Assembly: GCA_016788165.1 (NCBI GenBank) | Contig: JAEUTH010000036.1 | Location: 1-64,000, forward strand | Direction: 5' to 3' | Length of the DNA: 64,000 nt | Source of the DNA: Bacteroidia bacterium | GTDB lineage: Bacteria > Bacteroidota > Bacteroidia > AKYH767-A > OLB10 | Part shown: positions 1-64,000 of the stretch, piece after piece | Numbering within the stretch: the stretch's first letter is position 1 | Layout of the letters: every line of letters begins with the position of its first letter | Translations under genes and position numbers: made by a program | Notes under the pieces: generated by a model | What the model saw: the letters and a program-made list of their open reading frames with translations, nothing else | Told to the model about the DNA's origin: nothing | Databases searched by the model: none

Positions 1-117
1 GATTACTCGCTGTCCCGTTTCAATATGGTCTGTATGTTTTTGGTCACCTGTCAAAATGGTTTGTTTTTGTTTTAATGTTTAAATTTTGGTCGGTCTATCG
101 TCTTTGGAACGGTCGTC

Positions 118-318
118 CTACCATTGGCTATAACGTTTTGGCGCTTGGCGCAGTGGCGGATTTCGGAGCATAAAACTGTCAATATACCACAAAAGTTGAT
201 GCGAGGTAGAATGTTCAACTAACCACGTCACCCGCCATTGAGCCAAACGCCTGTTGTAAGCTGGCCTTCTGTCCTCCGTCAGTGTCAAGTCGTTATATTC
301 CTGTGCTTTTGTTGTCAT
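118..318 (-). CDS. Doubtful small hypothetical protein, 66 aa
   Basis: The frame has an ATG start and encodes a basic, tryptophan-containing protein (for example RRLAQWRVTWLVEH) with no signal peptide, membrane segment or domain that I recognise. It lies in the repeat-like left flank of the island, apart from the tightly packed operon upstream of it on the same strand. It could be a small cassette gene, a remnant or a chance frame. I have no functional assignment. Confidence 0.2.
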   Translation of the reverse strand: MTTKAQEYNDLTLTEDRRPAYNRRLAQWRVTWLVEHSTSHQLLWYIDSFMLRNPPLRQAPKRYSQW

Positions 319-425
319 TTTATTTGTTCCGTTTTTGTCTGTCTGGCTTGTGTGTCGGCTGTTTTAAAAATTTTAGAGAGAAGGGATTTTAAAAAATAAT
401 TTTTCCTTCGGGTGGCAAAGGTGGA

Positions 426-480
426 AGCTCTTTTGCAATTTTTGGTCTGAGCGTTGGCTCGTGCGAATTGCAAATGTGCT
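426..480. repeat. Nested hairpin repeat, left copy
   Basis: The outer arms are AGCTCTTTTGCAATT (426-440) and AATTGCAAATGTGCT (466-480). They pair over 15 positions except for two T-T mismatches (429/477 and 431/475). Inside is a second stem, GAGC-GTTG-GCTC (449-460), followed by GTGCG. It lies 26 bp beyond the stop codon of the nuclease-like gene at 506, so it may also act as a 3' mRNA structure. The same architecture, with different stem bases, recurs at 9825-9886 on the far side of the operon. Confidence 0.75.
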
Positions 481-505
481 TACACCTGTGGGATTGGTTT
501 CCTCT

Positions 506-1531
506 TTATAATTCATTAATTTCCTTTTCAATTAAACGATACTTGTCTTTTACATCTTCTCCTGAATAAAAGTCTAGTAAGTCTTTTTTGGTTAGCGTTC
601 CTTGACTTAAAAAGCGTTTCAGATACTCTTGGTTGAATTCCATTAAAAGGATTGATTTTTCCAATTGTTTCAAAATTGCTTTGTTGTTGTCAATGTTATT
701 ATGAACCAAAGATTTTATTGTCAACACTTCGTTTATGTCTTTGATGATACGGTTTACCATCATTGCCAAAATATCTTTATCTAATTCGATTTCTTTTGCA
801 TTTAAAGCAATGTCTCTCGCTAACATATACGCAATAGCCAAATTGCTGTAATCTCCTTTTTGTGAATTGATAATGGCAACAAAACCAACTCCCGGAATGT
901 AACCCACATTTTCAAAATTCTTAAGAATGGAGTTTTCTACTAAGGAAATATCAAAAACAATCAAACTTACTTTGCTGTCTCTGTTGGCTTGTGCTTCTAT
1001 TAACTGACTCCAAGCCGTATCAGATTTTCGAGTAAAAATGTCTTTGCTTTCAATGTCTCCTAAACGAACGCTTTTATCAAACTTACATTCAATAGCTATT
1101 TTCAAATCAGGCGTTCCGTTTACTTCACAAATTATATCACCTGTTTTGTTTTTCGGTAAATTCCCTGCTGTATTACCCGTTAAAATAGCTCTATCTTTTA
1201 ATTTTTTGTCTGCAAAGTATTGGTTTAAGAACTCTGCAATTTCATCTTCTGCTAAAACGCCTTTAATAGTTGATTTATAGAAAAGTTCTTTTTTTATTTC
1301 AAAAATCATCTTCAAACTTTCGAGTTCTGTTCCTAACTCATTGGTTGTTTTTGACAGAAAAGAGGAAATTCGGTCTTCCATTAGAGCCAACACTCCAATA
1401 TAAATTGCTCTAAGCAATTTATCATCTCTTTCAGTTGCAGGAAGATTGTCAAAGTAATTGAAAACAATTTGGTTTTCGATTTCAAATTCTTTGATTTCAA
1501 TTCTTTTGAGTTGCTGGTTTATTTTAAGCAT
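506..1531 (-). CDS. PD-(D/E)XK nuclease-like protein, last gene of the defence operon
   Basis: This 341-residue soluble protein carries a restriction-endonuclease-like signature. GD at 131-132 sits in a short strand (GDIICEV), followed by a strand ending in E148-C-K150 (IAIECKFDKS), which fits the D-Xn-E-X-K metal-binding core. The N-terminal half is predicted helical and the C-terminal third is charged and helical, perhaps a coiled coil for protein contacts. The ATG lies 2 bp after the KTSC gene stop, so it should be co-transcribed with the SIR2-HerA and restriction-modification genes. Nuclease activity is inferred from the motif alone. It could be a DNA-end or methylation-dependent nuclease, or an inactive sensor. 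I cannot name a family. Confidence 0.75.
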   Translation of the reverse strand: MLKINQQLKRIEIKEFEIENQIVFNYFDNLPATERDDKLLRAIYIGVLALMEDRISSFLSKTTNELGTELESLKMIFEIKKELFYKSTIKGVLAEDEIAEFLNQYFADKKLKDRAILTGNTAGNLPKNKTGDIICEVNGTPDLKIAIECKFDKSVRLGDIESKDIFTRKSDTAWSQLIEAQANRDSKVSLIVFDISLVENSILKNFENVGYIPGVGFVAIINSQKGDYSNLAIAYMLARDIALNAKEIELDKDILAMMVNRIIKDINEVLTIKSLVHNNIDNNKAILKQLEKSILLMEFNQEYLKRFLSQGTLTKKDLLDFYSGEDVKDKYRLIEKEINEL

Positions 1532-1533
1532 TG

Positions 1534-1743
1534 TTAAACTTTAGAATATCTATAAACTCCCTTTATGTTTTGTGCCAAAAATTGACCGTGGGAATCGGCT
1601 TGCATTAATCCTTGATAAATATGCTGAGGCACATCAAAATACTGATAGATTGAATTATTCAAAAATTCAATCTCTAATGTTGAAGTGTTTTCATCATATC
1701 CAATTGAAGCGATATTTGATGATGTTACAGGTTTTCTTTCCAT
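1534..1743 (-). CDS. KTSC-domain small protein
   Basis: This 69-residue protein is essentially one KTSC domain. The N-terminal KPVTSSNIASIGYD block is followed by a LEIEF strand, YQYFDVP, a helix containing the family-typical LMQADSHGQF, and a closing IKGVYRYSKV. KTSC domains are small beta-rich modules of unknown biochemical role, often found as stand-alone proteins. Here the gene sits 8 bp after herA and 2 bp before the nuclease-like gene. It is therefore placed as an accessory or adaptor of the defence module; that role is inference. The full domain is present and there is no sign of decay. Confidence 0.8.
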   Translation of the reverse strand: MERKPVTSSNIASIGYDENTSTLEIEFLNNSIYQYFDVPQHIYQGLMQADSHGQFLAQNIKGVYRYSKV

Positions 1744-1751
1744 TTTTATAT

Positions 1752-3617
1752 TTATTTAATTATACGTTCAATTTTCGGGTTTTGAGCTCTCCAAGTTTCA
1801 ATAAACTCTTCATAATTTGGATCTTCTTCCATTTTATTACCCCATCCGCCAGGGCGAAGCGAGTCTTTAGATTCAATTTCATCAAAAACAATTGGGTCTT
1901 GGCTATCTGGTCGTCTATCTTTTGAAGGAGCCTTTATAATTGTTCTCATAGGAAGTTTAACTGCTTCACCTAAAATTATTGCTTCGCCTGTTTTTAAAAT
2001 CGGCAACATACTAGTAAGACCTTCGAGGTTATCGGAAACAGCACTTGTAATATGGCTTCTGTCAGTAGAGTTTGAAAGTCTTAAAGCGAAGAAAGTACCA
2101 CATTGAGAAAGAATAGTAGAGTTTATTTCGGATGGTCTTTGGCTTACTATCATTGTTCCAATACCATATTTTCTACCCTCTTTTACTATTTTTTGGACAA
2201 TAGAAAGAGCACTTCCTTCAGAGTTTAAATAATTGTGAGCTTCTTCCATTAACAATAATAGTGGTCTTTCCTTTCCTCCTTGAGATAGGTTTCGAGACCA
2301 AAATAAGGCATCATAGATAATCCTTAACAAAACTCCAATTATTGTGTTCAATATTGTAATTGGAACACCTGATAAATCTAAAATGGTTATTGGTTTATCA
2401 CTTCCTATCCAACCTTTCAATAAGTCATCTAAATCCTTGTCAACCTCCCCATCGTGTTTTGGAGTCAAATCTGTAGGTTTGAAAATGAAATCGAATCTTG
2501 GAATTCTCAACTTTGAGCCAAGTGAATGAAGCTGTTGTCCATTTGTTAAAGGAGATTCATTTTGGTACTGAACGCGGTCACCATTAGCTCCATTTGAATT
2601 GATTTTTTTGAAGATAGGAGGAAAACCATTAACTGGGTCTCCTATAATTTCATTTCCATCTTTATCTAATTCATAAGCCAAAGGTTTTCCTTCTTTATCT
2701 TGATACAGTTTACCAAGTGTCTGTGTATATAAGTCATACCAAAGATGATTTAAACTAAAAGGAACTGGAGAATCAACATTTAAGGTATCAGTATTCAACC
2801 CTTTTCTAGGATATTTTTCTAAACTCTTTCTTTTTTCAGACAATACTCTTTCTAATATTGTATTGTAATCTTTTTCATTTGAAATTTTTCCGAAACTAAC
2901 CTCACACAGTTCGTCAAAATTTAAGGCCCAAAACGGAAGTAGAAGTTCTTTTTCAACACTTCCTGCACTTTTATCTGCATTTATCTTATAAATATTGGCT
3001 TTATCTTTCAATGCCTGACCATATTCACCGTGAATATCAAAAACCAAAATTCGAGAAGATGGATATTTCTCTGTATCTGATAAAGCATTTAATAAGCTTG
3101 CAACAGTTGTAGATTTACCCGAACCTGTTGTTCCAACAACTGCAGAATGTCTTGTTATTAATTTGTTTACATCAATTAATGCTGGAATAGATTCGGCACC
3201 TGCTATATGCCCAACATTGACAAAATAAGGTTTGTCTGGTTGTCCGTAAATTCTTTTTAAATCTTCCTCTGAGACTAAATGAACTTCGTCACTTATAGTT
3301 GGATATTGGGAAATACCTCTTTGAAATTCACCTGCTCTTTGTCCTTCACCAACTAATTGAATCGTAATCCATCTATTGCCATAAGGTTGATTTTCAACTT
3401 GATTTTCAGGTACAGCACCTGCACCGACTTGTGTAATAATGCCAAATAAATAATTATATCCAATAGGTATTTTTACAAAGCTCCCAATTTGTCCAATTCG
3501 ATAACCCTCTCCGTTAACATAAGTCAAACCTGAAAGAGAATCATTAACCATTGCTACCCTTATGGTTGTACCAGTTACATCTTGAACTGTTCCTAAGTAT
3601 GTAGAATTATTTTTCAT
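1752..3617 (-). CDS. herA: HerA-family ATPase of a SIR2-HerA (Nezha-type) defence module
   Basis: This 621-residue FtsK/HerA-type P-loop ATPase has an N-terminal beta-barrel HAS-like region (about 1-130). Walker A is GTTGSGKST (162-170), followed by the HerA-typical VFDIHGEYG (192-200), Walker B LLLLMEEAH (453-461), an arginine-finger region KEGRKYG (479-485) and the sensor motif VSQRPSE (491-497). HerA proteins form hexameric rings; in known SIR2-HerA systems the ring organises SIR2 subunits into a large complex that degrades NAD+ on phage infection. The start codon lies inside the 3' end of the SIR2 gene (11-bp overlap), which indicates translational coupling and matched stoichiometry. All catalytic motifs are present. 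Action on DNA versus a purely structural role cannot be read from sequence. Confidence 0.92.
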   Translation of the reverse strand: MKNNSTYLGTVQDVTGTTIRVAMVNDSLSGLTYVNGEGYRIGQIGSFVKIPIGYNYLFGIITQVGAGAVPENQVENQPYGNRWITIQLVGEGQRAGEFQRGISQYPTISDEVHLVSEEDLKRIYGQPDKPYFVNVGHIAGAESIPALIDVNKLITRHSAVVGTTGSGKSTTVASLLNALSDTEKYPSSRILVFDIHGEYGQALKDKANIYKINADKSAGSVEKELLLPFWALNFDELCEVSFGKISNEKDYNTILERVLSEKRKSLEKYPRKGLNTDTLNVDSPVPFSLNHLWYDLYTQTLGKLYQDKEGKPLAYELDKDGNEIIGDPVNGFPPIFKKINSNGANGDRVQYQNESPLTNGQQLHSLGSKLRIPRFDFIFKPTDLTPKHDGEVDKDLDDLLKGWIGSDKPITILDLSGVPITILNTIIGVLLRIIYDALFWSRNLSQGGKERPLLLLMEEAHNYLNSEGSALSIVQKIVKEGRKYGIGTMIVSQRPSEINSTILSQCGTFFALRLSNSTDRSHITSAVSDNLEGLTSMLPILKTGEAIILGEAVKLPMRTIIKAPSKDRRPDSQDPIVFDEIESKDSLRPGGWGNKMEEDPNYEEFIETWRAQNPKIERIIK

Positions 3618-4830
3618 CTAATTTAGTTTGATTATAGCCAATAAGTGCTTGAAGAAAATCACCCAACTTTGAAAAATCTCCTAGTTTCAAAAGGTGTTTT
3701 TCTTCTGAATCTTCCGTGGACGGTACTTTATGAATGCAATTTGCCAAGTTATCTTCCTCCTCCATTTCTAATGGGATTTTCCATTTCCCTCTTACAGTTC
3801 CAATCATAGCTTCATCAAAAGACCATAAAGCAAGGTTGTTTCTGTTTTTGGCTAATTGTATTGCTTTAGGATAACGCTCAATTAGATTTTTTTCTGGGTC
3901 TTCAAAGGTTAAAGTCTCGAATAACATAGCTATAACCATAGAATTGGGGTTTGCCTTTAAAGCACTTAAAATGGTATCATTCAAATGCTCATCATTAAAT
4001 GAATAGCCTGATAATACCATTAATGAATTTGGCAGTCTTAAAAATCTGTTAAGCTGGTCTATTAGAGCTAAATATGGCATTTTTCTACTTTGTTCATATT
4101 TCAAATGAGAAGGATATATCAAATATGAATCACCATTAGCCTTTGTTAAACTCGACCTATAAACTTCTTTGTTTTCTTTTTGAAACCAATTTATTGAACC
4201 GTGAATTTTCCATAGTCTAGTCCAATGTTTTGGAATCAAATTATCCTCAACTGCACGCAAGTCAAAGAAAGATTGTCTTGAACCTACAAATCCATCAAAA
4301 TATGGAATTGATAAATCTTCAAACGCTTCTTCAAGAAGCAAATCATAGTTTGTAGTAAATACTTCAATTGGTTTTTCTCTATCAATTGAAATCCATTGGG
4401 CAAGTTTATGGTATGGCGTATCTTTATCGGGGAGATTTACTTCAAGCTTTTCGACTATTTTATTGCAAATATTTTTTTCAAGTTCAACCAAATTTTCTTT
4501 TGTGAAACCTCTTACAGAATTTCCAACAGAGACCTCCTTTAATCCTCTAAGAAAGCTCAAAATATCTTCAATATTTTTCTCGTCTTTTTCTGAAAGGATT
4601 ACTTCATCAATTAGCTTGTCAAAATCGTTTTTCTCTTCTGTTTTAGATTTTAATTCATCTGTAACAAACTGAGTTAGTTTTGCCACATCAGGTATTAGAG
4701 GCCATTTATCATCTGGCATATTTACTGCTAGTGGGCAACCTGCCGAAATAAAAAAACCTAATGGTTTTTTGTCCTGTGATAGTGTTTGTCTTAAAAACTT
4801 TATATGTTTTACTGGGTCGTGTGTTGCCAT
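3607..4830 (-). CDS. SIR2-family NAD+-consuming effector of a SIR2-HerA module
   Basis: This 407-residue protein has a defence-type SIR2 domain. The NAD-binding entry is GFFISAGCP (25-33), in place of the classical GAGxS, with a conserved PLIPDV nearby. FTTNYD (158-163) is the typical TTNYD motif, KIHGS (208-212) carries the predicted catalytic H210, and SGYSFND (274-280) matches the GxS-D strand. Anti-phage SIR2 proteins act as NADases that drain the cell of NAD+. The last about 70 residues are acidic and less family-like, possibly the HerA contact or a regulatory tail. The gene starts 6 bp after the methyltransferase stop and overlaps herA by 11 bp. Loss of enzyme activity is unlikely because N161, D163 and H210 are all present. 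Confidence 0.92.
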   Translation of the reverse strand: MATHDPVKHIKFLRQTLSQDKKPLGFFISAGCPLAVNMPDDKWPLIPDVAKLTQFVTDELKSKTEEKNDFDKLIDEVILSEKDEKNIEDILSFLRGLKEVSVGNSVRGFTKENLVELEKNICNKIVEKLEVNLPDKDTPYHKLAQWISIDREKPIEVFTTNYDLLLEEAFEDLSIPYFDGFVGSRQSFFDLRAVEDNLIPKHWTRLWKIHGSINWFQKENKEVYRSSLTKANGDSYLIYPSHLKYEQSRKMPYLALIDQLNRFLRLPNSLMVLSGYSFNDEHLNDTILSALKANPNSMVIAMLFETLTFEDPEKNLIERYPKAIQLAKNRNNLALWSFDEAMIGTVRGKWKIPLEMEEEDNLANCIHKVPSTEDSEEKHLLKLGDFSKLGDFLQALIGYNQTKLDEK

Positions 4831-4836
4831 ACTATA

Positions 4837-6444
4837 TTATTTATTTCTATTTAGTCTCCTTGCCGAAAGCTTCTTCCAAATACTATCCGCAAGTTTTATT
4901 TCTTTATCCGTAAAGCCGTATCCGTCTTTCAGGATTCGCTTGTTGGTGATTTTTAAAATTTCATCAATGCTTTTTTTATCTCGCATCATTTTGTCAATGG
5001 TGGCAAGTAAATCAGAATTGTCGGTTTGGTAGGGGAGCAGTATTTTTTCTGCTTCGCTTGGCATCAATTCCAATACGCCTCCGCCATAACTACGACCAAC
5101 AATTTCAGAAAAAGCCAAAGACAAGGAATTGTAAAAACTTGCTATGAAAGCGTTTTTGTCCGTGTCTTTTTTCATAAATACACGGTGCATTGTGTCGGTT
5201 GTATATGCGTTTGCTTCGTTTAGAATTAAACGAGGATAGAGATTGTTTCTTCTGATAAATAACGCATCAGAAAGTTTGATGGAAGGAATCACAAACCAAT
5301 CATCACGAATGCCTGTTTTGTAGCCTTTGTTTACGCCCATTGATTCACCTAAACGAATGTATGAGTTCGCTCCTTTGTGTCCGTTAATTTTCTCTTTTGC
5401 CGGAAATACCAATAAGTGGGCTTTTGCCTTGGTTTGTCTATTAAGTTTCCAATCCTTTTCCGTGAAAATTACACTGTTGACCTGAACACTTCTGCCAACC
5501 ATTGGTTTTGCGTATGCTTTCAGGTCGTAAGCTTCTACAACAGGCAAAGGAACAGTGAAGTAATCATTTGCTCCTGTGGTAATGCCAACTTCTACACTGG
5601 CATAATTACTAATTGTCGGAACTTTTCGTTTTTTGGCAATCTGTTCCAAAAAGTCAATTTCTTCTTGCTCTAAAAAGTAATAAGTCCATTTATTTGACTT
5701 GAAATCTATCTTTTTGGAAGGACTTTTTAGGATGTTTACATCAAGCTTTTCAAGGTCTGAAGCATCTCTTAGTTCAAGGTGCTCAATTAAGTGCGAATCA
5801 CTTCCGTTTTTCTCGCAAAGCAATAAAACCACTTCTTGCTGAATGTCAGGGAAAACCAACTTTTCAAAAGAGATGATATTGATTTTATTGTAGAAATGTG
5901 CCAAAAACTCACGGAGTTGTTGAGCATACGAAACCTGTAACAATTCCGCAGGAATTACAAAACCAATCTTTCCTTTTTCTTTGAGTAACAAACTTGAACC
6001 AACCACAAAAGAGACCCAAGCATTGGTCAGTTTTGAATATTTCAGTTTAGCCCGATTGAAAACTTTAATGGCTTCATTTTGCTGTTCTTCCTGAAAATAT
6101 TGGTAGCGAATGTAAGGCGGATTGCCCACCACTAAATCAAACTTCTGTGTGGTTTCATTGCAATACAAATGAAAATCTGTATTGATTACATCCTTGTTAT
6201 TGAGTTTAATCTTTTCCGCTTTTTCTGCTTCCACATCATCAAATTCAATGGCTGTTACTGAGTTGAATTTATGGTTGTTCTCTTTCAATTGTTCAAGGAA
6301 AACTCCATCACCACAACTTGGTTCTAAAATTTCATAGTCTGAACTTCCATTGATGCCCCATTTCAAAATGAATGCAGCAATTGGCTCAGGCGTGTAAAAT
6401 CCACCTCTCAATTTCTCGGCTGTTGCGTTCTTAATTAGCTTCAT
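4837..6444 (-). CDS. Stand-alone N6-adenine DNA methyltransferase (Eco57I-type partner)
   Basis: This 535-residue gamma-class N6-adenine methyltransferase has an AdoMet motif I in EPSCGDGVF (41-49), preceded by the GGFYTPEPIA motif X region, and the catalytic NPPY at 108-111 in DLVVGNPPYIRYQYF. The C-terminal half (about 260-535) is the expected target-recognition region. It contains the SIxxSDALFIRRN-like block seen in Eco57I/TaqI-type enzymes. Eco57I itself, as I recall, pairs a fused enzyme of about 997 aa with a methylase of about 544 aa; the gene here and its neighbour match both sizes. The partner methylates the strand left unmodified by the fused enzyme. It overlaps the fused enzyme gene by 14 bp. 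Confidence 0.9.
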   Translation of the reverse strand: MKLIKNATAEKLRGGFYTPEPIAAFILKWGINGSSDYEILEPSCGDGVFLEQLKENNHKFNSVTAIEFDDVEAEKAEKIKLNNKDVINTDFHLYCNETTQKFDLVVGNPPYIRYQYFQEEQQNEAIKVFNRAKLKYSKLTNAWVSFVVGSSLLLKEKGKIGFVIPAELLQVSYAQQLREFLAHFYNKINIISFEKLVFPDIQQEVVLLLCEKNGSDSHLIEHLELRDASDLEKLDVNILKSPSKKIDFKSNKWTYYFLEQEEIDFLEQIAKKRKVPTISNYASVEVGITTGANDYFTVPLPVVEAYDLKAYAKPMVGRSVQVNSVIFTEKDWKLNRQTKAKAHLLVFPAKEKINGHKGANSYIRLGESMGVNKGYKTGIRDDWFVIPSIKLSDALFIRRNNLYPRLILNEANAYTTDTMHRVFMKKDTDKNAFIASFYNSLSLAFSEIVGRSYGGGVLELMPSEAEKILLPYQTDNSDLLATIDKMMRDKKSIDEILKITNKRILKDGYGFTDKEIKLADSIWKKLSARRLNRNK

Positions 6445-9418
6445 ACAATTCTTTGATTAATGGGATTAATGAATCTTCACTACCTAAATCGTATAATTTA
6501 GCTAATAGCTTTTCTAGGTTGGCTTTCTCTCTTACAAATTGTCCTTGCATTGGAGTTAAAGCTCTTTTATTTCCTGCGTTTGCATCTATTTGGTCATAAA
6601 TGCTGATTAATTCTTTTTGAGTTTCAACGATTTTGTTGTGAAGTGCTTTTTGTTTTGTGTCTGAAAAATCAATCTTTCTGATGGGTAGATTTTTCAAAAC
6701 CTTAGTTCCTCTTGCTATGTAACCACCTCTGAAAACTTCGCCATATAAAGCACTAAACCACTCCAAATATTTTGAGTTGAGAATAGCTTGAATGTAGTAA
6801 ATAGAGTAGTCGGAAGTTGTTGGAATTGCAACTACACAATATCCTGCTGTTCCACCTGACGAAATCAAAGTTCCGTGAACATCTATTGCGTATTTATCCC
6901 CAACAGAGAGAACACCAACAATAATTTTTGAAGGAAGTCCACAACTATCCAAACTTTGATGTCTGCCGTATCTGTGCCATTCATTTTTTGTTTTTGGCTC
7001 AGGTTTTATGTCTCGTTTCGGATTATTTAAAATGGTTTTATGCTTTTGCAGATAGTCATAAGCTAAAGGAAATTTCTTTTGAATTGTTGTTAGAGGAATT
7101 ACATCTACGCCTGTTTTGGTAGGTTCATAAGGATAAATTACCCTTGCATTCGGTTTGAATGTTCGGTAAGTGTATAAATTATCTTCGCCTGATGAAGTTT
7201 GAAAGTAGGGTTTTGTTATTTCCTTTTCAATCTTGTAATCAACACCTTTTTTCGTAAAATAGAAGTGCTTCTTGTCCTCTTTAGTTGGCGTAAAAATGTA
7301 TACATCATTTGCACTGGTCTGAATACCATTAAAAATATTATCGCTTCCAACCAAATCGTTAAGTTTTACACTTTGAGAAACGATTTTATTATAGGCGTTA
7401 GTCAATTCGGGTGGAACTAAAACCCAAACTTCACTATCCAATTCATCTGTTTTCTTTGTGCCGTATTTTGCTGCCTCCGGCTCTCTTACTTTCCAACTTT
7501 TCAGGCTTTTTACTTCCGCATATTGGAAAGTCTTTTGAGGTTTCTTGTTCAAAATTAGCAAACAAGTGTAGGTTGTTTTATCTGCAAAAACCTGATTTGC
7601 ACCAAATGATAAGATTGAATGTAAATACTCTTTGTCTGTGAGTAATTCACGAAGTTTTTTACCTGCTCCAACTTTTGTAAACTTGCTCGGAACGATATAG
7701 CCTAAAACTCCATCATCAGCCAACAAGTTAATTCCTTGCTCAAGGAAAAGGAAGTATTTATCAAACTGCTTATATGCTGAATCGTAGTTGGTTTTATAAA
7801 GTGGCAATTCAAGCGGGGTAATGTTTTTCATATCCTCCGACTTCATATAAGGTGGATTGCCAACAATGACATCAAAGCGAAGTTTTGAAAAATCAAACGG
7901 ATTGATAATTACCTGGTCTTTCTTGTTGGTTACTTGTTTCGGGTTCAACAAACTGTTTCCGAAAAAGATGTTTTCAGAAAGGTCGGGTAAAACTGGTTTT
8001 GTTTTGTTGGTTGAGTTTACATCTTCACCCTCAAGTAATTTGAGAAGCAATCCAAATTTGGCTGCTTCAACTGCATTATAATCTTTATCAACTCCATAAA
8101 TACAATTCAATAAAAGTTGTCGCTTAATTTCAAATGGCAGTTTGTAGGTATTGATATTAGTTTGAATGAGTTTTGACTTGTCTTTTTTCAGGTAGTAATC
8201 AATCAGAATGTCATTGAGTAATTGAAAAAGTTCCAATAAAAACGCACCTGAACCGCAAGAAATATCAGCGAATTTCAGCTTTAGAATTTCCTTATCTGTT
8301 TTCCCTTCACATTTTTTCAAAACGGTATTTCTTAAAATATCGCTTATGATAAATGTTGGTGTGGTGATAATGTCACGGTCAACATTTTCAGGTTTTTTGA
8401 CTAAAACAACAGCACCGCTTTGTACGGTCAATTTTTCTGAAAGGAAGATTTCATAAATGCTTCCAAGTACATCAGAAGAAAAAACACTGAATGAATAGGG
8501 GCTTTCAGGATAATACAATTGTTTGATGATTGTCCAAAATACCGAACTGATATTTTCTACAATCTTATCTTTTAGCAATTGGTCAAAAAGTCCTGAATTA
8601 TATCGTTTGTCGGCTTCTTCAAATTTCTTTATGAGTGCTTTGAAGTCGTTTGTGTTGGCAAACTTCAAAAGCGTTTGATAATCTTCTAAATTCCTGTCCT
8701 CACAAACACGCAGAAACAAAACCCTGTTCAAATAACTTTGAACAATGTCATTCAGTTGTTGCTCGTCAATTTTTGGGTCGTGTTTGTAAATTTCAGAACC
8801 AAGGGCTTTTCTCCATTCGTTGATTTGGTTTAGAAATAAATTGTCAATCGAGTACTGATTGATTTTGCTTTCAATTTCTTTCCACTCTGTTTCAAATTCA
8901 CCTGAATAAACTGATTCCTTTCCTAAAAGCTGTTTGATTTCTTCAAACTTACTTTCGTATTCTGTGTAATGATATTTTTTTACAAGTGCCTTTGGGTAAG
9001 TATCTTCTTTTTCGACTTTTACGGAAGTGTCATATATGATTAAATATTCAAAGTTTGAGAGAACTGAAATTTTCAACTTGGCTGTAAATCCGTATCGTCT
9101 GACTTGTTTTGCTGTGTCGTTGTTTGACTCAATAGAAACACAAGGTTTTTTTGCTTCCAAAAAATATTTTCTTTCAGAAAAAAGTCGGAAAGTGTAATCA
9201 GGTTTTTTGGAGTGCTCGGAAGCGTTTGCTTTCAATGCTTCTTCCAAAATTACTTCTCGTTCGTTGGTTGGTTTACCCGCATTGTTTTTAATGTCCCAAC
9301 CAAGCAACTCGAAAAAAGGGTCTAAGAAATCACTGCGAAGCAGTGTTTCATTATACTTGCTTGTCAAGTAATAATCCCTGTCGGCTGTATATTTTTCTAT
9401 GAGTTGCTTTATTGTCAT
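6431..9418 (-). CDS. Eco57I-like type IIG fused restriction endonuclease-methyltransferase
   Basis: This 995-residue single-chain restriction-modification enzyme begins with a PD-(D/E)XK nuclease domain: P73-D74 in KKPDYTF, then E88-A-K90 in YFLEAKKP. A helical linker follows (about 190-350). The methyltransferase domain has motif I ADISCGSGAF (384-393) and catalytic NPPY (521-524). The C-terminal 350 residues are the target-recognition domain, with the family-typical SSGGTAGYCVVAIP stretch. Such enzymes bind an asymmetric site, methylate one strand and cut some distance away, using or stimulated by AdoMet. Overlap of the ATG with the regulator stop (ATGA type) and the matching partner methylase downstream support one RM system. 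All catalytic residues seem intact. Confidence 0.92.
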   Translation of the reverse strand: MTIKQLIEKYTADRDYYLTSKYNETLLRSDFLDPFFELLGWDIKNNAGKPTNEREVILEEALKANASEHSKKPDYTFRLFSERKYFLEAKKPCVSIESNNDTAKQVRRYGFTAKLKISVLSNFEYLIIYDTSVKVEKEDTYPKALVKKYHYTEYESKFEEIKQLLGKESVYSGEFETEWKEIESKINQYSIDNLFLNQINEWRKALGSEIYKHDPKIDEQQLNDIVQSYLNRVLFLRVCEDRNLEDYQTLLKFANTNDFKALIKKFEEADKRYNSGLFDQLLKDKIVENISSVFWTIIKQLYYPESPYSFSVFSSDVLGSIYEIFLSEKLTVQSGAVVLVKKPENVDRDIITTPTFIISDILRNTVLKKCEGKTDKEILKLKFADISCGSGAFLLELFQLLNDILIDYYLKKDKSKLIQTNINTYKLPFEIKRQLLLNCIYGVDKDYNAVEAAKFGLLLKLLEGEDVNSTNKTKPVLPDLSENIFFGNSLLNPKQVTNKKDQVIINPFDFSKLRFDVIVGNPPYMKSEDMKNITPLELPLYKTNYDSAYKQFDKYFLFLEQGINLLADDGVLGYIVPSKFTKVGAGKKLRELLTDKEYLHSILSFGANQVFADKTTYTCLLILNKKPQKTFQYAEVKSLKSWKVREPEAAKYGTKKTDELDSEVWVLVPPELTNAYNKIVSQSVKLNDLVGSDNIFNGIQTSANDVYIFTPTKEDKKHFYFTKKGVDYKIEKEITKPYFQTSSGEDNLYTYRTFKPNARVIYPYEPTKTGVDVIPLTTIQKKFPLAYDYLQKHKTILNNPKRDIKPEPKTKNEWHRYGRHQSLDSCGLPSKIIVGVLSVGDKYAIDVHGTLISSGGTAGYCVVAIPTTSDYSIYYIQAILNSKYLEWFSALYGEVFRGGYIARGTKVLKNLPIRKIDFSDTKQKALHNKIVETQKELISIYDQIDANAGNKRALTPMQGQFVREKANLEKLLAKLYDLGSEDSLIPLIKELYEAN

Positions 9419-9726
9419 TTCTTCTTATTCGCTTTAATATATTTGGCTCTTTCCTCTGCTACTTTCAGTGCTTCTATTCCTAAATCTTCGTCTTGAATTT
9501 CATATAAAATCTTGTCACTTAGGAACGAAACCAAAAGTTCGTCTGCGCTGTAATCGTATATGTCGGCAAGTTTAAGAACTACTTCTTTTGTGATTTTCCG
9601 CTCTCCACGTTCCATTTTGCTCAAAATAGCAACGTCAACGTCAAGCAATGCAGCAACTTTCCGCAATGGAAGTTCCTTTTCTTCTCTTATGTGTCTTAGC
9701 TTTTCGCCTATTGTTTCTGTTGACAT
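9415..9726 (-). CDS. XRE-family transcriptional regulator (controller-like protein)
   Basis: This protein has an HTH_3 domain over most of its first 65 residues: IGEKLRHIREEKELPLRKVA, then LDVDVAILSKMERGERKI, ending in LADIYDYSADELL. The tail KVAEERAKYIKANKKK is charged. I favour the ATG at 9726 (103 aa) over the in-frame ATG at 9741 (108 aa): AGGA lies just before it, and the candidate -7 box at 9749-9756 would put transcription initiation close to 9741. It is the first gene of the defence operon and its stop overlaps the next ATG, the position of controller proteins in restriction-modification systems that delay endonuclease synthesis. Repression or activation cannot be told from sequence. 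Confidence 0.88.
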   Translation of the reverse strand: MSTETIGEKLRHIREEKELPLRKVAALLDVDVAILSKMERGERKITKEVVLKLADIYDYSADELLVSFLSDKILYEIQDEDLGIEALKVAEERAKYIKANKKK

Positions 9727-9734
9727 AATTCCTA

Positions 9735-9756
9735 TTGACATAATGTGTCAAAATTA
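9735..9756 (-). promoter_or_regulatory. Candidate operator and -7 box of the defence operon
   Basis: A perfect inverted repeat, TTGACA-TAATG-TGTCAA (9735-9751), overlaps a minus-strand TAATTTTG (9749-9756) that fits the Bacteroidota -7 consensus TAnnTTTG. A direct repeat of TTGACATAAT begins at 9720 and at 9735, 15 bp apart, giving a second half-site towards the gene. The position directly before the XRE gene is that expected for autoregulation. No clear -33 TTTG was found at the usual spacing, so the promoter call is tentative while the repeat itself is certain. Confidence 0.55.
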
Positions 9757-9824
9757 GAAAAAGATTTTTGATTTGTATCCTTTTAATTCAAATTCTTTTC
9801 AACATCCTTGTCGAGCGTTGGGAA

Positions 9825-9886
9825 ATTGGCTCTTTTGCAAAACTTGGGTCGTGTGTCGACTTGTGCGGTTTTGCAAATGTGCCAAT
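9825..9886. repeat. Nested hairpin repeat, right copy
   Basis: The outer arms are ATTGGCTCTTTTGCAAAAC (9825-9843) and GTTTTGCAAATGTGCCAAT (9868-9886). They pair over 19 positions with two T-T mismatches (9831/9880 and 9833/9878), the same two mismatches as in the left copy. The inner stem is GTCG-TGTGT-CGAC (9848-9860), followed by TGTGCG. Stem bases differ from the copy at 426-480 yet still pair, so structure is conserved rather than sequence. GAGCGTTGG occurs just outside the left arm (9813-9821). The element lies about 75 bp upstream of the defence operon promoter region. Confidence 0.75.
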
Positions 9887-10067
9887 GTGTGGCTGGTTAA
9901 AATTACTTTTTAAAATGTGCGGTGGGAAAAATTTTTAAAACATTCGGGTCGGATTTGTGTGTCGCCAAAGTTAGTCCGTAAGTTTTTGTCAAGATGTCAA
10001 AGTTCGTTTTTCAGATGTCTGTTTTTTCGGAGTACGGTCGTTCTTTAGGCTTGCTTACAACTTGTTT

Positions 10068-10102
10068 ATACCTGAACCTATTCCGTTTTTAGGTTCAGGT
10101 AT
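10068..10102. repeat. 13-9-13 inverted repeat beside the recombinase remnant
   Basis: ATACCTGAACCTA (10068-10080) and TAGGTTCAGGTAT (10090-10102) are perfect 13-bp inverted repeats around the 9-bp spacer TTCCGTTTT. A further GGTTCAGGTT occurs at 10147-10156. Two 13-bp arms around a short spacer is the layout of simple tyrosine-recombinase core sites. The remnant of such a recombinase starts at 10161. There is no T-run after either arm, which argues against an intrinsic terminator. Function as an attachment site is inference. Confidence 0.5.
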
Positions 10103-10160
10103 CCGCCCAATATAGGTATGTTTATCGTATGTTTTATATTTTGATTGGTTCAGGTTAATT

Positions 10161-10388
10161 TTAAACATCTAAATCATCTAATGGGCTTTTTATTTCGCTT
10201 AGCTTTTTAGTACTCACTTGTGTATAGATCATCGTGGTTTTGGGTGCGTTGTGTTCCAACAGTTCCTGTATGTAGCGCATATCGGTTCCGGCCTCAAGTA
10301 AGTGTGTGGCATACCTATAGCATGGTATGCAAGGTGGTATCTTTAATAATGGTGTTTTTCCTGTTATGTTTTGCTTGATTAATTCCAC
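10161..10388 (-). pseudogene. Remnant of a tyrosine recombinase/integrase (C-terminal end)
   Basis: The readable C-terminus has YATHLLEAGTDMRYIQELLE, then KTTMIYTQVS with the nucleophilic tyrosine, and ends in IKSPLDDL. This matches the end of IntI/Xer-like integrases common in Bacteroidota. The reading frame breaks near 10317, inside the HxLRH box: the other frame reads KDTTLHTM before a stop, as expected after a 2-bp deletion. Everything N-terminal to about 10388 is missing, so the gene is both truncated and frameshifted. It marks the right edge of the island, with ordinary chromosomal genes following. Confidence 0.8.
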
Positions 10389-10430
10389 AAGCTACATTTA
10401 GTTACATGTGCATGGTTGCGTGGTATATAA

Positions 10431-11543
10431 CTAATACTTATTACCATCCCAATAAATGCGAACATCTGAATTACCCAAAGTGTATGATACTACATTATTG
10501 GTCACTTCAAATTGACGCACTTGTTCTGTTGTAATTACCTGACTTTTGCCGCGGATAAATACCCGCAATGCGCCAACATTATCAATATAGCAAAGCGTTG
10601 CATTGCTCATTTTTATCTGAGTTGGTATGTAGTTTTCTAATTTCTGCATGCGTCCATTATAAAAAACATACCAGTTGTTTACATTGTCACTAAAGCTTAT
10701 CAAACTATCGGTAACCTGATAACCGGCCGGTTGTACAGGTAGTAAACGTATAATGGTATCGTTATAAAAAACTTTAAAATTTTGCAGGTTATCTACATAA
10801 GCAACCATGCCGTTGCCTAATTGGTATGATTGGGGTTCAAACTGATCTAATACATTGGTGTAACCATTGCAAAATGCTGTCCATGCATTGCTGTTCTCAT
10901 TTAAATAAACACAAATATTATTACCTGCTTCGAACGCTAAAAAACGGTTGTAGTCTGATAAATTATAAAACACGCCATTGTATTGTGCACGCAGTTTATT
11001 AAATGAATTTACATAGCAAAGTATATTGCCCCCTATCGAACAATTACTGCCGTTAAACAAACCGGTTTTGCCTTGTAATACATCATCTAATGCAAATACA
11101 TCCCCGTTATAAAAAACGAAATGCATATTACGCACATCATCATAAAACAAAACCAAACTATCAGAGGCATTCCAGTTATTACAAAATGTGGTTAGCGTTA
11201 TATCTTTGCCATTATATACAACTTTTAATTGCTTATCCATTTGATATGCAAACAAGCCACGTTTACCTTCACTACGAGTAATAAAAGCAGCTTCATTTAT
11301 TTCATTGGTTTGTTTGCGCCAATACATTTTTAGCAAATTGTTATTACTTATGTAGGCAACATAATCAAAGCCAATAAATTTTTTTAAAACCGGTAAAGTT
11401 TCGGCAGTAACAAAGTTTCCGTTATCAAATATTATCAGGTTGTTGTTATAAGCCTGATAGGCGTACAAATTTTGCGCATGGGTAGTCATTACTAATGAAT
11501 AAACACAAAGCCAAGCTATTAGAAATGTAAATGTTTTTTTCAA
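10431..11543 (-). CDS. Secreted repeat protein, probable beta-propeller
   Basis: This 370-residue protein has a signal peptide ending near THAQ (about residue 24). The mature part is built from roughly eight degenerate units of about 40-50 residues, each with a strand resembling VFYNG followed by a leucine: VVYNGKDITL, FVFYNGDVFAL, AQYNGVFYNL, AFCNGYTNVL, VFYNDTIIRL, VFYNGRMQKL, VFIRGKSQVI, IYWDGNKY. Repeats of this size suggest a beta-propeller or solenoid. No catalytic motif or sorting domain is visible. The start codon is TTG, chosen because it gives the complete signal peptide. It lies 36 bp after the phospholipase-like gene on the same strand. Function unknown. Confidence 0.75.
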   Translation of the reverse strand: MKKTFTFLIAWLCVYSLVMTTHAQNLYAYQAYNNNLIIFDNGNFVTAETLPVLKKFIGFDYVAYISNNNLLKMYWRKQTNEINEAAFITRSEGKRGLFAYQMDKQLKVVYNGKDITLTTFCNNWNASDSLVLFYDDVRNMHFVFYNGDVFALDDVLQGKTGLFNGSNCSIGGNILCYVNSFNKLRAQYNGVFYNLSDYNRFLAFEAGNNICVYLNENSNAWTAFCNGYTNVLDQFEPQSYQLGNGMVAYVDNLQNFKVFYNDTIIRLLPVQPAGYQVTDSLISFSDNVNNWYVFYNGRMQKLENYIPTQIKMSNATLCYIDNVGALRVFIRGKSQVITTEQVRQFEVTNNVVSYTLGNSDVRIYWDGNKY

Positions 11544-11579
11544 GTTCGTTTATTTTAAAGAATTAAACAGGAAAAATTC

Positions 11580-12593
11580 CTAATCATCATGGCCTTTAAT
11601 GTTGGCGGGTGCTTTACCGGTGCGCCACATTTTATCTTCGGCTTCGCGTTGATTTTTTTCAGCTTCTGTTTCAACATAAAATTGTAAATTATCTAAAGCC
11701 GGTTGGCCTGCATTTATCCATGCTGTGTACCAAAAGCTGCCTACAGCAATTATTGATGCACGCATTCGTTTTTCAACCATGCCGTCCAACATTTTGTCGT
11801 AAGCATCGCTAAATGCTTTTGAGTAGGTTGTTACTACGGTGGCGCCTCGTTGTTCTACTACATATTTTTGATCAGCCGGAAATTGATTGCTTAAAGCTGC
11901 TTCAAATTTTAATACCGTATCAACTGCGGCATGACTGCTATGTACCACTTTCCAAATTTCGGGTTGAGGGTGCGCTACATATTTAGCGCGGCCTAAAAAA
12001 TAATCGTACGACTCGCCATTAAGTTCGGGCAAACGCGACTCCCAAAAACCATGTATGCCGTGTTGGTTGGTAAGTTGCCCGTTATAGTTTTCAGTAGTAT
12101 GTAATGGTACATGTGCATCGGCTATATAGTGGCCCAGGTCGGCACTGTAATTTAAAATGTGATTAATATTTTTTTCTTTAAAAGCATTTGTAAGCATGTT
12201 TAATTGGCGCACCACATGCCAGGGTACTATACCATAAGCTTTAAGGGTATCTTCCGAATATTTTTTAACAGCATCGTTCCAAAACAGGGGTATGCTATCT
12301 CTTTCATTTGCCGGATAATGGTCTAAGTCAATATAGTGGCGGGGGGCTTCATCAGCGCTTGCGTATCTGCGTTTATCGGGGTCAACGGCATGTTCGGTTA
12401 AAAATTCAATGTGTTTTTTATAAAACGAAAACATGGCCGGTGGTAATGTAAAAACGGCCATACGGTTAATGCGTTTATGCCCCCAAAAGCCCCAGGCATA
12501 AGCCTTGTAATACATGCCGGCTGTTAATGCTACTGTAACAACAATAGCACTGATTAATAAGAAGTGTTGTTTAATTCTTAAATGCATCTTCAT
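11580..12593 (-). CDS. Zinc-dependent phospholipase C / S1-P1 nuclease-like secreted protein
   Basis: The mature protein starts with WGFWGHKRINRMAVF, the N-terminal Trp plus His typical of the three-zinc phospholipase C and S1/P1 nuclease fold. Further likely ligands are in YIDLDHY, in SADLGHYIADAHVPLH and in HGIHGFWES. A signal peptide of about 33 residues ending KAYA precedes it. I chose the ATG at 12593 because its first base is shared with the stop of the upstream gene (TAATG) and it starts the signal peptide; a longer non-ATG frame reaches 12635. It probably hydrolyses phosphodiesters in the periplasm or outside the cell. Substrate (lipid or nucleic acid) cannot be decided. Confidence 0.82.
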   Translation of the reverse strand: MKMHLRIKQHFLLISAIVVTVALTAGMYYKAYAWGFWGHKRINRMAVFTLPPAMFSFYKKHIEFLTEHAVDPDKRRYASADEAPRHYIDLDHYPANERDSIPLFWNDAVKKYSEDTLKAYGIVPWHVVRQLNMLTNAFKEKNINHILNYSADLGHYIADAHVPLHTTENYNGQLTNQHGIHGFWESRLPELNGESYDYFLGRAKYVAHPQPEIWKVVHSSHAAVDTVLKFEAALSNQFPADQKYVVEQRGATVVTTYSKAFSDAYDKMLDGMVEKRMRASIIAVGSFWYTAWINAGQPALDNLQFYVETEAEKNQREAEDKMWRTGKAPANIKGHDD

Positions 12594-12922
12594 TATTGTG
12601 CAGCGTAGTAACAAAACCAAACTGCAGCGGCACAAATTAATAATCCCAACGATTCGCGTCCGCGCTCCACATTAATGCTATGCGACATGGGCATGGTAAC
12701 ACCTTCCCACCTTACGGGCCAGTTTTTAATAGCAAAGCCTACATAACCAATACTTAAAATTATGGCTGCATATAAATTGGTTATTTTAAAAACGGCTAAT
12801 GCACAAAACAAAGCCGCAATTAAATAAATAGTAACCCATAATGCAGGATCAACATCATTAAAGTTTAAATAAGCGAAGTAAACAAACATCATGCACAACA
12901 GTGCGCATATAATAGCTAACAT
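12593..12922 (-). CDS. TMEM220-like small membrane protein
   Basis: This 109-residue protein has about four hydrophobic segments. The signature FAYLNFNDVDPALWVTIYLI near the N-terminus matches the TMEM220 family. A short polar stretch with WPVRWEGVTM lies between segments 3 and 4. It is coupled by a 1-bp stop-start overlap to the secreted zinc phospholipase-like gene. The family has no known biochemical function. It is the first gene of a probable three-gene minus-strand unit ending at 10431. Confidence 0.8.
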   Translation of the reverse strand: MLAIICALLCMMFVYFAYLNFNDVDPALWVTIYLIAALFCALAVFKITNLYAAIILSIGYVGFAIKNWPVRWEGVTMPMSHSINVERGRESLGLLICAAAVWFCYYAAQ

Positions 12923-13059
12923 GATTTTAATTTTTGCGTGTAAAGTTATAAGCTAATAATTATGGGCAAATATTGTTCACAAAAACTTTTATTGAGATTA
13001 AATGTTTGATAGTGGCTATAAATTTTTTCTAATTCGCATAAATTTTTAAAAAATCAGAC

Positions 13060-14304
13060 ATGAAGAAAATTATACTATCATTATTCATAAGCAGCTCAGT
13101 TTTGGCGCAAACCGCTAAACAAGTAATTGTTTTAAACGAGGGTTATTACAACTGGAGTACACAAACACAAGTGGTGCCGGTAACTTTAGGCGCTTATGAT
13201 GTTGCATTAAAAACTTACACATCTTTTGACACTATACCTGCTGCACAATTTGCAAGCGATGTAATTATTGATGACAATTATATTTATGCTGCAACCAGTG
13301 TTGGTATATATAAATACAATAAAAACAGCAAACAGTTTGTTACAAACAATACAGCAACAGGTATCAGGAAAATGTGTGTATGGAATAACCAGTTATTAGT
13401 ATCGCGTGGCGATATCGGATTGAATAATTATTTTTTTCAGGCTTATGATAAAAACACATTAGCACTCATTTATGAACTGGATGTTACAAACGGACCGGCA
13501 TATTCAACCGAAGGCATTTCTGTGGTGGGTGATAGTTGTTATATCGCATTAAATAATGGATTTAATTTTCCGAATTATACAGGGTACATTGGTGTGATAT
13601 ACTTACCTACTGCAACTTACGTACGTCAGTTTGATTTAGGTCCGATAGGACTTAACCCCGATTATTTTGCAATTAAAAATGGTGTTATCCATACCCTAAA
13701 TAATCGCGATTTTACCAATGCATCTATCTCAACCTATGAGTTAGCTACTGGCCAATTAGCCACCACCGATTTACAAATTAGTAGTGGCTGTGGCACATCG
13801 GTACTTGCCGGTACCGAAATTTTATATCAGGTTATGGGTGCAACTACATTACAAAAATTTAGCTTGAGTTCACAATCAACCTACGACTCATTACTTATAA
13901 ATAAACCGGTGTATGGTTTAGCGCATGAAGATGTTGCGAATTTGATTTATGCAGGCGAAACGGATTTTGTTTCTACAGGCCAGGTATTTATTTATAACAT
14001 GGCCGGTTTGGCTTTAGATAGTTTTATGGTTGGTGTATCGCCCGGCAATATGGTTATTGACTATAACAGTACTTCGGGTATTGCTGAAAATGTTAGTCAA
14101 CTAAATGTATATCCAAACCCAGCTACCAATCAAATTTATTTAGGTAACCAAAAACCTGCATCATACCAAATATTAAATGTAACCGGAATTAAAGTTGCCG
14201 AAGGTGTTGCATTGCCTCAGGCTAATATCAATATTAGCAATTTAAGTAACGGCATTTATTTTTTGAAAACCCAATCGGGAACCTATAAATTTAACAAGCA
14301 GTAG
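13060..14304 (+). CDS. T9SS-exported surface protein with YncE-like propeller
   Basis: The signal peptide is MKKIILSLFISSSVLAQ. Residues about 20-335 form blade-like repeats (for example SDVIIDDNYIYAATSVGIYK, QLLVSRGDI, GDSCYIALNNG) of the YncE/DUF5074 type. Residues about 341-414 are a type A C-terminal sorting domain with LNVYPNPATNQIYLG, an ISNLSNGIYFLK block and a short basic end, which targets proteins to the type IX secretion system. It should be displayed on, or released from, the cell surface. A bidirectional terminator follows. No catalytic site was seen; a binding role is plausible. Confidence 0.85.
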   Translation: MKKIILSLFISSSVLAQTAKQVIVLNEGYYNWSTQTQVVPVTLGAYDVALKTYTSFDTIPAAQFASDVIIDDNYIYAATSVGIYKYNKNSKQFVTNNTATGIRKMCVWNNQLLVSRGDIGLNNYFFQAYDKNTLALIYELDVTNGPAYSTEGISVVGDSCYIALNNGFNFPNYTGYIGVIYLPTATYVRQFDLGPIGLNPDYFAIKNGVIHTLNNRDFTNASISTYELATGQLATTDLQISSGCGTSVLAGTEILYQVMGATTLQKFSLSSQSTYDSLLINKPVYGLAHEDVANLIYAGETDFVSTGQVFIYNMAGLALDSFMVGVSPGNMVIDYNSTSGIAENVSQLNVYPNPATNQIYLGNQKPASYQILNVTGIKVAEGVALPQANINISNLSNGIYFLKTQSGTYKFNKQ

Positions 14305-14320
14305 TAAATTTAAAATATAC

Positions 14321-14354
14321 AAAAAAAAGTGGACAGAACGTCCACTTTTTTTTT
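14321..14354. terminator. Bidirectional intrinsic terminator
   Basis: Eight A residues, the stem GTGGAC-AGAAC-GTCCAC (14329-14345), then nine T residues. It serves the plus-strand T9SS protein gene and the minus-strand oxidoreductase gene that converge here. Confidence 0.9.
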
Positions 14355-14364
14355 GCTTTCACTT

Positions 14365-15336
14365 TTAGCCAATGTTTTTAAGTTTATCAATAATCTGATG
14401 CGCCACATGTAAAACCTCATAACCATCATTTAAACTCACTTTGGGTTCAGTGTCATCTAAAATAGCTTGTGCAAATAAAGTTAACTCCATTTGTATGGCA
14501 TTCGAATCGGTAATGTTTGGGTTTTCAAAATAAATCTGTTTTACACCCTTGCCTTCGCCAAGTTCTAAATAAATGCCTAAAGGATCTTGCTCGCCAACAA
14601 CTGTTTTCATACGAACTAATTCCGTAGTCTTCTTTAAAAAATCAACTGAAACATAAGCATCGCGTTGAAAGAAACGGCTTTTACGCATGTTTTTAAGCGA
14701 TATGCGGCTTGCAGTTAAATTACAAACACAACCATTATCAAATTCGATACGTGCATTTGCAATATCGGGCGTATCGCTAACAACGGCTACACCGCTTGCC
14801 GAAATTTTTCGTACAGGCGATTTTACTACACTTAAAACAATGTCAATATCATGTATCATCAAATCTAAAATTACCGAAACATCGGTACCTCGCGGATTAA
14901 ACTGCGCCAAACGGTGTGTTTCAATAAACATGGGCGATTGTATTTGATGCTGTGCGGCTAAAAAAGCCGGGTTAAATCGCTCAACATGCCCTATTTGTAC
15001 TTTTACATTTGCTTCGCTGGCAAGTTTTATCATCTCTTTAGCTTCGCGTATAGAAGCTGCCACAGGCTTTTCGACAAATATATGTTTACCTGCTTTTAAA
15101 CATTTTACCGCACAAGCATGATGGTATTTGGTTGGCGTAACAATATCTATCGCATCGCATTGATTTATTAAATCGGTATCACTATCGAAATAGGGTACAC
15201 CTATAATTTGACTATATGCCTTTGCTTTTTCTATATCAGCATCATAAAAACCTACCAGTTGCCATTGTGTTATATCTTTTAAAAGTTTTATATGAATTTT
15301 GCCCAAATGGCCTGCACCTAATACACCAATTTTCAT
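14365..15336 (-). CDS. Gfo/Idh/MocA-family NAD(P)-dependent oxidoreductase
   Basis: The 323-residue protein opens with the Rossmann motif IGVLGAGHLGKIH, and the family lysine lies in FVEKPVAAS (about residues 92-100). The C-terminal alpha/beta domain includes a VILDLMIHDIDIVLSV segment typical of dehydrogenases acting on UDP-HexNAc or inositol-type substrates. No signal peptide is present, so it is cytoplasmic. It stands alone and converges with the T9SS gene. The substrate is unknown. A role in nucleotide-sugar modification would fit the polysaccharide genes of this window but they are not adjacent. Confidence 0.85.
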   Translation of the reverse strand: MKIGVLGAGHLGKIHIKLLKDITQWQLVGFYDADIEKAKAYSQIIGVPYFDSDTDLINQCDAIDIVTPTKYHHACAVKCLKAGKHIFVEKPVAASIREAKEMIKLASEANVKVQIGHVERFNPAFLAAQHQIQSPMFIETHRLAQFNPRGTDVSVILDLMIHDIDIVLSVVKSPVRKISASGVAVVSDTPDIANARIEFDNGCVCNLTASRISLKNMRKSRFFQRDAYVSVDFLKKTTELVRMKTVVGEQDPLGIYLELGEGKGVKQIYFENPNITDSNAIQMELTLFAQAILDDTEPKVSLNDGYEVLHVAHQIIDKLKNIG

Positions 15337-15529
15337 AGTTTTTTAAAGTTGAGTTTTTTTCTTTTAAAAAGGAGCCATTTTATGGCAGCACCGAAAGTAA
15401 AGTGCTGTGTATTAACGCGCTGAAATTTGTATTTTAGTTTTAAACCAGGCAGCGTTAATAATAAAAGGTGGTTAGATTTATGGAGCTTTGCAACATTATC
15501 AATATCATCGCATAAAATAGTGGTTCGTT

Positions 15530-16171
15530 ATGATTGATGGTTTTAAGCACCAGGGTTTGCGTAAAGAAATGATTGCAAATATTAGGGCAAAAGGTATAAA
15601 TGATGCCCAGGTTTTGGATGCAATGCAAGCTATACCCAGGCATTTTTTTTTAGATAAAGCTTTTTTAGAGTTTGCTTATGTTGACAAGGCCTTTCCAATT
15701 GCAGCCGGGCAAACCATATCGCAACCTTATACGGTGGCTTATCAAACACATTTATTGCATGTACAACGAGGCGATAAAATTTTAGAAATTGGTACCGGTT
15801 CAGGTTATCAAACCAGTGTACTTTGTGCTATGGGCGCAAAAGTATTTTCAATTGAAAGGCAGCGCGAACTTTTTGATAAAACCAAAAAGCTTTTTGAACT
15901 GCACTTGCCATATAAACCAAAGTTATTTTATGGCGATGGTTTTAAAGGTCAAATTGCATTTGCACCTTATGATAAAATAATTGTAACCTGTGGCGCACCC
16001 AGCATTCCACAAGCATTATTGGAGCAGCTGCGTATTGGGGGCGTGTTAGTTTGCCCAACCGGTGTTGATGTGCAGATAATGACTACGGTTATTAAGCAAT
16101 CGGCCACCAAATACGAAACCATTGAACTGGGTTCGTTTAAGTTTGTTCCCATGCTGCAAAACAAGGCATAG
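15530..16171 (+). CDS. pcm: Protein-L-isoaspartate O-methyltransferase
   Basis: A 213-residue AdoMet-dependent enzyme that repairs isoaspartyl damage in proteins. The active-site region AAGQTISQPYTVAYQT and the AdoMet motif ILEIGTGSGYQT (about 87-98) are complete, as is the family N-terminus with VLDAMQAIPRHFF. Length is normal for the family. The ATG at 15530 starts close to the conserved region. It precedes nhaA by 57 bp on the same strand; no functional link is evident. Confidence 0.95.
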   Translation: MIDGFKHQGLRKEMIANIRAKGINDAQVLDAMQAIPRHFFLDKAFLEFAYVDKAFPIAAGQTISQPYTVAYQTHLLHVQRGDKILEIGTGSGYQTSVLCAMGAKVFSIERQRELFDKTKKLFELHLPYKPKLFYGDGFKGQIAFAPYDKIIVTCGAPSIPQALLEQLRIGGVLVCPTGVDVQIMTTVIKQSATKYETIELGSFKFVPMLQNKA

Positions 16172-16228
16172 GTTTAATATGGTTTTCAAATAATGCAGAT
16201 GATTTATTTTTAAAGTCGAATCAATAAA

Positions 16229-17419
16229 TTGAAAAAGTACAGCAATCTGTTTAAATCATTTATACAAAGTGAACAATTTGGCGGTATTGTTTTAGTACTC
16301 TGCACTTGTATATCACTTTTTATTGCCAATACTACACAAGGTTATTCTTATATACACTTTTGGCATACTGCTTTCGATCTTTCATTTTGGTTTATTGATT
16401 TAAACCTTACTGTTGAGCAGTGGATTAATGATGGATTGATGGTTGTGTTTTTTGTTTTAGTGGGGTTAGAAATTGAACGCGAATTGTATGAAGGCGAATT
16501 AAACACATTTTCGAAAGCCATTTTGCCCGTAGCTGCGGCAGTAGGAGGTATGGTAGTACCTGCTGTCATACATCTTATTTTTAATAACGGATTGCCAACT
16601 CAAGCAGGCTTTGCCATACCTATGGCAACCGATATTGCTTTTGCATTGGGCATACTTTCGCTGGCTGGCAAACATGTGCCTTTTGCATTAAAAATATTTT
16701 TGGCAGCATTGGCAATTATTGACGACCTGGGTGCTATTGTAATTATTGCAACCTGTTATGCAAGTAATATAAATGTAGGTTATCTGGTGGCAGCTATAGC
16801 CGTATTTTTTATCCTATTACTGTTTAATCGTTTAAAATATAATAAACTATGGTACTATGTTTTGCCGGGTCTGGTTATGTGGTATTGTATGTTTCATTCA
16901 GGCATACATGCAGCCGTTGCCGGTGTAATGTGGGCCTTCGCATTGCCTTTTTCAAAAACCGGAAACAATATTTCTAACCAATTGCAGCATAAACTCCATT
17001 ACCCGGTGGCATGGTTTATAGTACCGTTATTTGCTTTAGCAAATACTGCTTTTACTTTGCCACAAAATTTGCTGGCAGCTTTTACTACTCCCAATTCTTT
17101 AGGTATAATGGTAGGGTTAGTAATAGGCAAATTGGTTGGTGTTTTTAGTTTTGCCTTTGTGTTGGTAAAGTTAAAATGGGGTAAATTATATCAAGGCATG
17201 AACTGGAATAATTTATTTGCCGTAAGCATGCTTACAGGTATTGGCTTTACCATGTCAATTTTTATTACCAACTTGGCATTTTACGATAATGAAGCATTAA
17301 CTACCGTTTCGAAATTAAGTGTTTTAGTAGCATCAACTATTGCAGCAGTTACCGGTTTAGTTTTATTAAAATTATTTAGCAACAAGCCACAATTAACTCA
17401 TGGCAAAGATAAAAGCTGA
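16229..17419 (+). CDS. nhaA: Na+/H+ antiporter NhaA
   Basis: This 396-residue inner-membrane protein has about 12 transmembrane segments. Family blocks include EQWINDGLMVVFFVLVGLEI, ATDIAFALGILSLAG and LAIIDDLGAIVIIA, whose adjacent aspartates (IDD) are the ion-binding site, and GIGFTMSIFI near the end. It exchanges Na+ for H+ in pH and salt homeostasis. The start appears to be TTG at 16229: an in-frame stop lies at 16211 and the next ATG would remove conserved helices. The 3' end overlaps the histidine kinase gene by 20 bp. Confidence 0.95.
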   Translation: MKKYSNLFKSFIQSEQFGGIVLVLCTCISLFIANTTQGYSYIHFWHTAFDLSFWFIDLNLTVEQWINDGLMVVFFVLVGLEIERELYEGELNTFSKAILPVAAAVGGMVVPAVIHLIFNNGLPTQAGFAIPMATDIAFALGILSLAGKHVPFALKIFLAALAIIDDLGAIVIIATCYASNINVGYLVAAIAVFFILLLFNRLKYNKLWYYVLPGLVMWYCMFHSGIHAAVAGVMWAFALPFSKTGNNISNQLQHKLHYPVAWFIVPLFALANTAFTLPQNLLAAFTTPNSLGIMVGLVIGKLVGVFSFAFVLVKLKWGKLYQGMNWNNLFAVSMLTGIGFTMSIFITNLAFYDNEALTTVSKLSVLVASTIAAVTGLVLLKLFSNKPQLTHGKDKS

Positions 17420-19097
17420 AACGAAAGATGATAGTTGTTCGGTACTTCAGTTACTGGCATTAAGTCAAACGGCTGTTGGGTTATATAATGTAGCTGAAAA
17501 CACGTTGTTTAGCTTAAATGTGCCTATGCAAAAATTGTTAGGTACAAAAAACAACCATTTTGTTTTAAGTTGGGCTGATAGTAATAGTAAAGAAAAATTT
17601 GAGCAACTGTTAGCCGGCAATTCAGAAAACAGCAGCAATACCTTATCCATCATTAACGAAGCCGGAAATATAATTGAAGTAAAGTGCATAATTGTAAGAA
17701 ACAACAGTGCTGTTTGTGTCCTGTTCGAAACCGAGTTTAATACAAATGCATCATATTTTGCTAACAGTATCATTCATCTTGATTTAGATAATAAAATAAC
17801 CCAAATTATTAATCAGGTTAACCAATCCGATAACAATCGCTATATCGGTATGCCTGTATTCAATTTTATTGACAAGCAGTTTCATGATTTGGCAATCAAA
17901 ACCCATCAGCAAGTAAAAAATGAGCAGGTAGTTGCCTCTTACAATATTTATGGCAGCGGCTCAAACGGAAACGATAGCTGGTTTAAAATTCAGGTAAAAC
18001 CTGTTATTAATAATGAGGTAGTTACCGGCATCATACTCATTTCTCAGATTATAACTGAGCAATATAAAAACGATGAAGCTAATGCACACTTTTTATCACA
18101 GCTCGAAGCTACCATCGAATCAACGGCCGATGGTATTTTATTGGTTGATAAGCTGGGGCGTGTTTCACTGTATAATAAAAAGTTTTTAGAATTATGGCGC
18201 ATACCACCTGAGATTTTAGAACTGCGTGATGATAACAGCACATTACAGTATGTGGTAAATCAGTTAAAATATCCGGATGATTTTTTGGCAAAAGTACAAT
18301 GGTTGTATGACAAGCCTGATGAAATTTGTTTTGATGTTATTGAGTTTATTGATGGCCGCGTTTTTGAACGTTATTCACAAGCACAACTTATTAATGGCAG
18401 CTATGCCGGTCGTGTATGGAGTTTTAGAGACATAACCAGCAGACTTCAAGCCGAAGAAGCCATTAAACAATCCTTGCAAGAGAAGGAAGTGCTGTTAAAG
18501 GAGGTGCATCATCGTGTAAAAAATAACCTGCAAATAATTTCAAGTATAATTAATTTGCAGGCAGCCAACATAAACGATCCGCAAACCCTCGAAGCCATGC
18601 GCGATAGCCAAAGTCGCATCAGATGTATGGGCTACATTCATGAACTTCTTTATCAGAATAAAGATTTTTCGAGTATCAATTTTAAAGAATATATCAGCAG
18701 TATTGCCAATAGTTTATTGTTTACTTACTCAATTGGCCGGCAAATTCAACTTAAATTAAGTGTTCAGGAAATTCACCTAAATATTGATGTAGCCATTGCA
18801 TGCGGACTTATAGTAAACGAGCTTTTAACCAACTCGCTCAAATATGCTTTTACAATAGAACATCGCAATAAATATATAGAAGTTACGGCAGCAGAATTAG
18901 ATGGTAAAGTAGTACTAACCGTAGCTGATAACGGCAAGGGATTAGAGGCCGGCTTTGATATTAATAATTATGAAACGTTAGGCATGCAATTGGTTAGTGG
19001 ATTGGTTGAGCAAATTGATGGAGCACTTAGGGTTATTAATAAAAACGGTGTATTATTTGAAATTGAATTTTTTATGACAAGTAAATTGCAGCACTAA
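17400..19097 (+). CDS. Soluble PAS-containing sensor histidine kinase (HisKA_2 type)
   Basis: This 565-residue protein has no membrane segment. Two weak PAS-like regions lie at about 15-110 and 120-220, and a clearer PAS at about 234-346 (IESTADGILLVDKLGRVSLY). The HisKA_2 dimerisation/phosphoacceptor motif is LKEVHHRVKNNLQ (367-379), with phospho-His at 370 or 371. The ATPase domain has N-box NELLTNSLKYAF (473-484) and G-box DNGKG (510-514). It probably phosphorylates a response regulator that is not encoded nearby. The start lies inside nhaA, so synthesis is coupled to the antiporter; a cytoplasmic pH, redox or Na+-related signal is possible but inferred. Confidence 0.9.
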   Translation: MAKIKAETKDDSCSVLQLLALSQTAVGLYNVAENTLFSLNVPMQKLLGTKNNHFVLSWADSNSKEKFEQLLAGNSENSSNTLSIINEAGNIIEVKCIIVRNNSAVCVLFETEFNTNASYFANSIIHLDLDNKITQIINQVNQSDNNRYIGMPVFNFIDKQFHDLAIKTHQQVKNEQVVASYNIYGSGSNGNDSWFKIQVKPVINNEVVTGIILISQIITEQYKNDEANAHFLSQLEATIESTADGILLVDKLGRVSLYNKKFLELWRIPPEILELRDDNSTLQYVVNQLKYPDDFLAKVQWLYDKPDEICFDVIEFIDGRVFERYSQAQLINGSYAGRVWSFRDITSRLQAEEAIKQSLQEKEVLLKEVHHRVKNNLQIISSIINLQAANINDPQTLEAMRDSQSRIRCMGYIHELLYQNKDFSSINFKEYISSIANSLLFTYSIGRQIQLKLSVQEIHLNIDVAIACGLIVNELLTNSLKYAFTIEHRNKYIEVTAAELDGKVVLTVADNGKGLEAGFDINNYETLGMQLVSGLVEQIDGALRVINKNGVLFEIEFFMTSKLQH

Positions 19098-19108
19098 ATA
19101 AAAGCCAT

Positions 19109-19147
19109 AAAAAAAGCCTCGAACATTATAAATTCGAGGCTTTTTTT
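19109..19147. terminator. Bidirectional intrinsic terminator
   Basis: Seven A residues, the stem GCCTCGAA (19116-19123) and TTCGAGGC (19133-19140) around a 9-base loop, then seven T residues. It ends the nhaA-kinase transcript and, on the other strand, the outer-membrane protein gene. Confidence 0.9.
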
Positions 19148-19163
19148 ATTCTTTAAATTTTCA

Positions 19164-19778
19164 CTATTGCATAAATGTATAGTATAAACCTACATTAAAT
19201 GCAGCAGCACCAAAGGTGTTGATATCTAAACCGAAATCAGATGATTTACCTGCATCATTACCTTCAACTTCGTTGCTAACCGATTGGAAATTTAATACAC
19301 CAAACTGACCTACCGCTGTAAAACGTGGCGATAATGCATAAGCGCAACCAACACCAACTTTAGCACCAAAACCGTTTGATTTCATTTCGATTTCGTAGCC
19401 CGATGATTTGTCGGTACTTTTTTCATTGATTAAGCTAAGGTACAAGCCACCAAACATGCTAAATTGCTCAGTTACTTTAAAAAATTTACGACCATAAACA
19501 GTTGGGCTAAATCTTGATGTGCTGCCTGTTTCATCACCATCAAATTTTGTTTTGCTACCACCTAAGCCTAAAACTAAGCCTAATTGGATATCATCGCGTA
19601 AAAATGTACCAACCTCAGGGCTAAAGTTCCAAGTTGAAGTTACATTTTTTTTGTCGTTGGCATCTTTGTCAGTTGACGATCCAAAACCAACCATGCCACC
19701 TGCATACCAGCTGCCTTTTTGTGCCATAGCTACTGATGACAGTGCAACCATAGATAATACTAATAATGTTTTTTTCAT
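19164..19778 (-). CDS. Outer-membrane beta-barrel protein (porin-like)
   Basis: The 204-residue protein has the signal peptide MKKTLLVLSMVALSSVAMAQ. The mature part alternates short amphipathic strands rich in Gly, Phe and Tyr (GSWYAGGMVGFGS, VGTFLRDDIQLGLVLGLGG, FGAKVGVGCAYAL) and ends in the aromatic NVGLYYTFMQ, as expected for a small 8-strand barrel recognised by the BAM machinery. It is a single-gene unit ending at a terminator. No specific transport role can be assigned. Confidence 0.85.
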   Translation of the reverse strand: MKKTLLVLSMVALSSVAMAQKGSWYAGGMVGFGSSTDKDANDKKNVTSTWNFSPEVGTFLRDDIQLGLVLGLGGSKTKFDGDETGSTSRFSPTVYGRKFFKVTEQFSMFGGLYLSLINEKSTDKSSGYEIEMKSNGFGAKVGVGCAYALSPRFTAVGQFGVLNFQSVSNEVEGNDAGKSSDFGLDINTFGAAAFNVGLYYTFMQ

Positions 19779-20097
19779 TGTTTTTTTGTTTAATGATTTG
19801 GAGGCGAAGTAGTAATGAATTTTTTACCAATCAAATGATTGCATGGGTCAAAAACTGTATAGTTATTAACAGTGCCCTGTTTATAGGTTAAACAGTATCT
19901 ATCAGCTTACATGCATCGGTTAACTAATTAATCATGGTGTTATTATATACCAATAGGGTAACAGTTACATCATCGTTTGGTTTTTATTTTTCGTATAATG
20001 CCTATATAACTTTTCTCTTTCTAAAATTAAATTTTGAACAATGGCCATTTTGTAATATCGGTTATCATGCTTAATGTAGCCAAATTAAATTTGCCTT
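19779..20097. other. Intergenic region between divergent genes
   Basis: This 319-bp region separates the start codons of the barrel protein (minus) and rsmE (plus), so it should hold promoters for both. A TAAATTTG that fits the -7 consensus lies at 20086-20093 immediately before the rsmE ATG, but without a clear -33 box. I see no RNA gene or strong repeat. Confidence 0.4.
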
Positions 20098-20787
20098 ATG
20101 CACCTTTTTTATTCCAATAATATTATTGATAAGCTGGCAACATTAGATGATGATGAGTGTAAGCATGCATTACAAGTTTTGCGCATGCGTATAGGTGATA
20201 CTGCACAAGTTTTTGATGGCATGGGTAATTTGTATGATGCGGTTTTTATAAAAAATCAAGATAAACAATTAATAGCCCAGGTAACATTTAAATACCAATT
20301 GCAACCATTACCATATAATTTACATATAGCTATTGCACCCACAAAACAAACCGATAGATTTGAATGGTTCGTTGAAAAAGCAATAGAAATGGGTGTGCAT
20401 GAAATAACACCGGTAATATGCCACGATTCGGTACGATTGAATTACAAAACCGAACGTATTCACAAAATAAAATTAGCTGCTTGCAAGCAAGCTTTTCAAC
20501 TTTATCTGCCTGTAATTAATGAGCCGGTACATTTTGTTGATTTTATAAAAAAACATCAGGCTGGTTTTATAGCCCATTGTAAACCCGAAAATAAAAACAG
20601 CTTGGCAAATCTGATTAATAGACAAAGCCGGGTAATTATGCTTATTGGCCCCGAGGGCGATTTTACTTCCCATGAAGTTGAATTAGCATTGCAACACAAT
20701 TATAAACCGGTTTCATTAGGCAATAACAGGCTAAGAACCGAAACGGCTGGTATTTATATCAGTGCATATATGCGTAGTTTGATTTAA
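20098..20787 (+). CDS. rsmE: 16S rRNA m3U1498 methyltransferase RsmE
   Basis: A 229-residue SPOUT-family enzyme. The N-terminal PUA-like part contains HALQVLRMRIGD. The knotted AdoMet site is formed by LIGPEGDFTSHE (about 183-194) and LGNNRLRTETA near the C-terminus. The internal motif APTKQTDRFEWFVEKAIEMG is also diagnostic. It methylates N3 of U1498 in the small-subunit rRNA. It leads a run of co-directional genes with the M16 peptidases; spacing to the next gene is 29 bp. Confidence 0.95.
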   Translation: MHLFYSNNIIDKLATLDDDECKHALQVLRMRIGDTAQVFDGMGNLYDAVFIKNQDKQLIAQVTFKYQLQPLPYNLHIAIAPTKQTDRFEWFVEKAIEMGVHEITPVICHDSVRLNYKTERIHKIKLAACKQAFQLYLPVINEPVHFVDFIKKHQAGFIAHCKPENKNSLANLINRQSRVIMLIGPEGDFTSHEVELALQHNYKPVSLGNNRLRTETAGIYISAYMRSLI

Positions 20788-20816
20788 TAAACACTCTGAT
20801 AATTTTTAAATATCAC

Positions 20817-22058
20817 ATGATTCAATTTGATAAAGAGATTTTAAGTAATGGATTAACCGTTTTAGTCCATCAGGATTTTTCATCGCCTTTAGTAGCCATG
20901 AATATTTTATACAAAGCCGGTGCGCGCGATGAGCATCCCGATAAAACCGGTTTTGCACATCTGTTCGAACATTTGATGTTTGGTGGCTCGATAAACATTC
21001 CAAGCTATGACGAGCCTTTACAAAAAGCCGGTGGCGATAACAATGCATTTACCAGCAACGACTTTACCAACTATTATTTAACCATACCTGCCAATAATAT
21101 CGAAACCGCTTTCTGGCTCGAAAGCGACAGGATGCTTAGCTTAGCTTTTAATGAAAAAAGTTTAGAGGTGCAACGTAATGTTGTTGTCGAAGAGTTTAAG
21201 CAACGCTATTTAAATCAGCCTTATGGCGATGCCTGGTTGCAATTGCGACCATTAGCTTATAAAGTACATCCTTACCAATGGGCAACTATTGGCAAAGACA
21301 TTAGTCATATCGAAAATGCATCACTGGATGATGTAAAAATGTTTTTTAATAAATATTATTTGCCTAATAATGCCATACTTTGTTTAAGTGGTGCAATAAC
21401 CACCAATGAAGCTTTAGCGCTTTGTAAAAAATGGTTTCAACCCATTGCAGCCGGTAAAAATATCCAGCGAAACATTCCGGTTGAACCACAACAAAATGAA
21501 AAACGAATAAAAAATATCGAAAGCCATGTGCCGGTTAATGCCCTATACAAAGCCTATCATTGCTGTGCCCGTAATGACGCTGATTTTTATGCTACCGATA
21601 TACTAACCGATGTTCTATCAAGAGGCAAATCATCGCGCCTTTATACCAAACTGGTTAAGGAACAGAAATTGTTTTCGAATTTAAACATGTACATGTTAGG
21701 CGAAATTGATAAAAGCATGGTGGTTGCAGATGGTAAAATAAATCCGGGTATAACACATCAGGAAGCTGAAGATGCTTTAACTTTTGAATGTAATACATTG
21801 ATAAAACAATCTGTTGAAATGCAGGAACTGCAAAAAATAAAACAACAAGTAGAGGCCGGAATAATTTTTGGCGAAATGGGCATTGCCAACAAAGCATTAA
21901 ATTTATGTTACTATGAAATGCTTGGAAACGCTGCAGATGTAAACCAACAAGCACAAAAATATTTAGATGTTACAACTGATATGTTAATGCAAACCGCAAA
22001 ACAAATTTTTAATGAAAACAATGCTTCAACATTATACTATCACGCAATACAATCTTAA
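20817..22058 (+). CDS. M16-family zinc metallopeptidase, catalytic subunit
   Basis: This 413-residue protein carries the inverted zinc motif HLFEH (48-52) in GFAHLFEHLMFGGS, with the further metal-ligand glutamate expected in VVVEEFKQR. No signal peptide is evident. The second M16 domain with the substrate-closing half follows. It probably works as a heterodimer with the product of the next gene, 3 bp downstream, which lacks the zinc motif, like mitochondrial processing peptidase or other two-chain M16 systems. Substrates are unknown. Confidence 0.92.
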   Translation: MIQFDKEILSNGLTVLVHQDFSSPLVAMNILYKAGARDEHPDKTGFAHLFEHLMFGGSINIPSYDEPLQKAGGDNNAFTSNDFTNYYLTIPANNIETAFWLESDRMLSLAFNEKSLEVQRNVVVEEFKQRYLNQPYGDAWLQLRPLAYKVHPYQWATIGKDISHIENASLDDVKMFFNKYYLPNNAILCLSGAITTNEALALCKKWFQPIAAGKNIQRNIPVEPQQNEKRIKNIESHVPVNALYKAYHCCARNDADFYATDILTDVLSRGKSSRLYTKLVKEQKLFSNLNMYMLGEIDKSMVVADGKINPGITHQEAEDALTFECNTLIKQSVEMQELQKIKQQVEAGIIFGEMGIANKALNLCYYEMLGNAADVNQQAQKYLDVTTDMLMQTAKQIFNENNASTLYYHAIQS

Positions 22059-22061
22059 ACA

Positions 22062-23339
22062 ATGAACCGCACCATTCAGCCGCAATTAAAAACCATTGAG
22101 CAGATAAAAATAATTGAAGCAGAAAAAATGCTGCTCGATAATGGCATCCCCTTGTATCAGATACATGCCGGTACACAAGAACTTATAAAGATTGAAATTA
22201 TTTTTCCGGCAGGCGATTTACACCAACCAATTGGAGTTATTGCCTCGGCTACTGCTCATTTAATTGATGATGGAACTTCTAAATATACATCAGCACAAAT
22301 AGCCGAACGGTTTGATTTTTATGGCGCTTCAATAGAAACCGGAAACGATTATCATGAATGCACCATTACACTATATGTATTAAATAAATACCTCGAACCA
22401 TGTCTGCAACTGTTGGCCGAAATAATTACCGAAGCTGCATATCCGGTAACCGAAATCGAAAGTTTTGTACAACGCCAAAAACAAAATCTTATAGTAAACA
22501 ATGAAAAGGTAGATTATGTAGCACGCAAACAATTTAAGCAAGCGCTATTTGGTAACCATCCTTATGGCGCTACGCCTGAGTTAGCTGATTTTGATGCATT
22601 AACCCGGTCAGACATTTTAAAACTGCACAGCAGTAATTATCAATGGCAATCAGCAACAATTGTTGCAGCGGGTTTTATTACACCTTCAATAATTCAAACA
22701 ATCAATAAATACTTGGGTGCATTTACATCAAATACTACACCTATTGTACAACCCGATGCAGCATTTAAAACGATTGCAATTCCAAAGCCACAACAACAAT
22801 ATTTTAAAAAGGAAAATGCAATTCAGGCAGCTATCCGCATCGGTTGTTTAATGGTAAACCGAAACCATACCGATTTTAAAACCTTAATGGTTTTAAATAC
22901 TGCATTTGGCGGTTACTTTGGAAGCAGGCTTATGCGCAACATACGCGAAGACAAAGGATATACCTATGGCATTAATGCAAGTTTGGTTTCTAATTTAAAT
23001 GCAGGCAATTTGGTTATTGCAACCGAAGTAGGACAAGAAGTGTTAGCCGATGCTTTGGAACAGATATATTTTGAAATGGATAGAATAACCAATGAGCCGT
23101 TACCGGATATGGAGTTAGATTTGGTTAAACAATATATGCAAGGCGCTTTTTTAAGATCGTTAGACGGCCCATTTGCTTTGGCGCAGCGTTTCCGAACCTT
23201 ATTATCCAATAATTTATCGTACGCGTATTATTACCAATATTTAGAAGTGCTGCAAAATGTAACGCCCGGCCAATTGCTTGCTATGGCGCAAAAGTATTTT
23301 AACAAACAAAACATGGTTCAGGTTGTGGCCGGTGGTTAA
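22062..23339 (+). CDS. M16-family peptidase homologue, non-catalytic partner
   Basis: This 425-residue M16 protein has [20 protein letters not shown] where the catalytic subunit has its HxxEH site, so zinc binding is lost. The R/Y pair region that helps hold substrate is present in [18 protein letters not shown]. This matches the inactive alpha subunit of two-chain M16 peptidases. It starts 3 bp after the active subunit gene, which supports obligate partnership. Confidence 0.9.
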
Positions 23340-23350
23340 TTATTTTAAAA

Positions 23351-24436
23351 ATGATACAATACGAAAATTTGCAAAAAACTAATGCAAACTTTTACGATGC
23401 TTATAAAAATGCATTTGAACAAGTTTTAAAATCAGGTTGGTTTATTTTAGGTAATGAAGTAAACAATTTTGAAACCGCATTTGCTGCTTATAATAACGTA
23501 AAGCATTGCATAGGCGTAGCCAATGGCCTGGATGCACTAACTCTGGCATTACACGCTTGTAATTTCGAAAAGGGCAGCCAGGTTATAGTACCTTCCAACA
23601 CATACATTGCCACTATTTTATCCATAGTACAAAACGGATTGCAACCGGTTTTGATAGAGCCACTTTTATCTACGTATAATATTGATGTTAGCTTAATAGA
23701 AGCCGCTATCACGCCTAAAACCAAAGCTATAATGCCCGTGCATTTATATGGTAAAATGTGCCAAATGGATACGATAATGGAAATTGCAAACAAGTATCAA
23801 CTGGTGGTTATTGAAGATGCAGCGCAAGCACATGGTGCTTCGCTTAAAGGTATTAAAGCAGGTGCATTTGGGCACATGGCTGGTTTTAGTTTTTATCCTA
23901 CAAAAAATTTAGGCGCCCTGGCCGATGCCGGAGCAGTTACAACCAATAGCAATGTTTATAATGCTGCACTTCGCAGGCTACGCAATTATGGCTCAGAAGT
24001 AAAGTACTTTAATGAAGTGGTTGGTTATAACTCGCGTTTAGACGAAATGCAAGCAGCATTTTTGCAGATAAAGCTTAAAGCTTTGGATTCGATAAATCAA
24101 CATAAAAAAAATCTGGCAAAACTTTACTTCGAAAATTTAAAGTCTGATTTTATTTTACCGGTTATCGAACCGGATTATGACGATGTGTTTCATATTTTTT
24201 CTATCAGGCATCAGCAACGTGATAAGTTAAGAAGTTTCCTGACGCAAAAAAATATTAGCACCGAAATTCATTACCCATTGCCACCTAATAAGCAAAAAGC
24301 CATGAACGGTATTGTAGATCATTGTAATACACCTGTTGCCGATTTGATACATGCTACTACATTAAGCTTGCCTATTTCTTATGGCCATACACAAGATGAT
24401 GTACTGAAAGTGATTGAAACATTAAATTCTTTTTAG
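23351..24436 (+). CDS. DegT/DnrJ/EryC1-family sugar aminotransferase (FdtB/QdtB-like)
   Basis: A 361-residue PLP-dependent enzyme that aminates a nucleotide-linked ketosugar. The N-terminal [17 protein letters not shown] and [13 protein letters not shown] are typical, EDAAQAHGA holds the cofactor-ring Asp, and the PLP lysine is in [15 protein letters not shown]. Similarity in the N-terminal block recalls FdtB/QdtB enzymes that make 3-amino-3,6-dideoxyhexoses; I judge that from memory. It lies 11 bp after the M16 pair and 91 bp before the polysaccharide ABC exporter, and probably belongs functionally to the latter. Confidence 0.9.
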
Positions 24437-24527
24437 TTGTTAATAGCTTTTATAAAAACTACAGATAGCAACCAAAACAGCCATATAAATTATTGCAACT
24501 TTGTGATTCGTATTTGTACACCTGTTT

Positions 24528-25364
24528 ATGGATAAAAGTATTGTTATTGAACCGGGCAACGAAGCAGCCAATTATTGGAAAGACATTTGGCACTTCCGCA
24601 GCTTGTTTTATTTTTTAGCCTGGCGCGATGTATTGGTGCGATACAAACAAACAACTATTGGCATAGCCTGGAGTATCGTGCGACCCTTGTTAACCATGCT
24701 GGTAATGGCCGGTATTGGTTGGATTTTTAATGCACCCATACCCAATGGCATTCCGCGTTTATTATGGGTATGTGCTGCAACATTACCCTGGCAGTTTTTT
24801 TCAAGCGCATTTAGCGAGTCCTCAGGCTCATTGGTAGCCAATGCCAACTTACTTACCAAAGTTTACTTTCCGCGTATGATTGTTCCAATTAGCAGTGTGA
24901 TAGTTTGCGTTTTTGATTTTTTAATTTCAGTTTCCATTATGCTGGTAGCTATGTGGTATTACCAATACATGCCGGCACTGCAAATAGTTTGGCTTCCCTT
25001 TTTTATGGTATTGCTTTTTATAATTGCTTTAGGTAGTGGTTTATTTATTGCCGCTTTAAATGTAAAGTATCGCGATTTCAGATATGTAATTCCCTTTATT
25101 GTGCAGTTCGGATTGTATGTATCGCCCATTTCGTTCAGCAGTACCGATGTATTACAACATGCAGGTATTCCCTCCTATATAAAATTATTGTACATGCTTA
25201 ATCCGGTAGTTGGTGTAATTGATGGTTTCAGATGGTGTATATTTGGTAATATATCTATACAATGGACATCGGTAATTATTTCTGTTATATGTGCATTTGG
25301 TATTTTAATGCTGGGAATATTTAATTTCAGAAGAATGGAAAAATCTTTTGCTGATGTAATTTAA
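24528..25364 (+). CDS. wzm: Polysaccharide ABC exporter permease (Wzm-type)
   Basis: This 278-residue ABC-2 type permease has about six transmembrane helices. The N-terminal FYFLAWRDVLVRYKQTTIGI(A) region is the amphipathic coupling segment typical of O-antigen and teichoic-acid exporters, and YVSPISFSS and MLNPVVGVIDGFRW are characteristic of the C-terminal half. It moves an undecaprenol-linked polysaccharide across the inner membrane with the ATPase encoded 4 bp downstream. Confidence 0.93.
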   Translation: MDKSIVIEPGNEAANYWKDIWHFRSLFYFLAWRDVLVRYKQTTIGIAWSIVRPLLTMLVMAGIGWIFNAPIPNGIPRLLWVCAATLPWQFFSSAFSESSGSLVANANLLTKVYFPRMIVPISSVIVCVFDFLISVSIMLVAMWYYQYMPALQIVWLPFFMVLLFIIALGSGLFIAALNVKYRDFRYVIPFIVQFGLYVSPISFSSTDVLQHAGIPSYIKLLYMLNPVVGVIDGFRWCIFGNISIQWTSVIISVICAFGILMLGIFNFRRMEKSFADVI

Positions 25365-25368
25365 AAAT

Positions 25369-26613
25369 ATGCAACCGGTAATAGAAGTCGAAAATATAAG
25401 TAAACAATACTTAATCAGGCATGAGAAAGGCTTGCCATATCAGGCCTTGCGCGATGTGTTGGTACGTAATGCAAAACAAATTTTAAAACCGGGCAAGCCA
25501 AAAACAATCGAATCTTTTTGGGCATTAAGCGATGTTTCGTTTCAGATAAATAGTGGCGATCGTGTTGGCATAATTGGTCGTAATGGTGCAGGCAAATCAA
25601 CATTACTTAAAGTATTAAGTCGTATTGTTACGCCTACCAAGGGTCGTATCACATTACGCGGTCGTATTGCAAGTTTGCTCGAAGTAGGCACGGGCTTTCA
25701 TCCCGAATTAACCGGACGCGAAAACATTTTTTTAAACGGTGCAATTTTAGGCATGCATAAAGCAGAGATTAAAAGTAAGTTTGACGAAATAGTTGCCTTT
25801 AGCGAAGTAGAAAAATTTTTAGATACGCCTGTTAAACGTTACTCATCAGGCATGTATGTGCGATTGGCTTTTGCTGTTGCTGCACATCTCGAGCCCGAAA
25901 TTTTAATAGTTGATGAAGTGTTGGCAGTTGGCGATGCCGAGTTTCAAAAAAAATGTATTGGCAAAATGAAAGATGTTTCGGGTAGCGGCCGTACCATCTT
26001 ATTTGTAAGCCACAATTTGCCTTCATTAAGCAGTCTTTGCAATAAAGGAATGGTATTACATAAAGGCACTGTAAATTTGCCGCTATCGCCCATACAAGAT
26101 GCCATTAGCCACTATACTAAAATTACGCAACATTTGGCTCAATCCGTTATATCGCAACGTACCGATAGGCAAGGCGAAGGTGGTATTCGGTTTACTGCTT
26201 TTAATCTTTTAAATGCGCAAATGCAACCTATCGACATTGCCGTATGTGGCCAAACCGTTATTTTTAAATTAGATTATTGCTGCAACAAATTTGAGGCAAA
26301 ACAAATTGCTGCAGCTATTGGTATATATGGTTTAGATGGACAACTTTTTACCGTATTCGCTAACGAATATGCCCAAGGCAATTTTGCAACAGCGCCAAAC
26401 AGCGGCAGCATGTATTGTACTATCGAAAAATTTCCGCTTACATCAGGAAAATATGCGTTAAACCTAATTGTGTACTGCAATGGTATCATGCACGATTGGG
26501 TACAGCAAGCAGCAATGATTGAGGTAGATGATGGCGATTTTTACGGTACCGGTAAAACCGTAGCATCTACACACCGAAGTATTTTAGTTGCACAAAAATG
26601 GAAAATGGAGTAA
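25369..26613 (+). CDS. wzt: Polysaccharide ABC exporter ATPase with C-terminal glycan-binding domain (Wzt-type)
   Basis: The 414-residue protein has Walker A GRNGAGKST (70-78), the ABC signature in YSSGM (158-162), Walker B ILIVDE (178-183) and the switch His in LFVSHN. Residues about 250-414 form an extra beta-rich domain like the Wzt C-terminal domain that recognises a terminal modification of the glycan before export. Such two-domain ATPases occur where chain length is set by a capping group; the downstream FkbM methyltransferase or acyltransferase could supply that cap (inference). Confidence 0.93.
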   Translation: MQPVIEVENISKQYLIRHEKGLPYQALRDVLVRNAKQILKPGKPKTIESFWALSDVSFQINSGDRVGIIGRNGAGKSTLLKVLSRIVTPTKGRITLRGRIASLLEVGTGFHPELTGRENIFLNGAILGMHKAEIKSKFDEIVAFSEVEKFLDTPVKRYSSGMYVRLAFAVAAHLEPEILIVDEVLAVGDAEFQKKCIGKMKDVSGSGRTILFVSHNLPSLSSLCNKGMVLHKGTVNLPLSPIQDAISHYTKITQHLAQSVISQRTDRQGEGGIRFTAFNLLNAQMQPIDIAVCGQTVIFKLDYCCNKFEAKQIAAAIGIYGLDGQLFTVFANEYAQGNFATAPNSGSMYCTIEKFPLTSGKYALNLIVYCNGIMHDWVQQAAMIEVDDGDFYGTGKTVASTHRSILVAQKWKME

Positions 26614-26616
26614 TCA

Positions 26617-27327
26617 ATGATGTATCGTTTTTATAATAAAATCAAGCGTAAACTTTTTAAAGGAAATACTATTTATACCAAAGGTGTTTTTAATAGTGCA
26701 ATAAATACTTCGCTGTATAAGTGCAATATTAATGTAGGTGCCGGAGCAAAACTTACCATTGCCGAACATGTAAATATGCAATACGTTAATATTGAAGTAA
26801 CCGAGGGCCAGGTTTACATAGGTGAACACTGTATGCTGAATGGTACTAAAAATAGCCCGGTGCATATTAGCGTAAATGGCGCACTGCATATCGAACACCA
26901 CAACGTGGTTTATGGTAATATTACGGTACGGTTTAATGGAGTGTGCAACATTGGTAGCTATAATGGCATAATGCATCAAACCGAAATCAGATGTGATGAA
27001 AGTATAAATATTGGAAGCTTTAATATGATATCGTACGACTGCATGATTTATGATACCAACACGCATTGCCAGTTAGATGCTGAAATTCGGCAGCAACAAA
27101 CCATTAACGACTATCCCTGGATAGGCAAAGAATATCAAAAACCGGTAACGGCTCCAGTTATTATTGGCAGTCATTGTTGGCTTGGCAAACGCAGCGTAGT
27201 TTTAAAAGGTGTGATCATCGGAAACGGGGTAACCGTTGGCGCACAGGCTGTAGTTACTAAAAACATTTCAGATGGAGCTTTGGCTTATGGAAATCCGGCA
27301 ATCATAAAAATGAAAAACGTATTGTGA
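26617..27327 (+). CDS. Left-handed beta-helix acyltransferase
   Basis: A 236-residue protein made largely of imperfect hexapeptide repeats ([I/V/L]-G-x-x-x-x), ending in the xenobiotic/maltose acetyltransferase pattern IIGSHCWLGKRSVVLKGVIIGNGVTVGAQAVV and the GNPA loop. A likely catalytic His is in YDTNTH. It probably transfers an acetyl group to a sugar of the exported polysaccharide. The 3' end overlaps the next gene in a GTGA arrangement. Confidence 0.88.
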   Translation: MMYRFYNKIKRKLFKGNTIYTKGVFNSAINTSLYKCNINVGAGAKLTIAEHVNMQYVNIEVTEGQVYIGEHCMLNGTKNSPVHISVNGALHIEHHNVVYGNITVRFNGVCNIGSYNGIMHQTEIRCDESINIGSFNMISYDCMIYDTNTHCQLDAEIRQQQTINDYPWIGKEYQKPVTAPVIIGSHCWLGKRSVVLKGVIIGNGVTVGAQAVVTKNISDGALAYGNPAIIKMKNVL

Positions 27328-28451
27328 TTAAACTTTTTAAAATAGCATCTACCTACCCAAAGTATGCCGATGGATTTTTTAACAGCCATCAGCAATTGCG
27401 CCATGCTACATACCAGCAAGCATTGCAGGCTTACTTTGAGGATTGTTTTGCATGGGCCGATTTTTGGAAAATTAATTTAGAAGCTACCAATCAGTTTCAG
27501 GTTTGCGAAGTGGTATTTAATAATGAGTTTTTGCAAAAGAAATGGGCAATTGAAAACAACTTCAAATTTGACGATTGGATGCCACAAATATTATTTGCCC
27601 AGTTAAACCAATTTAAACCGGATGTAATTTTTATTCAAGATATTTATCACTATGCACATTGGTATGTGGATATAAAAAAACGTTATCCATTTATAAAACT
27701 GGTAATGGCTTGGGATGGCATATTGTGGCATAAAACACAAACTTATGCTGATGTTGATGTGGTGCTGAGTTGTGTGCAGCAATCGGTAGATTTTTACAAG
27801 CAACACAATAAGACTGCCTATTATTTTGTAAGCGGTTTCGAAACAACCATTGCTGGGAAACTACAACAACATAAAAATTGCAATGTTTCATTCTCAGGTT
27901 CGCTTGTTTTGGCCAAAGGGTATCATTTAGGCAGACTCAAATTTTTGGCTGCATTATCTCGCAAAATACCTATGGATATTTATGCAAGTAATTTTGAAGC
28001 GCATAACTGGTTGTCGAAATCATGGCTAAGCAGGATAAAGCACCTTAAATTTCAAGAAGCAATTGATGTTTATCAAATTACCAAACAAAACAAAGGAGCC
28101 CTGTTTGCATTGCAGATGTATCTAAAGTTATACAACAGCAAAATTGTAATTAATACCCATGGCGACAATGCCGCAAATGTTGCTGCCAACATGCGCCTTA
28201 CCGAAACAACCGGAGTGGGTGCCTGTTTAGTTACCGATTGGAAACCAAACCTGCATAATTTTTTTGAACCTGATAAAGAAGTAATTACCTATAAAACGGT
28301 TGACGAAGCTGCCGAAAAAATTACCTACTTACTTCAACATGAAACCGAAAGAATAAGTATTGCCCAAGCTGGTAAGCAACGCACCTGGCATAATTATACT
28401 ATGAAAATTAAGTTACAACATTTGGTGCCTCAAATACTTCAACATTTGTAA
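27324..28451 (+). CDS. Glycosyltransferase, CgeB/GT-B-like
   Basis: A 375-residue cytoplasmic protein. The N-terminal half has the strand FKPDVIFIQD and AWDGILWHKT, and the C-terminal half has the nucleotide-sugar side of a GT-B fold with VSFSGSLVLAKGYHLGRLKF and the segment MRLTETTGVGACLVTDWKPN. The latter resembles the spore-maturation CgeB-type family in which the flagged region is DWKPNL..F. The start is GTG, overlapping the previous stop. Donor and acceptor are unknown. It belongs to the polysaccharide operon. Confidence 0.8.
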   Translation: MIKLFKIASTYPKYADGFFNSHQQLRHATYQQALQAYFEDCFAWADFWKINLEATNQFQVCEVVFNNEFLQKKWAIENNFKFDDWMPQILFAQLNQFKPDVIFIQDIYHYAHWYVDIKKRYPFIKLVMAWDGILWHKTQTYADVDVVLSCVQQSVDFYKQHNKTAYYFVSGFETTIAGKLQQHKNCNVSFSGSLVLAKGYHLGRLKFLAALSRKIPMDIYASNFEAHNWLSKSWLSRIKHLKFQEAIDVYQITKQNKGALFALQMYLKLYNSKIVINTHGDNAANVAANMRLTETTGVGACLVTDWKPNLHNFFEPDKEVITYKTVDEAAEKITYLLQHETERISIAQAGKQRTWHNYTMKIKLQHLVPQILQHL

Positions 28452-28464
28452 AGTAAGTTTTAAA

Positions 28465-29238
28465 ATGATTCGTTCAATTAAAAAAAAATTTCTGCCAGAT
28501 GAGTTTGCAAAAATTCTAAAACAAGCAAATGCCTATCCACGTTTTACGGATAAGCAATTTGCGTTTAGACATTATACATTTAAGGTAACCGATTTTTTAT
28601 CGGTTGCATGGCAGCTTAAAGAAATTTTTGAAGACGAAACACTTTACTTTAACACCAAAAGTACCAAACCAACTATTGTTGATTGTGGCGCTAACGTTGG
28701 CATAGCTGTGGCTTATTTTAAATTTTTATATCCGGGTTGTAACGTTGTTTGTTTTGAGCCTGATAAGAATGTTTTTGAGTGCCTAAAACATAATATTAAA
28801 ACCAATGGATGGGAAAATGTAGTAGTGCATCAGGCAGCTATTTATAATGCCGATACTGAAATGTTTTTTGCCGGTAACGGGGCTGATGGAGGCTCGCTGC
28901 ATGCACAAGGACAACAAAAAGTAAAAGTGCTCGATTTAGCACGCATATTGAACACCTGTGAAAGTATTGATTTTTTAAAAATAGATATTGAAGGTGCCGA
29001 AACAGATGTAATAAAACACATAGCGCTTCAGTTACATAAAGTAAAATATTTATTTGTAGAATATCATAGTATTAAAGGTCAGCCTCAGCAACTTAATCAA
29101 CTGCTGCAGGTGTTAACCGAGCAAGGTTTTCGTTACTACCTCAAATCAATAAACAACTTACCCTGGAAACAAATTGCTAATGGGCGTAGTGCTGATATGG
29201 ATATCCAACTAAACATACATGGCATTAAACAAATTTAA
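28465..29238 (+). CDS. FkbM-family methyltransferase
   Basis: This 257-residue protein has the AdoMet site VDCGANVGIAVAYFK, a second-strand acid in VVCFEPDKNVFECLK and the family-defining IDFLKIDIEGAETDVIKH. FkbM enzymes O-methylate sugars or polyketides. In this operon, methylation of a sugar, possibly as the chain-terminating cap read by the exporter ATPase, is the best guess. The 3' end overlaps the deacetylase gene by 20 bp. Confidence 0.9.
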   Translation: MIRSIKKKFLPDEFAKILKQANAYPRFTDKQFAFRHYTFKVTDFLSVAWQLKEIFEDETLYFNTKSTKPTIVDCGANVGIAVAYFKFLYPGCNVVCFEPDKNVFECLKHNIKTNGWENVVVHQAAIYNADTEMFFAGNGADGGSLHAQGQQKVKVLDLARILNTCESIDFLKIDIEGAETDVIKHIALQLHKVKYLFVEYHSIKGQPQQLNQLLQVLTEQGFRYYLKSINNLPWKQIANGRSADMDIQLNIHGIKQI

Positions 29239-30208
29239 AAGCGCTGTAAAGCAACAAATGCTTAAAGCCAGGCACTATTATGATGCCCGGCTTGGTGGCA
29301 GTTGTTTAATGTTATTGTATCACAGAGTTGCCGATTTACAAACCGACCCGCAACAGCTCGCTGTACATCCGCAACTTTTTAATGAGCAGATGTTGTTTTT
29401 AAAATTAAATTATAATGTGCTAAGCATTGATGAAGTAGCCTGGCATTTAAATACAAAAACAAAGCTGCCGGATAAATCGGTTGTAATATCGTTTGATGAT
29501 GGTTATGCCGATAATTATTTAGAAGCGCTGCCTATTTTGGAATTACATCACTTACCGGCTGTATTTTATATTGCTACAGCAACGCTTGATACAAATGCAG
29601 AGTTTTGGTGGGATGAAATGGAAAGGTTGTTATTGTTAAGCAAACTGCCCGATACTGCGCAGTTTGAAATGCATGGCCTAAAATTGGATTTAAATGATTT
29701 TGAAATTAATCGTTATAAAAAATATGAAACAGTACTGCCCATACTTCGTAAAACAGCACCTGAACAAAGGCAAGAAATTATAAATGCTTTGCAACAAATA
29801 TTTGGTAACAAGACCCGCGCAACACATAGGGCCTTAACGCATTACGAACTACGGCAGTTTGCTAAAAGCAAATATGTAACCATTGGTGCACACACACATA
29901 ATCACCCTTCATTGGCGGCTCTGGATTATAATTTGCAACTCCTTGAAGTTGAGATTTCGAAAAAAATATTAGAAGATTTATTAAAACAACGCATACAGCA
30001 TTTTTCCTATCCTTTTGGTACCAAACAAGACTATAATACCAATACACTTACCATTTGCAATCAATTGCAGTTTAAAAGTGTTGCAGCTAATTATCCTTAC
30101 ATCATACATAAAAACAGCGATATTTTTCAGTTGCCGCGTTTTCTGGTAAGAAACTGGCAACTAACAGCATTTAAGCAGCAATTACATTTCTTTACAACAT
30201 GCAGATAG
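29219..30208 (+). CDS. Polysaccharide deacetylase family protein (NodB homology)
   Basis: A 329-residue carbohydrate esterase 4 type protein. The metal-binding DD is in VVISFDDGYADNY (motif 1), and motif 2 appears as IGAHTHNHPSL with two histidines. FSYPFG follows as motif 3. No signal peptide is obvious, so it may act on a cytoplasmic lipid-linked intermediate, removing N-acetyl groups from HexNAc residues. It overlaps neighbours on both sides (20 bp and 10 bp). Confidence 0.9.
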   Translation: MALNKFKSAVKQQMLKARHYYDARLGGSCLMLLYHRVADLQTDPQQLAVHPQLFNEQMLFLKLNYNVLSIDEVAWHLNTKTKLPDKSVVISFDDGYADNYLEALPILELHHLPAVFYIATATLDTNAEFWWDEMERLLLLSKLPDTAQFEMHGLKLDLNDFEINRYKKYETVLPILRKTAPEQRQEIINALQQIFGNKTRATHRALTHYELRQFAKSKYVTIGAHTHNHPSLAALDYNLQLLEVEISKKILEDLLKQRIQHFSYPFGTKQDYNTNTLTICNQLQFKSVAANYPYIIHKNSDIFQLPRFLVRNWQLTAFKQQLHFFTTCR

Positions 30209-31410
30209 TGCATTTAAGTACAGACATTGGAGGTGGCGCTGGTATTGCAGCACTACGTTTGCATCGTGCTTTGTTGCAAGCAGGTTTGCAATCAAAAATT
30301 ATTACCAAATATGGCAATGTTACAGATGATACACATCACGTAATTGGAGCAACTACTTTAGTGAATAAAGTGGCAGAGAAATTGGGCTTTTTGCCCAACT
30401 GGAAAATACAAAAGGCAGAAACATTAAAGAAAAAACCGCCAGGATTTGAAATATTCTCATTACCCTATGGTACCATTGATTTAAGTAAACACCCATGGAT
30501 TCAGCAGGCCGACATTATTCACCTGCATTGGGTTAGTGATGGCTATATTAATTTAGAAACATTATTTCAGTTGCCTAAACAATTTGTATGGACTTTGCAC
30601 GATATGAATCCATTTACAGGCGGTTGCCATCATGCCGATGGTTGCTTGCAATTTGAAAACGACTGCAGCAAATGCCCGCAATTGCACATTAAACAACAAT
30701 ACCTTGCAGCGGATGCATTCTTGTTTAAACAAAAAGTTTTGAAATATGTTGGCAACAAATTGCAAATAATTGCACCCAGTAAATGGTTATTGCAATTATC
30801 CGTGCAATCAAAATTGTTTTCCGATTTCAGGCATACGCAAATTTATAACCTCATTGCACAACAGTTTTCATACAAGCCATTAATTGACAGTCGTAACAAG
30901 CTTAATCTGCCACCAAACGAAACCGTAGTGTTGTTTGTAGCAAACGATGTAAATAATATGCGCAAAGGCATACAGTTTATTATTGAAGCAGCTAACAAAA
31001 GCAAACATAAATTTTATGGAATTGGTAAGCCGGATGCCAATTTGCCCTCTTGCATAAATCAATTGGGCTATTTAACACCGGAAGAATTGCAATGGTGGTA
31101 TGTAGCTGCCAATGTATTTGTACTACCATCATTGGCCGAAAATTTTCCAAATACAATCTGCGAATCCTTATGCTGTGGCACACCCGTTGTGGCTTTTAAT
31201 ACCGGTGGTATTCCTGAACTGATTGATAATAATAATGGCGTTTTAATACCTGATTTTAATGCAACACAGCTATTAATGGCAATTGATAATTGTATTGCTA
31301 ATAATCAGCATTTTAACCGAAAACAGATTGCATCCGATGCCGATAAAAAATTAAGTTCGACTACAGTATTACAAATGCATATTACACTTTATCAATCGGT
31401 ATTATGCTAA
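30199..31410 (+). CDS. Glycosyltransferase family 4
   Basis: A 403-residue GT-B enzyme. The N-terminal domain opens with IVHLSTDIGGGAGIAALRLH. The donor-binding half has IQFIIEAANKSKHKFYGIG and the EX7E-type region VLPSLAENFPNTICESLCCG, with TPVVAFNTGGIPELI. It is a retaining sugar transferase of the polysaccharide pathway on the inner face of the membrane. A cysteine cluster (CHHADGCLQFENDCSKC, about 142-158) in the N-terminal domain is found in a subset of such enzymes and could bind a metal. Confidence 0.9.
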   Translation: MQIVHLSTDIGGGAGIAALRLHRALLQAGLQSKIITKYGNVTDDTHHVIGATTLVNKVAEKLGFLPNWKIQKAETLKKKPPGFEIFSLPYGTIDLSKHPWIQQADIIHLHWVSDGYINLETLFQLPKQFVWTLHDMNPFTGGCHHADGCLQFENDCSKCPQLHIKQQYLAADAFLFKQKVLKYVGNKLQIIAPSKWLLQLSVQSKLFSDFRHTQIYNLIAQQFSYKPLIDSRNKLNLPPNETVVLFVANDVNNMRKGIQFIIEAANKSKHKFYGIGKPDANLPSCINQLGYLTPEELQWWYVAANVFVLPSLAENFPNTICESLCCGTPVVAFNTGGIPELIDNNNGVLIPDFNATQLLMAIDNCIANNQHFNRKQIASDADKKLSSTTVLQMHITLYQSVLC

Positions 31411-32111
31411 TAAGTATTGTTACCATAAACCGAAACAATGCCGGTGGTTTATTTCAAACCGTTAAAAGTGTTTTTAGTCAAAACTATGCAGCAATTGAAT
31501 ATATAATAATTGATGGCGCATCGGCTGACAATAGTTTGGAATTAATAATGCCTTATCGGGCTAAAATTAATCATGTTATTTCAGAGCCCGACAATGGAAT
31601 TTATGATGCCATGAATAAAGGTTTGCATAAAGCTACCGGTACGTACATTATATTTCTTAACTCCGGAGATATATTTTGTAGTGATGACGTAGTACGCAAC
31701 GTAGTTAGGCTTAAGGCAACAGAAGACTTGATTTATGGCAATTTGTTTTTTAGTGATAAAATAGCTACCGAGCGGAAACAACCGGCATACTTAACTGCTA
31801 GGCATATGCTTCGCGATACAATTTGGCACCCTGCTACTTTTTATCGAACCGAATTACTAAAAGCATGTAATGGTTACAATATTGATTACACAATTGCAGC
31901 CGATTATGAACTACTGCTACGTTTGATTTATAAGCATAATGCAACCACCCGGTATATAAATATGCCAGTGGCTGTATTTGATGTTACGGGTATTAGCGGC
32001 AAACCACAAATGCAACAAACCTTATTTAAACAACGCCATCAGGCGCAGCGTAATAACATGCCACTTTACTACTGGCTTCCTTATCAACTCTATAGTACGT
32101 TGCGCAAATGA
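31404..32111 (+). CDS. Glycosyltransferase family 2
   Basis: A 235-residue GT-A enzyme. It starts ISIVTINRNNAGGLFQTVKSV and has the nucleotide-binding IIIDGASADNS, the DNGIYDAMNKG helix typical of WcaA/PGlyc-like GT2 proteins, and a DxD-equivalent in FLNSGDIF. IWHPATFYR lies before the acceptor region. It overlaps the previous and next genes by 7 and 4 bp, which ties it to the polysaccharide operon. Sugar specificity is unknown. Confidence 0.9.
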   Translation: MLISIVTINRNNAGGLFQTVKSVFSQNYAAIEYIIIDGASADNSLELIMPYRAKINHVISEPDNGIYDAMNKGLHKATGTYIIFLNSGDIFCSDDVVRNVVRLKATEDLIYGNLFFSDKIATERKQPAYLTARHMLRDTIWHPATFYRTELLKACNGYNIDYTIAADYELLLRLIYKHNATTRYINMPVAVFDVTGISGKPQMQQTLFKQRHQAQRNNMPLYYWLPYQLYSTLRK

Positions 32112-32989
32112 TTACCGTTATTATACCTACTTATAATTATGCAAGGTTTTTGCCTGATGCTATTAATAGTGTTTTAGCGCAGACTTATAGTAATTGGAAA
32201 CTGATAATTATTGACAGTAGTTCTACCGATAATACTGCCGAAGTATTGAAGCCGTTTTTAAATGATGTTCGTATCACCTATCAGGTTGTAGAAAAAATTG
32301 GAGTAAGTTATGCACGTAATGTAGCCTTGGCCCAGGTTGAAACACCTTTTATTCAGTTCTTAGATGCCGATGATTGGATTGAACCTCAAAAGTTTGAACT
32401 TATGTTGCAGGCGTTTACGGATGAAATAGACTTAATTTACAGCGAAGCCAGGTATTTTCGAAACGGTTTCAATACGCTTTTATATTCTATGCATTTACCT
32501 GATAAAAAATGGATGCCTTGTTGTAGTGGCGCTTTGGTATTAAACTATCTGATCAGAAATAATATTATGCCCATTAATGCGCCCATATTTCGAACTGATT
32601 TAATACGCAAGTTTGGTTTTTTTGATACCACCTTAACCGGCCTCGAAGATTGGGAGTTATGGTTACGATTTGCAATTAATGGTAGCAATTTTAAGTGTAT
32701 TGAAGCCGGTAATATTGCTGCAGTGGTTCGTATTCATGCAACAAGTGCCAGCACTGATTTACGTATGATGCATAAACATATATTGCCCGTATTATATCGA
32801 TATAAAAAAAGCAGTGGATTAAATCTTAGGCAAAAATTGTATTTAAATGTAAGGTGTTTTGAGTCGTTTTGGGATGGCGTTTTTGCAAAAAACACAAGTG
32901 ATGTGGTAACAATAAACACAACTTTAAAAATGATTTGGATTTTTATGTTGCCTGTTTATTTGATACTAAAACTAATTCGATTTATATGA
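32108..32989 (+). CDS. Glycosyltransferase family 2
   Basis: A 293-residue GT-A enzyme with VIIPTYNYARFLPDAINSVL at the N-terminus, IIDSSSTDNT for nucleotide binding, and the DxD-type metal motif in FLDADDWIEP. GLEDWELWLRFA follows, the usual ED catalytic-base region. A hydrophobic C-terminus (FMLPVYLILKLIRFI) suggests membrane attachment. It inverts the donor anomeric centre by family rule. Substrate unknown. Confidence 0.9.
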   Translation: MITVIIPTYNYARFLPDAINSVLAQTYSNWKLIIIDSSSTDNTAEVLKPFLNDVRITYQVVEKIGVSYARNVALAQVETPFIQFLDADDWIEPQKFELMLQAFTDEIDLIYSEARYFRNGFNTLLYSMHLPDKKWMPCCSGALVLNYLIRNNIMPINAPIFRTDLIRKFGFFDTTLTGLEDWELWLRFAINGSNFKCIEAGNIAAVVRIHATSASTDLRMMHKHILPVLYRYKKSSGLNLRQKLYLNVRCFESFWDGVFAKNTSDVVTINTTLKMIWIFMLPVYLILKLIRFI

Positions 32990-32993
32990 TAGT

Positions 32994-33911
32994 ATGCATA
33001 CAGTTTCAGTAGTAATTGTAAGTTATAACGTATGTGATTTATTAGTTGTATGCATACAATCGTTACAAAAGCATGCAGGTAATTTTGCATTAGAAGTAAT
33101 TGTAGTTGATAACAATTCAACCGATAACAGTTGTGCTGTTGTAAAAACTATGGCTGATGTTACACTTATTGAAAATAAGTTTAATGCAGGGTTTTCTGCA
33201 GCAAATAATCAAGGTATTGCAGTAAGTAAAGGCGATTACATTTTATTACTAAACCCCGATACGGAACTAAAGCAAGATGTTATAACCACATTAATTGCAA
33301 ATGTTTCAACACAACATACATTGATAGCACCTCAGCTACTAAACAGCGATGGCTCATTGCAATTATCGTGTTTTAAGTTTCCTTCGGTTTGGTTTGTTGT
33401 TGCCGAAGCATTGTTTTTACATGTAATTTTTAGAAACCATATTTATAAACCCAATCAATTAAAACAAAACAGAAATGTTGAGGCAGTTTCGGGAGCGGCC
33501 ATACTATTTCATAAATCGAGTTTGAAGAATTTACATGGCCTCGACCCGCAATTATTTTGGATGGAGGATATTGACTTTTGTTATCGTAATTTTTTAAACG
33601 GCAATTTTACTTATTACGTAACAGATGTTAACCTGATACATCACAGCGGCAAAAGTTCAACTAAGAACTATCACATTGTAATCAGCAATCAAATACTTAG
33701 CAAATTAAAGTACTTGCGTAAACATAGCAATGCAGTAAATTATTACATAGCAGTTGTTTTTAGTTTCATTCATATAATTAGCAGATTAGTTGCACTTGCA
33801 TTGTTTTATTTATTTAGCCACATTGCCCGCATAAAGTTTAAAGCTTACTTTTTTTCATTGAAAAAATTTTTCAAATACTTTGCATCAAATAATCAAACAA
33901 TCATTACATAA
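32994..33911 (+). CDS. Glycosyltransferase family 2, rhamnosyltransferase-like
   Basis: A 305-residue protein with VSVVIVSYNVCDLLVVCIQS, then VVDNNSTDNS, the donor-site LLLNPDTELK (DxD-like) and EAVSGAAILFHKS with MEDIDFCYR, the pattern of WbbL/RfbN-type rhamnosyl- and related transferases. The last 70 residues contain a hydrophobic stretch (IAVVFSFIHIISRLVALALF) that anchors it to the membrane. It closes the first glycosyltransferase run. Confidence 0.9.
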   Translation: MHTVSVVIVSYNVCDLLVVCIQSLQKHAGNFALEVIVVDNNSTDNSCAVVKTMADVTLIENKFNAGFSAANNQGIAVSKGDYILLLNPDTELKQDVITTLIANVSTQHTLIAPQLLNSDGSLQLSCFKFPSVWFVVAEALFLHVIFRNHIYKPNQLKQNRNVEAVSGAAILFHKSSLKNLHGLDPQLFWMEDIDFCYRNFLNGNFTYYVTDVNLIHHSGKSSTKNYHIVISNQILSKLKYLRKHSNAVNYYIAVVFSFIHIISRLVALALFYLFSHIARIKFKAYFFSLKKFFKYFASNNQTIIT

Positions 33912-33972
33912 AATCAAAAAGACAACTTAATACTTGTTTTCTGATTTTTAGTCAATTTAATTTCTTTAACCT

Positions 33973-34611
33973 ATGAAAAATATTAATTTAAAACCGCTAC
34001 AGGTTTTTTCAATTGTTACAGTTGCTATCGGCTTTACATTTATAATTGGTTGTAACGAAAATTACACCGTAAAATCAGAAAAAACAAAAGGTGTTGATTT
34101 TAAAAAGTTTAGTACGTATGCCTGGTTGCCTTATGCCGATTCTGTTTCGGTTAGCATTGATCATTATCAGTTAATGAATTCAATAACATCGGCAATTGAA
34201 GCACAGTTATTTAAACGTAAGTTAAAGTTAGATACCATTAATCCGCATCTGTTAATTCGCTACTCCGTAATGCTTAATAACAGTACAACCATATTAAACA
34301 CACCGGTTTATGATTATCAACCACGGGTAAGTTATGGTATGGGATATGGTTGGGGTTATGGTGGCGGTGGTTATGGTAGTATTGGTGTTTACAACGAACG
34401 TGTTCAGGTAGGTACCAAGGTTGAACAGGTACCATATCGTAATGGTCAGTTAATTATTGATTTTATTGATCATTCAACAAATACAGTGGTTTGGCGCGGT
34501 TATGCTTATGGTTCAAATCCGATTGAGCAAATACAAATTTCGCCTGTTCAAATACGTGAACGCGTTGACAAAATTATTAATGATATTTTTTGGAGTTGTC
34601 CAATAAAGTAG
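33973..34611 (+). CDS. DUF4136-type outer-membrane lipoprotein
   Basis: The 212-residue protein has a lipoprotein signal with lipobox FIIGC, the acylated Cys at about residue 27. The domain starts VDFKKFSTYAWLP and ends in a helix with VQIRERVDKIINDIFWSCP, which are DUF4136 features. A glycine/tyrosine-rich linker (YGMGYGWGYGGGGYGS, about 116-131) lies in the middle. Function of the family is unknown. It is followed by a beta-barrel gene, and the pair is repeated downstream, suggesting that lipoprotein and barrel work together at the outer membrane. Confidence 0.85.
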   Translation: MKNINLKPLQVFSIVTVAIGFTFIIGCNENYTVKSEKTKGVDFKKFSTYAWLPYADSVSVSIDHYQLMNSITSAIEAQLFKRKLKLDTINPHLLIRYSVMLNNSTTILNTPVYDYQPRVSYGMGYGWGYGGGGYGSIGVYNERVQVGTKVEQVPYRNGQLIIDFIDHSTNTVVWRGYAYGSNPIEQIQISPVQIRERVDKIINDIFWSCPIK

Positions 34612-34672
34612 ATTTATATCTATTGTTTCTTGTGTTTTTTATTTAAAAAATTTCGAATTTAAAATCTTAAGT

Positions 34673-35299
34673 ATGAAAAGACTCCTACTTCTTGCTCTAA
34701 TAATTACATTAATTAATAATGCCGGGTTTTCGCAAGGTGTTACATTAACACCTACTATTGGTTATAATTTTGACGAGTCGTTTAATGTTAGTGGCGGTTC
34801 AGGCCATATTAGCGATAATGAGACATACGGTGGTATATTAGGTTTTGATGTAAAACAAAATATGGCTGTTGAATTAAGTTATGTGCGACAAGAGGCAATC
34901 GGAAAATTATCGTATTATTTCGGTGGGCTACAAATTTCTGACAACCATATTCCGGTTTCATTAAGCTATTTACAAATAGGAGGTGTTAAAAAACACCCGT
35001 TTTCGCCTTCTGGAAAAGTTGAAGGATATGGCGGTTTAATGTTAGGCGCTTTCATTGTAAACCCAAAAGACGATTATGATGATGTGTGGCGTTTTGCAGT
35101 AGGCTTTAAATTAGGTGTAAACATTTGGATGACACCCAAGGTGGGTTTAAAATTGCAAACCAATTTACAAATGCCCATACAAGATTGGGGCGGTAGTATT
35201 TATGTTGGCACCGGAGGTTCAGGTGCAGGCGTATCAGCAACATCAACCATTACACAATTTGGTTTTACAGGTGGCATTTCATTCCGCTTTGCCGAATAA
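34673..35299 (+). CDS. Outer-membrane beta-barrel protein
   Basis: A 208-residue protein with signal peptide MKRLLLLALIITLINNAGFSQ. Amphipathic strands such as TYGGILGFDVKQNMAVELSYV and RFAVGFKLGVNIWM follow, and the barrel ends in GFTGGISFRFAE, with a terminal aromatic signal typical of BAM substrates. It lies between two DUF4136 lipoprotein genes with gaps of 61 and 21 bp. No transport specificity can be read. Confidence 0.82.
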   Translation: MKRLLLLALIITLINNAGFSQGVTLTPTIGYNFDESFNVSGGSGHISDNETYGGILGFDVKQNMAVELSYVRQEAIGKLSYYFGGLQISDNHIPVSLSYLQIGGVKKHPFSPSGKVEGYGGLMLGAFIVNPKDDYDDVWRFAVGFKLGVNIWMTPKVGLKLQTNLQMPIQDWGGSIYVGTGGSGAGVSATSTITQFGFTGGISFRFAE

Positions 35300-35320
35300 A
35301 TAAATAATTTAATTAAGTAT

Positions 35321-35953
35321 ATGAAACTAAAATCCATTTTGAGCATAAGTTTATTTATCCTCATAAGCTGTACATTTTTTAGTGGTTGTTATCCCGAGGG
35401 CCCAACCTATTACGAAGAGTTTGATGTAGTTTATACCAACTATAAAAAAGACTATTCATTTAAAGACAAAAAGTTATTTACCATGCCCGATAAAATTGTG
35501 CGCATTACCGGCAACATTGGTCAAGGGCAACCTCCTGTATTTATTAGCGAACCCTATAATACACAAATTATTAACCGTATTAAAAGTAATATGATAGCTA
35601 AAGGATATACGTTTACTGCCGATACTACCATAGCCGATTTTGAAATATTAACGGCTGCTATCGAAGTTGAAAATTATCAGGTGGGTTACTGGTACGATTA
35701 CTATTATCCCTGGTATTACCCGGGCTATGGTGGTGGTTGGTATTACCCTTACCCTGTAGTTAGTAGTTATACAACGGGTAGTATTGGAATAAATATGGTT
35801 GAACGAAAAAATACAAGTCCTAATAATCAAAATGCTGTAGTTTGGCTTAGCATTATTAATGGATTGGTTGAAGGCAGCAACATAGATTTTTCGAATCGTA
35901 TTGATAAATGTATAGATCAAGCTTATACACAATCGCCAATTTTAAATCAGTAA
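35321..35953 (+). CDS. DUF4136-type outer-membrane lipoprotein (second copy)
   Basis: A 210-residue lipoprotein with lipobox FFSGC (Cys about residue 23). The domain includes YEEFDVVYTNYKKDYSF, the helix IINRIKSNMIAKGY and the C-terminal NRIDKCIDQAYTQSP. A Tyr/Pro/Gly-rich loop (DYYYPWYYPGYGGGWYYPYP, about 126-145) sits where the first copy has its Gly/Tyr linker. It is a diverged paralogue of the gene at 33973 and again precedes a barrel gene, 4 bp downstream. Confidence 0.85.
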   Translation: MKLKSILSISLFILISCTFFSGCYPEGPTYYEEFDVVYTNYKKDYSFKDKKLFTMPDKIVRITGNIGQGQPPVFISEPYNTQIINRIKSNMIAKGYTFTADTTIADFEILTAAIEVENYQVGYWYDYYYPWYYPGYGGGWYYPYPVVSSYTTGSIGINMVERKNTSPNNQNAVVWLSIINGLVEGSNIDFSNRIDKCIDQAYTQSPILNQ

Positions 35954-35957
35954 TCTC

Positions 35958-36548
35958 ATGAAAAGAATTTATCTTATTATTTTGTTTTGTATAAGTATTA
36001 ACTGCGTTAATGCCCAACGTAATATTTTTAATTTAAATTATAGCGTTGCATTCCCGCTGAGCGATGCAAACGATTTTATAAGTAAAACCAGTTGGCGTGG
36101 CGCAAACTTAAGTATGCTACATTATCTCGAACCCGGTATTGCTGTAGGTGTTGAAACTGGTTGGAATGCATTTTACGATAACGTTGGTTACACCACAATT
36201 ACTGATGGAACACAGGCCCTAAGTGGTACACAATACAGATATGGCAGTTGTGTTCCGGTTTTATTTAATTTGAACTACTACTTAATGCCTGACGAAGTAA
36301 TAAATCCATTCGTGAGTTTAGGTGTTGGAACCATGTACAGTCGTTCTGATATTGATATGGGTATGTACAGAGCCCGGTTCGAAACATGGCATTTTGCATT
36401 AAAACCAGAGTTAGGCCTGCAATATGAAACAGGCGCTACATCCGGCATCAATTTTTCGGCTAAATATTTTCATGCATTCAAAACAAATGAGCTAAAAGAA
36501 ACACGCAATTACTTGTCGTTAAACCTGGGCTTTTATTGGAAATATTAA
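35958..36548 (+). CDS. Outer-membrane beta-barrel protein
   Basis: A 196-residue protein with signal peptide MKRIYLIILFCISINCVNAQ, then barrel strands (GIAVGVETGWNAFYDNVG, VINPFVSLGVGTMYSR, WHFALKPELGLQYETG) and the end SLNLGFYWKY. It resembles the opacity/OmpW-like small barrels of Bacteroidota. The 4-bp gap to the preceding lipoprotein gene supports a joint product. The role is unknown. Confidence 0.82.
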   Translation: MKRIYLIILFCISINCVNAQRNIFNLNYSVAFPLSDANDFISKTSWRGANLSMLHYLEPGIAVGVETGWNAFYDNVGYTTITDGTQALSGTQYRYGSCVPVLFNLNYYLMPDEVINPFVSLGVGTMYSRSDIDMGMYRARFETWHFALKPELGLQYETGATSGINFSAKYFHAFKTNELKETRNYLSLNLGFYWKY

Positions 36549-36575
36549 CCCCAATTTTATTTAAGATATTGTATT

Positions 36576-37841
36576 GTGTTACCTAATAATAAAACATTAT
36601 TTCTGATTACAATATTTTGGATTTGTTGTAATCATACCAATGCACAAACAATTACTGATACTTGCCAACAAAGCGATCTGCCATCGGTTTTATTTAAGAA
36701 CAGGACTAAAGAAACCAACTCCAACGACCGTTTTGCAATGTTACTCTTACCTATTATTGGTAGTACACCTGCTACCGGTTTTTTTGGTGGTGTAGGCTTG
36801 CAAATAGTTATGCGAGGTAGCTATGTTACCGATAGGTATTCGAGCATTTCGGGTAGTATGCAATTTACGGCCAAGCGGCAAAAATTACTATTGGCTAAAA
36901 ACACCGTGTATTTGCTGCACAATAAATTGTTTTTGATGGGCGATTTGCGTCTGCTATTATTCTCGCAATCAACTTATGGTTTAGGTACCAATGCACCCGG
37001 TAAATTGCAAAAAGCATTAGCCGATTTGAATGGATATAGCACCAACGATGATTCGTTGGCGCAACCCATGAGCTATGATTACATTAAAATACATCAAACT
37101 GCATCGTGGTTGATTTATCCCGATTTATATGTTGGTGGCGGATTTCACATTGATAAGTACCAAGATATAAACGACATTAAACTGGATACAAGTAGTTTGT
37201 CGCCTCGGTTAACAAGCCATTATCTATATAATAAAATCGAAGGATTTAATGTAAATAAATATAACTTAAACGGTGTGAGCATTAATGCTGTGTTTGATAG
37301 CAGAGATAATTTGGTGAATGCTTATAAGGGACATTTTGCAAACATTAATTTGCGCTTTAATAGTACAGGCTTAGGTAGCGATAAAAATAGCATGCAGGCC
37401 TATTTGGAATACAGGTATTTCAAATCGGTTTCAAAAGTAAATCCGCGTAATGTGTTGGCATTTTGGACTTATTTGGATTGGTTGGTATCAGGTTCATTGC
37501 CTTATATGACTTTACCTGCATTAGGTTATGATCAACGAAGTCGTGCCGGCAGGGGTTATTCGCAAGGCCGTTTCAGAGGCGAAAAACTTTTTTATGCCGA
37601 AACTGAATTTCGGTTTAATATATCGCCATGTACGAAAGTTTTAGGAGGCGTTGTATTTGTAAATGTAATAACCACCTCATCTGAGTTAGCTGATGTTAAA
37701 CTTTTCGAATATGTTAAACCGGCTGTGGGGGCGGGCTTAAGGCTTATGGTTGATAAAAAAGGGCGTACTAACTTATTTATGGATTATGCATTCGGTAAAC
37801 AATCGAATGGATTTTATTTTGGTGCTACCGAAACTTTTTAA
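36576..37841 (+). CDS. BamA/TamA-like outer-membrane protein (bacterial surface antigen family)
   Basis: A 421-residue protein with a signal peptide ending THAQ. It lacks POTRA domains and is almost entirely barrel. The C-terminal half has the Omp85-type elements SINAVFDSRDNLVNAYKGHF and RGYSQGRFRGEKLFYAETEF, the latter like the conserved (V/I)RG-Y/F motif strand, and ends KQSNGFYFGATETF. It starts with GTG, since no ATG precedes the signal peptide. Such POTRA-less proteins are of unknown substrate; it closes the lipoprotein/barrel block. Confidence 0.82.
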   Translation: MLPNNKTLFLITIFWICCNHTNAQTITDTCQQSDLPSVLFKNRTKETNSNDRFAMLLLPIIGSTPATGFFGGVGLQIVMRGSYVTDRYSSISGSMQFTAKRQKLLLAKNTVYLLHNKLFLMGDLRLLLFSQSTYGLGTNAPGKLQKALADLNGYSTNDDSLAQPMSYDYIKIHQTASWLIYPDLYVGGGFHIDKYQDINDIKLDTSSLSPRLTSHYLYNKIEGFNVNKYNLNGVSINAVFDSRDNLVNAYKGHFANINLRFNSTGLGSDKNSMQAYLEYRYFKSVSKVNPRNVLAFWTYLDWLVSGSLPYMTLPALGYDQRSRAGRGYSQGRFRGEKLFYAETEFRFNISPCTKVLGGVVFVNVITTSSELADVKLFEYVKPAVGAGLRLMVDKKGRTNLFMDYAFGKQSNGFYFGATETF

Positions 37842-38029
37842 CAGGTGTAACCTCCCGATACATATTTTTAATTGAACATGTTTGTAATGCAAGTGTTATC
37901 AATGGAGATACACAATCTTGTGCTTTTCAAATGCGATTAATATATTTTGTTATTGTTTAAAATCTGATTTATAAATTATCTAAGTGGCGAAGTCATTCAC
38001 TAACTTGCAGCAGTTTTCAGTTACCTTAC

Positions 38030-39112
38030 ATGAAACGAATTTTGTTTTTAAGTGATATTAACTCGCCACATACTCAAAAATGGGTAAGCGGGTTGGCATC
38101 ACAAGGTTTTATGATGGGTGTTTTTTCGCTAACGCCAAGTCAAACCAATTGGTACAAGCATTTACCCAATGTATTATTGCTAAATGAAAGTACCATCAGC
38201 AAAAAAACATTTACAGCGGGTATTTATGGCAAGTTGCAATATCTAAGCTTGTTACCACAGCTTAAAAAGGTTGTAAAATCGTTTAAACCAAATTTATTAC
38301 ATGCAAACTATGCAAGTAGCTATGGACTTTTAGGAGCCTTATTAAATTTTAAGCCGTTTATCATTACGGTTTGGGGTAGCGATGTATTTGATTTTCCCCA
38401 AAACCATTTTATAAACAGAAGTATATTAAAGTATAATTTGCGCAAAGCCGATGTAATTGTTTCGGCTAGCAAAATAATGTGTAGCGAAACTGCTAAGTAC
38501 ACAAACACACAGGTAATTCATATACCATTTGGCATTGATGCAAATGTATTTGTACCAAGTGTAACAAAATCAAACAGGCTGTTAATAGGTACAATTAAGC
38601 GTCTGGAATATATTTATGGAGTAGATATTTTAATAAAAGCTTTTGCATTAATTGCCGATAAAGTTTCGGCTGATTTATTAATTGTTGGCAACGGAGTTTC
38701 AATGAATCAATATCGAACATTGGCCAAAAGTTTAAACATAGAAAGCAGGGTAAAATTTACAGGCTGGATACCACATGAACAAACCTTACAATATCATCAA
38801 ATGATAAATATTTTTGTTGCCGTTTCCAGACGAGAGAGTTTTGGTGTAGCCGTGCTTGAGGCATCAGCATGTGGTAACCCTGTATTGGTTAGCAATGCAG
38901 GCGGCCTACCAGAAGTTGTTGCAAACCAGATTACAGGTATTATTGTCGAGCCGGATGATGTAACAGCAACTGCAAACGCATTGCTGCAATTATGCAATGA
39001 TGCAGCGCTAAGGAACAGCATGGGACAAGCCGGTCGTAAATTTGTTATCAAACATTATAACTGGCCTGATAACTTGATGCAAATGGTGCAACTTTATAAT
39101 CAATATGTATGA
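38030..39112 (+). CDS. Glycosyltransferase family 4
   Basis: A 360-residue GT-B enzyme. The acceptor domain opens ILFLSDINSPHTQKWVSGLA and has ITVWGSDVFDFP. The donor domain has IGTIKRLEYIYGVDILIKAF, VKFTGWIPHEQTL and the EX7E motif in RRESFGVAVLEASACGNPV. SNAGGLPEVV follows. It opens the second polysaccharide gene run after a 188-bp gap, with the next start overlapping its stop by 4 bp. Confidence 0.92.
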   Translation: MKRILFLSDINSPHTQKWVSGLASQGFMMGVFSLTPSQTNWYKHLPNVLLLNESTISKKTFTAGIYGKLQYLSLLPQLKKVVKSFKPNLLHANYASSYGLLGALLNFKPFIITVWGSDVFDFPQNHFINRSILKYNLRKADVIVSASKIMCSETAKYTNTQVIHIPFGIDANVFVPSVTKSNRLLIGTIKRLEYIYGVDILIKAFALIADKVSADLLIVGNGVSMNQYRTLAKSLNIESRVKFTGWIPHEQTLQYHQMINIFVAVSRRESFGVAVLEASACGNPVLVSNAGGLPEVVANQITGIIVEPDDVTATANALLQLCNDAALRNSMGQAGRKFVIKHYNWPDNLMQMVQLYNQYV

Positions 39113-40056
39113 TATCAGTTGTATGCCCGGTTTTAAATGAAGCTGAATATATGGCACAGCTAATTGAGTTTTTTATTGCTGCCAAGCCAACAGTAAAAGA
39201 ATTAATAATAGTTGATGGTAACTCAACAGATAATACAGTTCGTATTGTTGAAGCATATACCGGTGCGCATAAAAATATTACATTACTCCATAATGTAAAC
39301 CGCACGGTACCTTACGCTTTAAACATGGCCATTCCAATTTGTAAATACGATGTAATTGTAAGGTTAGATGCACATACATGTTATGCAATGGATTATTTCG
39401 AAAAAATTATCGAAACATTTGATAAAACCAATGCACATATAGTTGGCGGACCTATGCATGCAATTGGTAAAACAACGTTGCAAAAAGCAATTGCTCAGGC
39501 AACCTCATCCGTAATGGGTGTAGGCAACAGTACGTTTCATGATATAAATGCAAGTGGTTATGTGGATAGCGTTTATTTAGGCGCATGGCAAAAAAGTATT
39601 TTTGAAAAGACCGGCTTATTTGATGTTCGCTTTAAACGAAATCAGGATGATGAATTTCATTACAGGGCCAAACAAATGGGGCTTAAAATTTATCTGAATC
39701 CCGAAATTAAATCATATTACTATCCACGTAACTCTTATACAAAATTAAGTAAACAATACTTTCAATATGGGCTTTACAAACCTATGGTTTTGCAAAAAGT
39801 AAAATCAGCAATCAAACTCAGGCATTTAATACCGGCTGCTTTTGTACTTTACATAATGGCCATTTTACCATTTAGTTTGGTATGGTTTTTTTTAATTATA
39901 CCCTTGTTATTATATGTGTTATTGGCTTCGTTTTATTCAGTTAAAAGTAATGGCTCTTGTAAACAAAAACTATTTCAATTTATAGCATATCCGGTAATTC
40001 ATTTTTCATATGGATGCGGGTTTATTTTTGGTTTTATTAAACATCCTGTTGCATAA
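39109..40056 (+). CDS. Glycosyltransferase family 2, ExoA-like
   Basis: A 315-residue GT2 protein: VVCPVLNEAEYMAQLIEFFI, IIVDGNSTDNTV, VRLDAHTCY in place of DxD (as in ExoA), and RNQDDEFHYRAKQMG, the ExoA-typical acceptor/base region. The C-terminal 75 residues carry two membrane helices. ExoA enzymes extend lipid-linked saccharides. Its stop overlaps the ligase/polymerase start (TAATG). Confidence 0.9.
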   Translation: MISVVCPVLNEAEYMAQLIEFFIAAKPTVKELIIVDGNSTDNTVRIVEAYTGAHKNITLLHNVNRTVPYALNMAIPICKYDVIVRLDAHTCYAMDYFEKIIETFDKTNAHIVGGPMHAIGKTTLQKAIAQATSSVMGVGNSTFHDINASGYVDSVYLGAWQKSIFEKTGLFDVRFKRNQDDEFHYRAKQMGLKIYLNPEIKSYYYPRNSYTKLSKQYFQYGLYKPMVLQKVKSAIKLRHLIPAAFVLYIMAILPFSLVWFFLIIPLLLYVLLASFYSVKSNGSCKQKLFQFIAYPVIHFSYGCGFIFGFIKHPVA

Positions 40057-41264
40057 TGTGCTGGCCGCTACTTTTAAATACAGCCTTAATTATGTTGGCA
40101 TATTTTCTGCCAATTAAGCCACAAATAAGTACAATTGCCATAGTTGTAAGCTTTATACTTTCATTACTTTTTATTAAAGGCGATAGCTATAAAAGTATAT
40201 TGCATAATAAGCCGGCTTTACTTTTACTGTTATTTTATTTAATGCATATAGTTGCGCTTTTATACTCTGATAATTTAAAATACGGTTTTAAAGATTTAGA
40301 GTATAAACTGTCGTTTATTGTTTTTCCATTGATATTTATAAATGCCGGCAATATGATATCCATAAAACCTATTGGTATTGCATTTGTTTTAGGTTGTATC
40401 TCTGCTGCTATTATTTGCTGGGTAAATGCATATTTAAATTTTTGCATACAGGCAAATCCTTCTTATTTTTTTTATACATCCTTTAGTAAGTTTATGCATC
40501 CAACTTATTTTGGTATGTACTGTAATTTAGCCATGCTTCTTATTGTTACCTACAACAAAAATATGCCTAACAAATTAGTGTTTGTAACGATATTAACAGC
40601 TGGCTGCCTTACTATGGTTTTTATTGCTTCGCGTATGGCCAGCATAGTTGCAATAATAACAATGGTTGCCTATAGCATTCATGTTTTTTATAAGGAAGAA
40701 AAATTAATGCTGCGTTATGTGGTTTTGGCATTACTTATAGCTGTGGGATTTCAAATATATATATCAAAATACTTTAACCGGTATAATGAACTGCAAAGTA
40801 CCTTAGAAGTAAATAACGCAACTGCCCAGGTGCCGTCAACTTCCAGTAGTAATTCGCGTATATTGCTTTGGCAATACGCTACTGATGTTTGGTGTAACAA
40901 CGTAACTTCATTTGTTTTTGGTGTAGGTACAGGCGATATTAAGGACGCATTACAACAAGTTTATATAGCTAAGAATTTTCAACGTGGTATTAACGAACAT
41001 TATAACCCGCACAACCAATTTTTGCATACTGCTGTTGCTTTGGGTATTTTAGGTTTAGCCATCTTACTAATGATATTTATTTTTGGCCTTACCAATACAA
41101 ATATTTTGAGTAAATATTTTTTAATAATTGTAGGTCTGAATGCATTAACCGAATCGGTGTTAGAAGTACAAAGTGGTATAATTTTCTTTTGTTTTTTTTA
41201 CATGATGTTTAATACAAATAATAAGCTAAAGCAATATGATTCCGTTTGCACCACCGCACATTGA
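40056..41264 (+). CDS. O-antigen ligase/polymerase family membrane protein
   Basis: A 402-residue integral membrane protein with about 10 to 11 helices and one larger periplasmic loop. The loop holds SSSNSRILLWQYATDVW and the conserved GVGTGD and EHYNPHNQFLHTA, diagnostic of the Wzy_C/WaaL superfamily. It either polymerises repeat units or ligates glycan to a lipid or protein acceptor. Because the locus also has a Wzm/Wzt exporter, ligase may be the better guess. The 3' end overlaps the aminotransferase gene by 29 bp. Confidence 0.88.
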   Translation: MCWPLLLNTALIMLAYFLPIKPQISTIAIVVSFILSLLFIKGDSYKSILHNKPALLLLLFYLMHIVALLYSDNLKYGFKDLEYKLSFIVFPLIFINAGNMISIKPIGIAFVLGCISAAIICWVNAYLNFCIQANPSYFFYTSFSKFMHPTYFGMYCNLAMLLIVTYNKNMPNKLVFVTILTAGCLTMVFIASRMASIVAIITMVAYSIHVFYKEEKLMLRYVVLALLIAVGFQIYISKYFNRYNELQSTLEVNNATAQVPSTSSSNSRILLWQYATDVWCNNVTSFVFGVGTGDIKDALQQVYIAKNFQRGINEHYNPHNQFLHTAVALGILGLAILLMIFIFGLTNTNILSKYFLIIVGLNALTESVLEVQSGIIFFCFFYMMFNTNNKLKQYDSVCTTAH

Positions 41265-42450
41265 TAACGATACATTAGAAGCCGTTGTAAAAGTTTTAAA
41301 AAGTGGTTGGATTACAACTGGCCCTGTAACCAAACAATTTGAAAAAGACATTACAACGTATTGTAATTGTAAAGCCACACTGTGCTTAAATTCGGCCACT
41401 GCCGGATTAGAGATAATGCTGCGTTGGTTTGGCGTGGGGCCGGGCGATGAAGTTATTTTACCTGCATACACATACAGTGCAACAGCTAACGTTGTAATGC
41501 ATGTGGGTGCCAAACCGGTATTTGTTGATGTTAACCCAACTGATTTTAATATCAATATAAAAGCAATTGATGCAGCAATTACTGCTAATACCAAAATTAT
41601 TATGCCTGTTGATTTTGGTGGTTATCCTTGCGACTATAATGCGATTAAAAATTTAGTGGCTCAGAAAGCAAACATGTTTGTTGCTAAAAGCGACAATCAA
41701 CAAAAGTTGGCACGTATTTTAATTTTAAGTGATGCAGCACATTCATTCGGAGCAAGTATAGCTGGTATAAAAACCGGTAGCCTGGCCGATGTATCCGTTT
41801 TTTCATTTCATGCAGTTAAAAATTTAACCACAGCCGAAGGAGGTGCCATTGCACTAAATTTACCTGAACCATTTGATAATGATGCCATTTATAAATTTCT
41901 GGCCATATATACCTTACATGGCCAAAACAAAGATGCATTGGCAAAAATGCAGAAAGGCAATTGGCGATATGATATTGTTGAAGCAGGGTTTAAATGTAAC
42001 CTTACCGATATTAATGCTTCCATTGGTGCAGTAGGTTTAAAAAAATATGAAAGCCAAACGTTGCCAAAGCGAAAGGCCATCTGTAAATTTTACAATGAGG
42101 CCTTAAGCAAATACAATTGGGCTGTATTACCCACACAACAACTGGCAGATATTGAAAGCAGTTACCATTTGTATCCTTTACGAATTAAAAACATAAACGA
42201 GGCACAACGAGATTTAATTATTCAAAAAATATTTGATGCCGATGTTTCAGTTAACGTGCATTTTATTCCACTGCCTATGCTTTCATACTATAAAAATTTG
42301 GGTTATGATATAAACCATTACCCTAATACATATCAAAATTACGCCAGCGAAATTTCATTACCTGTTTTTTTTGATATCACCGAAGCACAGTTAACATCGG
42401 TTATAAACGCAGTTGTAAATGCTGTTACTGAAATATTAAAACTTGATTGA
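41236..42450 (+). CDS. DegT/DnrJ/EryC1-family sugar aminotransferase (ArnB/PglE-like)
   Basis: A 404-residue PLP enzyme beginning IPFAPPHIDNDTLEAVVKVL with KSGWITTGPVTKQFE, then YTYSATANVV, DAAHSFGAS and the PLP-lysine segment SFHAVKNLTTAEGGA. It is distinct from the FdtB-like enzyme at 23351 and closer to ArnB/PseC/PglE-type C4 aminotransferases. Adjacency to a PglC-like transferase suggests that it makes an amino sugar, such as a bacillosamine-type UDP-sugar, that starts the glycan. The exact sugar is inference. Confidence 0.92.
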   Translation: MIPFAPPHIDNDTLEAVVKVLKSGWITTGPVTKQFEKDITTYCNCKATLCLNSATAGLEIMLRWFGVGPGDEVILPAYTYSATANVVMHVGAKPVFVDVNPTDFNINIKAIDAAITANTKIIMPVDFGGYPCDYNAIKNLVAQKANMFVAKSDNQQKLARILILSDAAHSFGASIAGIKTGSLADVSVFSFHAVKNLTTAEGGAIALNLPEPFDNDAIYKFLAIYTLHGQNKDALAKMQKGNWRYDIVEAGFKCNLTDINASIGAVGLKKYESQTLPKRKAICKFYNEALSKYNWAVLPTQQLADIESSYHLYPLRIKNINEAQRDLIIQKIFDADVSVNVHFIPLPMLSYYKNLGYDINHYPNTYQNYASEISLPVFFDITEAQLTSVINAVVNAVTEILKLD

Positions 42451-43040
42451 TTTTGAAAAGGTTAATGGATATTACGGTTGCTATGCTTTTACTTTTTTTA
42501 TTGTGGCCTTTATTTTTAATAATAGCTATACTGATAAAGCTTAATTCAAAAGGACCTGTTTATTTCAAACAAATACGGGTGGGCTTAAATGAACAACATT
42601 TTAAAATTTATAAGTTCCGTACAATGTTTTTGAAAGCCGAGCAAGAAGGCCAGTTAACTGTTGGTGGCCGAGATGCGCGCATAACTAATGTTGGCTACTA
42701 TCTGCGCAAGTATAAGTTAGATGAATTACCACAACTAATGAATGTGTTTTTAGGCCACATGAGTTTAGTAGGCCCAAGACCCGAAGTGCCTTATTATGTT
42801 TCGTTTTATAGTGAAATGCAACGAAAGGTTTTTAGTATCAGACCAGGCATTACTGACAATGCCTCAATTGCATTTACAAATGAAAATGATTTGTTAGCGC
42901 AAGCAAAAAATCCGGAATGGGAGTATATAAACGTAATTATGCCGGCTAAACTGGCCATAAATCTGCAATATATCGAACACCATAATTTATGGGTTGATTT
43001 AAAAATAATTTATCGAACTGTTGCTAAAGTTTGGATGTAA
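42447..43040 (+). CDS. Initiating sugar-phosphate transferase (PglC/WcaJ catalytic domain)
   Basis: A 197-residue monotopic phosphoglycosyl transferase. One N-terminal hydrophobic re-entrant helix (MDITVAMLLLFLLWPLFLI) is followed by GPVYFKQIRVG, KIYKFRTM, the LDELPQL motif and LVGPRPEVP. It transfers a sugar phosphate from UDP-sugar to undecaprenyl phosphate, the first membrane step. The short form is PglC-like. No suitable ATG exists: TTG at 42447 (overlapping the previous stop as TTGA) or TTG at 42453 are the candidates. Confidence 0.92.
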   Translation: MILKRLMDITVAMLLLFLLWPLFLIIAILIKLNSKGPVYFKQIRVGLNEQHFKIYKFRTMFLKAEQEGQLTVGGRDARITNVGYYLRKYKLDELPQLMNVFLGHMSLVGPRPEVPYYVSFYSEMQRKVFSIRPGITDNASIAFTNENDLLAQAKNPEWEYINVIMPAKLAINLQYIEHHNLWVDLKIIYRTVAKVWM

Positions 43041-43069
43041 TAACAAGTAGCAATAGGTTTAAAATTTCG

Positions 43070-44002
43070 TTATAAGGTTTTGCAGTTTATACTATATGCC
43101 AAAGCAACCGTTTGCTGTGGTTCAATTATTAGCAAATCATTTTTATTATTGAATGCATCGGGCCAGCTAGTCATTGGTTCTATAGCTATACTCTTTTTAT
43201 TTGGCGGTGTGTATATTTGAATATATTTAAACGATGGCGATCCGTTTTCCAAAATAATATTTAGTTCAATACCATTATATTCATCGGTAATGGTAATTAC
43301 ATTACTATTCAGTAAAAAACAATAATCAAAGTCGTCTTCAATAAACTTTGCTTGTTTGTATTTATTATATGAGGACGAGCCTATGGGTAATAAATTATCA
43401 TCCAATTCAATTTTATAAACACTGTCGAAATTCAATTTTAAGCGATTAATTGCATCAACATTAAAGAATAGGGGATGCCAGCCCAATATAAAGGGAATGG
43501 TTTCATTATACATATTGGTTATGGCTGTTTTGCAGGTAAGCCTGCCATCTATATGTAAACAATATGTTACGGATAAATTAAACGGATAAGGATAACCTGA
43601 TTCATCTCCTTGATATGAGTAAATAAAAGTTTGCGAAACATATTCGTCAGTTAAATTGCTTTCGCCAATTTCAAAAAGTTTGTTGTACACGAATCCGTGT
43701 ATGGCAAAGTCCTCATCAGGCCAAACTTTGTTTAAGGTATGCAACTTATTGTGGAAGTATTGGGCATGGTTTACCCGATTGGCATACGGAGCAAGCATAA
43801 CGCCTTTAAAGTTTTTATTTATTTCATTGTCTAAAGTAACGGGTGTGCTATACCCATTTATCAGTTCAATGTTTTTTGGTATCCACCTAAACCGGTTTAA
43901 AGTACAACCCACATTTAAAATGGTAGCCTGGCATACATCTTTTAATTCTAAGCTCACGCTTGTATAATTTCCAAAAGGCACTTTGCTGATTTGAAATAGC
44001 AT
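43070..44002 (-). CDS. Aldose 1-epimerase family protein
   Basis: A 310-residue GalM-fold protein. Sugar-binding and catalytic regions are recognisable: GVMLAPYANRV with the conserved NR, DFAIHGFVYNKLFE (His), FILGWHPLFFN (catalytic His) and the glutamate in IAIEPMTSWPDAFN. It interconverts alpha and beta anomers of a hexose. No signal peptide is present. It lies 28 bp after the sugar kinase gene and ends a three-gene minus-strand operon, so it likely delivers the right anomer of an imported sugar to that kinase. Confidence 0.9.
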   Translation of the reverse strand: MLFQISKVPFGNYTSVSLELKDVCQATILNVGCTLNRFRWIPKNIELINGYSTPVTLDNEINKNFKGVMLAPYANRVNHAQYFHNKLHTLNKVWPDEDFAIHGFVYNKLFEIGESNLTDEYVSQTFIYSYQGDESGYPYPFNLSVTYCLHIDGRLTCKTAITNMYNETIPFILGWHPLFFNVDAINRLKLNFDSVYKIELDDNLLPIGSSSYNKYKQAKFIEDDFDYCFLLNSNVITITDEYNGIELNIILENGSPSFKYIQIYTPPNKKSIAIEPMTSWPDAFNNKNDLLIIEPQQTVALAYSINCKTL

Positions 44003-44030
44003 GAATGGTTATTTTATATTTTAATAAATC

Positions 44031-45077
44031 CTAAGCGTTTAAAATATCATTTAGTTGGGGCTTATGCTCATAGTAACATTGTAGCAACTGCATCTGATTA
44101 ATTGCCCTGCTTAAATTATGCAATGGATAATTTATTTTAAAGTAACGGTTATTATTTAAATAGTCTGTAATAAAACGCAAGCCAATCATATAAATTAAAA
44201 TGGGCCCTGCATATTGAGCTGCGTTTTGTTCATTTTGTGTTAGCGAATTTTGCAATCCATCTTTATAACCATGCCACAAAGCCTTAAAATACTCTGGGTT
44301 CATACTTACCGGTGCACTATTATCGCTCTCTTCTGTTGTTGTACTCACATAAGTTCTAATCATATCACCTAAATCATTAAAGAAATAACCGGGCATCAAG
44401 GTGTCTAAATCAACTACGGTAATTGCATCATTTGTTTTTTCATGAAAAAGCACGTTGCTAATTTTAGTGTCATTATGCATTATGCGAATAGGGAGGTAGT
44501 TATCTGAAGTTATTTTGTAGTAAGCGTTTAGTAGCGCTGATTGTGATTTATAAAATTCAATAACAGTTTTACATTCATTGTTAGGTTTTGATTGTTTTAG
44601 CGCCTGTAAAAATTGATTGTATCGAAATTCTAAGTTGTGAAAGTTGGGTATAGTATGTTTTATTTTATTGATTTCGATGCCACTAAGGTGATATGTAAGT
44701 TTACCGAACTGATTTGCTGCCTGATATGCTTGTGATGCATAAACAACTTTGGTATTAGAAAACGAGTTTTTTTCGAAATCAAATAAACGCCAATAACTAT
44801 TTTCTGATATGAAAAAAGGTTGCTTGTTATGGGTTAACTTCTGAATAATTAATTTTATGGGAGCCTTGTTTTGTATTAAATATTGATTTGCCTCATATAC
44901 ATTTTGATACACTTCTGATGGATTTTTAAAAACATGCTGATTAAATTGTTGTAATATAAATTGAGGTTGCTTACCTACAATATATGTATGATGTATTAGG
45001 CCTGTACCGAATGGTGATACCTCTAATTGGTTATTAATACCATATGCACTTAATATTGATTGAAAATTTAAAGCCAT
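44031..45077 (-). CDS. APH-fold sugar kinase, N-acetylhexosamine 1-kinase-like
   Basis: A 348-residue aminoglycoside-phosphotransferase-fold kinase. The nucleotide loop is GTGLIHHTYIV (24-34), the catalytic segment is MHNDTKISNVLF (200-211) with D203, and metal binding is VVDLDTLMPG (221-230). APH-fold kinases of this kind include NahK, which makes GlcNAc-1-P or GalNAc-1-P. A nucleotidyltransferase gene overlaps its start by 10 bp. That pairing is the expected one for salvage of a free sugar to a nucleotide sugar. Substrate assignment is inference from context. Confidence 0.85.
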   Translation of the reverse strand: MALNFQSILSAYGINNQLEVSPFGTGLIHHTYIVGKQPQFILQQFNQHVFKNPSEVYQNVYEANQYLIQNKAPIKLIIQKLTHNKQPFFISENSYWRLFDFEKNSFSNTKVVYASQAYQAANQFGKLTYHLSGIEINKIKHTIPNFHNLEFRYNQFLQALKQSKPNNECKTVIEFYKSQSALLNAYYKITSDNYLPIRIMHNDTKISNVLFHEKTNDAITVVDLDTLMPGYFFNDLGDMIRTYVSTTTEESDNSAPVSMNPEYFKALWHGYKDGLQNSLTQNEQNAAQYAGPILIYMIGLRFITDYLNNNRYFKINYPLHNLSRAINQMQLLQCYYEHKPQLNDILNA

Positions 45078-45922
45078 AATTTTTGCGGATATTTTTCCTG
45101 TTTTACCAAATCAATAATTTGTTGTTGTAGGGATATTAAATCGGTTGCGTACGTTAACCCCAAACAGGTTTCATCAGTTAGCAATGCTTTAAACATAAAT
45201 TTATTTTGACAATAAGATACAAAGTCTGGTAAGAGAAATTCGTTTACCGGATTTTTTAAAAACATATCGAATCTATTTAGTAAAAGTGGAATTGATTCAT
45301 CCGGAAAGCCCCATAAATTCATGCTTACAGGTGTGTTGTCAGGTACTGCCATTGCCGTACTATCTTTAATAACGCCACTTTCAAAATGATAACTTTGTTC
45401 GGTAACATTTTTTAATTCGCCATTAACTACCGTGCATTTTGCCCTGTTTACACTACCTTGTTTCGACATGGTTTTTTCTAACGCATACAGCACAGCAATC
45501 CCTGCATCGTTACCAAATAATCCATCGTGTAATAATTGCAAAGCTTGTAATCCATAAAGGTCATCGGCATTAAGCACACCAAATTTTTTTTCTGTTAAAT
45601 GGCAAGCACAAAGTATTGCATAAGCAGTTCCTTTAACTGCTGTATTAGCTACAATGTGTGGTTTTAAAATTTGAGGTTGGTTATCTTGCAAAACAAAATC
45701 AATAGCACATGATAGGGGCAGTTTACCTGAATACCAATGTTGCTTAAAGGCTGTTTCTATTGTTTCATTTATTACAAAAATGAAGTGATTAAACCCTGCT
45801 TTAATTGCTGCATAAATTGTAAAGTCGAGTATGGTATAACTTTCGAAAACTAAGGCTAACTGTTTGGGCCCGCCAAAACGCTGACCTTTACCTGCTGCTA
45901 AAATGATAAGACTTTTTTTCAT
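45068..45922 (-). CDS. Sugar nucleotidyltransferase
   Basis: A 284-residue GT-A-like nucleotidyltransferase. The signature LAAGKGQRFGGPKQL lies at 8-22 and the metal-binding aspartates are in GVLNADDLYG. The rest contains TPVSMNLWGFPDE, seen in Bacteroidota sugar-1-phosphate nucleotidyltransferases that sit next to APH-type kinases. It should convert the kinase product to an NDP-sugar, probably UDP-HexNAc. It is the first gene of the operon and faces the sugar transporter gene across a 127-bp divergent promoter region. Confidence 0.88.
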   Translation of the reverse strand: MKKSLIILAAGKGQRFGGPKQLALVFESYTILDFTIYAAIKAGFNHFIFVINETIETAFKQHWYSGKLPLSCAIDFVLQDNQPQILKPHIVANTAVKGTAYAILCACHLTEKKFGVLNADDLYGLQALQLLHDGLFGNDAGIAVLYALEKTMSKQGSVNRAKCTVVNGELKNVTEQSYHFESGVIKDSTAMAVPDNTPVSMNLWGFPDESIPLLLNRFDMFLKNPVNEFLLPDFVSYCQNKFMFKALLTDETCLGLTYATDLISLQQQIIDLVKQEKYPQKLWL

Positions 45923-46049
45923 GCTGTTTTATTAATCAGGAGCTAAACAAAATGTGCTGAAATATGCATTAATATTACTCATATGAAAACATTAAAGTAT
46001 TATTGGCGGCTTTTTAAATTTACACTTACGGTATTTTAATACACCTAAA

Positions 46050-47306
46050 ATGAATCATAACAGAAACAACCATTTGCCTATAATTATTATGGGTGCATTT
46101 TTTTTCATTTTCGGATTTGCTACCTGGCTCAACGGTACATTAATACCCTATTTAAAAATTGCCTGTGAGCTTAGCAATTTTCAATCGTATTTTGTTGCAA
46201 CAGCCTTTTACATATCCTACTTTGTAATGGCATTACCGGCAGCCTGGGTTTTAAAACGTACCGGATTAAAAAACGGAATGATGGTAGGTTTATTGGTTAT
46301 GGCTTGTGGTGCATTTATATTTATACCTGCAGCATACACGCGTACATATCCGCTCTTTTTAACAGGCTTGTTTGTAATTGGCACAGGCTTATCACTGTTA
46401 CAAACAGCTTCAAATCCTTACGTTACAATTTTAGGCCCTATCGAAAGTGCAGCCAAGCGGATTAGTATTATGGGAATTTGCAATAAAGTAGCAGGTACTT
46501 TGGCACCCATTATTTTAAGTGCTATCATTTTAAGCGATGCTGATTTGATAACCAACTCATTAACTACAATGAGCGAAACAGACAAAGGCCCATTTTTAGA
46601 TGCCTTGGCAGCACGTGTAGTTAAACCTTATACCATTATGGGTTTCCTATTGATGGCTTTGGCAGTAATGGTTCAATTTTCTAGTTTACCAAAGTTAAAT
46701 TACGAAACAGCCGATTATGATAAATCGGCCACAGATAAAAGAACATCGGTGTTTCAGTTCCCACATTTAATTTATGGTGTAATTGCTTTGTTTCTTTACG
46801 TTGGCGTTGAAGTAATGGCAGGCGATACCATAAGTAATTTTGGTACCGATCAAGGCATTCCGTTATCTCAATCAAAAAACTTTACTGCTTTTACCTTAAG
46901 TGCAATGATTATTGGTTACATCATCGGCATTCTTACCATACCTAAATATATTACGCAACAAAGTGCATTGGCAATATCAGCCTTTATTGGTGTAGTATTT
47001 ACTTTGGGTGCATTGTTTACATCGGGTTACACTGCAGTATTATGTATTGCATTGTTAGGTTTAGCAAATGCCATTATGTGGCCTGCAATATGGCCTTTGG
47101 CTATACATGGTACAGGTAAATTTATTGAAACTGCATCAGCCTTGCTTATAATGGCTATTGCAGGCGGTGCAACATTGCCATTATTGTATGGCTGGCTTGC
47201 CGATTTGCCAGATTTTGGAACACAAAAAAGTTATATTATCATGTTGCCATGTTATGCATTTATAGCCTGGTATGCTTTGCGTGGTTATAAGAAACAAAGC
47301 TATTAG
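46050..47306 (+). CDS. Sugar:H+ symporter of the FucP/NagP (MFS) family
   Basis: A 418-residue protein with 12 predicted helices. FFFIFGFATWLNGTLIPYL, IGTGLSLLQTASNPYVTILG and the central GPIESAAKRISIMGICNKV are hallmarks of the FHS family (FucP, GluP, NagP). ANAIMWPAIWPLAIHG in helix 10 is typical of HexNAc or glucose/galactose members. It imports a monosaccharide through the inner membrane. The divergently encoded kinase and nucleotidyltransferase and the GH109-like enzyme downstream suggest GalNAc or GlcNAc. Confidence 0.93.
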   Translation: MNHNRNNHLPIIIMGAFFFIFGFATWLNGTLIPYLKIACELSNFQSYFVATAFYISYFVMALPAAWVLKRTGLKNGMMVGLLVMACGAFIFIPAAYTRTYPLFLTGLFVIGTGLSLLQTASNPYVTILGPIESAAKRISIMGICNKVAGTLAPIILSAIILSDADLITNSLTTMSETDKGPFLDALAARVVKPYTIMGFLLMALAVMVQFSSLPKLNYETADYDKSATDKRTSVFQFPHLIYGVIALFLYVGVEVMAGDTISNFGTDQGIPLSQSKNFTAFTLSAMIIGYIIGILTIPKYITQQSALAISAFIGVVFTLGALFTSGYTAVLCIALLGLANAIMWPAIWPLAIHGTGKFIETASALLIMAIAGGATLPLLYGWLADLPDFGTQKSYIIMLPCYAFIAWYALRGYKKQSY

Positions 47307-47337
47307 CATTTGTAACAGTTACTAAATATGTGATGCC

Positions 47338-48030
47338 ATGCAGCGTTGTAAAAATATTTTCAAATGGCTGTTAATTATTTTAGGCTGCCAACAAATGGCT
47401 ATGGTATTACTTGCATTTACATCGTTACCATATTTTGCTTATACCCAATTAGCCACCAATTTGTTGGCTAAAAAATTTTACCCGCATTATATTATTTTTA
47501 TGGGTGGTAGTGGTATGCCCAGTGGCGATAATTTAATGAGGTTATATGAAACCACAACGCAGGCAAAACGTTTTATAAATGCAACGGTTGTGTTGGTGCA
47601 TCCTGATTCCGGTAAAGTTATGGAGGCAATGGTTGATGTGCTTTTAAATAATCAAATAAACGAAAACAGAATTCTAAAATTTGCAATGGGTACCAATACA
47701 GTAACGCAAGTACAGTCGCTGTCGGCTACACATCCCGAATGGTTGCAACAAAATGTTTTATTCATTACCTCGCCCGAATGTGTGAAAAGAACCTTATACA
47801 CCTTTAACAAAGCAGGGTTTAAAAACATAGATGCTATGCCTGCATTCGAAAATGCTATGTATAGCACATTAACATACGAGCATAAGGCAGCCGGTGGTAG
47901 TACCTGGTTGCCCGATGTATCGGGCCGCTTAGATGTACGTTACAACTTTTGGAATTATTATAAGTTACAGATTACTTGTTTGCGCGAGTATGTTGCCTTG
48001 CTTTATTATAAACTTAATGGCTGGATTTAA
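47338..48030 (+). CDS. YdcF/ElyC/SanA-family (DUF218) membrane-anchored protein
   Basis: A 230-residue protein with one N-terminal membrane helix (residues about 10-32) and a periplasmic DUF218 domain. IIFMGGSGMPSGDNLMRLYE holds the conserved GG and SG elements, and VLFITSPECVKRTLYTFNKAGF matches the conserved helix of the family. Members are tied to envelope barrier function and cell-wall intermediates, without a settled activity. It lies 31 bp after the transporter gene. A link to sugar uptake is not established. Confidence 0.85.
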   Translation: MQRCKNIFKWLLIILGCQQMAMVLLAFTSLPYFAYTQLATNLLAKKFYPHYIIFMGGSGMPSGDNLMRLYETTTQAKRFINATVVLVHPDSGKVMEAMVDVLLNNQINENRILKFAMGTNTVTQVQSLSATHPEWLQQNVLFITSPECVKRTLYTFNKAGFKNIDAMPAFENAMYSTLTYEHKAAGGSTWLPDVSGRLDVRYNFWNYYKLQITCLREYVALLYYKLNGWI

Positions 48031-48062
48031 TAAACTATTGCTAATAGCGTATAGGGCTTAGG

Positions 48063-49427
48063 TTAATATGAGTCGTCAAGCGCAAATTTGTTTTTTCTGT
48101 TAACCCATTGGCCGTTTGTAAAGTCAGGGAAATCAACCAATTGGCCGCCCATTGCTATCGATTTTTCGCTCAATGGCGTTATTGCGCTCCAGGTAACGGC
48201 ATCATAAACATCTAAAGGTGTTTGTGTTTGTCTTTTTACGGATTCAACAAAGGCATGCAGCACAAAAAAATCCATACCGCCATGGCCTGCACCCGTTGCA
48301 TCAGCCCCATATTTTTTCCAAAGAGGATGGTCATTGTTTTCTAAATACGGTTTGGCCGGTTCCCAGCGATGTGCTTGTGGTGATGTGCCTTCCAAATAAA
48401 TGCTATTGTTTAAATCCATCCAAATACCCTTTGCACCCTGCACCCTAAAGCCTAACGAGTAGGGGCGAGGTAAAGACGTATCATGTGTTAACAGGATGGT
48501 TTCTTCATTAGCGCATTTTATCATGGTAGTTACCACATCGCCCAGTTTAAAATTTACTTTGGCATTGGGATGTTGTTCTCCGGCTTTATCAACAATGTAA
48601 TTATGTAAGCCACGAGCTTTACTTGCAAATGATGTAAGCGAAACAAACCTGTTACCCCTGTTTATATTAATCATCATAGCCAATGGGCCAATACCATGCG
48701 TTGGATATAAATCGCCATTTCGAAGTACACTATGTGCAGTGCGCCACTGTGCTTCCGAAAAACCGGTTGCTCCAAATTGAACACCGCCACCATAGGGTTG
48801 TTTACCATCATTAAATTTCACCTCACGCAAATCGTGTTGGTAACCACCCTGGAGGTGAATAATTTCGCCAAACATATTTTTACGTACCATTTGTAGTACA
48901 GCCAATACATCGCGTCTGTAGCAAACGTTTTCTAACATCATAAGTGGCTTACCTGTTACTTCCGATGTTTTTACCAACTCATGCATTTCGTTAATGGTAA
49001 TACCGGTTATTACTTCACAACCAACGTACTTGCCTGCCTGCATGGCTTCCATACACATGGTGTAATGCCACTCCCACGGTGTTGATATAATTACCGCATC
49101 TATTTCTTTTATTTTAAGCAGATCGCGATATGCATACGGATTATCTTTAAACTGCTTGGGCAGTGTTTTATTAGCTTTTTTAAACATATCAATGCTTGTA
49201 TCCAGCATCACTTGTTGTATATCACAAATAGCAACCACCTCAACATCGGTTCGTTTTAATGCCAGTTCTAAGTGATTTTGTCCGCGTAAGCCTACACCAA
49301 TAAAACCTATTTTTATTTTTTCTTTTTGCTGCGGTGTTGCCCAGGCGTAGGGTAATAGTGTTAGGCCTAAACCTGCTGTTGCACCGGTTCTTATAAAGTT
49401 GCGTCTGTTGTATTTGCTATGTGTCAT
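48063..49427 (-). CDS. GH109-type alpha-N-acetylgalactosaminidase-like protein with Tat signal
   Basis: A 454-residue protein with the twin-arginine leader YNRRNFIRTGATAGLGLTLL. NAD binding follows in IGFIGVGLRGQNHLELAL and AICD. Blocks shared with GH109 enzymes are ISTPWEWHYTM, MMLENVCYRRDVL, LYPTHGIGPLAMMININRGN, LTHDTSLPRPYS, NDHPLWKKYG and GHGGMDF. GH109 enzymes use tightly bound NAD+ in an oxidation-elimination mechanism to release alpha-linked GalNAc. Export by Tat as a folded, cofactor-loaded protein fits. It converges with the YdcF gene in a region of sugar salvage genes. Confidence 0.9.
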   Translation of the reverse strand: MTHSKYNRRNFIRTGATAGLGLTLLPYAWATPQQKEKIKIGFIGVGLRGQNHLELALKRTDVEVVAICDIQQVMLDTSIDMFKKANKTLPKQFKDNPYAYRDLLKIKEIDAVIISTPWEWHYTMCMEAMQAGKYVGCEVITGITINEMHELVKTSEVTGKPLMMLENVCYRRDVLAVLQMVRKNMFGEIIHLQGGYQHDLREVKFNDGKQPYGGGVQFGATGFSEAQWRTAHSVLRNGDLYPTHGIGPLAMMININRGNRFVSLTSFASKARGLHNYIVDKAGEQHPNAKVNFKLGDVVTTMIKCANEETILLTHDTSLPRPYSLGFRVQGAKGIWMDLNNSIYLEGTSPQAHRWEPAKPYLENNDHPLWKKYGADATGAGHGGMDFFVLHAFVESVKRQTQTPLDVYDAVTWSAITPLSEKSIAMGGQLVDFPDFTNGQWVNRKNKFALDDSY

Positions 49428-49503
49428 GGCTTTTGCATAATTAATTATTAAGGGTGTGTAAATATAACTTGATGATGCAATTTGTATAACTATATGTTTT
49501 TGG

Positions 49504-49717
49504 TACTATAAAGTGTAATTATAGGTCGCTGATACTATAAAGTACAATTATAGGTCGCTGATACTATAAAGTGCAATTATAGGTCGCTGGTACTATAAAG
49601 TGCAATTATAGGTCGCTGATACTATAAAGTGTAATTATAGGTCGCTGGTACTATAAAATGTAATTATAGGTCGCTGATACTATAAAGTACAATTATAGGT
49701 CGCTGATACTATAATTA
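49504..49717. repeat. Seven tandem 29-bp hairpin-forming repeats
   Basis: Units start at 49504, 49533, 49562, 49591, 49620, 49649 and 49678, exactly 29 bp apart, with a partial eighth at 49707. Each holds the inverted repeat CTATAA-N7-TTATAG followed by GTCGCTG and A or G. Differences between units are only transitions, in the loop (AGTGTAA, AGTACAA, AGTGCAA, AATGTAA) and at the unit end. There are no spacers. It occupies most of the 347-bp gap between the GH109 gene and the DUF3307 gene. Confidence 0.95.
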
Positions 49718-49774
49718 TTAATTGAAGTTTGTGGCTATTGTTTGAATAAAAGTAGCCAGTGCGTTAATTGGATA

Positions 49775-50515
49775 TTATAATTGAATTAACTTGTTGGCAA
49801 TCAGCCCTGTAAAAATTGACAATGCATAGCTGATAAGTGTGCCAACCAATACATACTCGGTTTCTTTACGGGCAAAACTTTCGTCTTTGTTATTAAAGCG
49901 TAAAATTGATTTTGCTGCAATTAGAAAACCAATAGCCGCAAACTGATTAGCCAAAACAAATGTGAGAATGAGCAGACGTTCAAAAATACCAATCCATTTG
50001 CCGGCATCAGCTAAAGTATCGTTGCTTTGATTTTGGATTTGTTGCAATTGTTCTTTAAATGGCTTAACCAAAGCGCCAATGCAGTAACCCATCGGAAATG
50101 TAACAAGCAAGTAGGCAACGGCATAAACCCAAAAAGTGTTTGGCATAGCCATTATTTCATTTGTATGTATAATATCAGTGGTGGTAGTGCTGTATTGCCA
50201 GGCACAGCCTAACAACACAAACCAGTGCAGCATTTGGTCAATAAAAAAGTATATAAATAGTGGCTTGCAGTAGCTCTTGCCAATGTCAATTAGGGTATGG
50301 GTTACAAATACAATTAAAGGTATTTGCCAATTTTGCCATAATGCACTAAATAAGTAAGCAAAAAGCGCTGTTATTAATGTATGGAGGTATAAGGATGGCG
50401 CTTTGTAATGCAATGTATTACGTTGCATTATCCAATTATCTTTTTGCAGTATAAAATCGGTGATTAGATGTGCAGAAAGTAGTTTTAAAAATAACAGAAG
50501 TGTATCATTATACAT
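49775..50515 (-). CDS. DUF3307 membrane protein
   Basis: A 246-residue protein with about six hydrophobic segments. The N-terminal LLSAHLITDFILQKDNWIMQ, HTLITALFAYLF and FVTHTLIDIGKSYCKP with ligand-like His/Asp residues are the DUF3307 signature. The last half has longer helices and a soluble segment (about 136-165). Genes of this family usually lie next to SatD-family genes, as here with a 1-bp overlap of stop and start. Function is not known. Confidence 0.88.
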   Translation of the reverse strand: MYNDTLLLFLKLLSAHLITDFILQKDNWIMQRNTLHYKAPSLYLHTLITALFAYLFSALWQNWQIPLIVFVTHTLIDIGKSYCKPLFIYFFIDQMLHWFVLLGCAWQYSTTTTDIIHTNEIMAMPNTFWVYAVAYLLVTFPMGYCIGALVKPFKEQLQQIQNQSNDTLADAGKWIGIFERLLILTFVLANQFAAIGFLIAAKSILRFNNKDESFARKETEYVLVGTLISYALSIFTGLIANKLIQL

Positions 50516-51201
50516 TATGCTGCCGAAAATTTAAGTGTTTCATAATATTCAATAAATGGCGCAACAGCATACCAGCCCGATATTTTTAAACGCTGATGAA
50601 TGGATGGTTGTGATATTTTTAATTTTTGCGACAACTGCTGCTGATTATAATTATGAATCAGTATTTCGAAAATAGCTTCACATTGCTGTTCAGTCCATTT
50701 GTTTACTATAAAATCGAGCAATGTGAATTGTAATTGAAATACTTCACTTAAAGCTTTATCGGGGACACCTACCATTATTCGTTTGCCACTGCTTTTCATG
50801 GTATCAACCAACATACCTGATAGTTGAAAAGCTTCACCATCCGACTCAATTACTTTATTGGCTTTGTAGTTGATATTACCAATACCAATTCCAATTCGTG
50901 TGTCGGTTAATTGATGTGGTTTTTTTAAATTGGATTTTATTTTAGTATGAGCCGTTATCTTTTGCTTCATCAAGCAGGTACGGATAATTAATGCAACGCG
51001 TAATGCCAAAGCCGGGTTGCGCAAAACACCTTGAAAGCTGTCGCCTCTAAAAATTTCGAACCCTTTCTCAAATGAAATATCTTTTCTTTTTTGAAGCATT
51101 AAAAAGCATGCTTTTAAGACTTCCATTGTTTGTTTCTTTTGAACAGGCGACAACAAACGTGAGCCTATTATATCACCGGTAATTACTGCATGGTATGCCA
51201 T
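50515..51201 (-). CDS. SatD-family protein with C-terminal helix-turn-helix
   Basis: A 228-residue protein starting MAYHAVITGDIIGSR, the SatD signature, followed by FRGDSFQGVLRNP and IGIGNINYKANKVIESDGEAF. The last 60 residues contain a helix-turn-helix (NQQQLSQKLKISQPSIHQRL). The ATG at 51201 is preferred over an upstream in-frame TTG at 51225 because it starts directly at the conserved block. A 26-bp palindrome lies 33 bp upstream. Autoregulation through the C-terminal DNA-binding part is likely but inferred. Confidence 0.88.
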   Translation of the reverse strand: MAYHAVITGDIIGSRLLSPVQKKQTMEVLKACFLMLQKRKDISFEKGFEIFRGDSFQGVLRNPALALRVALIIRTCLMKQKITAHTKIKSNLKKPHQLTDTRIGIGIGNINYKANKVIESDGEAFQLSGMLVDTMKSSGKRIMVGVPDKALSEVFQLQFTLLDFIVNKWTEQQCEAIFEILIHNYNQQQLSQKLKISQPSIHQRLKISGWYAVAPFIEYYETLKFSAA

Positions 51202-51222
51202 AGAGTTTTTTTTGAACGTGGT

Positions 51223-51259
51223 CAAATATAAGCAAATATAGGTCTATAGACCTATATTT
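51223..51259 (-). promoter_or_regulatory. Perfect 26-bp palindrome with two -7-like boxes upstream of satD
   Basis: Positions 51234-51259 are a perfect palindrome with half-site AAATATAGGTCTA. On the minus strand its end forms TATATTTG (51233-51240), and a second TATATTTG lies at 51223-51230; both fit the Bacteroidota -7 consensus TAnnTTTG. The protein encoded downstream carries a helix-turn-helix, so this is a strong operator candidate for the satD-DUF3307 operon. Confidence 0.7.
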
Positions 51260-51591
51260 ATAGCTTTATTATGTATAATATTGGTTGGCGAGCAAATGTT
51301 TCAGCACATGTAGTGGTGTTTGTATTATGATTGCTCATTGTTCGTTTATGGTATTGGTTATTTTAGTTTTGATAATTTTGTTGTCATCAGTATAATAGAC
51401 GAAGCAGCCGGAATTTTGCCTTTTAAAATATCCATTTGTATGGCATCGCCAGATTTAAAACAATGCCAAGTGCATTATACGCTATTGTTTTAAAAACACA
51501 TCAATAGCCGAAGTACGGTTTTCATAATGCTTAAATTTAAAGTAAAATGATAACGATACTAAATTCAAAGCAGAGATTGAGCTAAAATAAA
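51260..51591. other. Intergenic region without recognised gene
   Basis: This 330-bp stretch between the satD palindrome and the tRNA terminator contains no reading frame of note, no clear hairpin with a T-run and no repeat that I could identify. Confidence 0.4.
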
Positions 51592-51619
51592 AAAGCGAAC
51601 CCTATTCAGGATTCGCTTT
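51592..51619 (-). terminator. Intrinsic terminator of the tRNA-Arg gene
   Basis: Arms AAAGCGAA (51592-51599) and TTCGCTTT (51612-51619), followed on the minus strand by further T residues. It lies directly after the 3' end of the tRNA at 51621. Confidence 0.85.
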
Positions 51620-51620
51620 G

Positions 51621-51694
51621 TGGTCGCGGAGGGATTCAAACCCCCAACCTTCTGATCCGTAGTCAGATGCTCTATTCAGTTAAGCTACGCAACC
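51621..51694 (-). tRNA. tRNA-Arg (anticodon ACG)
   Basis: Read on the minus strand, the 74-nt molecule has acceptor stem GGTTGCG/CGCGACC, the D-loop AGCTTAACTGAATAGAGC, anticodon stem CTGA/TCAG enclosing CTACGGA (anticodon ACG), and a T-arm with GGTTTGAATCCC, followed by discriminator A. CCA is not encoded, as is common in this phylum. The D and T arms and a terminator directly downstream make the call firm. Confidence 0.95.
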
Positions 51695-51864
51695 GGATTA
51701 GCCTTTGGTAAGGCGGGCGCAAATGTAGAAAAAGATTTTAAAAATAAAATTGCACTAATTAATTCGACTATAAAACACTGTTAATATATGTTGGCATTAG
51801 TTTGTGTGTAAATCTAAGCCATAACCTATCGTTAGCCCTTTGCTTTTTTATAGTTTCGGCCGCT

Positions 51865-54795
51865 ATGTTAAAAGCATTCTATCTAAGCGCAGTTGCCTGT
51901 TTATATTTTATTTGTAATACAACTTTAGCGCAAGTATATCCGGCATTTATAAACCAGCAATCGCGTGCTTATGCCGATTCGGTAATGAAAAAACTAACGC
52001 CACGCGAAAAAGTTGCGCAGTTATTTATGGTTTCGGCTTGGAGCTCGGCCGATAAAGCCAATCAGGCAGAAATTGATTCATTAATTTTGAAGTATAAAAT
52101 TGGTGGTATTATTTTTTTTCAAGGTACACCCATGCGGCAGGCGTTGTTAAATAATCGCTTTCAGGCAAAATCTAAAATCCCATTGTTAATTGGTTTCGAT
52201 GGCGAGTGGGGTTTGCAAATGCGATTAGATAGTAGTATGCGTTTCCCGCGTCAGATGACATTGGGCGCCATGCCTGACGAACAACTCATATATAATATGG
52301 GTGCCGAGGTTGCCAGGCAGTTTAAGCTGGTGGGCATACATGTTAATTTTGCACCTGATATTGATATTAATAACAATGCTGCTAACCCGGTTATAAATAC
52401 ACGATCGTTTGGTCAGGATAAATATGATGTTGCACAAAAGGGCCTGCTTTACATGCATGGTATGCAGCAAAATGGTTTGTTGGCTTGTGGTAAGCATTTT
52501 CCGGGACATGGCAACACCAACACCGATTCGCATTACGAGCTTCCGGTTTTAACTCAAACATATCGCCAACTCGATTCATTAGAACTGTATCCGTTCCGCC
52601 AATTAATTTCACAAGGCTTAGGCAGTGTTATGGTTGCTCATTTAAATATACCGGCAATGGATTCAACAGGTATTCCATCAACTTTATCGCAGCCTATTGT
52701 TAAGCAGCTTTTGAAAAAGAAAATGGGTTTTAATGGTTTAATTTTTACCGATGCTTTAAATATGAAGGGCGTTGCATCGCATTATAAAGTTGGTGCATTG
52801 GAGGTGCTTACTTTAAAAGCCGGCAACGATGTTTTGTTATGTCCTGAAAATGTACCGCTTGCTATTGATAGTATTATGAATGCAATGCAGTCAGGTTTTT
52901 TAGATAGTATTGATGTTTATGAAAGTGTAATTAAAATATTGCAACTAAAACATTGGAGTGGTGTTTTACAAACTGCAATTATCGACACCAATAATTTATA
53001 TCAAAAGCTAAATGCAAATCCCTATGCATTAAACCTTAATCATCAAATGTATGGCTCGGCAATTACATTGTTACGAAACCGTAATAACGTTTTACCACTT
53101 ACGTCATTTAGCGACAGCAGCTTAGCTTCAATTGTTATAAATGATTCGATAAACAATGTTTTTCAGATGGTATTAGCACGCTATGCAATTTCAAAAAACT
53201 TTAAAGCAGACAAAGAAATTAGCGATGAAAGAATTAATAATCTTGTAAAAACATTATCCGGATATAGAAAAGTAATTCTAAGCATACATAATACAACTAC
53301 CAAAGCCAATGCAAACTATGGCATTACGCCATCAACCATAAAATTAATCGAAAAACTTGCAGGCAATACCGAGATTATTTTGGTAGTATTTGGTAATACT
53401 TATACTTTAAGTAAACTTCAAATTAGCAGTAATGTTGCTGCTATTGTAATGGCTTATGAGGACACCTATTTACCCAATGAAATTGCAGCACAAGTATTAT
53501 TTGGAGCACAACAGCCCACAGGTTCGTTACCGGTTTCGGCTGATAGTATTTTTAGTATTGGGAATGGGTTAGGAAGGATTGATAAAAGCAATGTATTAGC
53601 CTATGCACCTCCGCTTGCAGTTGGTGCTAATGCTACTGTATTGGCTGGTATTGACAGTTTAGCACTTTCAGCAATCGAAAATAAAATTATGCCGGGCTGC
53701 CAGGTATTAGTTGCGTATAAGGGAACCGTTATTTATGATAAATCGTTCGGAAATAAAACTTATAAAGAGATAGCACCGGTTAACAATAACATGTTGTATG
53801 ATGTGGCATCAATAACCAAGGTTACAGCCACTGCTTTAGCAACTATGTATTTGGTTGATAAGGGACTTTTAGATATAACTAAAAAAGTATCAAAATACCT
53901 GCCCGAGTTTAAGAAAAGTAATAAGCGTGATTTGATAATTGCTGATGTGTTAACGCATCAGGCGGGTTTAATGCCATTTATTCCTTTTTATAAAGAAACC
54001 ATTGAAGGCAATCAATATAAATCAGGTGTTTATAGCCGGGTTAAAACGGATGCTTATAGTGTACAAGTAGCCGATAGCTTTTTTGTTTCGGAAACATTTT
54101 CGAAATCATTATGGCAGCGTATTGTACAAAGCGAATTAAGAGATACAGGCAAATATGTTTATTCAGATTTAGGTCCGATAATAATGCAACACCTTATTGA
54201 GAAAGTGGCAGGCACTACGCTTGATTCACTTGTTTATGATGTTTTTTATAAACCCATGGGCTTAAGCCGGATAACTTTTAACCCATTGCAAAAATTTTCG
54301 AAAAATGAAATAGTTCCTACCGAGTTCGATACCATTTTCAGAAAGCAATTGGTGCATGGTTTCGTGCATGACCAATCTGCAGCATTGTTAGGTGGTGTAA
54401 GCGGTAATGCCGGCTTATTTTCGAATGCAGAGAGTATAGCCATATTAATGAGCATGCTTATGCAACAAGGCAATTATGGCGGCCACCGATATATTGATGC
54501 GGCCACGGTTCAATTGTTTACCGGTAAATATTATACTAATAACAGGCGCGGTTTATTATTTGACAAACCGGATGTAGATGTAATTAAAAGCCCATGTGCT
54601 AAAGATGCTTCGGCTTCAACTTTTGGTCATCAGGGATTTACCGGCACCTGTGCCTGGGCAGATCCAACCAATGAGTTGGTTTTTGTTTTTTTAAGCAACA
54701 GAGTTCATCCACTTGCCGAAAACAATGCTTTAGCCAAACAAAACATTCGAACACGTATGATGCAAATTGCATACGAAGCAATTGGCAGTAAGTAA
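51865..54795 (+). CDS. GH3 beta-N-acetylhexosaminidase fused to a serine beta-lactamase-like domain
   Basis: The ATG at 51865 (976 aa) starts a signal peptide ending TTLAQ; a longer frame from TTG at 51802 adds 21 residues without benefit. GH3 domain: KHFPGHG (210-216) with the Asp-x-His dyad of NagZ-type enzymes (D221, H223) and nucleophile D296 in FTDALNMKG. A C-terminal GH3 accessory domain follows (to about 570). The last 380 residues are a class C beta-lactamase/esterase-like domain with SxxK as S649-I-T-K652 and YSD in place of YxN. It probably acts on peptidoglycan or its fragments in the periplasm. Confidence 0.92.
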   Translation: MLKAFYLSAVACLYFICNTTLAQVYPAFINQQSRAYADSVMKKLTPREKVAQLFMVSAWSSADKANQAEIDSLILKYKIGGIIFFQGTPMRQALLNNRFQAKSKIPLLIGFDGEWGLQMRLDSSMRFPRQMTLGAMPDEQLIYNMGAEVARQFKLVGIHVNFAPDIDINNNAANPVINTRSFGQDKYDVAQKGLLYMHGMQQNGLLACGKHFPGHGNTNTDSHYELPVLTQTYRQLDSLELYPFRQLISQGLGSVMVAHLNIPAMDSTGIPSTLSQPIVKQLLKKKMGFNGLIFTDALNMKGVASHYKVGALEVLTLKAGNDVLLCPENVPLAIDSIMNAMQSGFLDSIDVYESVIKILQLKHWSGVLQTAIIDTNNLYQKLNANPYALNLNHQMYGSAITLLRNRNNVLPLTSFSDSSLASIVINDSINNVFQMVLARYAISKNFKADKEISDERINNLVKTLSGYRKVILSIHNTTTKANANYGITPSTIKLIEKLAGNTEIILVVFGNTYTLSKLQISSNVAAIVMAYEDTYLPNEIAAQVLFGAQQPTGSLPVSADSIFSIGNGLGRIDKSNVLAYAPPLAVGANATVLAGIDSLALSAIENKIMPGCQVLVAYKGTVIYDKSFGNKTYKEIAPVNNNMLYDVASITKVTATALATMYLVDKGLLDITKKVSKYLPEFKKSNKRDLIIADVLTHQAGLMPFIPFYKETIEGNQYKSGVYSRVKTDAYSVQVADSFFVSETFSKSLWQRIVQSELRDTGKYVYSDLGPIIMQHLIEKVAGTTLDSLVYDVFYKPMGLSRITFNPLQKFSKNEIVPTEFDTIFRKQLVHGFVHDQSAALLGGVSGNAGLFSNAESIAILMSMLMQQGNYGGHRYIDAATVQLFTGKYYTNNRRGLLFDKPDVDVIKSPCAKDASASTFGHQGFTGTCAWADPTNELVFVFLSNRVHPLAENNALAKQNIRTRMMQIAYEAIGSK

Positions 54796-54803
54796 GTAGC
54801 GTC

Positions 54804-57224
54804 TTAGTCTAAGCTAACATACTTCTGTGGCATAGCTTCATGCATCAATTTATAAACTGCGTCAATAATATCTTCAACATTAGATTTGCTAAAGTAATCG
54901 CCATCGCTGCTATATGCTGGCCTGTGATTGTATGATGTAACCGTAACAGGGGCACTGTCTAAATATTGATATCCGTTTTGTAACTCAAGCACTTGTTGCA
55001 TCATAAAAGCTGTTGCACCTCCATTTACATCTTCATCAACAAAAATTACTCTGTTGGTTTTTTTAATAGATTGGCTAATGCTATGATTGATATCGAAAGG
55101 TAATAAGGTTTGCACATCTATTAACTCGCACGATATGTTTAACAGTGCTAAATGCGTCATCGCTTCTTGCACTACCCTTATGGTTGAACCATAAGTTACT
55201 ATGGTAACATCATTCCCTTCGTTCAAAATTTCGGGTATGCCTAAAGGAACTGTAAATTCGGATAAGTTGGTTGGCATTTCTTCTTTTAAGCGATAACCGT
55301 TTAGGCATTCAATAACCAATGCCGGATCATCAGCTTGCATTAATAAATTATAAAAACCAGCAGCCTGTGTCATGTTGCGCGGTACACATATATGCATGCC
55401 ATGTAAGCTACCTAAAAGCAATGCCATTGGCGAACCGGCATGCCAAACACCTTCTAACCTGTGGCCGCGTGTACTTACAATTAAAGGCGCTTTTTGGCCA
55501 CCTTTGGTTCGATAGTGTAAGCAAGCCAAATCATCGGTTAAGGTAGTTAGTGCGTAAACTAAATAATCTAAGTATTGAATTTCGGCTATGGGCCTTAAGC
55601 CACGCAAGGCAAGTCCAATGCCTTGTCCGATAATTGTTGCTTCTCTAATGCCGGTATCAATAACACGCAGCTCTCCATATTTTTGTTGCAAACCTGCATA
55701 GGTTTGATTTACGCCACCAATTTTACCAACATCTTCGCCAAAGGTTAACATGGCAGGGTATTTTGCAAGTAGTGCATCATTGTTGGCTATTAGTACTTCG
55801 TAACCGTTAACTGCCGGGCTACCATCATAAATTGCATCTACCTGCTTTATTTTAAGTGCCGACCATTGTGATTGACTTGTTAAATGCGAATGGTATCTGT
55901 CATTTAATTGCGACTTAAACTGATAAAGCCAGTGTTGTAAATTGGTACGCGATTCCGAAGGTTCATTGGCAGTTAATCTTAGTACTTGTTTTACGGCTGC
56001 ATAAGTAAACCTGCGTTCGGGCTCCGACATTGACTTGAGCGTTTCAACCACCGGTTGTATGGCAGCTTGGTTATTACTTGATTGGCTAACCAAACTCATA
56101 TACGTAATTGCTTGATTTGCATCTGCTTTTATACTTGTTGCAAATGCTTCCCATGCAAGTTTTTTTTCAGTGCTAACTATTTTTTTTGCATCAGCTTCAA
56201 TGGTTTCTAACGTTTGTAAATCAGCCAATGCAGTTTCTAAAATAAACTCCTTAAATTTTTTAATACAGTCAAAGTTTTCTTCCCATGCTAAACGTTCCTT
56301 GCTTTTGTAACGTTCATGCGAACCTGATGTACTATGGCCTTGTGGTTGTGTGCATGATTCGATGTGAAACAAAACAGGTACATGTTTTTTACGACATTGT
56401 GCAATGCCTTGCATGTACATTTCACATAGTGATGGATAATCCCATGCATTGGCTTTGTAAATTAGGAATCCGTCTTTATCATCTGTTTTGGCAAATCCAC
56501 TTAAAGCTTCGCTAATGCTTTGTTTGGTGGTTTGATATTTTTGCGATACTGAAATGCCGTAACCATCATCCCAAACACTTATTGCCATGGGTACCTGAAG
56601 CACTCCGGCCGCATTTATAGTTTCCCAAAACAAGCCTTCGCTGGTGCTTGCATCGCCTATGGTGCCAAAGGCAACTTCGTTACCAGTGGCCGAAAATTTT
56701 TGAAATGCCTCTGTTTGCAAATCCTTATTATGGCGATAAAATTTTGATGCATAAGCTAAACCTAACAGGCGTGGCATTTGTCCGGCAGTGGGCGATATAT
56801 CGGCCGATGAATTTTTTTGTGCCATTAAGTTTTTCCATTGGCCATCATGGTCAAGTAGTTTGGTTGAGAAATGCCCATTCATTAAACGGCCATGAGATGA
56901 TGGGTCGGCATCATCTTGCGTGTTGGCATATAGTTGTGCAAAATATTGTTGTACTGTAAGTGCACCAATGGCAAACATAAAAGTTTGGTCGCGGTAATAG
57001 CCCGCTCTGAAGTCGCCATTTTGAAATGCTTTGGCTAAGGCTATTTGTGCCAATTCTTTTCCATCGCCAAAAATGCCAAACTTGGCTTTGCCTGTAAGCA
57101 CTTCTTTACGACCTGTTAAGCTTGCCTGTCGGCTGATATGGCATAGTTTATAATCATCTAATACCTGTTGCTTAAACGTTTCAAAACTTACATCGTTTTG
57201 AATCATTTGACTTTTATCACTCAT
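54804..57224 (-). CDS. Fused E1 alpha-beta subunit of a 2-oxoacid dehydrogenase complex
   Basis: An 806-residue fusion. The N-terminal half is the ThDP-binding alpha subunit with GTIGDASTSEGLFWETINAA and DDGYGISV. The C-terminal half (from about 470) is the beta subunit with TFGEDVGKIGGVNQTYAGL, TGIREATIIGQGIGLAL and FVDEDVNGG. It decarboxylates a branched-chain or related 2-oxoacid and passes the acyl group to an E2 lipoyl enzyme, which is not encoded here. Such fusions are common in Bacteroidota. Substrate choice is not resolved. Confidence 0.9.
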   Translation of the reverse strand: MSDKSQMIQNDVSFETFKQQVLDDYKLCHISRQASLTGRKEVLTGKAKFGIFGDGKELAQIALAKAFQNGDFRAGYYRDQTFMFAIGALTVQQYFAQLYANTQDDADPSSHGRLMNGHFSTKLLDHDGQWKNLMAQKNSSADISPTAGQMPRLLGLAYASKFYRHNKDLQTEAFQKFSATGNEVAFGTIGDASTSEGLFWETINAAGVLQVPMAISVWDDGYGISVSQKYQTTKQSISEALSGFAKTDDKDGFLIYKANAWDYPSLCEMYMQGIAQCRKKHVPVLFHIESCTQPQGHSTSGSHERYKSKERLAWEENFDCIKKFKEFILETALADLQTLETIEADAKKIVSTEKKLAWEAFATSIKADANQAITYMSLVSQSSNNQAAIQPVVETLKSMSEPERRFTYAAVKQVLRLTANEPSESRTNLQHWLYQFKSQLNDRYHSHLTSQSQWSALKIKQVDAIYDGSPAVNGYEVLIANNDALLAKYPAMLTFGEDVGKIGGVNQTYAGLQQKYGELRVIDTGIREATIIGQGIGLALRGLRPIAEIQYLDYLVYALTTLTDDLACLHYRTKGGQKAPLIVSTRGHRLEGVWHAGSPMALLLGSLHGMHICVPRNMTQAAGFYNLLMQADDPALVIECLNGYRLKEEMPTNLSEFTVPLGIPEILNEGNDVTIVTYGSTIRVVQEAMTHLALLNISCELIDVQTLLPFDINHSISQSIKKTNRVIFVDEDVNGGATAFMMQQVLELQNGYQYLDSAPVTVTSYNHRPAYSSDGDYFSKSNVEDIIDAVYKLMHEAMPQKYVSLD

Positions 57225-57334
57225 ACAAAATTAATTTTAATGCTAAACTTCAATATCCAATTGTTTATTGGAACTGGGTAAAAATATAAAATTAAGCAAG
57301 TTGATTTTATGCATTTCAATTTGCATACAAAAAT

Positions 57335-57365
57335 AAAAACTCCGAAGTGTTGCTTCGGAGTTTTT
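57335..57365. terminator. Bidirectional intrinsic terminator
   Basis: Arms ACTCCGAAG (57339-57347) and CTTCGGAGT (57353-57361) around TGTTG, with A residues before and T residues after. On the minus strand it directly follows the TPR protein gene stop at 57368. Confidence 0.92.
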
Positions 57366-57367
57366 AA

Positions 57368-58942
57368 CTATTTAAGTCGTTTCATTGTTTCTATTGCATC
57401 TGCATCTTTGGGGTCGCGTGCTAAAATTTTATTGTAGTAATCTTTAGCAAGTACATTGTTTTCTTTTTTAATATTATAAACACCTAAAAATCTATAGGCT
57501 GTTATGGCATCGCTGTTCGGTATTTTTGCGCCTGTCGAATCCGATATTTCAGCAACGCGTTGATAGAATGGTAATGGTTTTTCTAAATCATCTGTGTACA
57601 TTTTTGCATTGGCATTTCCACGCCATAACCATCCTATGTGACTCGAAGCTTTTAAGTTGATGATTACCTGTGCTGCACTGTCAGCGTTTGCATAATCTTT
57701 ACAGTAGTAATAAGCTTTGGTTAAATAAAAATAGTCGAGTGCTGATGGATTTTTCGAGATGCTGAGTTTTTGTTTAAATGCACCAGCTGCTTCGCAATAT
57801 TTTTTTAAGCGGTTAAGTGCCTCGCCCATATCTTGCCACATATCGGCATCGGTCGAATCATATTGTATTGCTAATTTTAATTGTTCTATACCTAACGAGT
57901 CGCTGCCTGTGCGTGATAGCATACGGCCATGATATCTATAATCTAACGGAATTATTTTTGAGGGCTCAACCTTTGATAAAAACTTTTGCATGTATGTAAG
58001 TCCAATACTGTCTTGCTTTTGTTCTGCATAGGAATATGCTAACAAACGATTGAGTAAATTATTATTTGCATCACGTACCATTAATGTATTTATCATGGCT
58101 GTAGCAGCAGGATAGTCTTTACACATAAACAAGATATATACATAACGTGTTAGCGTAAGTTCGGTAGTATCGGCAATGGCTAAATATTTTTCATACAAGG
58201 CTCTTGATTTTTCGTATTGTTTAAAGTTATAGTTTAGCATAGCATAGTCGCGCAATGTAGGCGCATAGTTTGCATCCATACCCAGCGATTTTTCGAAATA
58301 CTCACTTGAGCTTTGATAATTTCGTGCTTGTGAGTACACCAAGCCTATACGTTGATTGGCTTTTACCAATTGCGCATTTAACTCTATAGCTTTTTCATAA
58401 TTGGTAATTGCCGGGCCGCCACTGTTTAAATCAAGTTTATGTGCATCGCCAGTTAATAGGTAGAGTTCTGCATTCTTAGGATCTAACTTGGTAGCGTTTG
58501 CTAATACTTGCAATGCTGCTGCTCCATCAGTGTTTTCAGTGGTCAGATAGGCATCTGCAATCCAGGCCATAACTTTAGCATCTTTATTAGCTGAAATTTT
58601 TAGGGCTTCGTCAAAACTAATTTTGGCTGCAGTTGCATTCTTTTTATACAGATTTAATTTACCTGCTGCTACTTTACTCATTGCATTGGTTGGGTAGGCT
58701 GTTTGCATCCGGTTAACTACAAGTTCGGCCGAGTCGGTAGTTTTTTGATCCATATACAAACTGGCAAGTTGGTAATAAGCAATAGTTGCCTCTTCGGGCT
58801 TACTGCCCAAAAGGCTTTGAAAAGTATTTTTTGCTTTGATTAGTTGATCGTTATCCAATGCACGTAAGCCATCAGTAACTGTTTGTGCAAACACACCTGT
58901 TGCAAAAAGTGTAGCTACACTTAAGGAGCTTAATTTTTTCAT
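57368..58942 (-). CDS. Secreted/periplasmic TPR-repeat protein
   Basis: A 524-residue protein with signal peptide MKKLSSLSVATLFATGVFAQ. The rest is a helical array of about a dozen tetratricopeptide repeats; clear ones include AIAYYQLASLYMDQKTTDSA, AELYLLTGDAHKLDLNSG, DMWQDMGEALNRLKKYCEAA and ITAYRFLGVYNIKKENNVLA. TPR arrays mediate protein contacts. It follows the TonB/ExbBD genes and PstS-like lipoprotein gene on the same strand with a 157-bp gap, an arrangement seen in other Bacteroidota, so a role in the same envelope system is possible. Confidence 0.88.
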   Translation of the reverse strand: MKKLSSLSVATLFATGVFAQTVTDGLRALDNDQLIKAKNTFQSLLGSKPEEATIAYYQLASLYMDQKTTDSAELVVNRMQTAYPTNAMSKVAAGKLNLYKKNATAAKISFDEALKISANKDAKVMAWIADAYLTTENTDGAAALQVLANATKLDPKNAELYLLTGDAHKLDLNSGGPAITNYEKAIELNAQLVKANQRIGLVYSQARNYQSSSEYFEKSLGMDANYAPTLRDYAMLNYNFKQYEKSRALYEKYLAIADTTELTLTRYVYILFMCKDYPAATAMINTLMVRDANNNLLNRLLAYSYAEQKQDSIGLTYMQKFLSKVEPSKIIPLDYRYHGRMLSRTGSDSLGIEQLKLAIQYDSTDADMWQDMGEALNRLKKYCEAAGAFKQKLSISKNPSALDYFYLTKAYYYCKDYANADSAAQVIINLKASSHIGWLWRGNANAKMYTDDLEKPLPFYQRVAEISDSTGAKIPNSDAITAYRFLGVYNIKKENNVLAKDYYNKILARDPKDADAIETMKRLK

Positions 58943-59099
58943 ATTTAAAAATTCTTAGTAATATTTGATTTAATGCAAGAATGTAACCAAACAAGCATCG
59001 TTCTTATTTATGAGGCGCAAGAATAAAATAATTTAGCTAAATTTCATTTTGCCTCTACTGTCATTGTTTCGTTATGGTTTAATATAACGCTGCCAGGCT

Positions 59100-60047
59100 T
59101 TAGTTGTTGTTTCTAAAACCAACAATTCGTACCGGTTGTGTTGCAGGCATTATACCTGATTTAAGAATAATACGTTGCCCTTTATCGCCTGCAACAAATG
59201 CAGCAAAACCGGTGCCTAATCCACTACGCGCTTCGCGACTTATTATATAAACGGCTCGTGTATATGGATAATAGTTTGTAGCAATAAAAGCTTGGTAAGG
59301 CTGGTAACTTTTACCTGCACCGGCTGTGCTATCGGGTGCAACAATTGCCAGTGTACGCACCATTTTTAAAAAACCCAAAGTAGTTGGGTCATCGCCATCG
59401 CTTATCCAGCTAACACCTAACACGCCAATTGCATTGGGGTGTGTGCTTACGTAATTAATTACGGCCACATTACTATCAACTGCAAAAACATTTTCGGCAA
59501 ATGTGCTTCCTTTTAGTATGCTATCTTTTACGTAGCGGGCAGTACTCGAGTTTTTGTGGTCGAAAATTATCTGAATATTACCTGATTTGTTTTGGGTGTT
59601 TATCTCGTCCCACTTTTTTATTTTTCCACTCAAAATATCATAAACATGTTGCATGGTTAGTATACTATCTTGGTTAGTGTGATGGGTTATAAAAGCAATG
59701 GCATCTTTTGCAATGACAGTAATGCGTGGTGTAATTTTACGTCCTTCGAAAACCGTTTTTTCTTCGGCAGTAAGCATTCTTGTTGCAACTATAATGCGCG
59801 CTGAGTCGTTTAGTAAATCCTGAAAAACATTGGTTTCATTTGTGTAGCGTGGTACAACGTTGGCGTGTTTGTATAGTGCATGAAAAGTATCTAACTCGCC
59901 ATCAATTATTTGGGCAAAAGTTTCGTCAACACTAATTTTAATGGTGCCTGACGTAGTAGTATCCGTGTATATCACACTATTACCATCGTTACAACTTATA
60001 TGAAATAATGCAATTATAAGCCCACAGATATATAGCGGCAATTTCAT
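59100..60047 (-). CDS. PstS-like periplasmic-binding lipoprotein
   Basis: A 315-residue protein with a lipoprotein signal ending LFHISC (Cys at 19). The PBP-like fold is recognisable in GTIKISVDETFAQIIDGEL, the anion-binding RIIVATRMLTAEE, DAIAFITHHTNQDS and the AIGVLGVSWIS strand. It resembles phosphate-binding PstS proteins but no pstCAB genes are nearby; it sits in the TonB operon instead. It may bind phosphate or a similar anion for TonB-dependent uptake, which is inference. Confidence 0.88.
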   Translation of the reverse strand: MKLPLYICGLIIALFHISCNDGNSVIYTDTTTSGTIKISVDETFAQIIDGELDTFHALYKHANVVPRYTNETNVFQDLLNDSARIIVATRMLTAEEKTVFEGRKITPRITVIAKDAIAFITHHTNQDSILTMQHVYDILSGKIKKWDEINTQNKSGNIQIIFDHKNSSTARYVKDSILKGSTFAENVFAVDSNVAVINYVSTHPNAIGVLGVSWISDGDDPTTLGFLKMVRTLAIVAPDSTAGAGKSYQPYQAFIATNYYPYTRAVYIISREARSGLGTGFAAFVAGDKGQRIILKSGIMPATQPVRIVGFRNNN

Positions 60048-60070
60048 TTGTAATAAATTTTTAGAAGCAA

Positions 60071-60277
60071 TTAATTTGAAGCATCATTATTGATGCGGGT
60101 AATTTTGTAAGCTCTGTAGCCCCTAAAACAACCATAAGCAATAATCAGTAAACCTAATCCAATTTTTATGGGTGTAGGAAATTGAGGGATATCGGCAAAA
60201 GCGGCAATAAACACACCGAATACAATGTAAGCAACCGTCATGATTAAGCTAAAAATGTAAAAGAATTTGCTATTCAT
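60071..60277 (-). CDS. Small two-helix membrane protein of the TonB operon
   Basis: A 68-residue protein with two hydrophobic segments (about 6-28 and 38-55) and a positively charged tail with FRGYRAYKITR. No known domain is apparent. It lies between tonB (31 bp upstream) and the PstS-like gene (23 bp downstream), all co-directional. Small proteins of this kind recur at this position in Bacteroidota TonB loci as I recall. The role is unknown. Confidence 0.75.
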   Translation of the reverse strand: MNSKFFYIFSLIMTVAYIVFGVFIAAFADIPQFPTPIKIGLGLLIIAYGCFRGYRAYKITRINNDASN

Positions 60278-60308
60278 AACGGTTGCTTTTTTATTGATTG
60301 AAATTAAA

Positions 60309-61121
60309 TTAACGCAGCGAGCAAGATACAGGCACCCTGTAGTAAACAGATACTTCTTTACCGTTTTGTTTGCCTGGTTTCCATTTGGGTGATGATTTTA
60401 TTACGCGCATGGCTTCTTTGTCTAAGCCAGGGCCACCGGTTACACCTCTTAATACTTTTACATCGGTAACACCACCATCTGGTCTAACAATAAACTCAAC
60501 AAAAACTTTACCTTGAATGCCATTTTCGCGTTCCATTGCGGGATATTTAAAATTGGTAGCAATGTATTTTAAGAAAGCTTCTTCGCCACCAGGAAATGCG
60601 GGCATTTGCTCAACAATACTAAATACCTGAGGTGCTTCGTCAATAACTTTTGGGCCATCATCAACTAAACTATTATCAACGCCATTTGGGTCGCCTTCTT
60701 CTGTTTTAGCACCGGCATCTACTTCTTTCAACTCATCAACTGTTGGTGGAGGCTCTTCATTTACTTTTTCGTCCTCTACAATTTCAGGTGCCACAAATTT
60801 AACTGTTGATTTTAATGGTGGCGGTGGTGGTGCATCGGGTGGTGGTGGTGGTGGTTCTGTTTTATCCAATGGAGGTGGGGCCATCAGTTCGGTAACTTCG
60901 CTAACCTTAACTGCGTTAAACGCCCCAGTCATACCGGTAATCCAGTCATAAATTTTAGGTGCGCTTGCGCCAATTGTAAATATGGCTAAGCTGATAATAG
61001 CACCGCGTGTAATATGGTGGCTGTATATTTTTCTTAAAAAATAGGCACCATAGGATTTGTTGCGGTCTTTAAAAACCTGCTCAATCCAGTTGTTTTCTAG
61101 GATATCAATTTTATTTGCCAT
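60309..61121 (-). CDS. tonB: TonB-family energy transducer
   Basis: A 270-residue protein with one N-terminal membrane anchor (about 37-57), a proline-rich periplasmic spacer (PPPPPPDAPPPPP, about 90-102) with an acidic stretch, and a C-terminal TonB domain (about 175-268) with FPGGEEAFLKYIATNFKYP, GKVFVEFIVRPDGGVTDVKV and SPKWKPGKQNGKEV. It passes proton-motive energy from ExbB/ExbD to outer-membrane receptors. It starts 5 bp after the exbD2 stop. Confidence 0.95.
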   Translation of the reverse strand: MANKIDILENNWIEQVFKDRNKSYGAYFLRKIYSHHITRGAIISLAIFTIGASAPKIYDWITGMTGAFNAVKVSEVTELMAPPPLDKTEPPPPPPDAPPPPPLKSTVKFVAPEIVEDEKVNEEPPPTVDELKEVDAGAKTEEGDPNGVDNSLVDDGPKVIDEAPQVFSIVEQMPAFPGGEEAFLKYIATNFKYPAMERENGIQGKVFVEFIVRPDGGVTDVKVLRGVTGGPGLDKEAMRVIKSSPKWKPGKQNGKEVSVYYRVPVSCSLR

Positions 61122-61126
61122 GGTTT

Positions 61127-61756
61127 TTAGTTTGTTGTGGGTAAGGTACCTGCAATAAGTTGTTTGTCCTGTTCTGTTATGTCAACTATGGCATAACGTC
61201 CTATGTTGCAAATTGCCATCTCGTCAAGTATATCAACCAAGTTGCGATATTTTGATTTGTCTTCGGCTTTAATTACAACAATGAGTGCATCTTTGTACGC
61301 TTTAATGCGTGCTGAATTTTTCTTATACTCTTCGCGCTTAATAATGCGGTTGTCGAGCATGCGTTTGTAAATGGCAATAGAGTCAACCAAAGGGTTACGT
61401 TTTTTATTTTCCTCAAGTAAAACTTTTCTGATGCCATCGTTACTAAAGTTGGTCGAGTCTAACACTGGGTTAGTAATACCAAAGTAGTAATACACCTTAT
61501 TGTTTTCGCCAAGTACAATCGTCATGGTTTGCGATTCTTTAAACTTGGTTCTGTCTTCGGGTGGTACATCTTCTTTAAGAGGCATGTTAATTTCCATTAC
61601 CTGAGGTTTGTTCATAGTAGTGGTTAACATGAAAAAGGTGATGAGCAGAAATCCCAAGTCAACCATGGGAGTAAAGTCAATATGTACTGCCATTTTTTTG
61701 GCCCGTACTTTACCACCTTCTTTACCATCGCTACCGCCTGTATCAATTGAAGCCAT
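61127..61756 (-). CDS. exbD: ExbD/TolR-family biopolymer transport protein (second copy)
   Basis: A 209-residue protein. The N-terminal basic region is followed by HIDFTPMVDLGFLLITFFML, whose Asp lies in the membrane helix and is essential for proton use in ExbD. The periplasmic domain follows, including DALIVVIKAEDKSKYRNLVD. It is longer than E. coli ExbD, with an insert around 100-140. It forms the stator with ExbB. Confidence 0.95.
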   Translation of the reverse strand: MASIDTGGSDGKEGGKVRAKKMAVHIDFTPMVDLGFLLITFFMLTTTMNKPQVMEINMPLKEDVPPEDRTKFKESQTMTIVLGENNKVYYYFGITNPVLDSTNFSNDGIRKVLLEENKKRNPLVDSIAIYKRMLDNRIIKREEYKKNSARIKAYKDALIVVIKAEDKSKYRNLVDILDEMAICNIGRYAIVDITEQDKQLIAGTLPTTN

Positions 61757-61840
61757 GTTTTATTTTTTTGTGGGCTATTGCCGCTTTATGTTTAGTTGAT
61801 GATAATTGGTTTATGATTCCATAAACCGATTGAAAAAAAA

Positions 61841-62437
61841 TTATTGTGGTGCGTTTTCAAGATTGGTAATAAAGTTGAAGCGATTTACTTTACGTTCTTG
61901 AAGTGTTGCTATGATGTTTTTCATAACAGGATATTCTGCATCTCCATCACCTTTAATTGCAATAATAGCTTGTGGATTGCTTTGTCGTGCAAATAAAATC
62001 CAATCGCGAAGCTGATTATCAGTTGAGTCGGTAGGGATACCGGGCTGGTTTACTTTTGCGCGTTCATTGGGCTTTAAGGCAAGGTATTGTTTCAATTGAC
62101 TTACCGGTACACCAAAAGTTTCTAACAAAGAAAAACTACGTAATTCTTGCTCGGTAAACGTAAGGTTGTATTGCTTGGCCATTTTTTCAAGTGTAGTTCT
62201 GCGGTCGCCTTGGCCTGTACTAAAAAACACTTTGCCTGTTGCATCAACGCTAATCTGAATAACGTTTGATTCGGGCAATTTGTAATCAGATACCGATGAT
62301 GGCGGATCAACAACGAAAGGTTCGTCAGGCTTAAACTTGGTGGTAAGCATAAAAAAGGTAAGCAACAGAAATGCAACATCGGTCATGGCTGTCATGTCAA
62401 TGTGCGGTGGTTTCCGTTTTACTTTAACTTTTGGCAT
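61841..62437 (-). CDS. exbD: ExbD/TolR-family biopolymer transport protein (first copy)
   Basis: A 198-residue protein with PHIDMTAMTDVAFLLLTFFM, the proton-path Asp in the single membrane helix, and a periplasmic domain containing AIIAIKGDGDAEYPVMKNII. It is a paralogue of the neighbour downstream, and two ExbD genes in a row are usual for Bacteroidota Ton systems, which may use ExbD heterodimers. It lies 20 bp after exbB. Confidence 0.95.
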   Translation of the reverse strand: MPKVKVKRKPPHIDMTAMTDVAFLLLTFFMLTTKFKPDEPFVVDPPSSVSDYKLPESNVIQISVDATGKVFFSTGQGDRRTTLEKMAKQYNLTFTEQELRSFSLLETFGVPVSQLKQYLALKPNERAKVNQPGIPTDSTDNQLRDWILFARQSNPQAIIAIKGDGDAEYPVMKNIIATLQERKVNRFNFITNLENAPQ

Positions 62438-62457
62438 TCGCTTTAATTATTACAAAG

Positions 62458-63273
62458 TTATTTTTGAGTTGAAGCAAAAGTGTTTACGATACTAAAGCCA
62501 GCTTCGTCAATTGCATATGTAAGCGAGTCGATTTTAGTTGTAAAGTAATTGTATGAAATAACAGCCAAAGCCGATGTACCAATACCAAAAGCGGTATTAA
62601 TAAGTGCTTCAGAAATACCGGTTGCTAAACCTACCGAATCGGGCGAGCCTGCTTGTGCTAACGAGGCAAAGGCTTTAATCATACCCAATACAGTACCTAA
62701 AAGTGCAATAAGTGTAGCTACTGTAGCAATGGTTGATAGAAACACCAAGTTCTTTTGCAACATGGGCATTTCAAGTTCTGTTGCTTCTTCAATTTGTTTT
62801 TGAATAGCTACAATTTTCTGGTCTTTGTCCATGTGCTGTTCGGTTTGTACTTCTTTATATTTAATCATGGCACTTTTAACCACATTACCTAATGAACCTG
62901 ATTGGCGGTCGCACTCTTGCTCTACTGCACTGATATTGTTAGCTGATAATTGTGATCTGATTTTTGTTAAAAAGCTATGTGCCGAACTTTTACCTGCTGC
63001 ACTTGATATAGTCATAAAGCGCTCGATTGAAAAAGTAAAAACTAATATCAAAAGCGTAAATAAAATAGGTACAATAATTCCGCCCTTGTAGATAATGCCT
63101 AAGTAGTTACCTGGTAATGGGTGATTTTGTACGTTATTATCTTCAAAGTTGCTGGGATTACCCATAACAAAAAAGTAAACTAAGAAGGCTACTACTAGCG
63201 AAATAATAATAACTAGTGATGCAAACATGTTTTTGGGATTGCTGCCACCTTGCTGTGCTGTTGGTTTGTTCAT
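62458..63273 (-). CDS. exbB: ExbB/MotA/TolQ-family proton channel
   Basis: A 271-residue protein. After an N-terminal extra hydrophobic segment (about 17-37) come the usual three helices: GIIVPILFTLLILVFTFSIE, LVFLSTIATVATLIALLGTV with LGMIKAF, and ALINTAFGIGTSALAVISYN, carrying the channel threonines. It forms the pentameric motor with ExbD. It is the first gene of the operon exbB-exbD-exbD-tonB-small protein-pstS-like, all minus strand. Confidence 0.95.
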   Translation of the reverse strand: MNKPTAQQGGSNPKNMFASLVIIISLVVAFLVYFFVMGNPSNFEDNNVQNHPLPGNYLGIIYKGGIIVPILFTLLILVFTFSIERFMTISSAAGKSSAHSFLTKIRSQLSANNISAVEQECDRQSGSLGNVVKSAMIKYKEVQTEQHMDKDQKIVAIQKQIEEATELEMPMLQKNLVFLSTIATVATLIALLGTVLGMIKAFASLAQAGSPDSVGLATGISEALINTAFGIGTSALAVISYNYFTTKIDSLTYAIDEAGFSIVNTFASTQK

Positions 63274-63591
63274 AGAATTTAGTTTTTAAAATTTTTGGTG
63301 TTGTTTTTTCGTGTTTAAAACGCTTTTAATGATGCTAATATGTGAAATGCTTAATGAAATTTAAAAAATTTTACTTTAAACTGATAGGAATTTTCAGGAT
63401 TGGTAAATAACTGTTAATGCAATATTTATAGGGATTTTAAGGGGGCGGGCAAAAATAAAAATATAATTTACAAAACAATGTTTTTCAGATTTTGTAAACG
63501 TATTAAGTTTATTGTAATTCAAGTATATCAACTTGCACTGAATTGTTTTTTTTAGGCAAATTGCCATCGTTTAATTATTAAAAATTTTAAA
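63274..63591. other. Divergent promoter region between exbB and the helicase gene
   Basis: This 318-bp gap holds the promoters of two divergent units. A 9-bp inverted repeat, TTTACAAAA (63467-63475) and TTTTGTAAA (63490-63498), could be a regulator site. A G-rich run GGGGGCGGGC lies at 63441-63450. No gene is seen. Confidence 0.4.
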
Positions 63592-64000
63592 TTGACATTT
63601 GACGACTTTCACTTTCATCCCGATTTATTGGATGGATTATACAGCATGGGTTTCGACCAACCTACGCCTATACAGGAACAAGCAATTCCGCTTATATTAA
63701 ATGGCAACGACCTTATTGCCTGCGCACAAACAGGTACCGGTAAAACCGGAGCATTTATTTTACCCATTATCGAAAAGTTAATGCAACATCCGGCCAAAGG
63801 AATAAACACTTTGGTAATTGTACCCACACGCGAACTTGCCGTTCAAATTGACGAAGCTATTCAAGGGTTCTCTTATTATGGGTCGGTTAGTGCCATTGCT
63901 ATTTTTGGTGGTAATGATGGGATGAGTTTTGAGCAAGAAAAAAAAGCACTTACACAGGGCGCTGATATTATTATTGCCACACCCGGCCGGTTTATTTCGC
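63592..64000 (+). CDS. DEAD-box RNA helicase, N-terminal part (cut by window end)
   Basis: An open frame from TTG at 63592 (MTFDDFHFHPDLLDGLYSMG) to the window end, 136 codons. The Q-motif FDQPTPIQEQAIP, Walker A AQTGTGKT, motif Ia PTRELA and motif Ib TPGR, the last at the very edge, define a DEAD-box RNA helicase of the RhlE/DeaD class. No in-frame ATG lies upstream of the Q-motif other than one inside it (MGFDQP), so TTG is the likely start. The DEAD motif itself lies beyond the window. Confidence 0.95.
   Translation, partial: MTFDDFHFHPDLLDGLYSMGFDQPTPIQEQAIPLILNGNDLIACAQTGTGKTGAFILPIIEKLMQHPAKGINTLVIVPTRELAVQIDEAIQGFSYYGSVSAIAIFGGNDGMSFEQEKKALTQGADIIIATPGRFIS

What the first reader, a model, noticed from the sequence alone, without database searches (positions are those of the whole stretch)
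506..9756. Seven-gene operon joining an Eco57I-like RM system to a SIR2-HerA module with KTSC and nuclease-like accessories
Seen in sequence: seven minus-strand genes with gaps or overlaps of +2, +8, -11, +6, -14 and -4 bp, led by an XRE gene with an operator-like palindrome. Known: Eco57I-type RM pairs and SIR2-HerA (Nezha) are each established anti-phage systems. Inference: here they form one layered unit, RM first and NAD+ depletion as backup, perhaps with the KTSC protein and the PD-(D/E)XK protein as sensor or regulator. I do not know of a description of this seven-gene combination.
Basis: partly seen in the sequence, partly recalled or inferred. Interest (0 to 1): 0.85.

Follow-up and report, generated by a model that had tools for sequence, protein, structure and literature searches.

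The report
Defence operon ending in plug-in nuclease
Seven packed bacterial genes join a DNA-cutting restriction system to a known NAD-draining anti-virus machine and end in an unnamed nuclease-like gene that also turns up, sometimes almost unchanged, at the end of quite different defence gene sets, which suggests bacteria share it as an interchangeable part.

Summary
The seven-gene operon is real, with the gaps stated, but it is a composite. XRE + type IIG + M.Eco57I-like methylase is an RM system also found alone. SIR2-HerA-KTSC is a SIR2-HerA (Nezha-type) system; KTSC is not an extra sensor but HerA's C-terminal domain encoded separately, since the closest solved HerA (8wiv) carries it fused, as do L004, L008 and L116. 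The full order recurs in 1 of 8 other loci found by SIR2 (L002, same family), so "one conserved layered unit" is only partly supported. The surprise is the last gene, NUC: an unannotated 341-aa PD-(D/E)XK-like protein. In 18 loci it follows different partners, 17 of them within 15 bp: KTSC or HerA-KTSC, OLD nuclease, an SMC/LmuB-like ATPase, an AAA_13 gene inside a type I RM locus, a defence reverse transcriptase, or a 322-aa protein after an SbcC-like ATPase. Its tree does not follow the partner. Two largely unrelated operons carry it at 91% DNA identity over just the ORF; one shares the 249-bp leader too. NUC looks like an exchangeable accessory of defence systems; its activity is untested.

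The parts
9415..9741 (-). XRE/HTH_3 regulator heading the operon (likely true start 9726), perhaps a control protein
   Evidence: weak PADLOC Control_protein hit, 3e-5; L002 homologue starts at the second ATG
9736..9750 (.). operator-like inverted repeat TGACA-N5-TGTCA beside a TAATTTTG -7-like box starting at 9756 (Bacteroidota consensus recalled, not from a call)
   Evidence: in L002 with another spacer
6431..9418 (-). type IIG restriction enzyme-methyltransferase, Eco57I-like (PD..EAK nuclease motif, NPPY)
4837..6444 (-). companion N6-adenine methyltransferase, M.Eco57I-like
   Evidence: M_Eco57I_C 2.7e-37; PDLC03267 689 bits
3607..4830 (-). SIR2 NADase subunit; aa 301-390 variable among close relatives
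1752..3617 (-). HerA ATPase subunit lacking its C-terminal KTSC domain; aa about 211-420 falls into two classes among close relatives
1534..1743 (-). KTSC domain protein, equivalent to residues 628-696 of the solved HerA 8wiv
506..1531 (-). NUC: unannotated 341-aa plug-in protein with a PD-(D/E)XK-like core (D132, E148, K150) between predicted helical arms (the arms rest on a poor model)
427..479 (-). hairpin repeat GCACATTTGCAA..TTGCAAAAGAGC, 26 bp after the NUC stop
9829..9882 (-). second copy of the hairpin repeat, same orientation, upstream of XRE
9813..10061 (-). leader DNA 95.2% identical to the leader of a different XRE-RM-KTSC-ATPase-NUC operon (L113)
10161..10388 (-). C-terminal remnant of a Xer-type tyrosine recombinase; a full-length relative (375 aa) lies at the end of contig C7

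Best explanation
The region is a composite defence operon assembled from exchangeable parts: (1) a self-standing XRE-led Eco57I-type RM system; (2) a SIR2-HerA NAD+-depletion system whose HerA C-terminal KTSC domain is a separate gene; (3) a plug-in PD-(D/E)XK-like protein, NUC, that is also attached to unrelated defence systems, mostly ones with DNA-acting P-loop ATPases. Shown by sequence: the layout, the identity of the core, the split KTSC, and the exchange of NUC among partners. Inferred: HerA with KTSC engages invading DNA and switches on SIR2, which drains NAD+; NUC is recruited by the neighbouring machine as an auxiliary DNA-cleaving or DNA-end-processing subunit; RM acts first and the rest backs it up.
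For: Closest solved pair: HerA 8wiv (660 bits) and SIR2 8w9l (314 bits), both listed for entries 8wld/8woc/8wod/8wof; 8wiv 628-696 matches the KTSC profile at E 5.7e-21. KTSC directly follows or is fused to HerA in 8 of 8 loci found by SIR2, in the 8 plasmid loci opened among the best SIR2/NUC matches (8 of 8) and in 12 of 14 HerA places with E<=1e-100 in 395 phylum genomes (one miss at a contig end, one with truncated HerA). NUC: 18 loci, gap to the upstream partner -8 to +84 bp, 17 of 18 within 15 bp; partners KTSC or HerA-KTSC 11, OLD 2, 322-aa protein 2, SMC/LmuB-like 1, AAA_13 1, RT_UG39 1. NUC tree: partner labels not clustered (7 changes, shuffled mean 6.8), and the two well-supported sister pairs each join different partners. 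NUC is 91.5% and 91.4% identical at DNA level in L113 and L114 over just the ORF (the L113 contig ends 5 bp past the stop). D132, E148, K150 in 18 of 18. Core model pLDDT 70, pTM 0.72; best VIA matches are PD-(D/E)XK nucleases: McrC 6hz4 Z 9.3, 7vsr 8.6, VC1899 1xmx 8.5.
Against: No activity, transcript or phenotype is available. RM and SIR2 parts are mostly unlinked elsewhere. KTSC is not confined to SIR2-HerA: 6 of 37 KTSC matches in 198 genomes lie at HerA places, 31 of 37 elsewhere. Foldseek gave no match at E<=0.001, the full-length NUC model failed (pLDDT 44.7), and unrelated GTPases reach Z 6-7 in the same VIA list, so nuclease activity rests on motif and a moderate fold match. NUC is rare: full length in 3 of 395, 5 of 164, 2 of 42 and 6 of 395 genomes in overlapping samples. 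RT_UG39 is not itself an ATPase. Only 2 of 15 inner branches of the NUC tree are well supported. Defence genes cluster anyway, so adjacency alone does not prove joint action.
Confidence: 0.6

Rival explanations
1. One dedicated seven-gene layered system: RM, SIR2-HerA, KTSC and nuclease co-evolved as a single functional unit.
For: Tight packing and the same order in L002; a parallel nine-gene operon HTH-C5MT-BpuJI-C5MT-KTSC-KTSC2-SbcC-322-NUC in L113; other methylase/RM genes upstream of SIR2 in L005, L016 and L057.
Against: Order in 1 of 8 SIR2 loci; the 12 other IIG places read show no SIR2-HerA; window/L002 DNA identity goes from about 82% over most of the RM part to 91-98% from within MT into SIR2, so the parts have different histories.
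Confidence: 0.2
2. NUC is a control or protection factor (for example restraining partner toxicity or repairing self-damage) rather than an effector, hence its use by systems that already have effectors.
For: It is attached to systems that have effectors of their own (SIR2, OLD, RT) and is more conserved than its partners (NUC 77% and 74% where HerA is 38% and 43%).
Against: Catalytic-type D/E/K in 18 of 18; SIR2-HerA-KTSC occurs without NUC (NUC seen at 3 of 14 HerA places, some cut by contig ends; also L003, L008), so it is not needed for tolerance.
Confidence: 0.25
3. NUC and the leader persist mainly as homology arms that let operons exchange their interiors; NUC has no shared defence role.
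For: Window and L113 share a 249-bp leader at 95% and the NUC ORF at 91%, with other genes between apart from a 54%-identical KTSC and a 35%-identical HTH.
Against: The leader was found in 1 of the other 17 NUC loci (several are cut by contig ends); NUC is intact across phyla (Paracoccus, 63%) with its catalytic-type residues kept.
Confidence: 0.1

Closest known systems
SIR2-HerA (Nezha) anti-phage system; solved pair 8wiv/8w9l/8wld (recalled as Paenibacillus Sir2-HerA, Tang et al. 2023; the tool output names no organism)
   Same: SIR2 and HerA adjacent and overlapping, motifs kept, KTSC domain present
   Different: KTSC is a separate gene; a NUC gene is attached; an RM system precedes it in the same tight gene set
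Eco57I-type RM (type IIG enzyme plus second N6 methyltransferase)
   Same: IIG enzyme with PD..EAK and NPPY motifs, M.Eco57I C-terminal domain in the companion methylase
   Different: XRE-led and continued by SIR2-HerA-KTSC-NUC; the 50-53%-identical plasmid relatives opened have the methylase convergent and no annotated SIR2-HerA
HerA + KTSC + endoDNase variants noted by the Aravind group (PMC9503650, section 27 read)
   Same: HerA coupled with a KTSC gene and a DNase
   Different: [quoted passage not shown] here sirtuin and a PD-(D/E)XK-like gene occur together. Their endoDNase may be another family
McrC / Card1-Can2-type PD-(D/E)XK nucleases (the name Card1 recalled)
   Same: Best fold matches of the NUC core (Z 9.3 to McrC, 8.5 to VC1899)
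   Different: 11-15% identity; NUC is attached to many systems
Defence domains shared across distinct systems (PMC10952713, passages read: NucC, RmuC and others)
   Same: One nuclease-type component found in different systems
   Different: Here nearly the same gene (96-97% protein identity) ends otherwise different operons, rather than a divergent domain family

Membership tests
SIR2-HerA (Nezha) | Adjacent SIR2 and HerA genes of the defence subfamilies | tested here: met
   (PDLC04093 481 bits, PDLC04105 548 bits)
SIR2-HerA (Nezha) | NADase N/H and ATPase Walker A/B motifs present | tested here: met
   FTTNYD, KIHGSINW, GTTGSGKS, LLLMEEAH; alignment to 8w9l
NCBIfam SIR2_antiphage / HerA_antiphage equivalogs (not a definition of the system as a whole) | Score over the curated cut-offs | tested here: not met
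   72 vs 500; 246 vs 850 and 164 vs 800 bits: not a member of these equivalogs; membership is claimed for the system only
SIR2-HerA (Nezha) | NAD+ depletion on phage infection; SIR2-HerA supercomplex | not testable with these tools
   needs experiment
Eco57I-type RM | Type IIG enzyme plus companion adenine methyltransferase with M.Eco57I C-terminal domain | tested here: met
Eco57I-type RM | Cleaves at a distance from a recognised site; site specificity | not testable with these tools
   needs methylome or digestion
PD-(D/E)XK nuclease superfamily (NUC) | Conserved D..ExK motif | tested here: met
   D132, E148, K150 in 18 of 18
PD-(D/E)XK nuclease superfamily (NUC) | The superfamily's core fold | tested here: inconclusive
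   core model pLDDT 70; VIA Z 9.3 to McrC, but Foldseek nothing at E<=0.001 and full-length model poor
RmuC | Match to PF02646 | tested here: not met
   NUC has no Pfam hit at E<=0.1
KTSC (PF13619) | Over the curated cut-off | tested here: met
   96.1 bits vs 25

The most novel reading that the evidence does not exclude
NUC is an interchangeable defence component: a single PD-(D/E)XK protein that docks onto unrelated sensor-ATPase or effector complexes (HerA, OLD, SMC/SbcC-like, AAA_13, perhaps a defence reverse transcriptase), with whole operons reassembled around a fixed leader and a fixed NUC tail.
Probability: 0.4. Interest if true: 0.82.

Novelty: new variant of a known kind. Interest (0 to 1): 0.6.

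Why it matters
It explains a domain of the solved SIR2-HerA complex as a part that can be split off, and it points to an unannotated gene that ends several unrelated defence gene sets. If NUC works with all of them, it offers a handle on how different immune machines share an auxiliary subunit, and a marker for finding further systems. It also bears on the proposal (PMC9503650) that sirtuin and DNase are mutually exclusive partners of HerA-KTSC.

Tried and rejected
Dedicated seven-gene system: weakened by 1 of 8 synteny and RM found apart. KTSC as a separate sensor: replaced by the split-domain reading. Bacteroidota promoter motif (recalled) on the operon strand: a full -33/-7 match only within nuc at 1106, none before SIR2; weak evidence. 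attC/integron-cassette reading of the flanks: the downstream stem at 105-262 folds little better than shuffles (z -1.09, 29 of 200 as good); a pattern derived from L002 has 0 matches in the own genome with up to 3 mismatches (a looser pattern matched the window once); the full-length recombinase on contig C7 is below the integron-integrase cut-off (205 vs 265); hairpins also lie after ordinary genes. Not adopted. RmuC kinship of NUC: no Pfam hit, and no RmuC in the own genome to compare with. Full-length NUC model: too poor to use. NUC in phage records: no match; in viral contigs: none confirmed among 278 stretches that matched the patterns used. Leader in plasmids: no match at E<=1e-5. Solved-structure sequence search with the NUC profile: nothing at E<=1. 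VIA rows of Ras-like GTPases at Z 6-7 show that such Z values are partly background.

Not measured: the upstream genes of SIR2 were classed by HMM only for chosen loci, so no rate of RM adjacency is claimed. Gene lists of unannotated loci come from a simple ORF picker that can miss short or broken genes.

Full report
Observation. Families are and motifs. XRE probably starts at the second ATG (9726), as in L002. The palindrome is at 9736-9750. The window starts at base 1 of a 72,989-bp contig of G000, so nothing beyond 505 bp past the last gene can be seen.

Synteny. A scan of genome contigs with SIR2 gave 8 loci. SIR2-HerA-KTSC is in 8 of 8, NUC in 6 of 8 and XRE-IIG-MT in 1 of 8, namely L002. 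L002 corresponds to G559, of the same family as the window's genome but another genus (same coordinates). DNA identity between the window and L002 is 79-85% from 9800 to about 5900, 91-98% from 5900 to 2900, 69-72% at 2300-2900 inside HerA and 91-94% after that, so the RM part and the SIR2 part have different histories. L003 aligns to the window only as far as 1518, 14 bases into nuc, and then carries another gene.

The RM part alone. IIG relatives at E<=1e-60 occur in 11 of 296 genomes. The 12 places other than the window (33-42% identity) were opened and none shows SIR2, HerA, KTSC or NUC in the fetched 8-18 kb; several are cut by contig ends, and no separate M.Eco57I-like gene was flagged beside them either. 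Plasmids hold 33 records at E<=1e-40. The four opened have the IIG gene beside an N-6 methylase, convergent in three, and no annotated SIR2-HerA.

The SIR2-HerA part. The best solved relatives are 8wiv (HerA) and 8w9l (SIR2), which share entries 8wld, 8woc, 8wod and 8wof. I recall these as the Paenibacillus Sir2-HerA of Tang et al. 2023; I saw that paper only as a reference in PMC11559045, of which I read passages. The profile of the KTSC proteins matches residues 628-696, the C-terminus of 8wiv, at E 5.7e-21, and the fused L004 protein aligns with 8wiv almost end to end. Single-ORF HerA-KTSC is seen in L004, L008 and L116, with shorter ORFs that fuse HerA and KTSC parts in G311 and G334. In 395 phylum genomes, 14 HerA places have E<=1e-100, the window included. 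KTSC follows 12 of these 14; in G333 the contig ends and in G217 HerA is truncated. SIR2 precedes 13 of 14, the exception (G185) being at a contig edge. NUC follows 3 of 14, with some places too near a contig end to tell. Of the 17 weaker HerA places for which a locus was given, 2 show a KTSC match, the fused ORFs of G311 and G334. Eight plasmid loci were opened among the best matches (392 records match SIR2); in 8 of 8, from Alpha- and Gammaproteobacteria, KTSC is the third gene. KTSC itself is wider: 37 matches in 31 of 198 genomes, of which 6 (G000, G004, two in G185, G171, G140) lie at HerA places and 31 elsewhere. HerA residues 211-420 fall into two classes among close relatives (window, L003, L006, L009 against L002, L004, L005) and SIR2 301-390 is variable; these may be segments that set specificity (inference).

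What stands upstream of SIR2 elsewhere. I classed chosen loci only. L005 has a cytosine methylase, HATPase, Z1, DUF4420 and MTaX1 genes; L016 another type IIG enzyme and a 426-aa gene, with 263 bp before SIR2; L057 an N6_N4 methylase overlapping SIR2 by 4 bp. Others have non-RM genes, for example an oxidoreductase in L003, an IS91 transposase in L014, a recombinase in L022 and an antiporter in L063. So RM-like genes recur but are not the rule.

NUC. It has no hit in Pfam, PADLOC, NCBIfam or PHROGs (the L105 and L014 copies none in NCBIfam). Searches with NUC itself found full-length copies in 3 of 395 genomes (plus a 32-aa remnant in G263), 5 of 164, 2 of 42 and 6 of 395, the samples overlapping, and in 1 of 72,556 plasmid records (Paracoccus, 63% identity). 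These are 12 genomes and one plasmid. In 7 of the 13 the partner is SIR2-HerA-KTSC (G000, G224, G393, G559, G607, G625, Paracoccus). In 6 of 13 it is something else: OLD nuclease (G507, cut by the contig end), SMC/LmuB-like ATPase (G489), AAA_13/PDC-S06 between type I RM genes (G427), RT_UG39 with an AAA_15 ATPase gene 309 bp upstream of it (G569), and a 322-aa protein after an SbcC-like ATPase gene (G783, and G676 where that gene is in two ORFs). With five more loci from the SIR2 scan there are 18 loci; in L006 a KTSC-like gene and an OLD gene lie between KTSC and NUC. NUC follows its partner at -8 to +84 bp, 17 of 18 within 15 bp (the L015 and L016 starts used there are not start codons, and the nearest upstream starts in the printed sequence would shorten those gaps). 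D132, E148 and K150 are kept in 18 of 18.

NUC moves between partners. Its identity to the window copy is 97% and 96% in L113 and L114, whose operons are otherwise largely different, and 77% and 74% in L015 and L016, whose HerA is only 38% and 43% identical. The NUC tree needs 7 partner changes, no fewer than shuffled labels (6.8); L016 (SIR2) with L105 (OLD), and L006 (OLD) with L009 (SIR2), are sister pairs at 99/99, the only 2 of 15 inner branches that are well supported. The DNA match to L113 and L114 (91.5%, 91.4%) runs from 8 or 5 bases before the start to 5 bases after or 1 before the stop; for L113 the contig ends there.

Shared shell and a scar. The 249 bp at window 9813-10061 are 95.2% identical to L113 1765-2012; no other of the 17 NUC loci has this leader in the stretch read, L002 matching only over the 54-bp hairpin. 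L113 continues with HTH, C5 methylase, BpuJI-like REase, C5 methylase, KTSC, KTSC2, SbcC-like, 322-aa and NUC genes, gaps -31 to +2. Its HTH is 35% and its KTSC 54% identical to the window's. So two operons share leader and tail and differ between. In L114 the 66 bp just before KTSC are 88% identical to the 3' end of the window's methylase gene (4840-4905), which looks like a recombination scar.

Structure of NUC. The full model failed (pLDDT 44.7). Residues 92-250 gave pLDDT 70 and pTM 0.72. Foldseek found nothing at E<=0.001, its first three rows being BstEII, McrBC and PaqCI. VIA gave McrC Z 9.3 (118 residues, 3.1 A, 11% identity), VC1899 8.5 and Cdn1 8.2, Hjc resolvases at about 7-8, and also Ras-like GTPases at 6-7. 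With the conserved D, E and K a PD-(D/E)XK nuclease is likely, not proven.

Mechanism. Shown: parts, order and exchange. Inferred: HerA-KTSC engages DNA and activates SIR2; NUC cuts or trims DNA for whichever machine it accompanies; RM is the first line. NAD+ depletion by a SIR2-HerA relative is reported in PMC11559045 (passages).

Literature. Searches. [quoted passage not shown] PMC7824862 and PMC10952713 were read as passages; in PMC10853773 and PMC12839542 only term searches were made. In what I read I found no description of the seven-gene combination or of NUC; most subscription papers and all bioRxiv preprints are outside the library.

Noticed in passing
427-479 and 9829-9882 (-): Two same-orientation copies of a 53-54-nt hairpin repeat bracket the operon and are the only exact copies in the own genome; 6 of the 40 other genomes searched have copies, the backward-read control 0 in each. 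9 of 14 sites read lie 15-27 bp after a stop codon, also after ordinary genes. One inner pair changes on both sides: AU 8, UA 3, GC 3, broken 1 of 15.
   Followed up: partly
10161-10388 (-): Remnant of a Xer-type tyrosine recombinase, 88% identical over 52 aa to the end of a 375-aa gene at the end of contig C7, whose contig stops where the leader would begin.
   Followed up: partly
L113:2097-10806: Nine-gene operon HTH-C5MT-BpuJI-C5MT-KTSC-KTSC2-SbcC-like-322-NUC, a parallel to the window operon with other parts.
   Followed up: partly
L114:5531-5596: 66 bp, 88% identical to the 3' end of the window's M.Eco57I-like gene, just before KTSC: a likely recombination scar.
   Followed up: partly
L006:13300-13518 and L113:6132-6350: A second small protein (72 aa, 38% identical to each other), KTSC-like in size and place, no NCBIfam hit, just before an OLD or SbcC-like gene.
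   Followed up: no
window HerA aa 211-420 and SIR2 aa 301-390: Bounded variable segments among otherwise similar proteins, as if recombined; possible specificity regions.
   Followed up: partly
L006:13531-21221: OLD nuclease and then Wadjet JetA- and JetC-like genes follow SIR2-HerA-KTSC; NUC overlaps the JetA-like ORF by 4 bp.
   Followed up: no
L114:3693-5540: A Schlafen AlbA_2 protein with a C-terminal KTSC domain: KTSC is also joined to other proteins.
   Followed up: no

Follow-up and report, generated by a model that had tools for sequence, protein, structure and literature searches.

The closest solved relative of the defence proteins described here is the SIR2-HerA complex (PDB 8WIV, 8WLD, 8WOC, 8WOD and 8WOF), which is matched by the HerA (E = 2.6e-197) and SIR2 (E = 2.3e-92) proteins of the window, as we call the 64,000-nucleotide stretch of Bacteroidia DNA that was analysed. 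The Nezha system likewise consists of a gene pair encoding a SIR2 NADase and HerA. It is reported as two genes, and the available part of that report mentions neither a KTSC protein nor the nuclease-like protein considered below (PMC11559045). In HerA-DUF4297 systems a PD-(D/E)XK nuclease is encoded beside HerA (PMC11291478), and a putative nuclease of this kind is found beside HerA in the window as well. The available part of Iyer et al. 2022 describes neighbourhoods in which HerA is joined by a KTSC gene and by an endoDNase, of a family not named there, that replaces the sirtuin, the two being mutually exclusive (PMC9503650). This is the one relevant remark on KTSC that we found in open papers.

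The locus in the window differs from these systems in several respects. SIR2, HerA and a separate KTSC gene are followed by a gene encoding a 341-aa nuclease-like protein, here named NUC. In contrast to the exclusive arrangement in the available text of Iyer et al., dozens of loci contain both SIR2 and the nuclease-like gene, and NUC is also common to other effectors. Unlike the HerA-DUF4297 nuclease, NUC has no match to DUF4297 at E ≤ 1, coexists with SIR2, and occurs with effectors other than HerA. We find that one conserved nuclease-like gene stands behind interchangeable defence effectors, and the sequence-only reading that drew attention to this gene was right to do so.

Organization of the operon

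The operon is encoded on the minus strand in the order HTH regulator, type IIG restriction-modification (RM) enzyme, methylase, SIR2, HerA, KTSC and NUC. Gene families in the window were assigned using Pfam and PADLOC.

506 to 1531, minus strand: NUC, 341-aa putative PD-(D/E)XK-type protein of a previously undescribed family, encoded at the end of the operon
1534 to 1743, minus strand: KTSC, 69-aa stand-alone KTSC domain, a detached version of the domain at the C terminus of a solved HerA
1752 to 3617, minus strand: HerA, 621-aa DUF87/HerA ATPase with Walker A motif GTTGSGKST
3607 to 4830, minus strand: SIR2, 407-aa SIR2_2 protein with TNYD and KIHGS motifs, predicted NADase
4837 to 6444, minus strand: M.Eco57I-like adenine methyltransferase, whose 3' end forms the left-hand boundary of the exchanged cassette
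6431 to 9418, minus strand: type IIG restriction enzyme-methyltransferase of the Eco57I class with an HSDR_N-like N terminus
9415 to 9741, minus strand: XRE/HTH controller-like protein, encoded at the start of the operon
1534 to 4830, minus strand: exchangeable slot, occupied by SIR2-HerA-KTSC in the window and flanked by the conserved RM genes and the conserved NUC

The ORFs for KTSC and NUC directly 3' of HerA are confirmed, as are the gaps of 8 bp between HerA and KTSC and 2 bp between KTSC and NUC that had been read from the sequence. SIR2 and HerA are adjacent in one operon, overlap by 11 bp, and constitute a Nezha-like gene pair. Both have strong PADLOC matches (E = 5.4e-145 for SIR2 and 4.8e-165 for HerA), and against the antiphage HerA models of NCBIfam the window HerA scores far below the cut-off.

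The region 3' of NUC (positions 1 to 505) is made up of a diverged dispersed repeat, further copies of which lie on contigs C4, C11 and C21 of the same genome. The idea that the repeat behind NUC is an integron attC site is not supported, a 23-base core being found once in the genome. Upstream of the operon, positions ~9742 to 10430 resemble the terminal part of a tyrosine recombinase gene (MRYIQELLEHNAPKTTMIYTQVS), which suggests that the operon may have been inserted beside an integrase remnant.

KTSC as a part of SIR2-HerA

The 69-aa protein is a KTSC domain (Pfam PF13619; E = 9.5e-28, 96.1 bits against a gathering cut-off of 25). It had been put forward as a possible new component of SIR2-HerA defence, and it is not new. 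For both HerA and SIR2 of the window, the closest solved relative is a chain from one shared set of PDB entries (8WLD, 8WOC, 8WOD and 8WOF), and the window KTSC aligns end to end with residues 629–696 of the solved HerA chain (PDB 8WIV series). The solved SIR2-HerA complex thus already includes KTSC, as a C-terminal HerA domain, whereas in the window this domain is a separate gene followed by the nuclease-like gene.

The same relationship is seen across related loci, where KTSC is fused to HerA or encoded by the third gene in nearly all cases. HerA-KTSC fusions are also found in two of the loci containing NUC (L033 and L043). For 25 Bacteroidota-type loci, one of which (L071) is imperfectly paired, the pairwise identities of SIR2, HerA and KTSC correlate with r values of 0.89–0.96 (0.89 for HerA and KTSC), indicating that KTSC travels with SIR2-HerA. 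These loci therefore constitute a SIR2-HerA-KTSC subtype in which KTSC, fused to or directly after HerA, diverges along with it. We conclude that KTSC belongs to the SIR2-HerA unit, as a HerA domain that is made separately, and not to NUC.

Three-gene SIR2-HerA-KTSC loci without NUC are common, being carried for example by plasmids from Sphingomonas, Bradyrhizobium, Sulfitobacter, E. coli C5 and Pseudoalteromonas. The E. coli C5 plasmid locus (L114, positions 3740–7036) was found in one of 5426 complete genomes. In a sample of 395 Bacteroidota genomes most SIR2-HerA loci are likewise of this three-gene type without NUC, and full-length NUC occurs in only three genomes. Most SIR2-HerA-KTSC loci thus do not contain NUC.

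KTSC domains are also present in other proteins of NUC operons. AlbA_2/HATPase proteins with a C-terminal KTSC replace the RM genes in five operons (L014, L015, L017, L018 and L020), mostly following the same HTH regulator, and in L028 KTSC is fused to a PIN-like protein.

A conserved nuclease-like family

NUC represents a new, highly conserved family that has not been described. By sequence it has no significant match in Pfam, PADLOC, NCBIfam or the PDB; no PADLOC family was recovered at E ≤ 1 and no NCBIfam family at E ≤ 0.1, and a profile built from the NUC alignment likewise matched nothing in the PDB. DUF4297 is absent from its Pfam matches at E ≤ 1, so NUC does not group with DUF4297/Cap4. 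The one match among the PHROGs is at chance level (E = 0.011) and uninformative. Homologues of NUC are 60–98% identical and occur mainly in Bacteroidota, with an additional alphaproteobacterial clade. We retained 80 relatives from genome contigs, with others located on a Paracoccus plasmid, in other genomes and on one viral contig; none was found in phage records. In the open papers that we searched, a scope with most subscription journals and preprints outside it, we found no description of a nuclease-like gene shared by different defence effectors.

The residues D132, E148 and K150, already singled out in the sequence-only reading, are invariant (100%) in 85 homologues, and Q176 is also conserved. 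They constitute the D...(D/E)XK signature of the PD-(D/E)XK superfamily. The accompanying suggestion of a nuclease-like protein is supported by the predicted core; the profile searches return no family. The AlphaFold2 model is mediocre (mean pLDDT 74.9, pTM 0.52). Its core elements (helix 65–108, strands 114–117, 133–136 and 144–150, helix 173–184 and strand 188–194) follow the alpha-beta-beta-beta-alpha-beta order of PD-(D/E)XK proteins with moderate confidence. A second-look (VIA) structural alignment of residues ~71–245 matched Bax1 (Z = 9.4), BsaWI (9.2), Can2 (8.6) and McrC (8.6), with further matches to BpuSI and Hjc (overall Z from 9.4 to ~6.6), all consistent with a restriction-enzyme fold, and leaves other folds possible for the N- and C-terminal helices. 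A Foldseek search with the whole model returned nothing at E ≤ 0.001. We assign the PD-(D/E)XK fold to the core with moderate confidence.

The most conserved stretch of NUC is a poorly modelled helical region (residues 41–90) that lies before or outside the catalytic core and may be a binding surface. The dN/dS values for NUC are 0.03–0.07, including those between copies situated behind different effectors, and denote strong purifying selection.

Effectors preceding NUC

The same-strand gene order around NUC was read in 85 loci, and the association with defence genes is far beyond chance. The gene or genes before NUC encode SIR2-HerA in 42 loci, OLD-TOPRIM in 16, AAA_13 (PDC-S06) in 11, an SMC-like ATPase with a membrane protein in six, and PDC-S46 in three. 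The single cases are an LmuB-like SMC, an AbiA-like reverse transcriptase (RT), a UG39 RT, an AlbA_2-KTSC protein and a PIN-KTSC protein; the last two loci are a solitary NUC and a truncated contig. NUC is thus directly preceded by effectors of at least ten unrelated kinds, with a median gap of 7 bp to the upstream gene, either KTSC or a defence effector (81 loci). Most are DNA-engaging P-loop ATPases (HerA, OLD, AAA_13 and SMC-like) and a few are RTs or AlbA_2 proteins. Co-occurrence of NUC with SIR2-HerA across genomes is therefore clear, and the proposal that NUC is a component of SIR2-HerA stands as an operon link, but it is too narrow since half of the loci carry other effectors. The association is retained at ~60% identity in Alphaproteobacteria. 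In three loci (L029, L037 and L045) SIR2-HerA-KTSC is followed by a second effector, stacked before a single NUC.

The OLD/Gabija-type ATPase-TOPRIM, PrrC-like AAA_13 (PDC-S06), PDC-S46 and DRT/AbiA RT systems that occupy this position are recognised without NUC as catalogued in PADLOC, and the distant plasmid relatives of OLD and AAA_13 that we examined have neither NUC nor KTSC. A search of the 395 Bacteroidota genomes found no OLD effector at E ≤ 1e-60, leaving no same-phylum control for OLD without NUC.

Tiny genes often precede the effectors other than HerA, encoding KTSC, KTSC-like (71–74 aa) or WYL-like (82 or 95–97 aa) proteins. Those upstream of OLD or AAA_13 are found in L016, L029, L036, L039 and L050, among others. 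The 71–74-aa 'MERY...YSY' gene before OLD, AAA_13 or SMC may be a second KTSC, an assignment that is weak (hhalign probability 9, E = 0.0036; hmmsearch matches from 5e-7). Assignment of the 95–97-aa genes to WYL was rejected, as they fall below the Pfam cut-off. Relatives of the KTSC-like proteins are also present within phage proteins, including one family annotated as virion structural (phrog_24656).

Cassette exchange

Across the NUC tree, effectors have been exchanged in a nearly random fashion. Their type requires 34–36 changes, compared with a minimum of 11 and a mean of 40.5 for shuffled labels; this count is approximate because about half of the inner branches are weakly supported. The well-supported branches alone force several independent changes. 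NUC divergence tracks that of SIR2-HerA-KTSC weakly (r = 0.27–0.33).

One such exchange can be localized by comparing the window with locus L013. The RM genes are 90.6% identical at the DNA level up to window position 4838, one base before the end of the methylase ORF, and NUC is 93% identical from position 1525, yet the SIR2-HerA-KTSC proteins between them share only 34–46% identity. The exchange is thus bordered by the stop codon of the methylase on one side and codon 3 of NUC on the other. The same slot between the RM genes and NUC is occupied by AAA_13 in L016 and PDC-S46 in L051.

In two genomes (G263 and G035) ~32 codons of the NUC 3' end are left behind other defence-like operons, and these tails are apparent scars of cassette exchange. 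The remnant in L143 (1381–1479) lies behind a DEAD-type helicase locus. That in L144 (near 4451–4546) lies behind SIR2 and a 1339-aa ATPase and has an in-frame stop. A few loci (L015, L049 and L055) keep NUC while the effector is disrupted or absent, so hitch-hiking through recombination is possible.

Possible roles of NUC

The observed gene order, conservation, swapping and fusions suggest one helper common to interchangeable antiviral weapons. We tentatively favour NUC as an effector-independent accessory DNase encoded behind a slot for interchangeable anti-phage effectors, a reading in which its nuclease activity, DNA as its substrate and its cooperation with the effector are all inferred. 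Because NUC is conserved behind changing partners, its target is probably constant as well, the simplest candidate being DNA. As the last gene of the operon, NUC would probably be translationally coupled to whichever effector precedes it, and the effector cassette is exchanged by recombination while NUC remains. During infection NUC would most likely cut or trim the DNA of the infected cell or phage. Given that most partners are DNA-engaging ATPases, this cutting may add DNA damage to the action of the main effector or make ends for the effector ATPases. In a wider reading, which we propose slightly more cautiously, one conserved nuclease may cooperate with whichever effector stands before it, across ten or more unrelated types (NADase-HerA, OLD, PrrC-like, SMC-like and RT among them), the weapon being changed by swapping the cassette in front. 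The same kinds of effector occur without NUC, as in the SIR2-HerA-KTSC relatives and the distant OLD and AAA_13 relatives, and NUC is therefore optional, which makes it neither the only weapon nor a required antidote.

Alternatively, NUC could be a regulator that keeps the effector in check while the cell is uninfected or degrades a trigger that arises spontaneously, allowing dangerous effectors to be hosted safely. We consider this unlikely, although one NUC serves many toxic effectors from a few bases behind each, the purifying selection is very strong, unlike that expected for a phage-facing sensor, and NUC is still present in L015 and L049, where the effector has decayed. The many SIR2-HerA-KTSC loci without NUC argue against an obligatory antidote, and the full active site retained in NUC does not favour regulation either.

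It is less probable again that NUC is a recombination anchor with no role in immunity, which mediates or guides the exchange of cassettes or merely supplies homology. The exchange borders within NUC and at the methylase stop codon fit such a role, as do the NUC tails behind unrelated defence operons and the NUC without an effector in L055. However, homology alone fails to account for the dN/dS near 0.04 and the invariant active site, the alphaproteobacterial clade stably keeps NUC tightly coupled with SIR2-HerA, and no shared DNA target was identified beside the slot.

One original suggestion for this gene was a DNA-cutting arm for SIR2-HerA, which would make NUC a dedicated nuclease driven by HerA as in DUF4297-HerA or NurA-HerA. 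HerA is present in 42 of the 85 loci and known systems do pair HerA with PD-(D/E)XK nucleases (PMC11291478), but half of the loci lack a HerA immediately preceding NUC and NUC divergence hardly tracks that of HerA (r = 0.33), making this explanation quite improbable. That NUC belongs to the surrounding RM systems is very improbable, since NUC sits behind the effector rather than the RM genes and most loci, such as that on the Paracoccus plasmid, have no recognised RM gene nearby, even though the window and roughly 15–18 loci lie inside or beside type IIG or type I RM operons.

Implications

The KTSC result means that some SIR2-HerA systems described as two genes are three-domain systems. Accessory genes are usually thought of as the property of a single system, and a shared NUC would differ from this. 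If one such protein is shared by the SIR2-HerA, OLD, PrrC-like, SMC-like and RT systems, this would point to a common step, whether a trigger, a licence or DNA processing, behind systems that have been studied apart, and the exchange of defence cassettes in Bacteroidota would be explained. NUC would also serve as a marker gene, with whatever directly precedes it a candidate effector.
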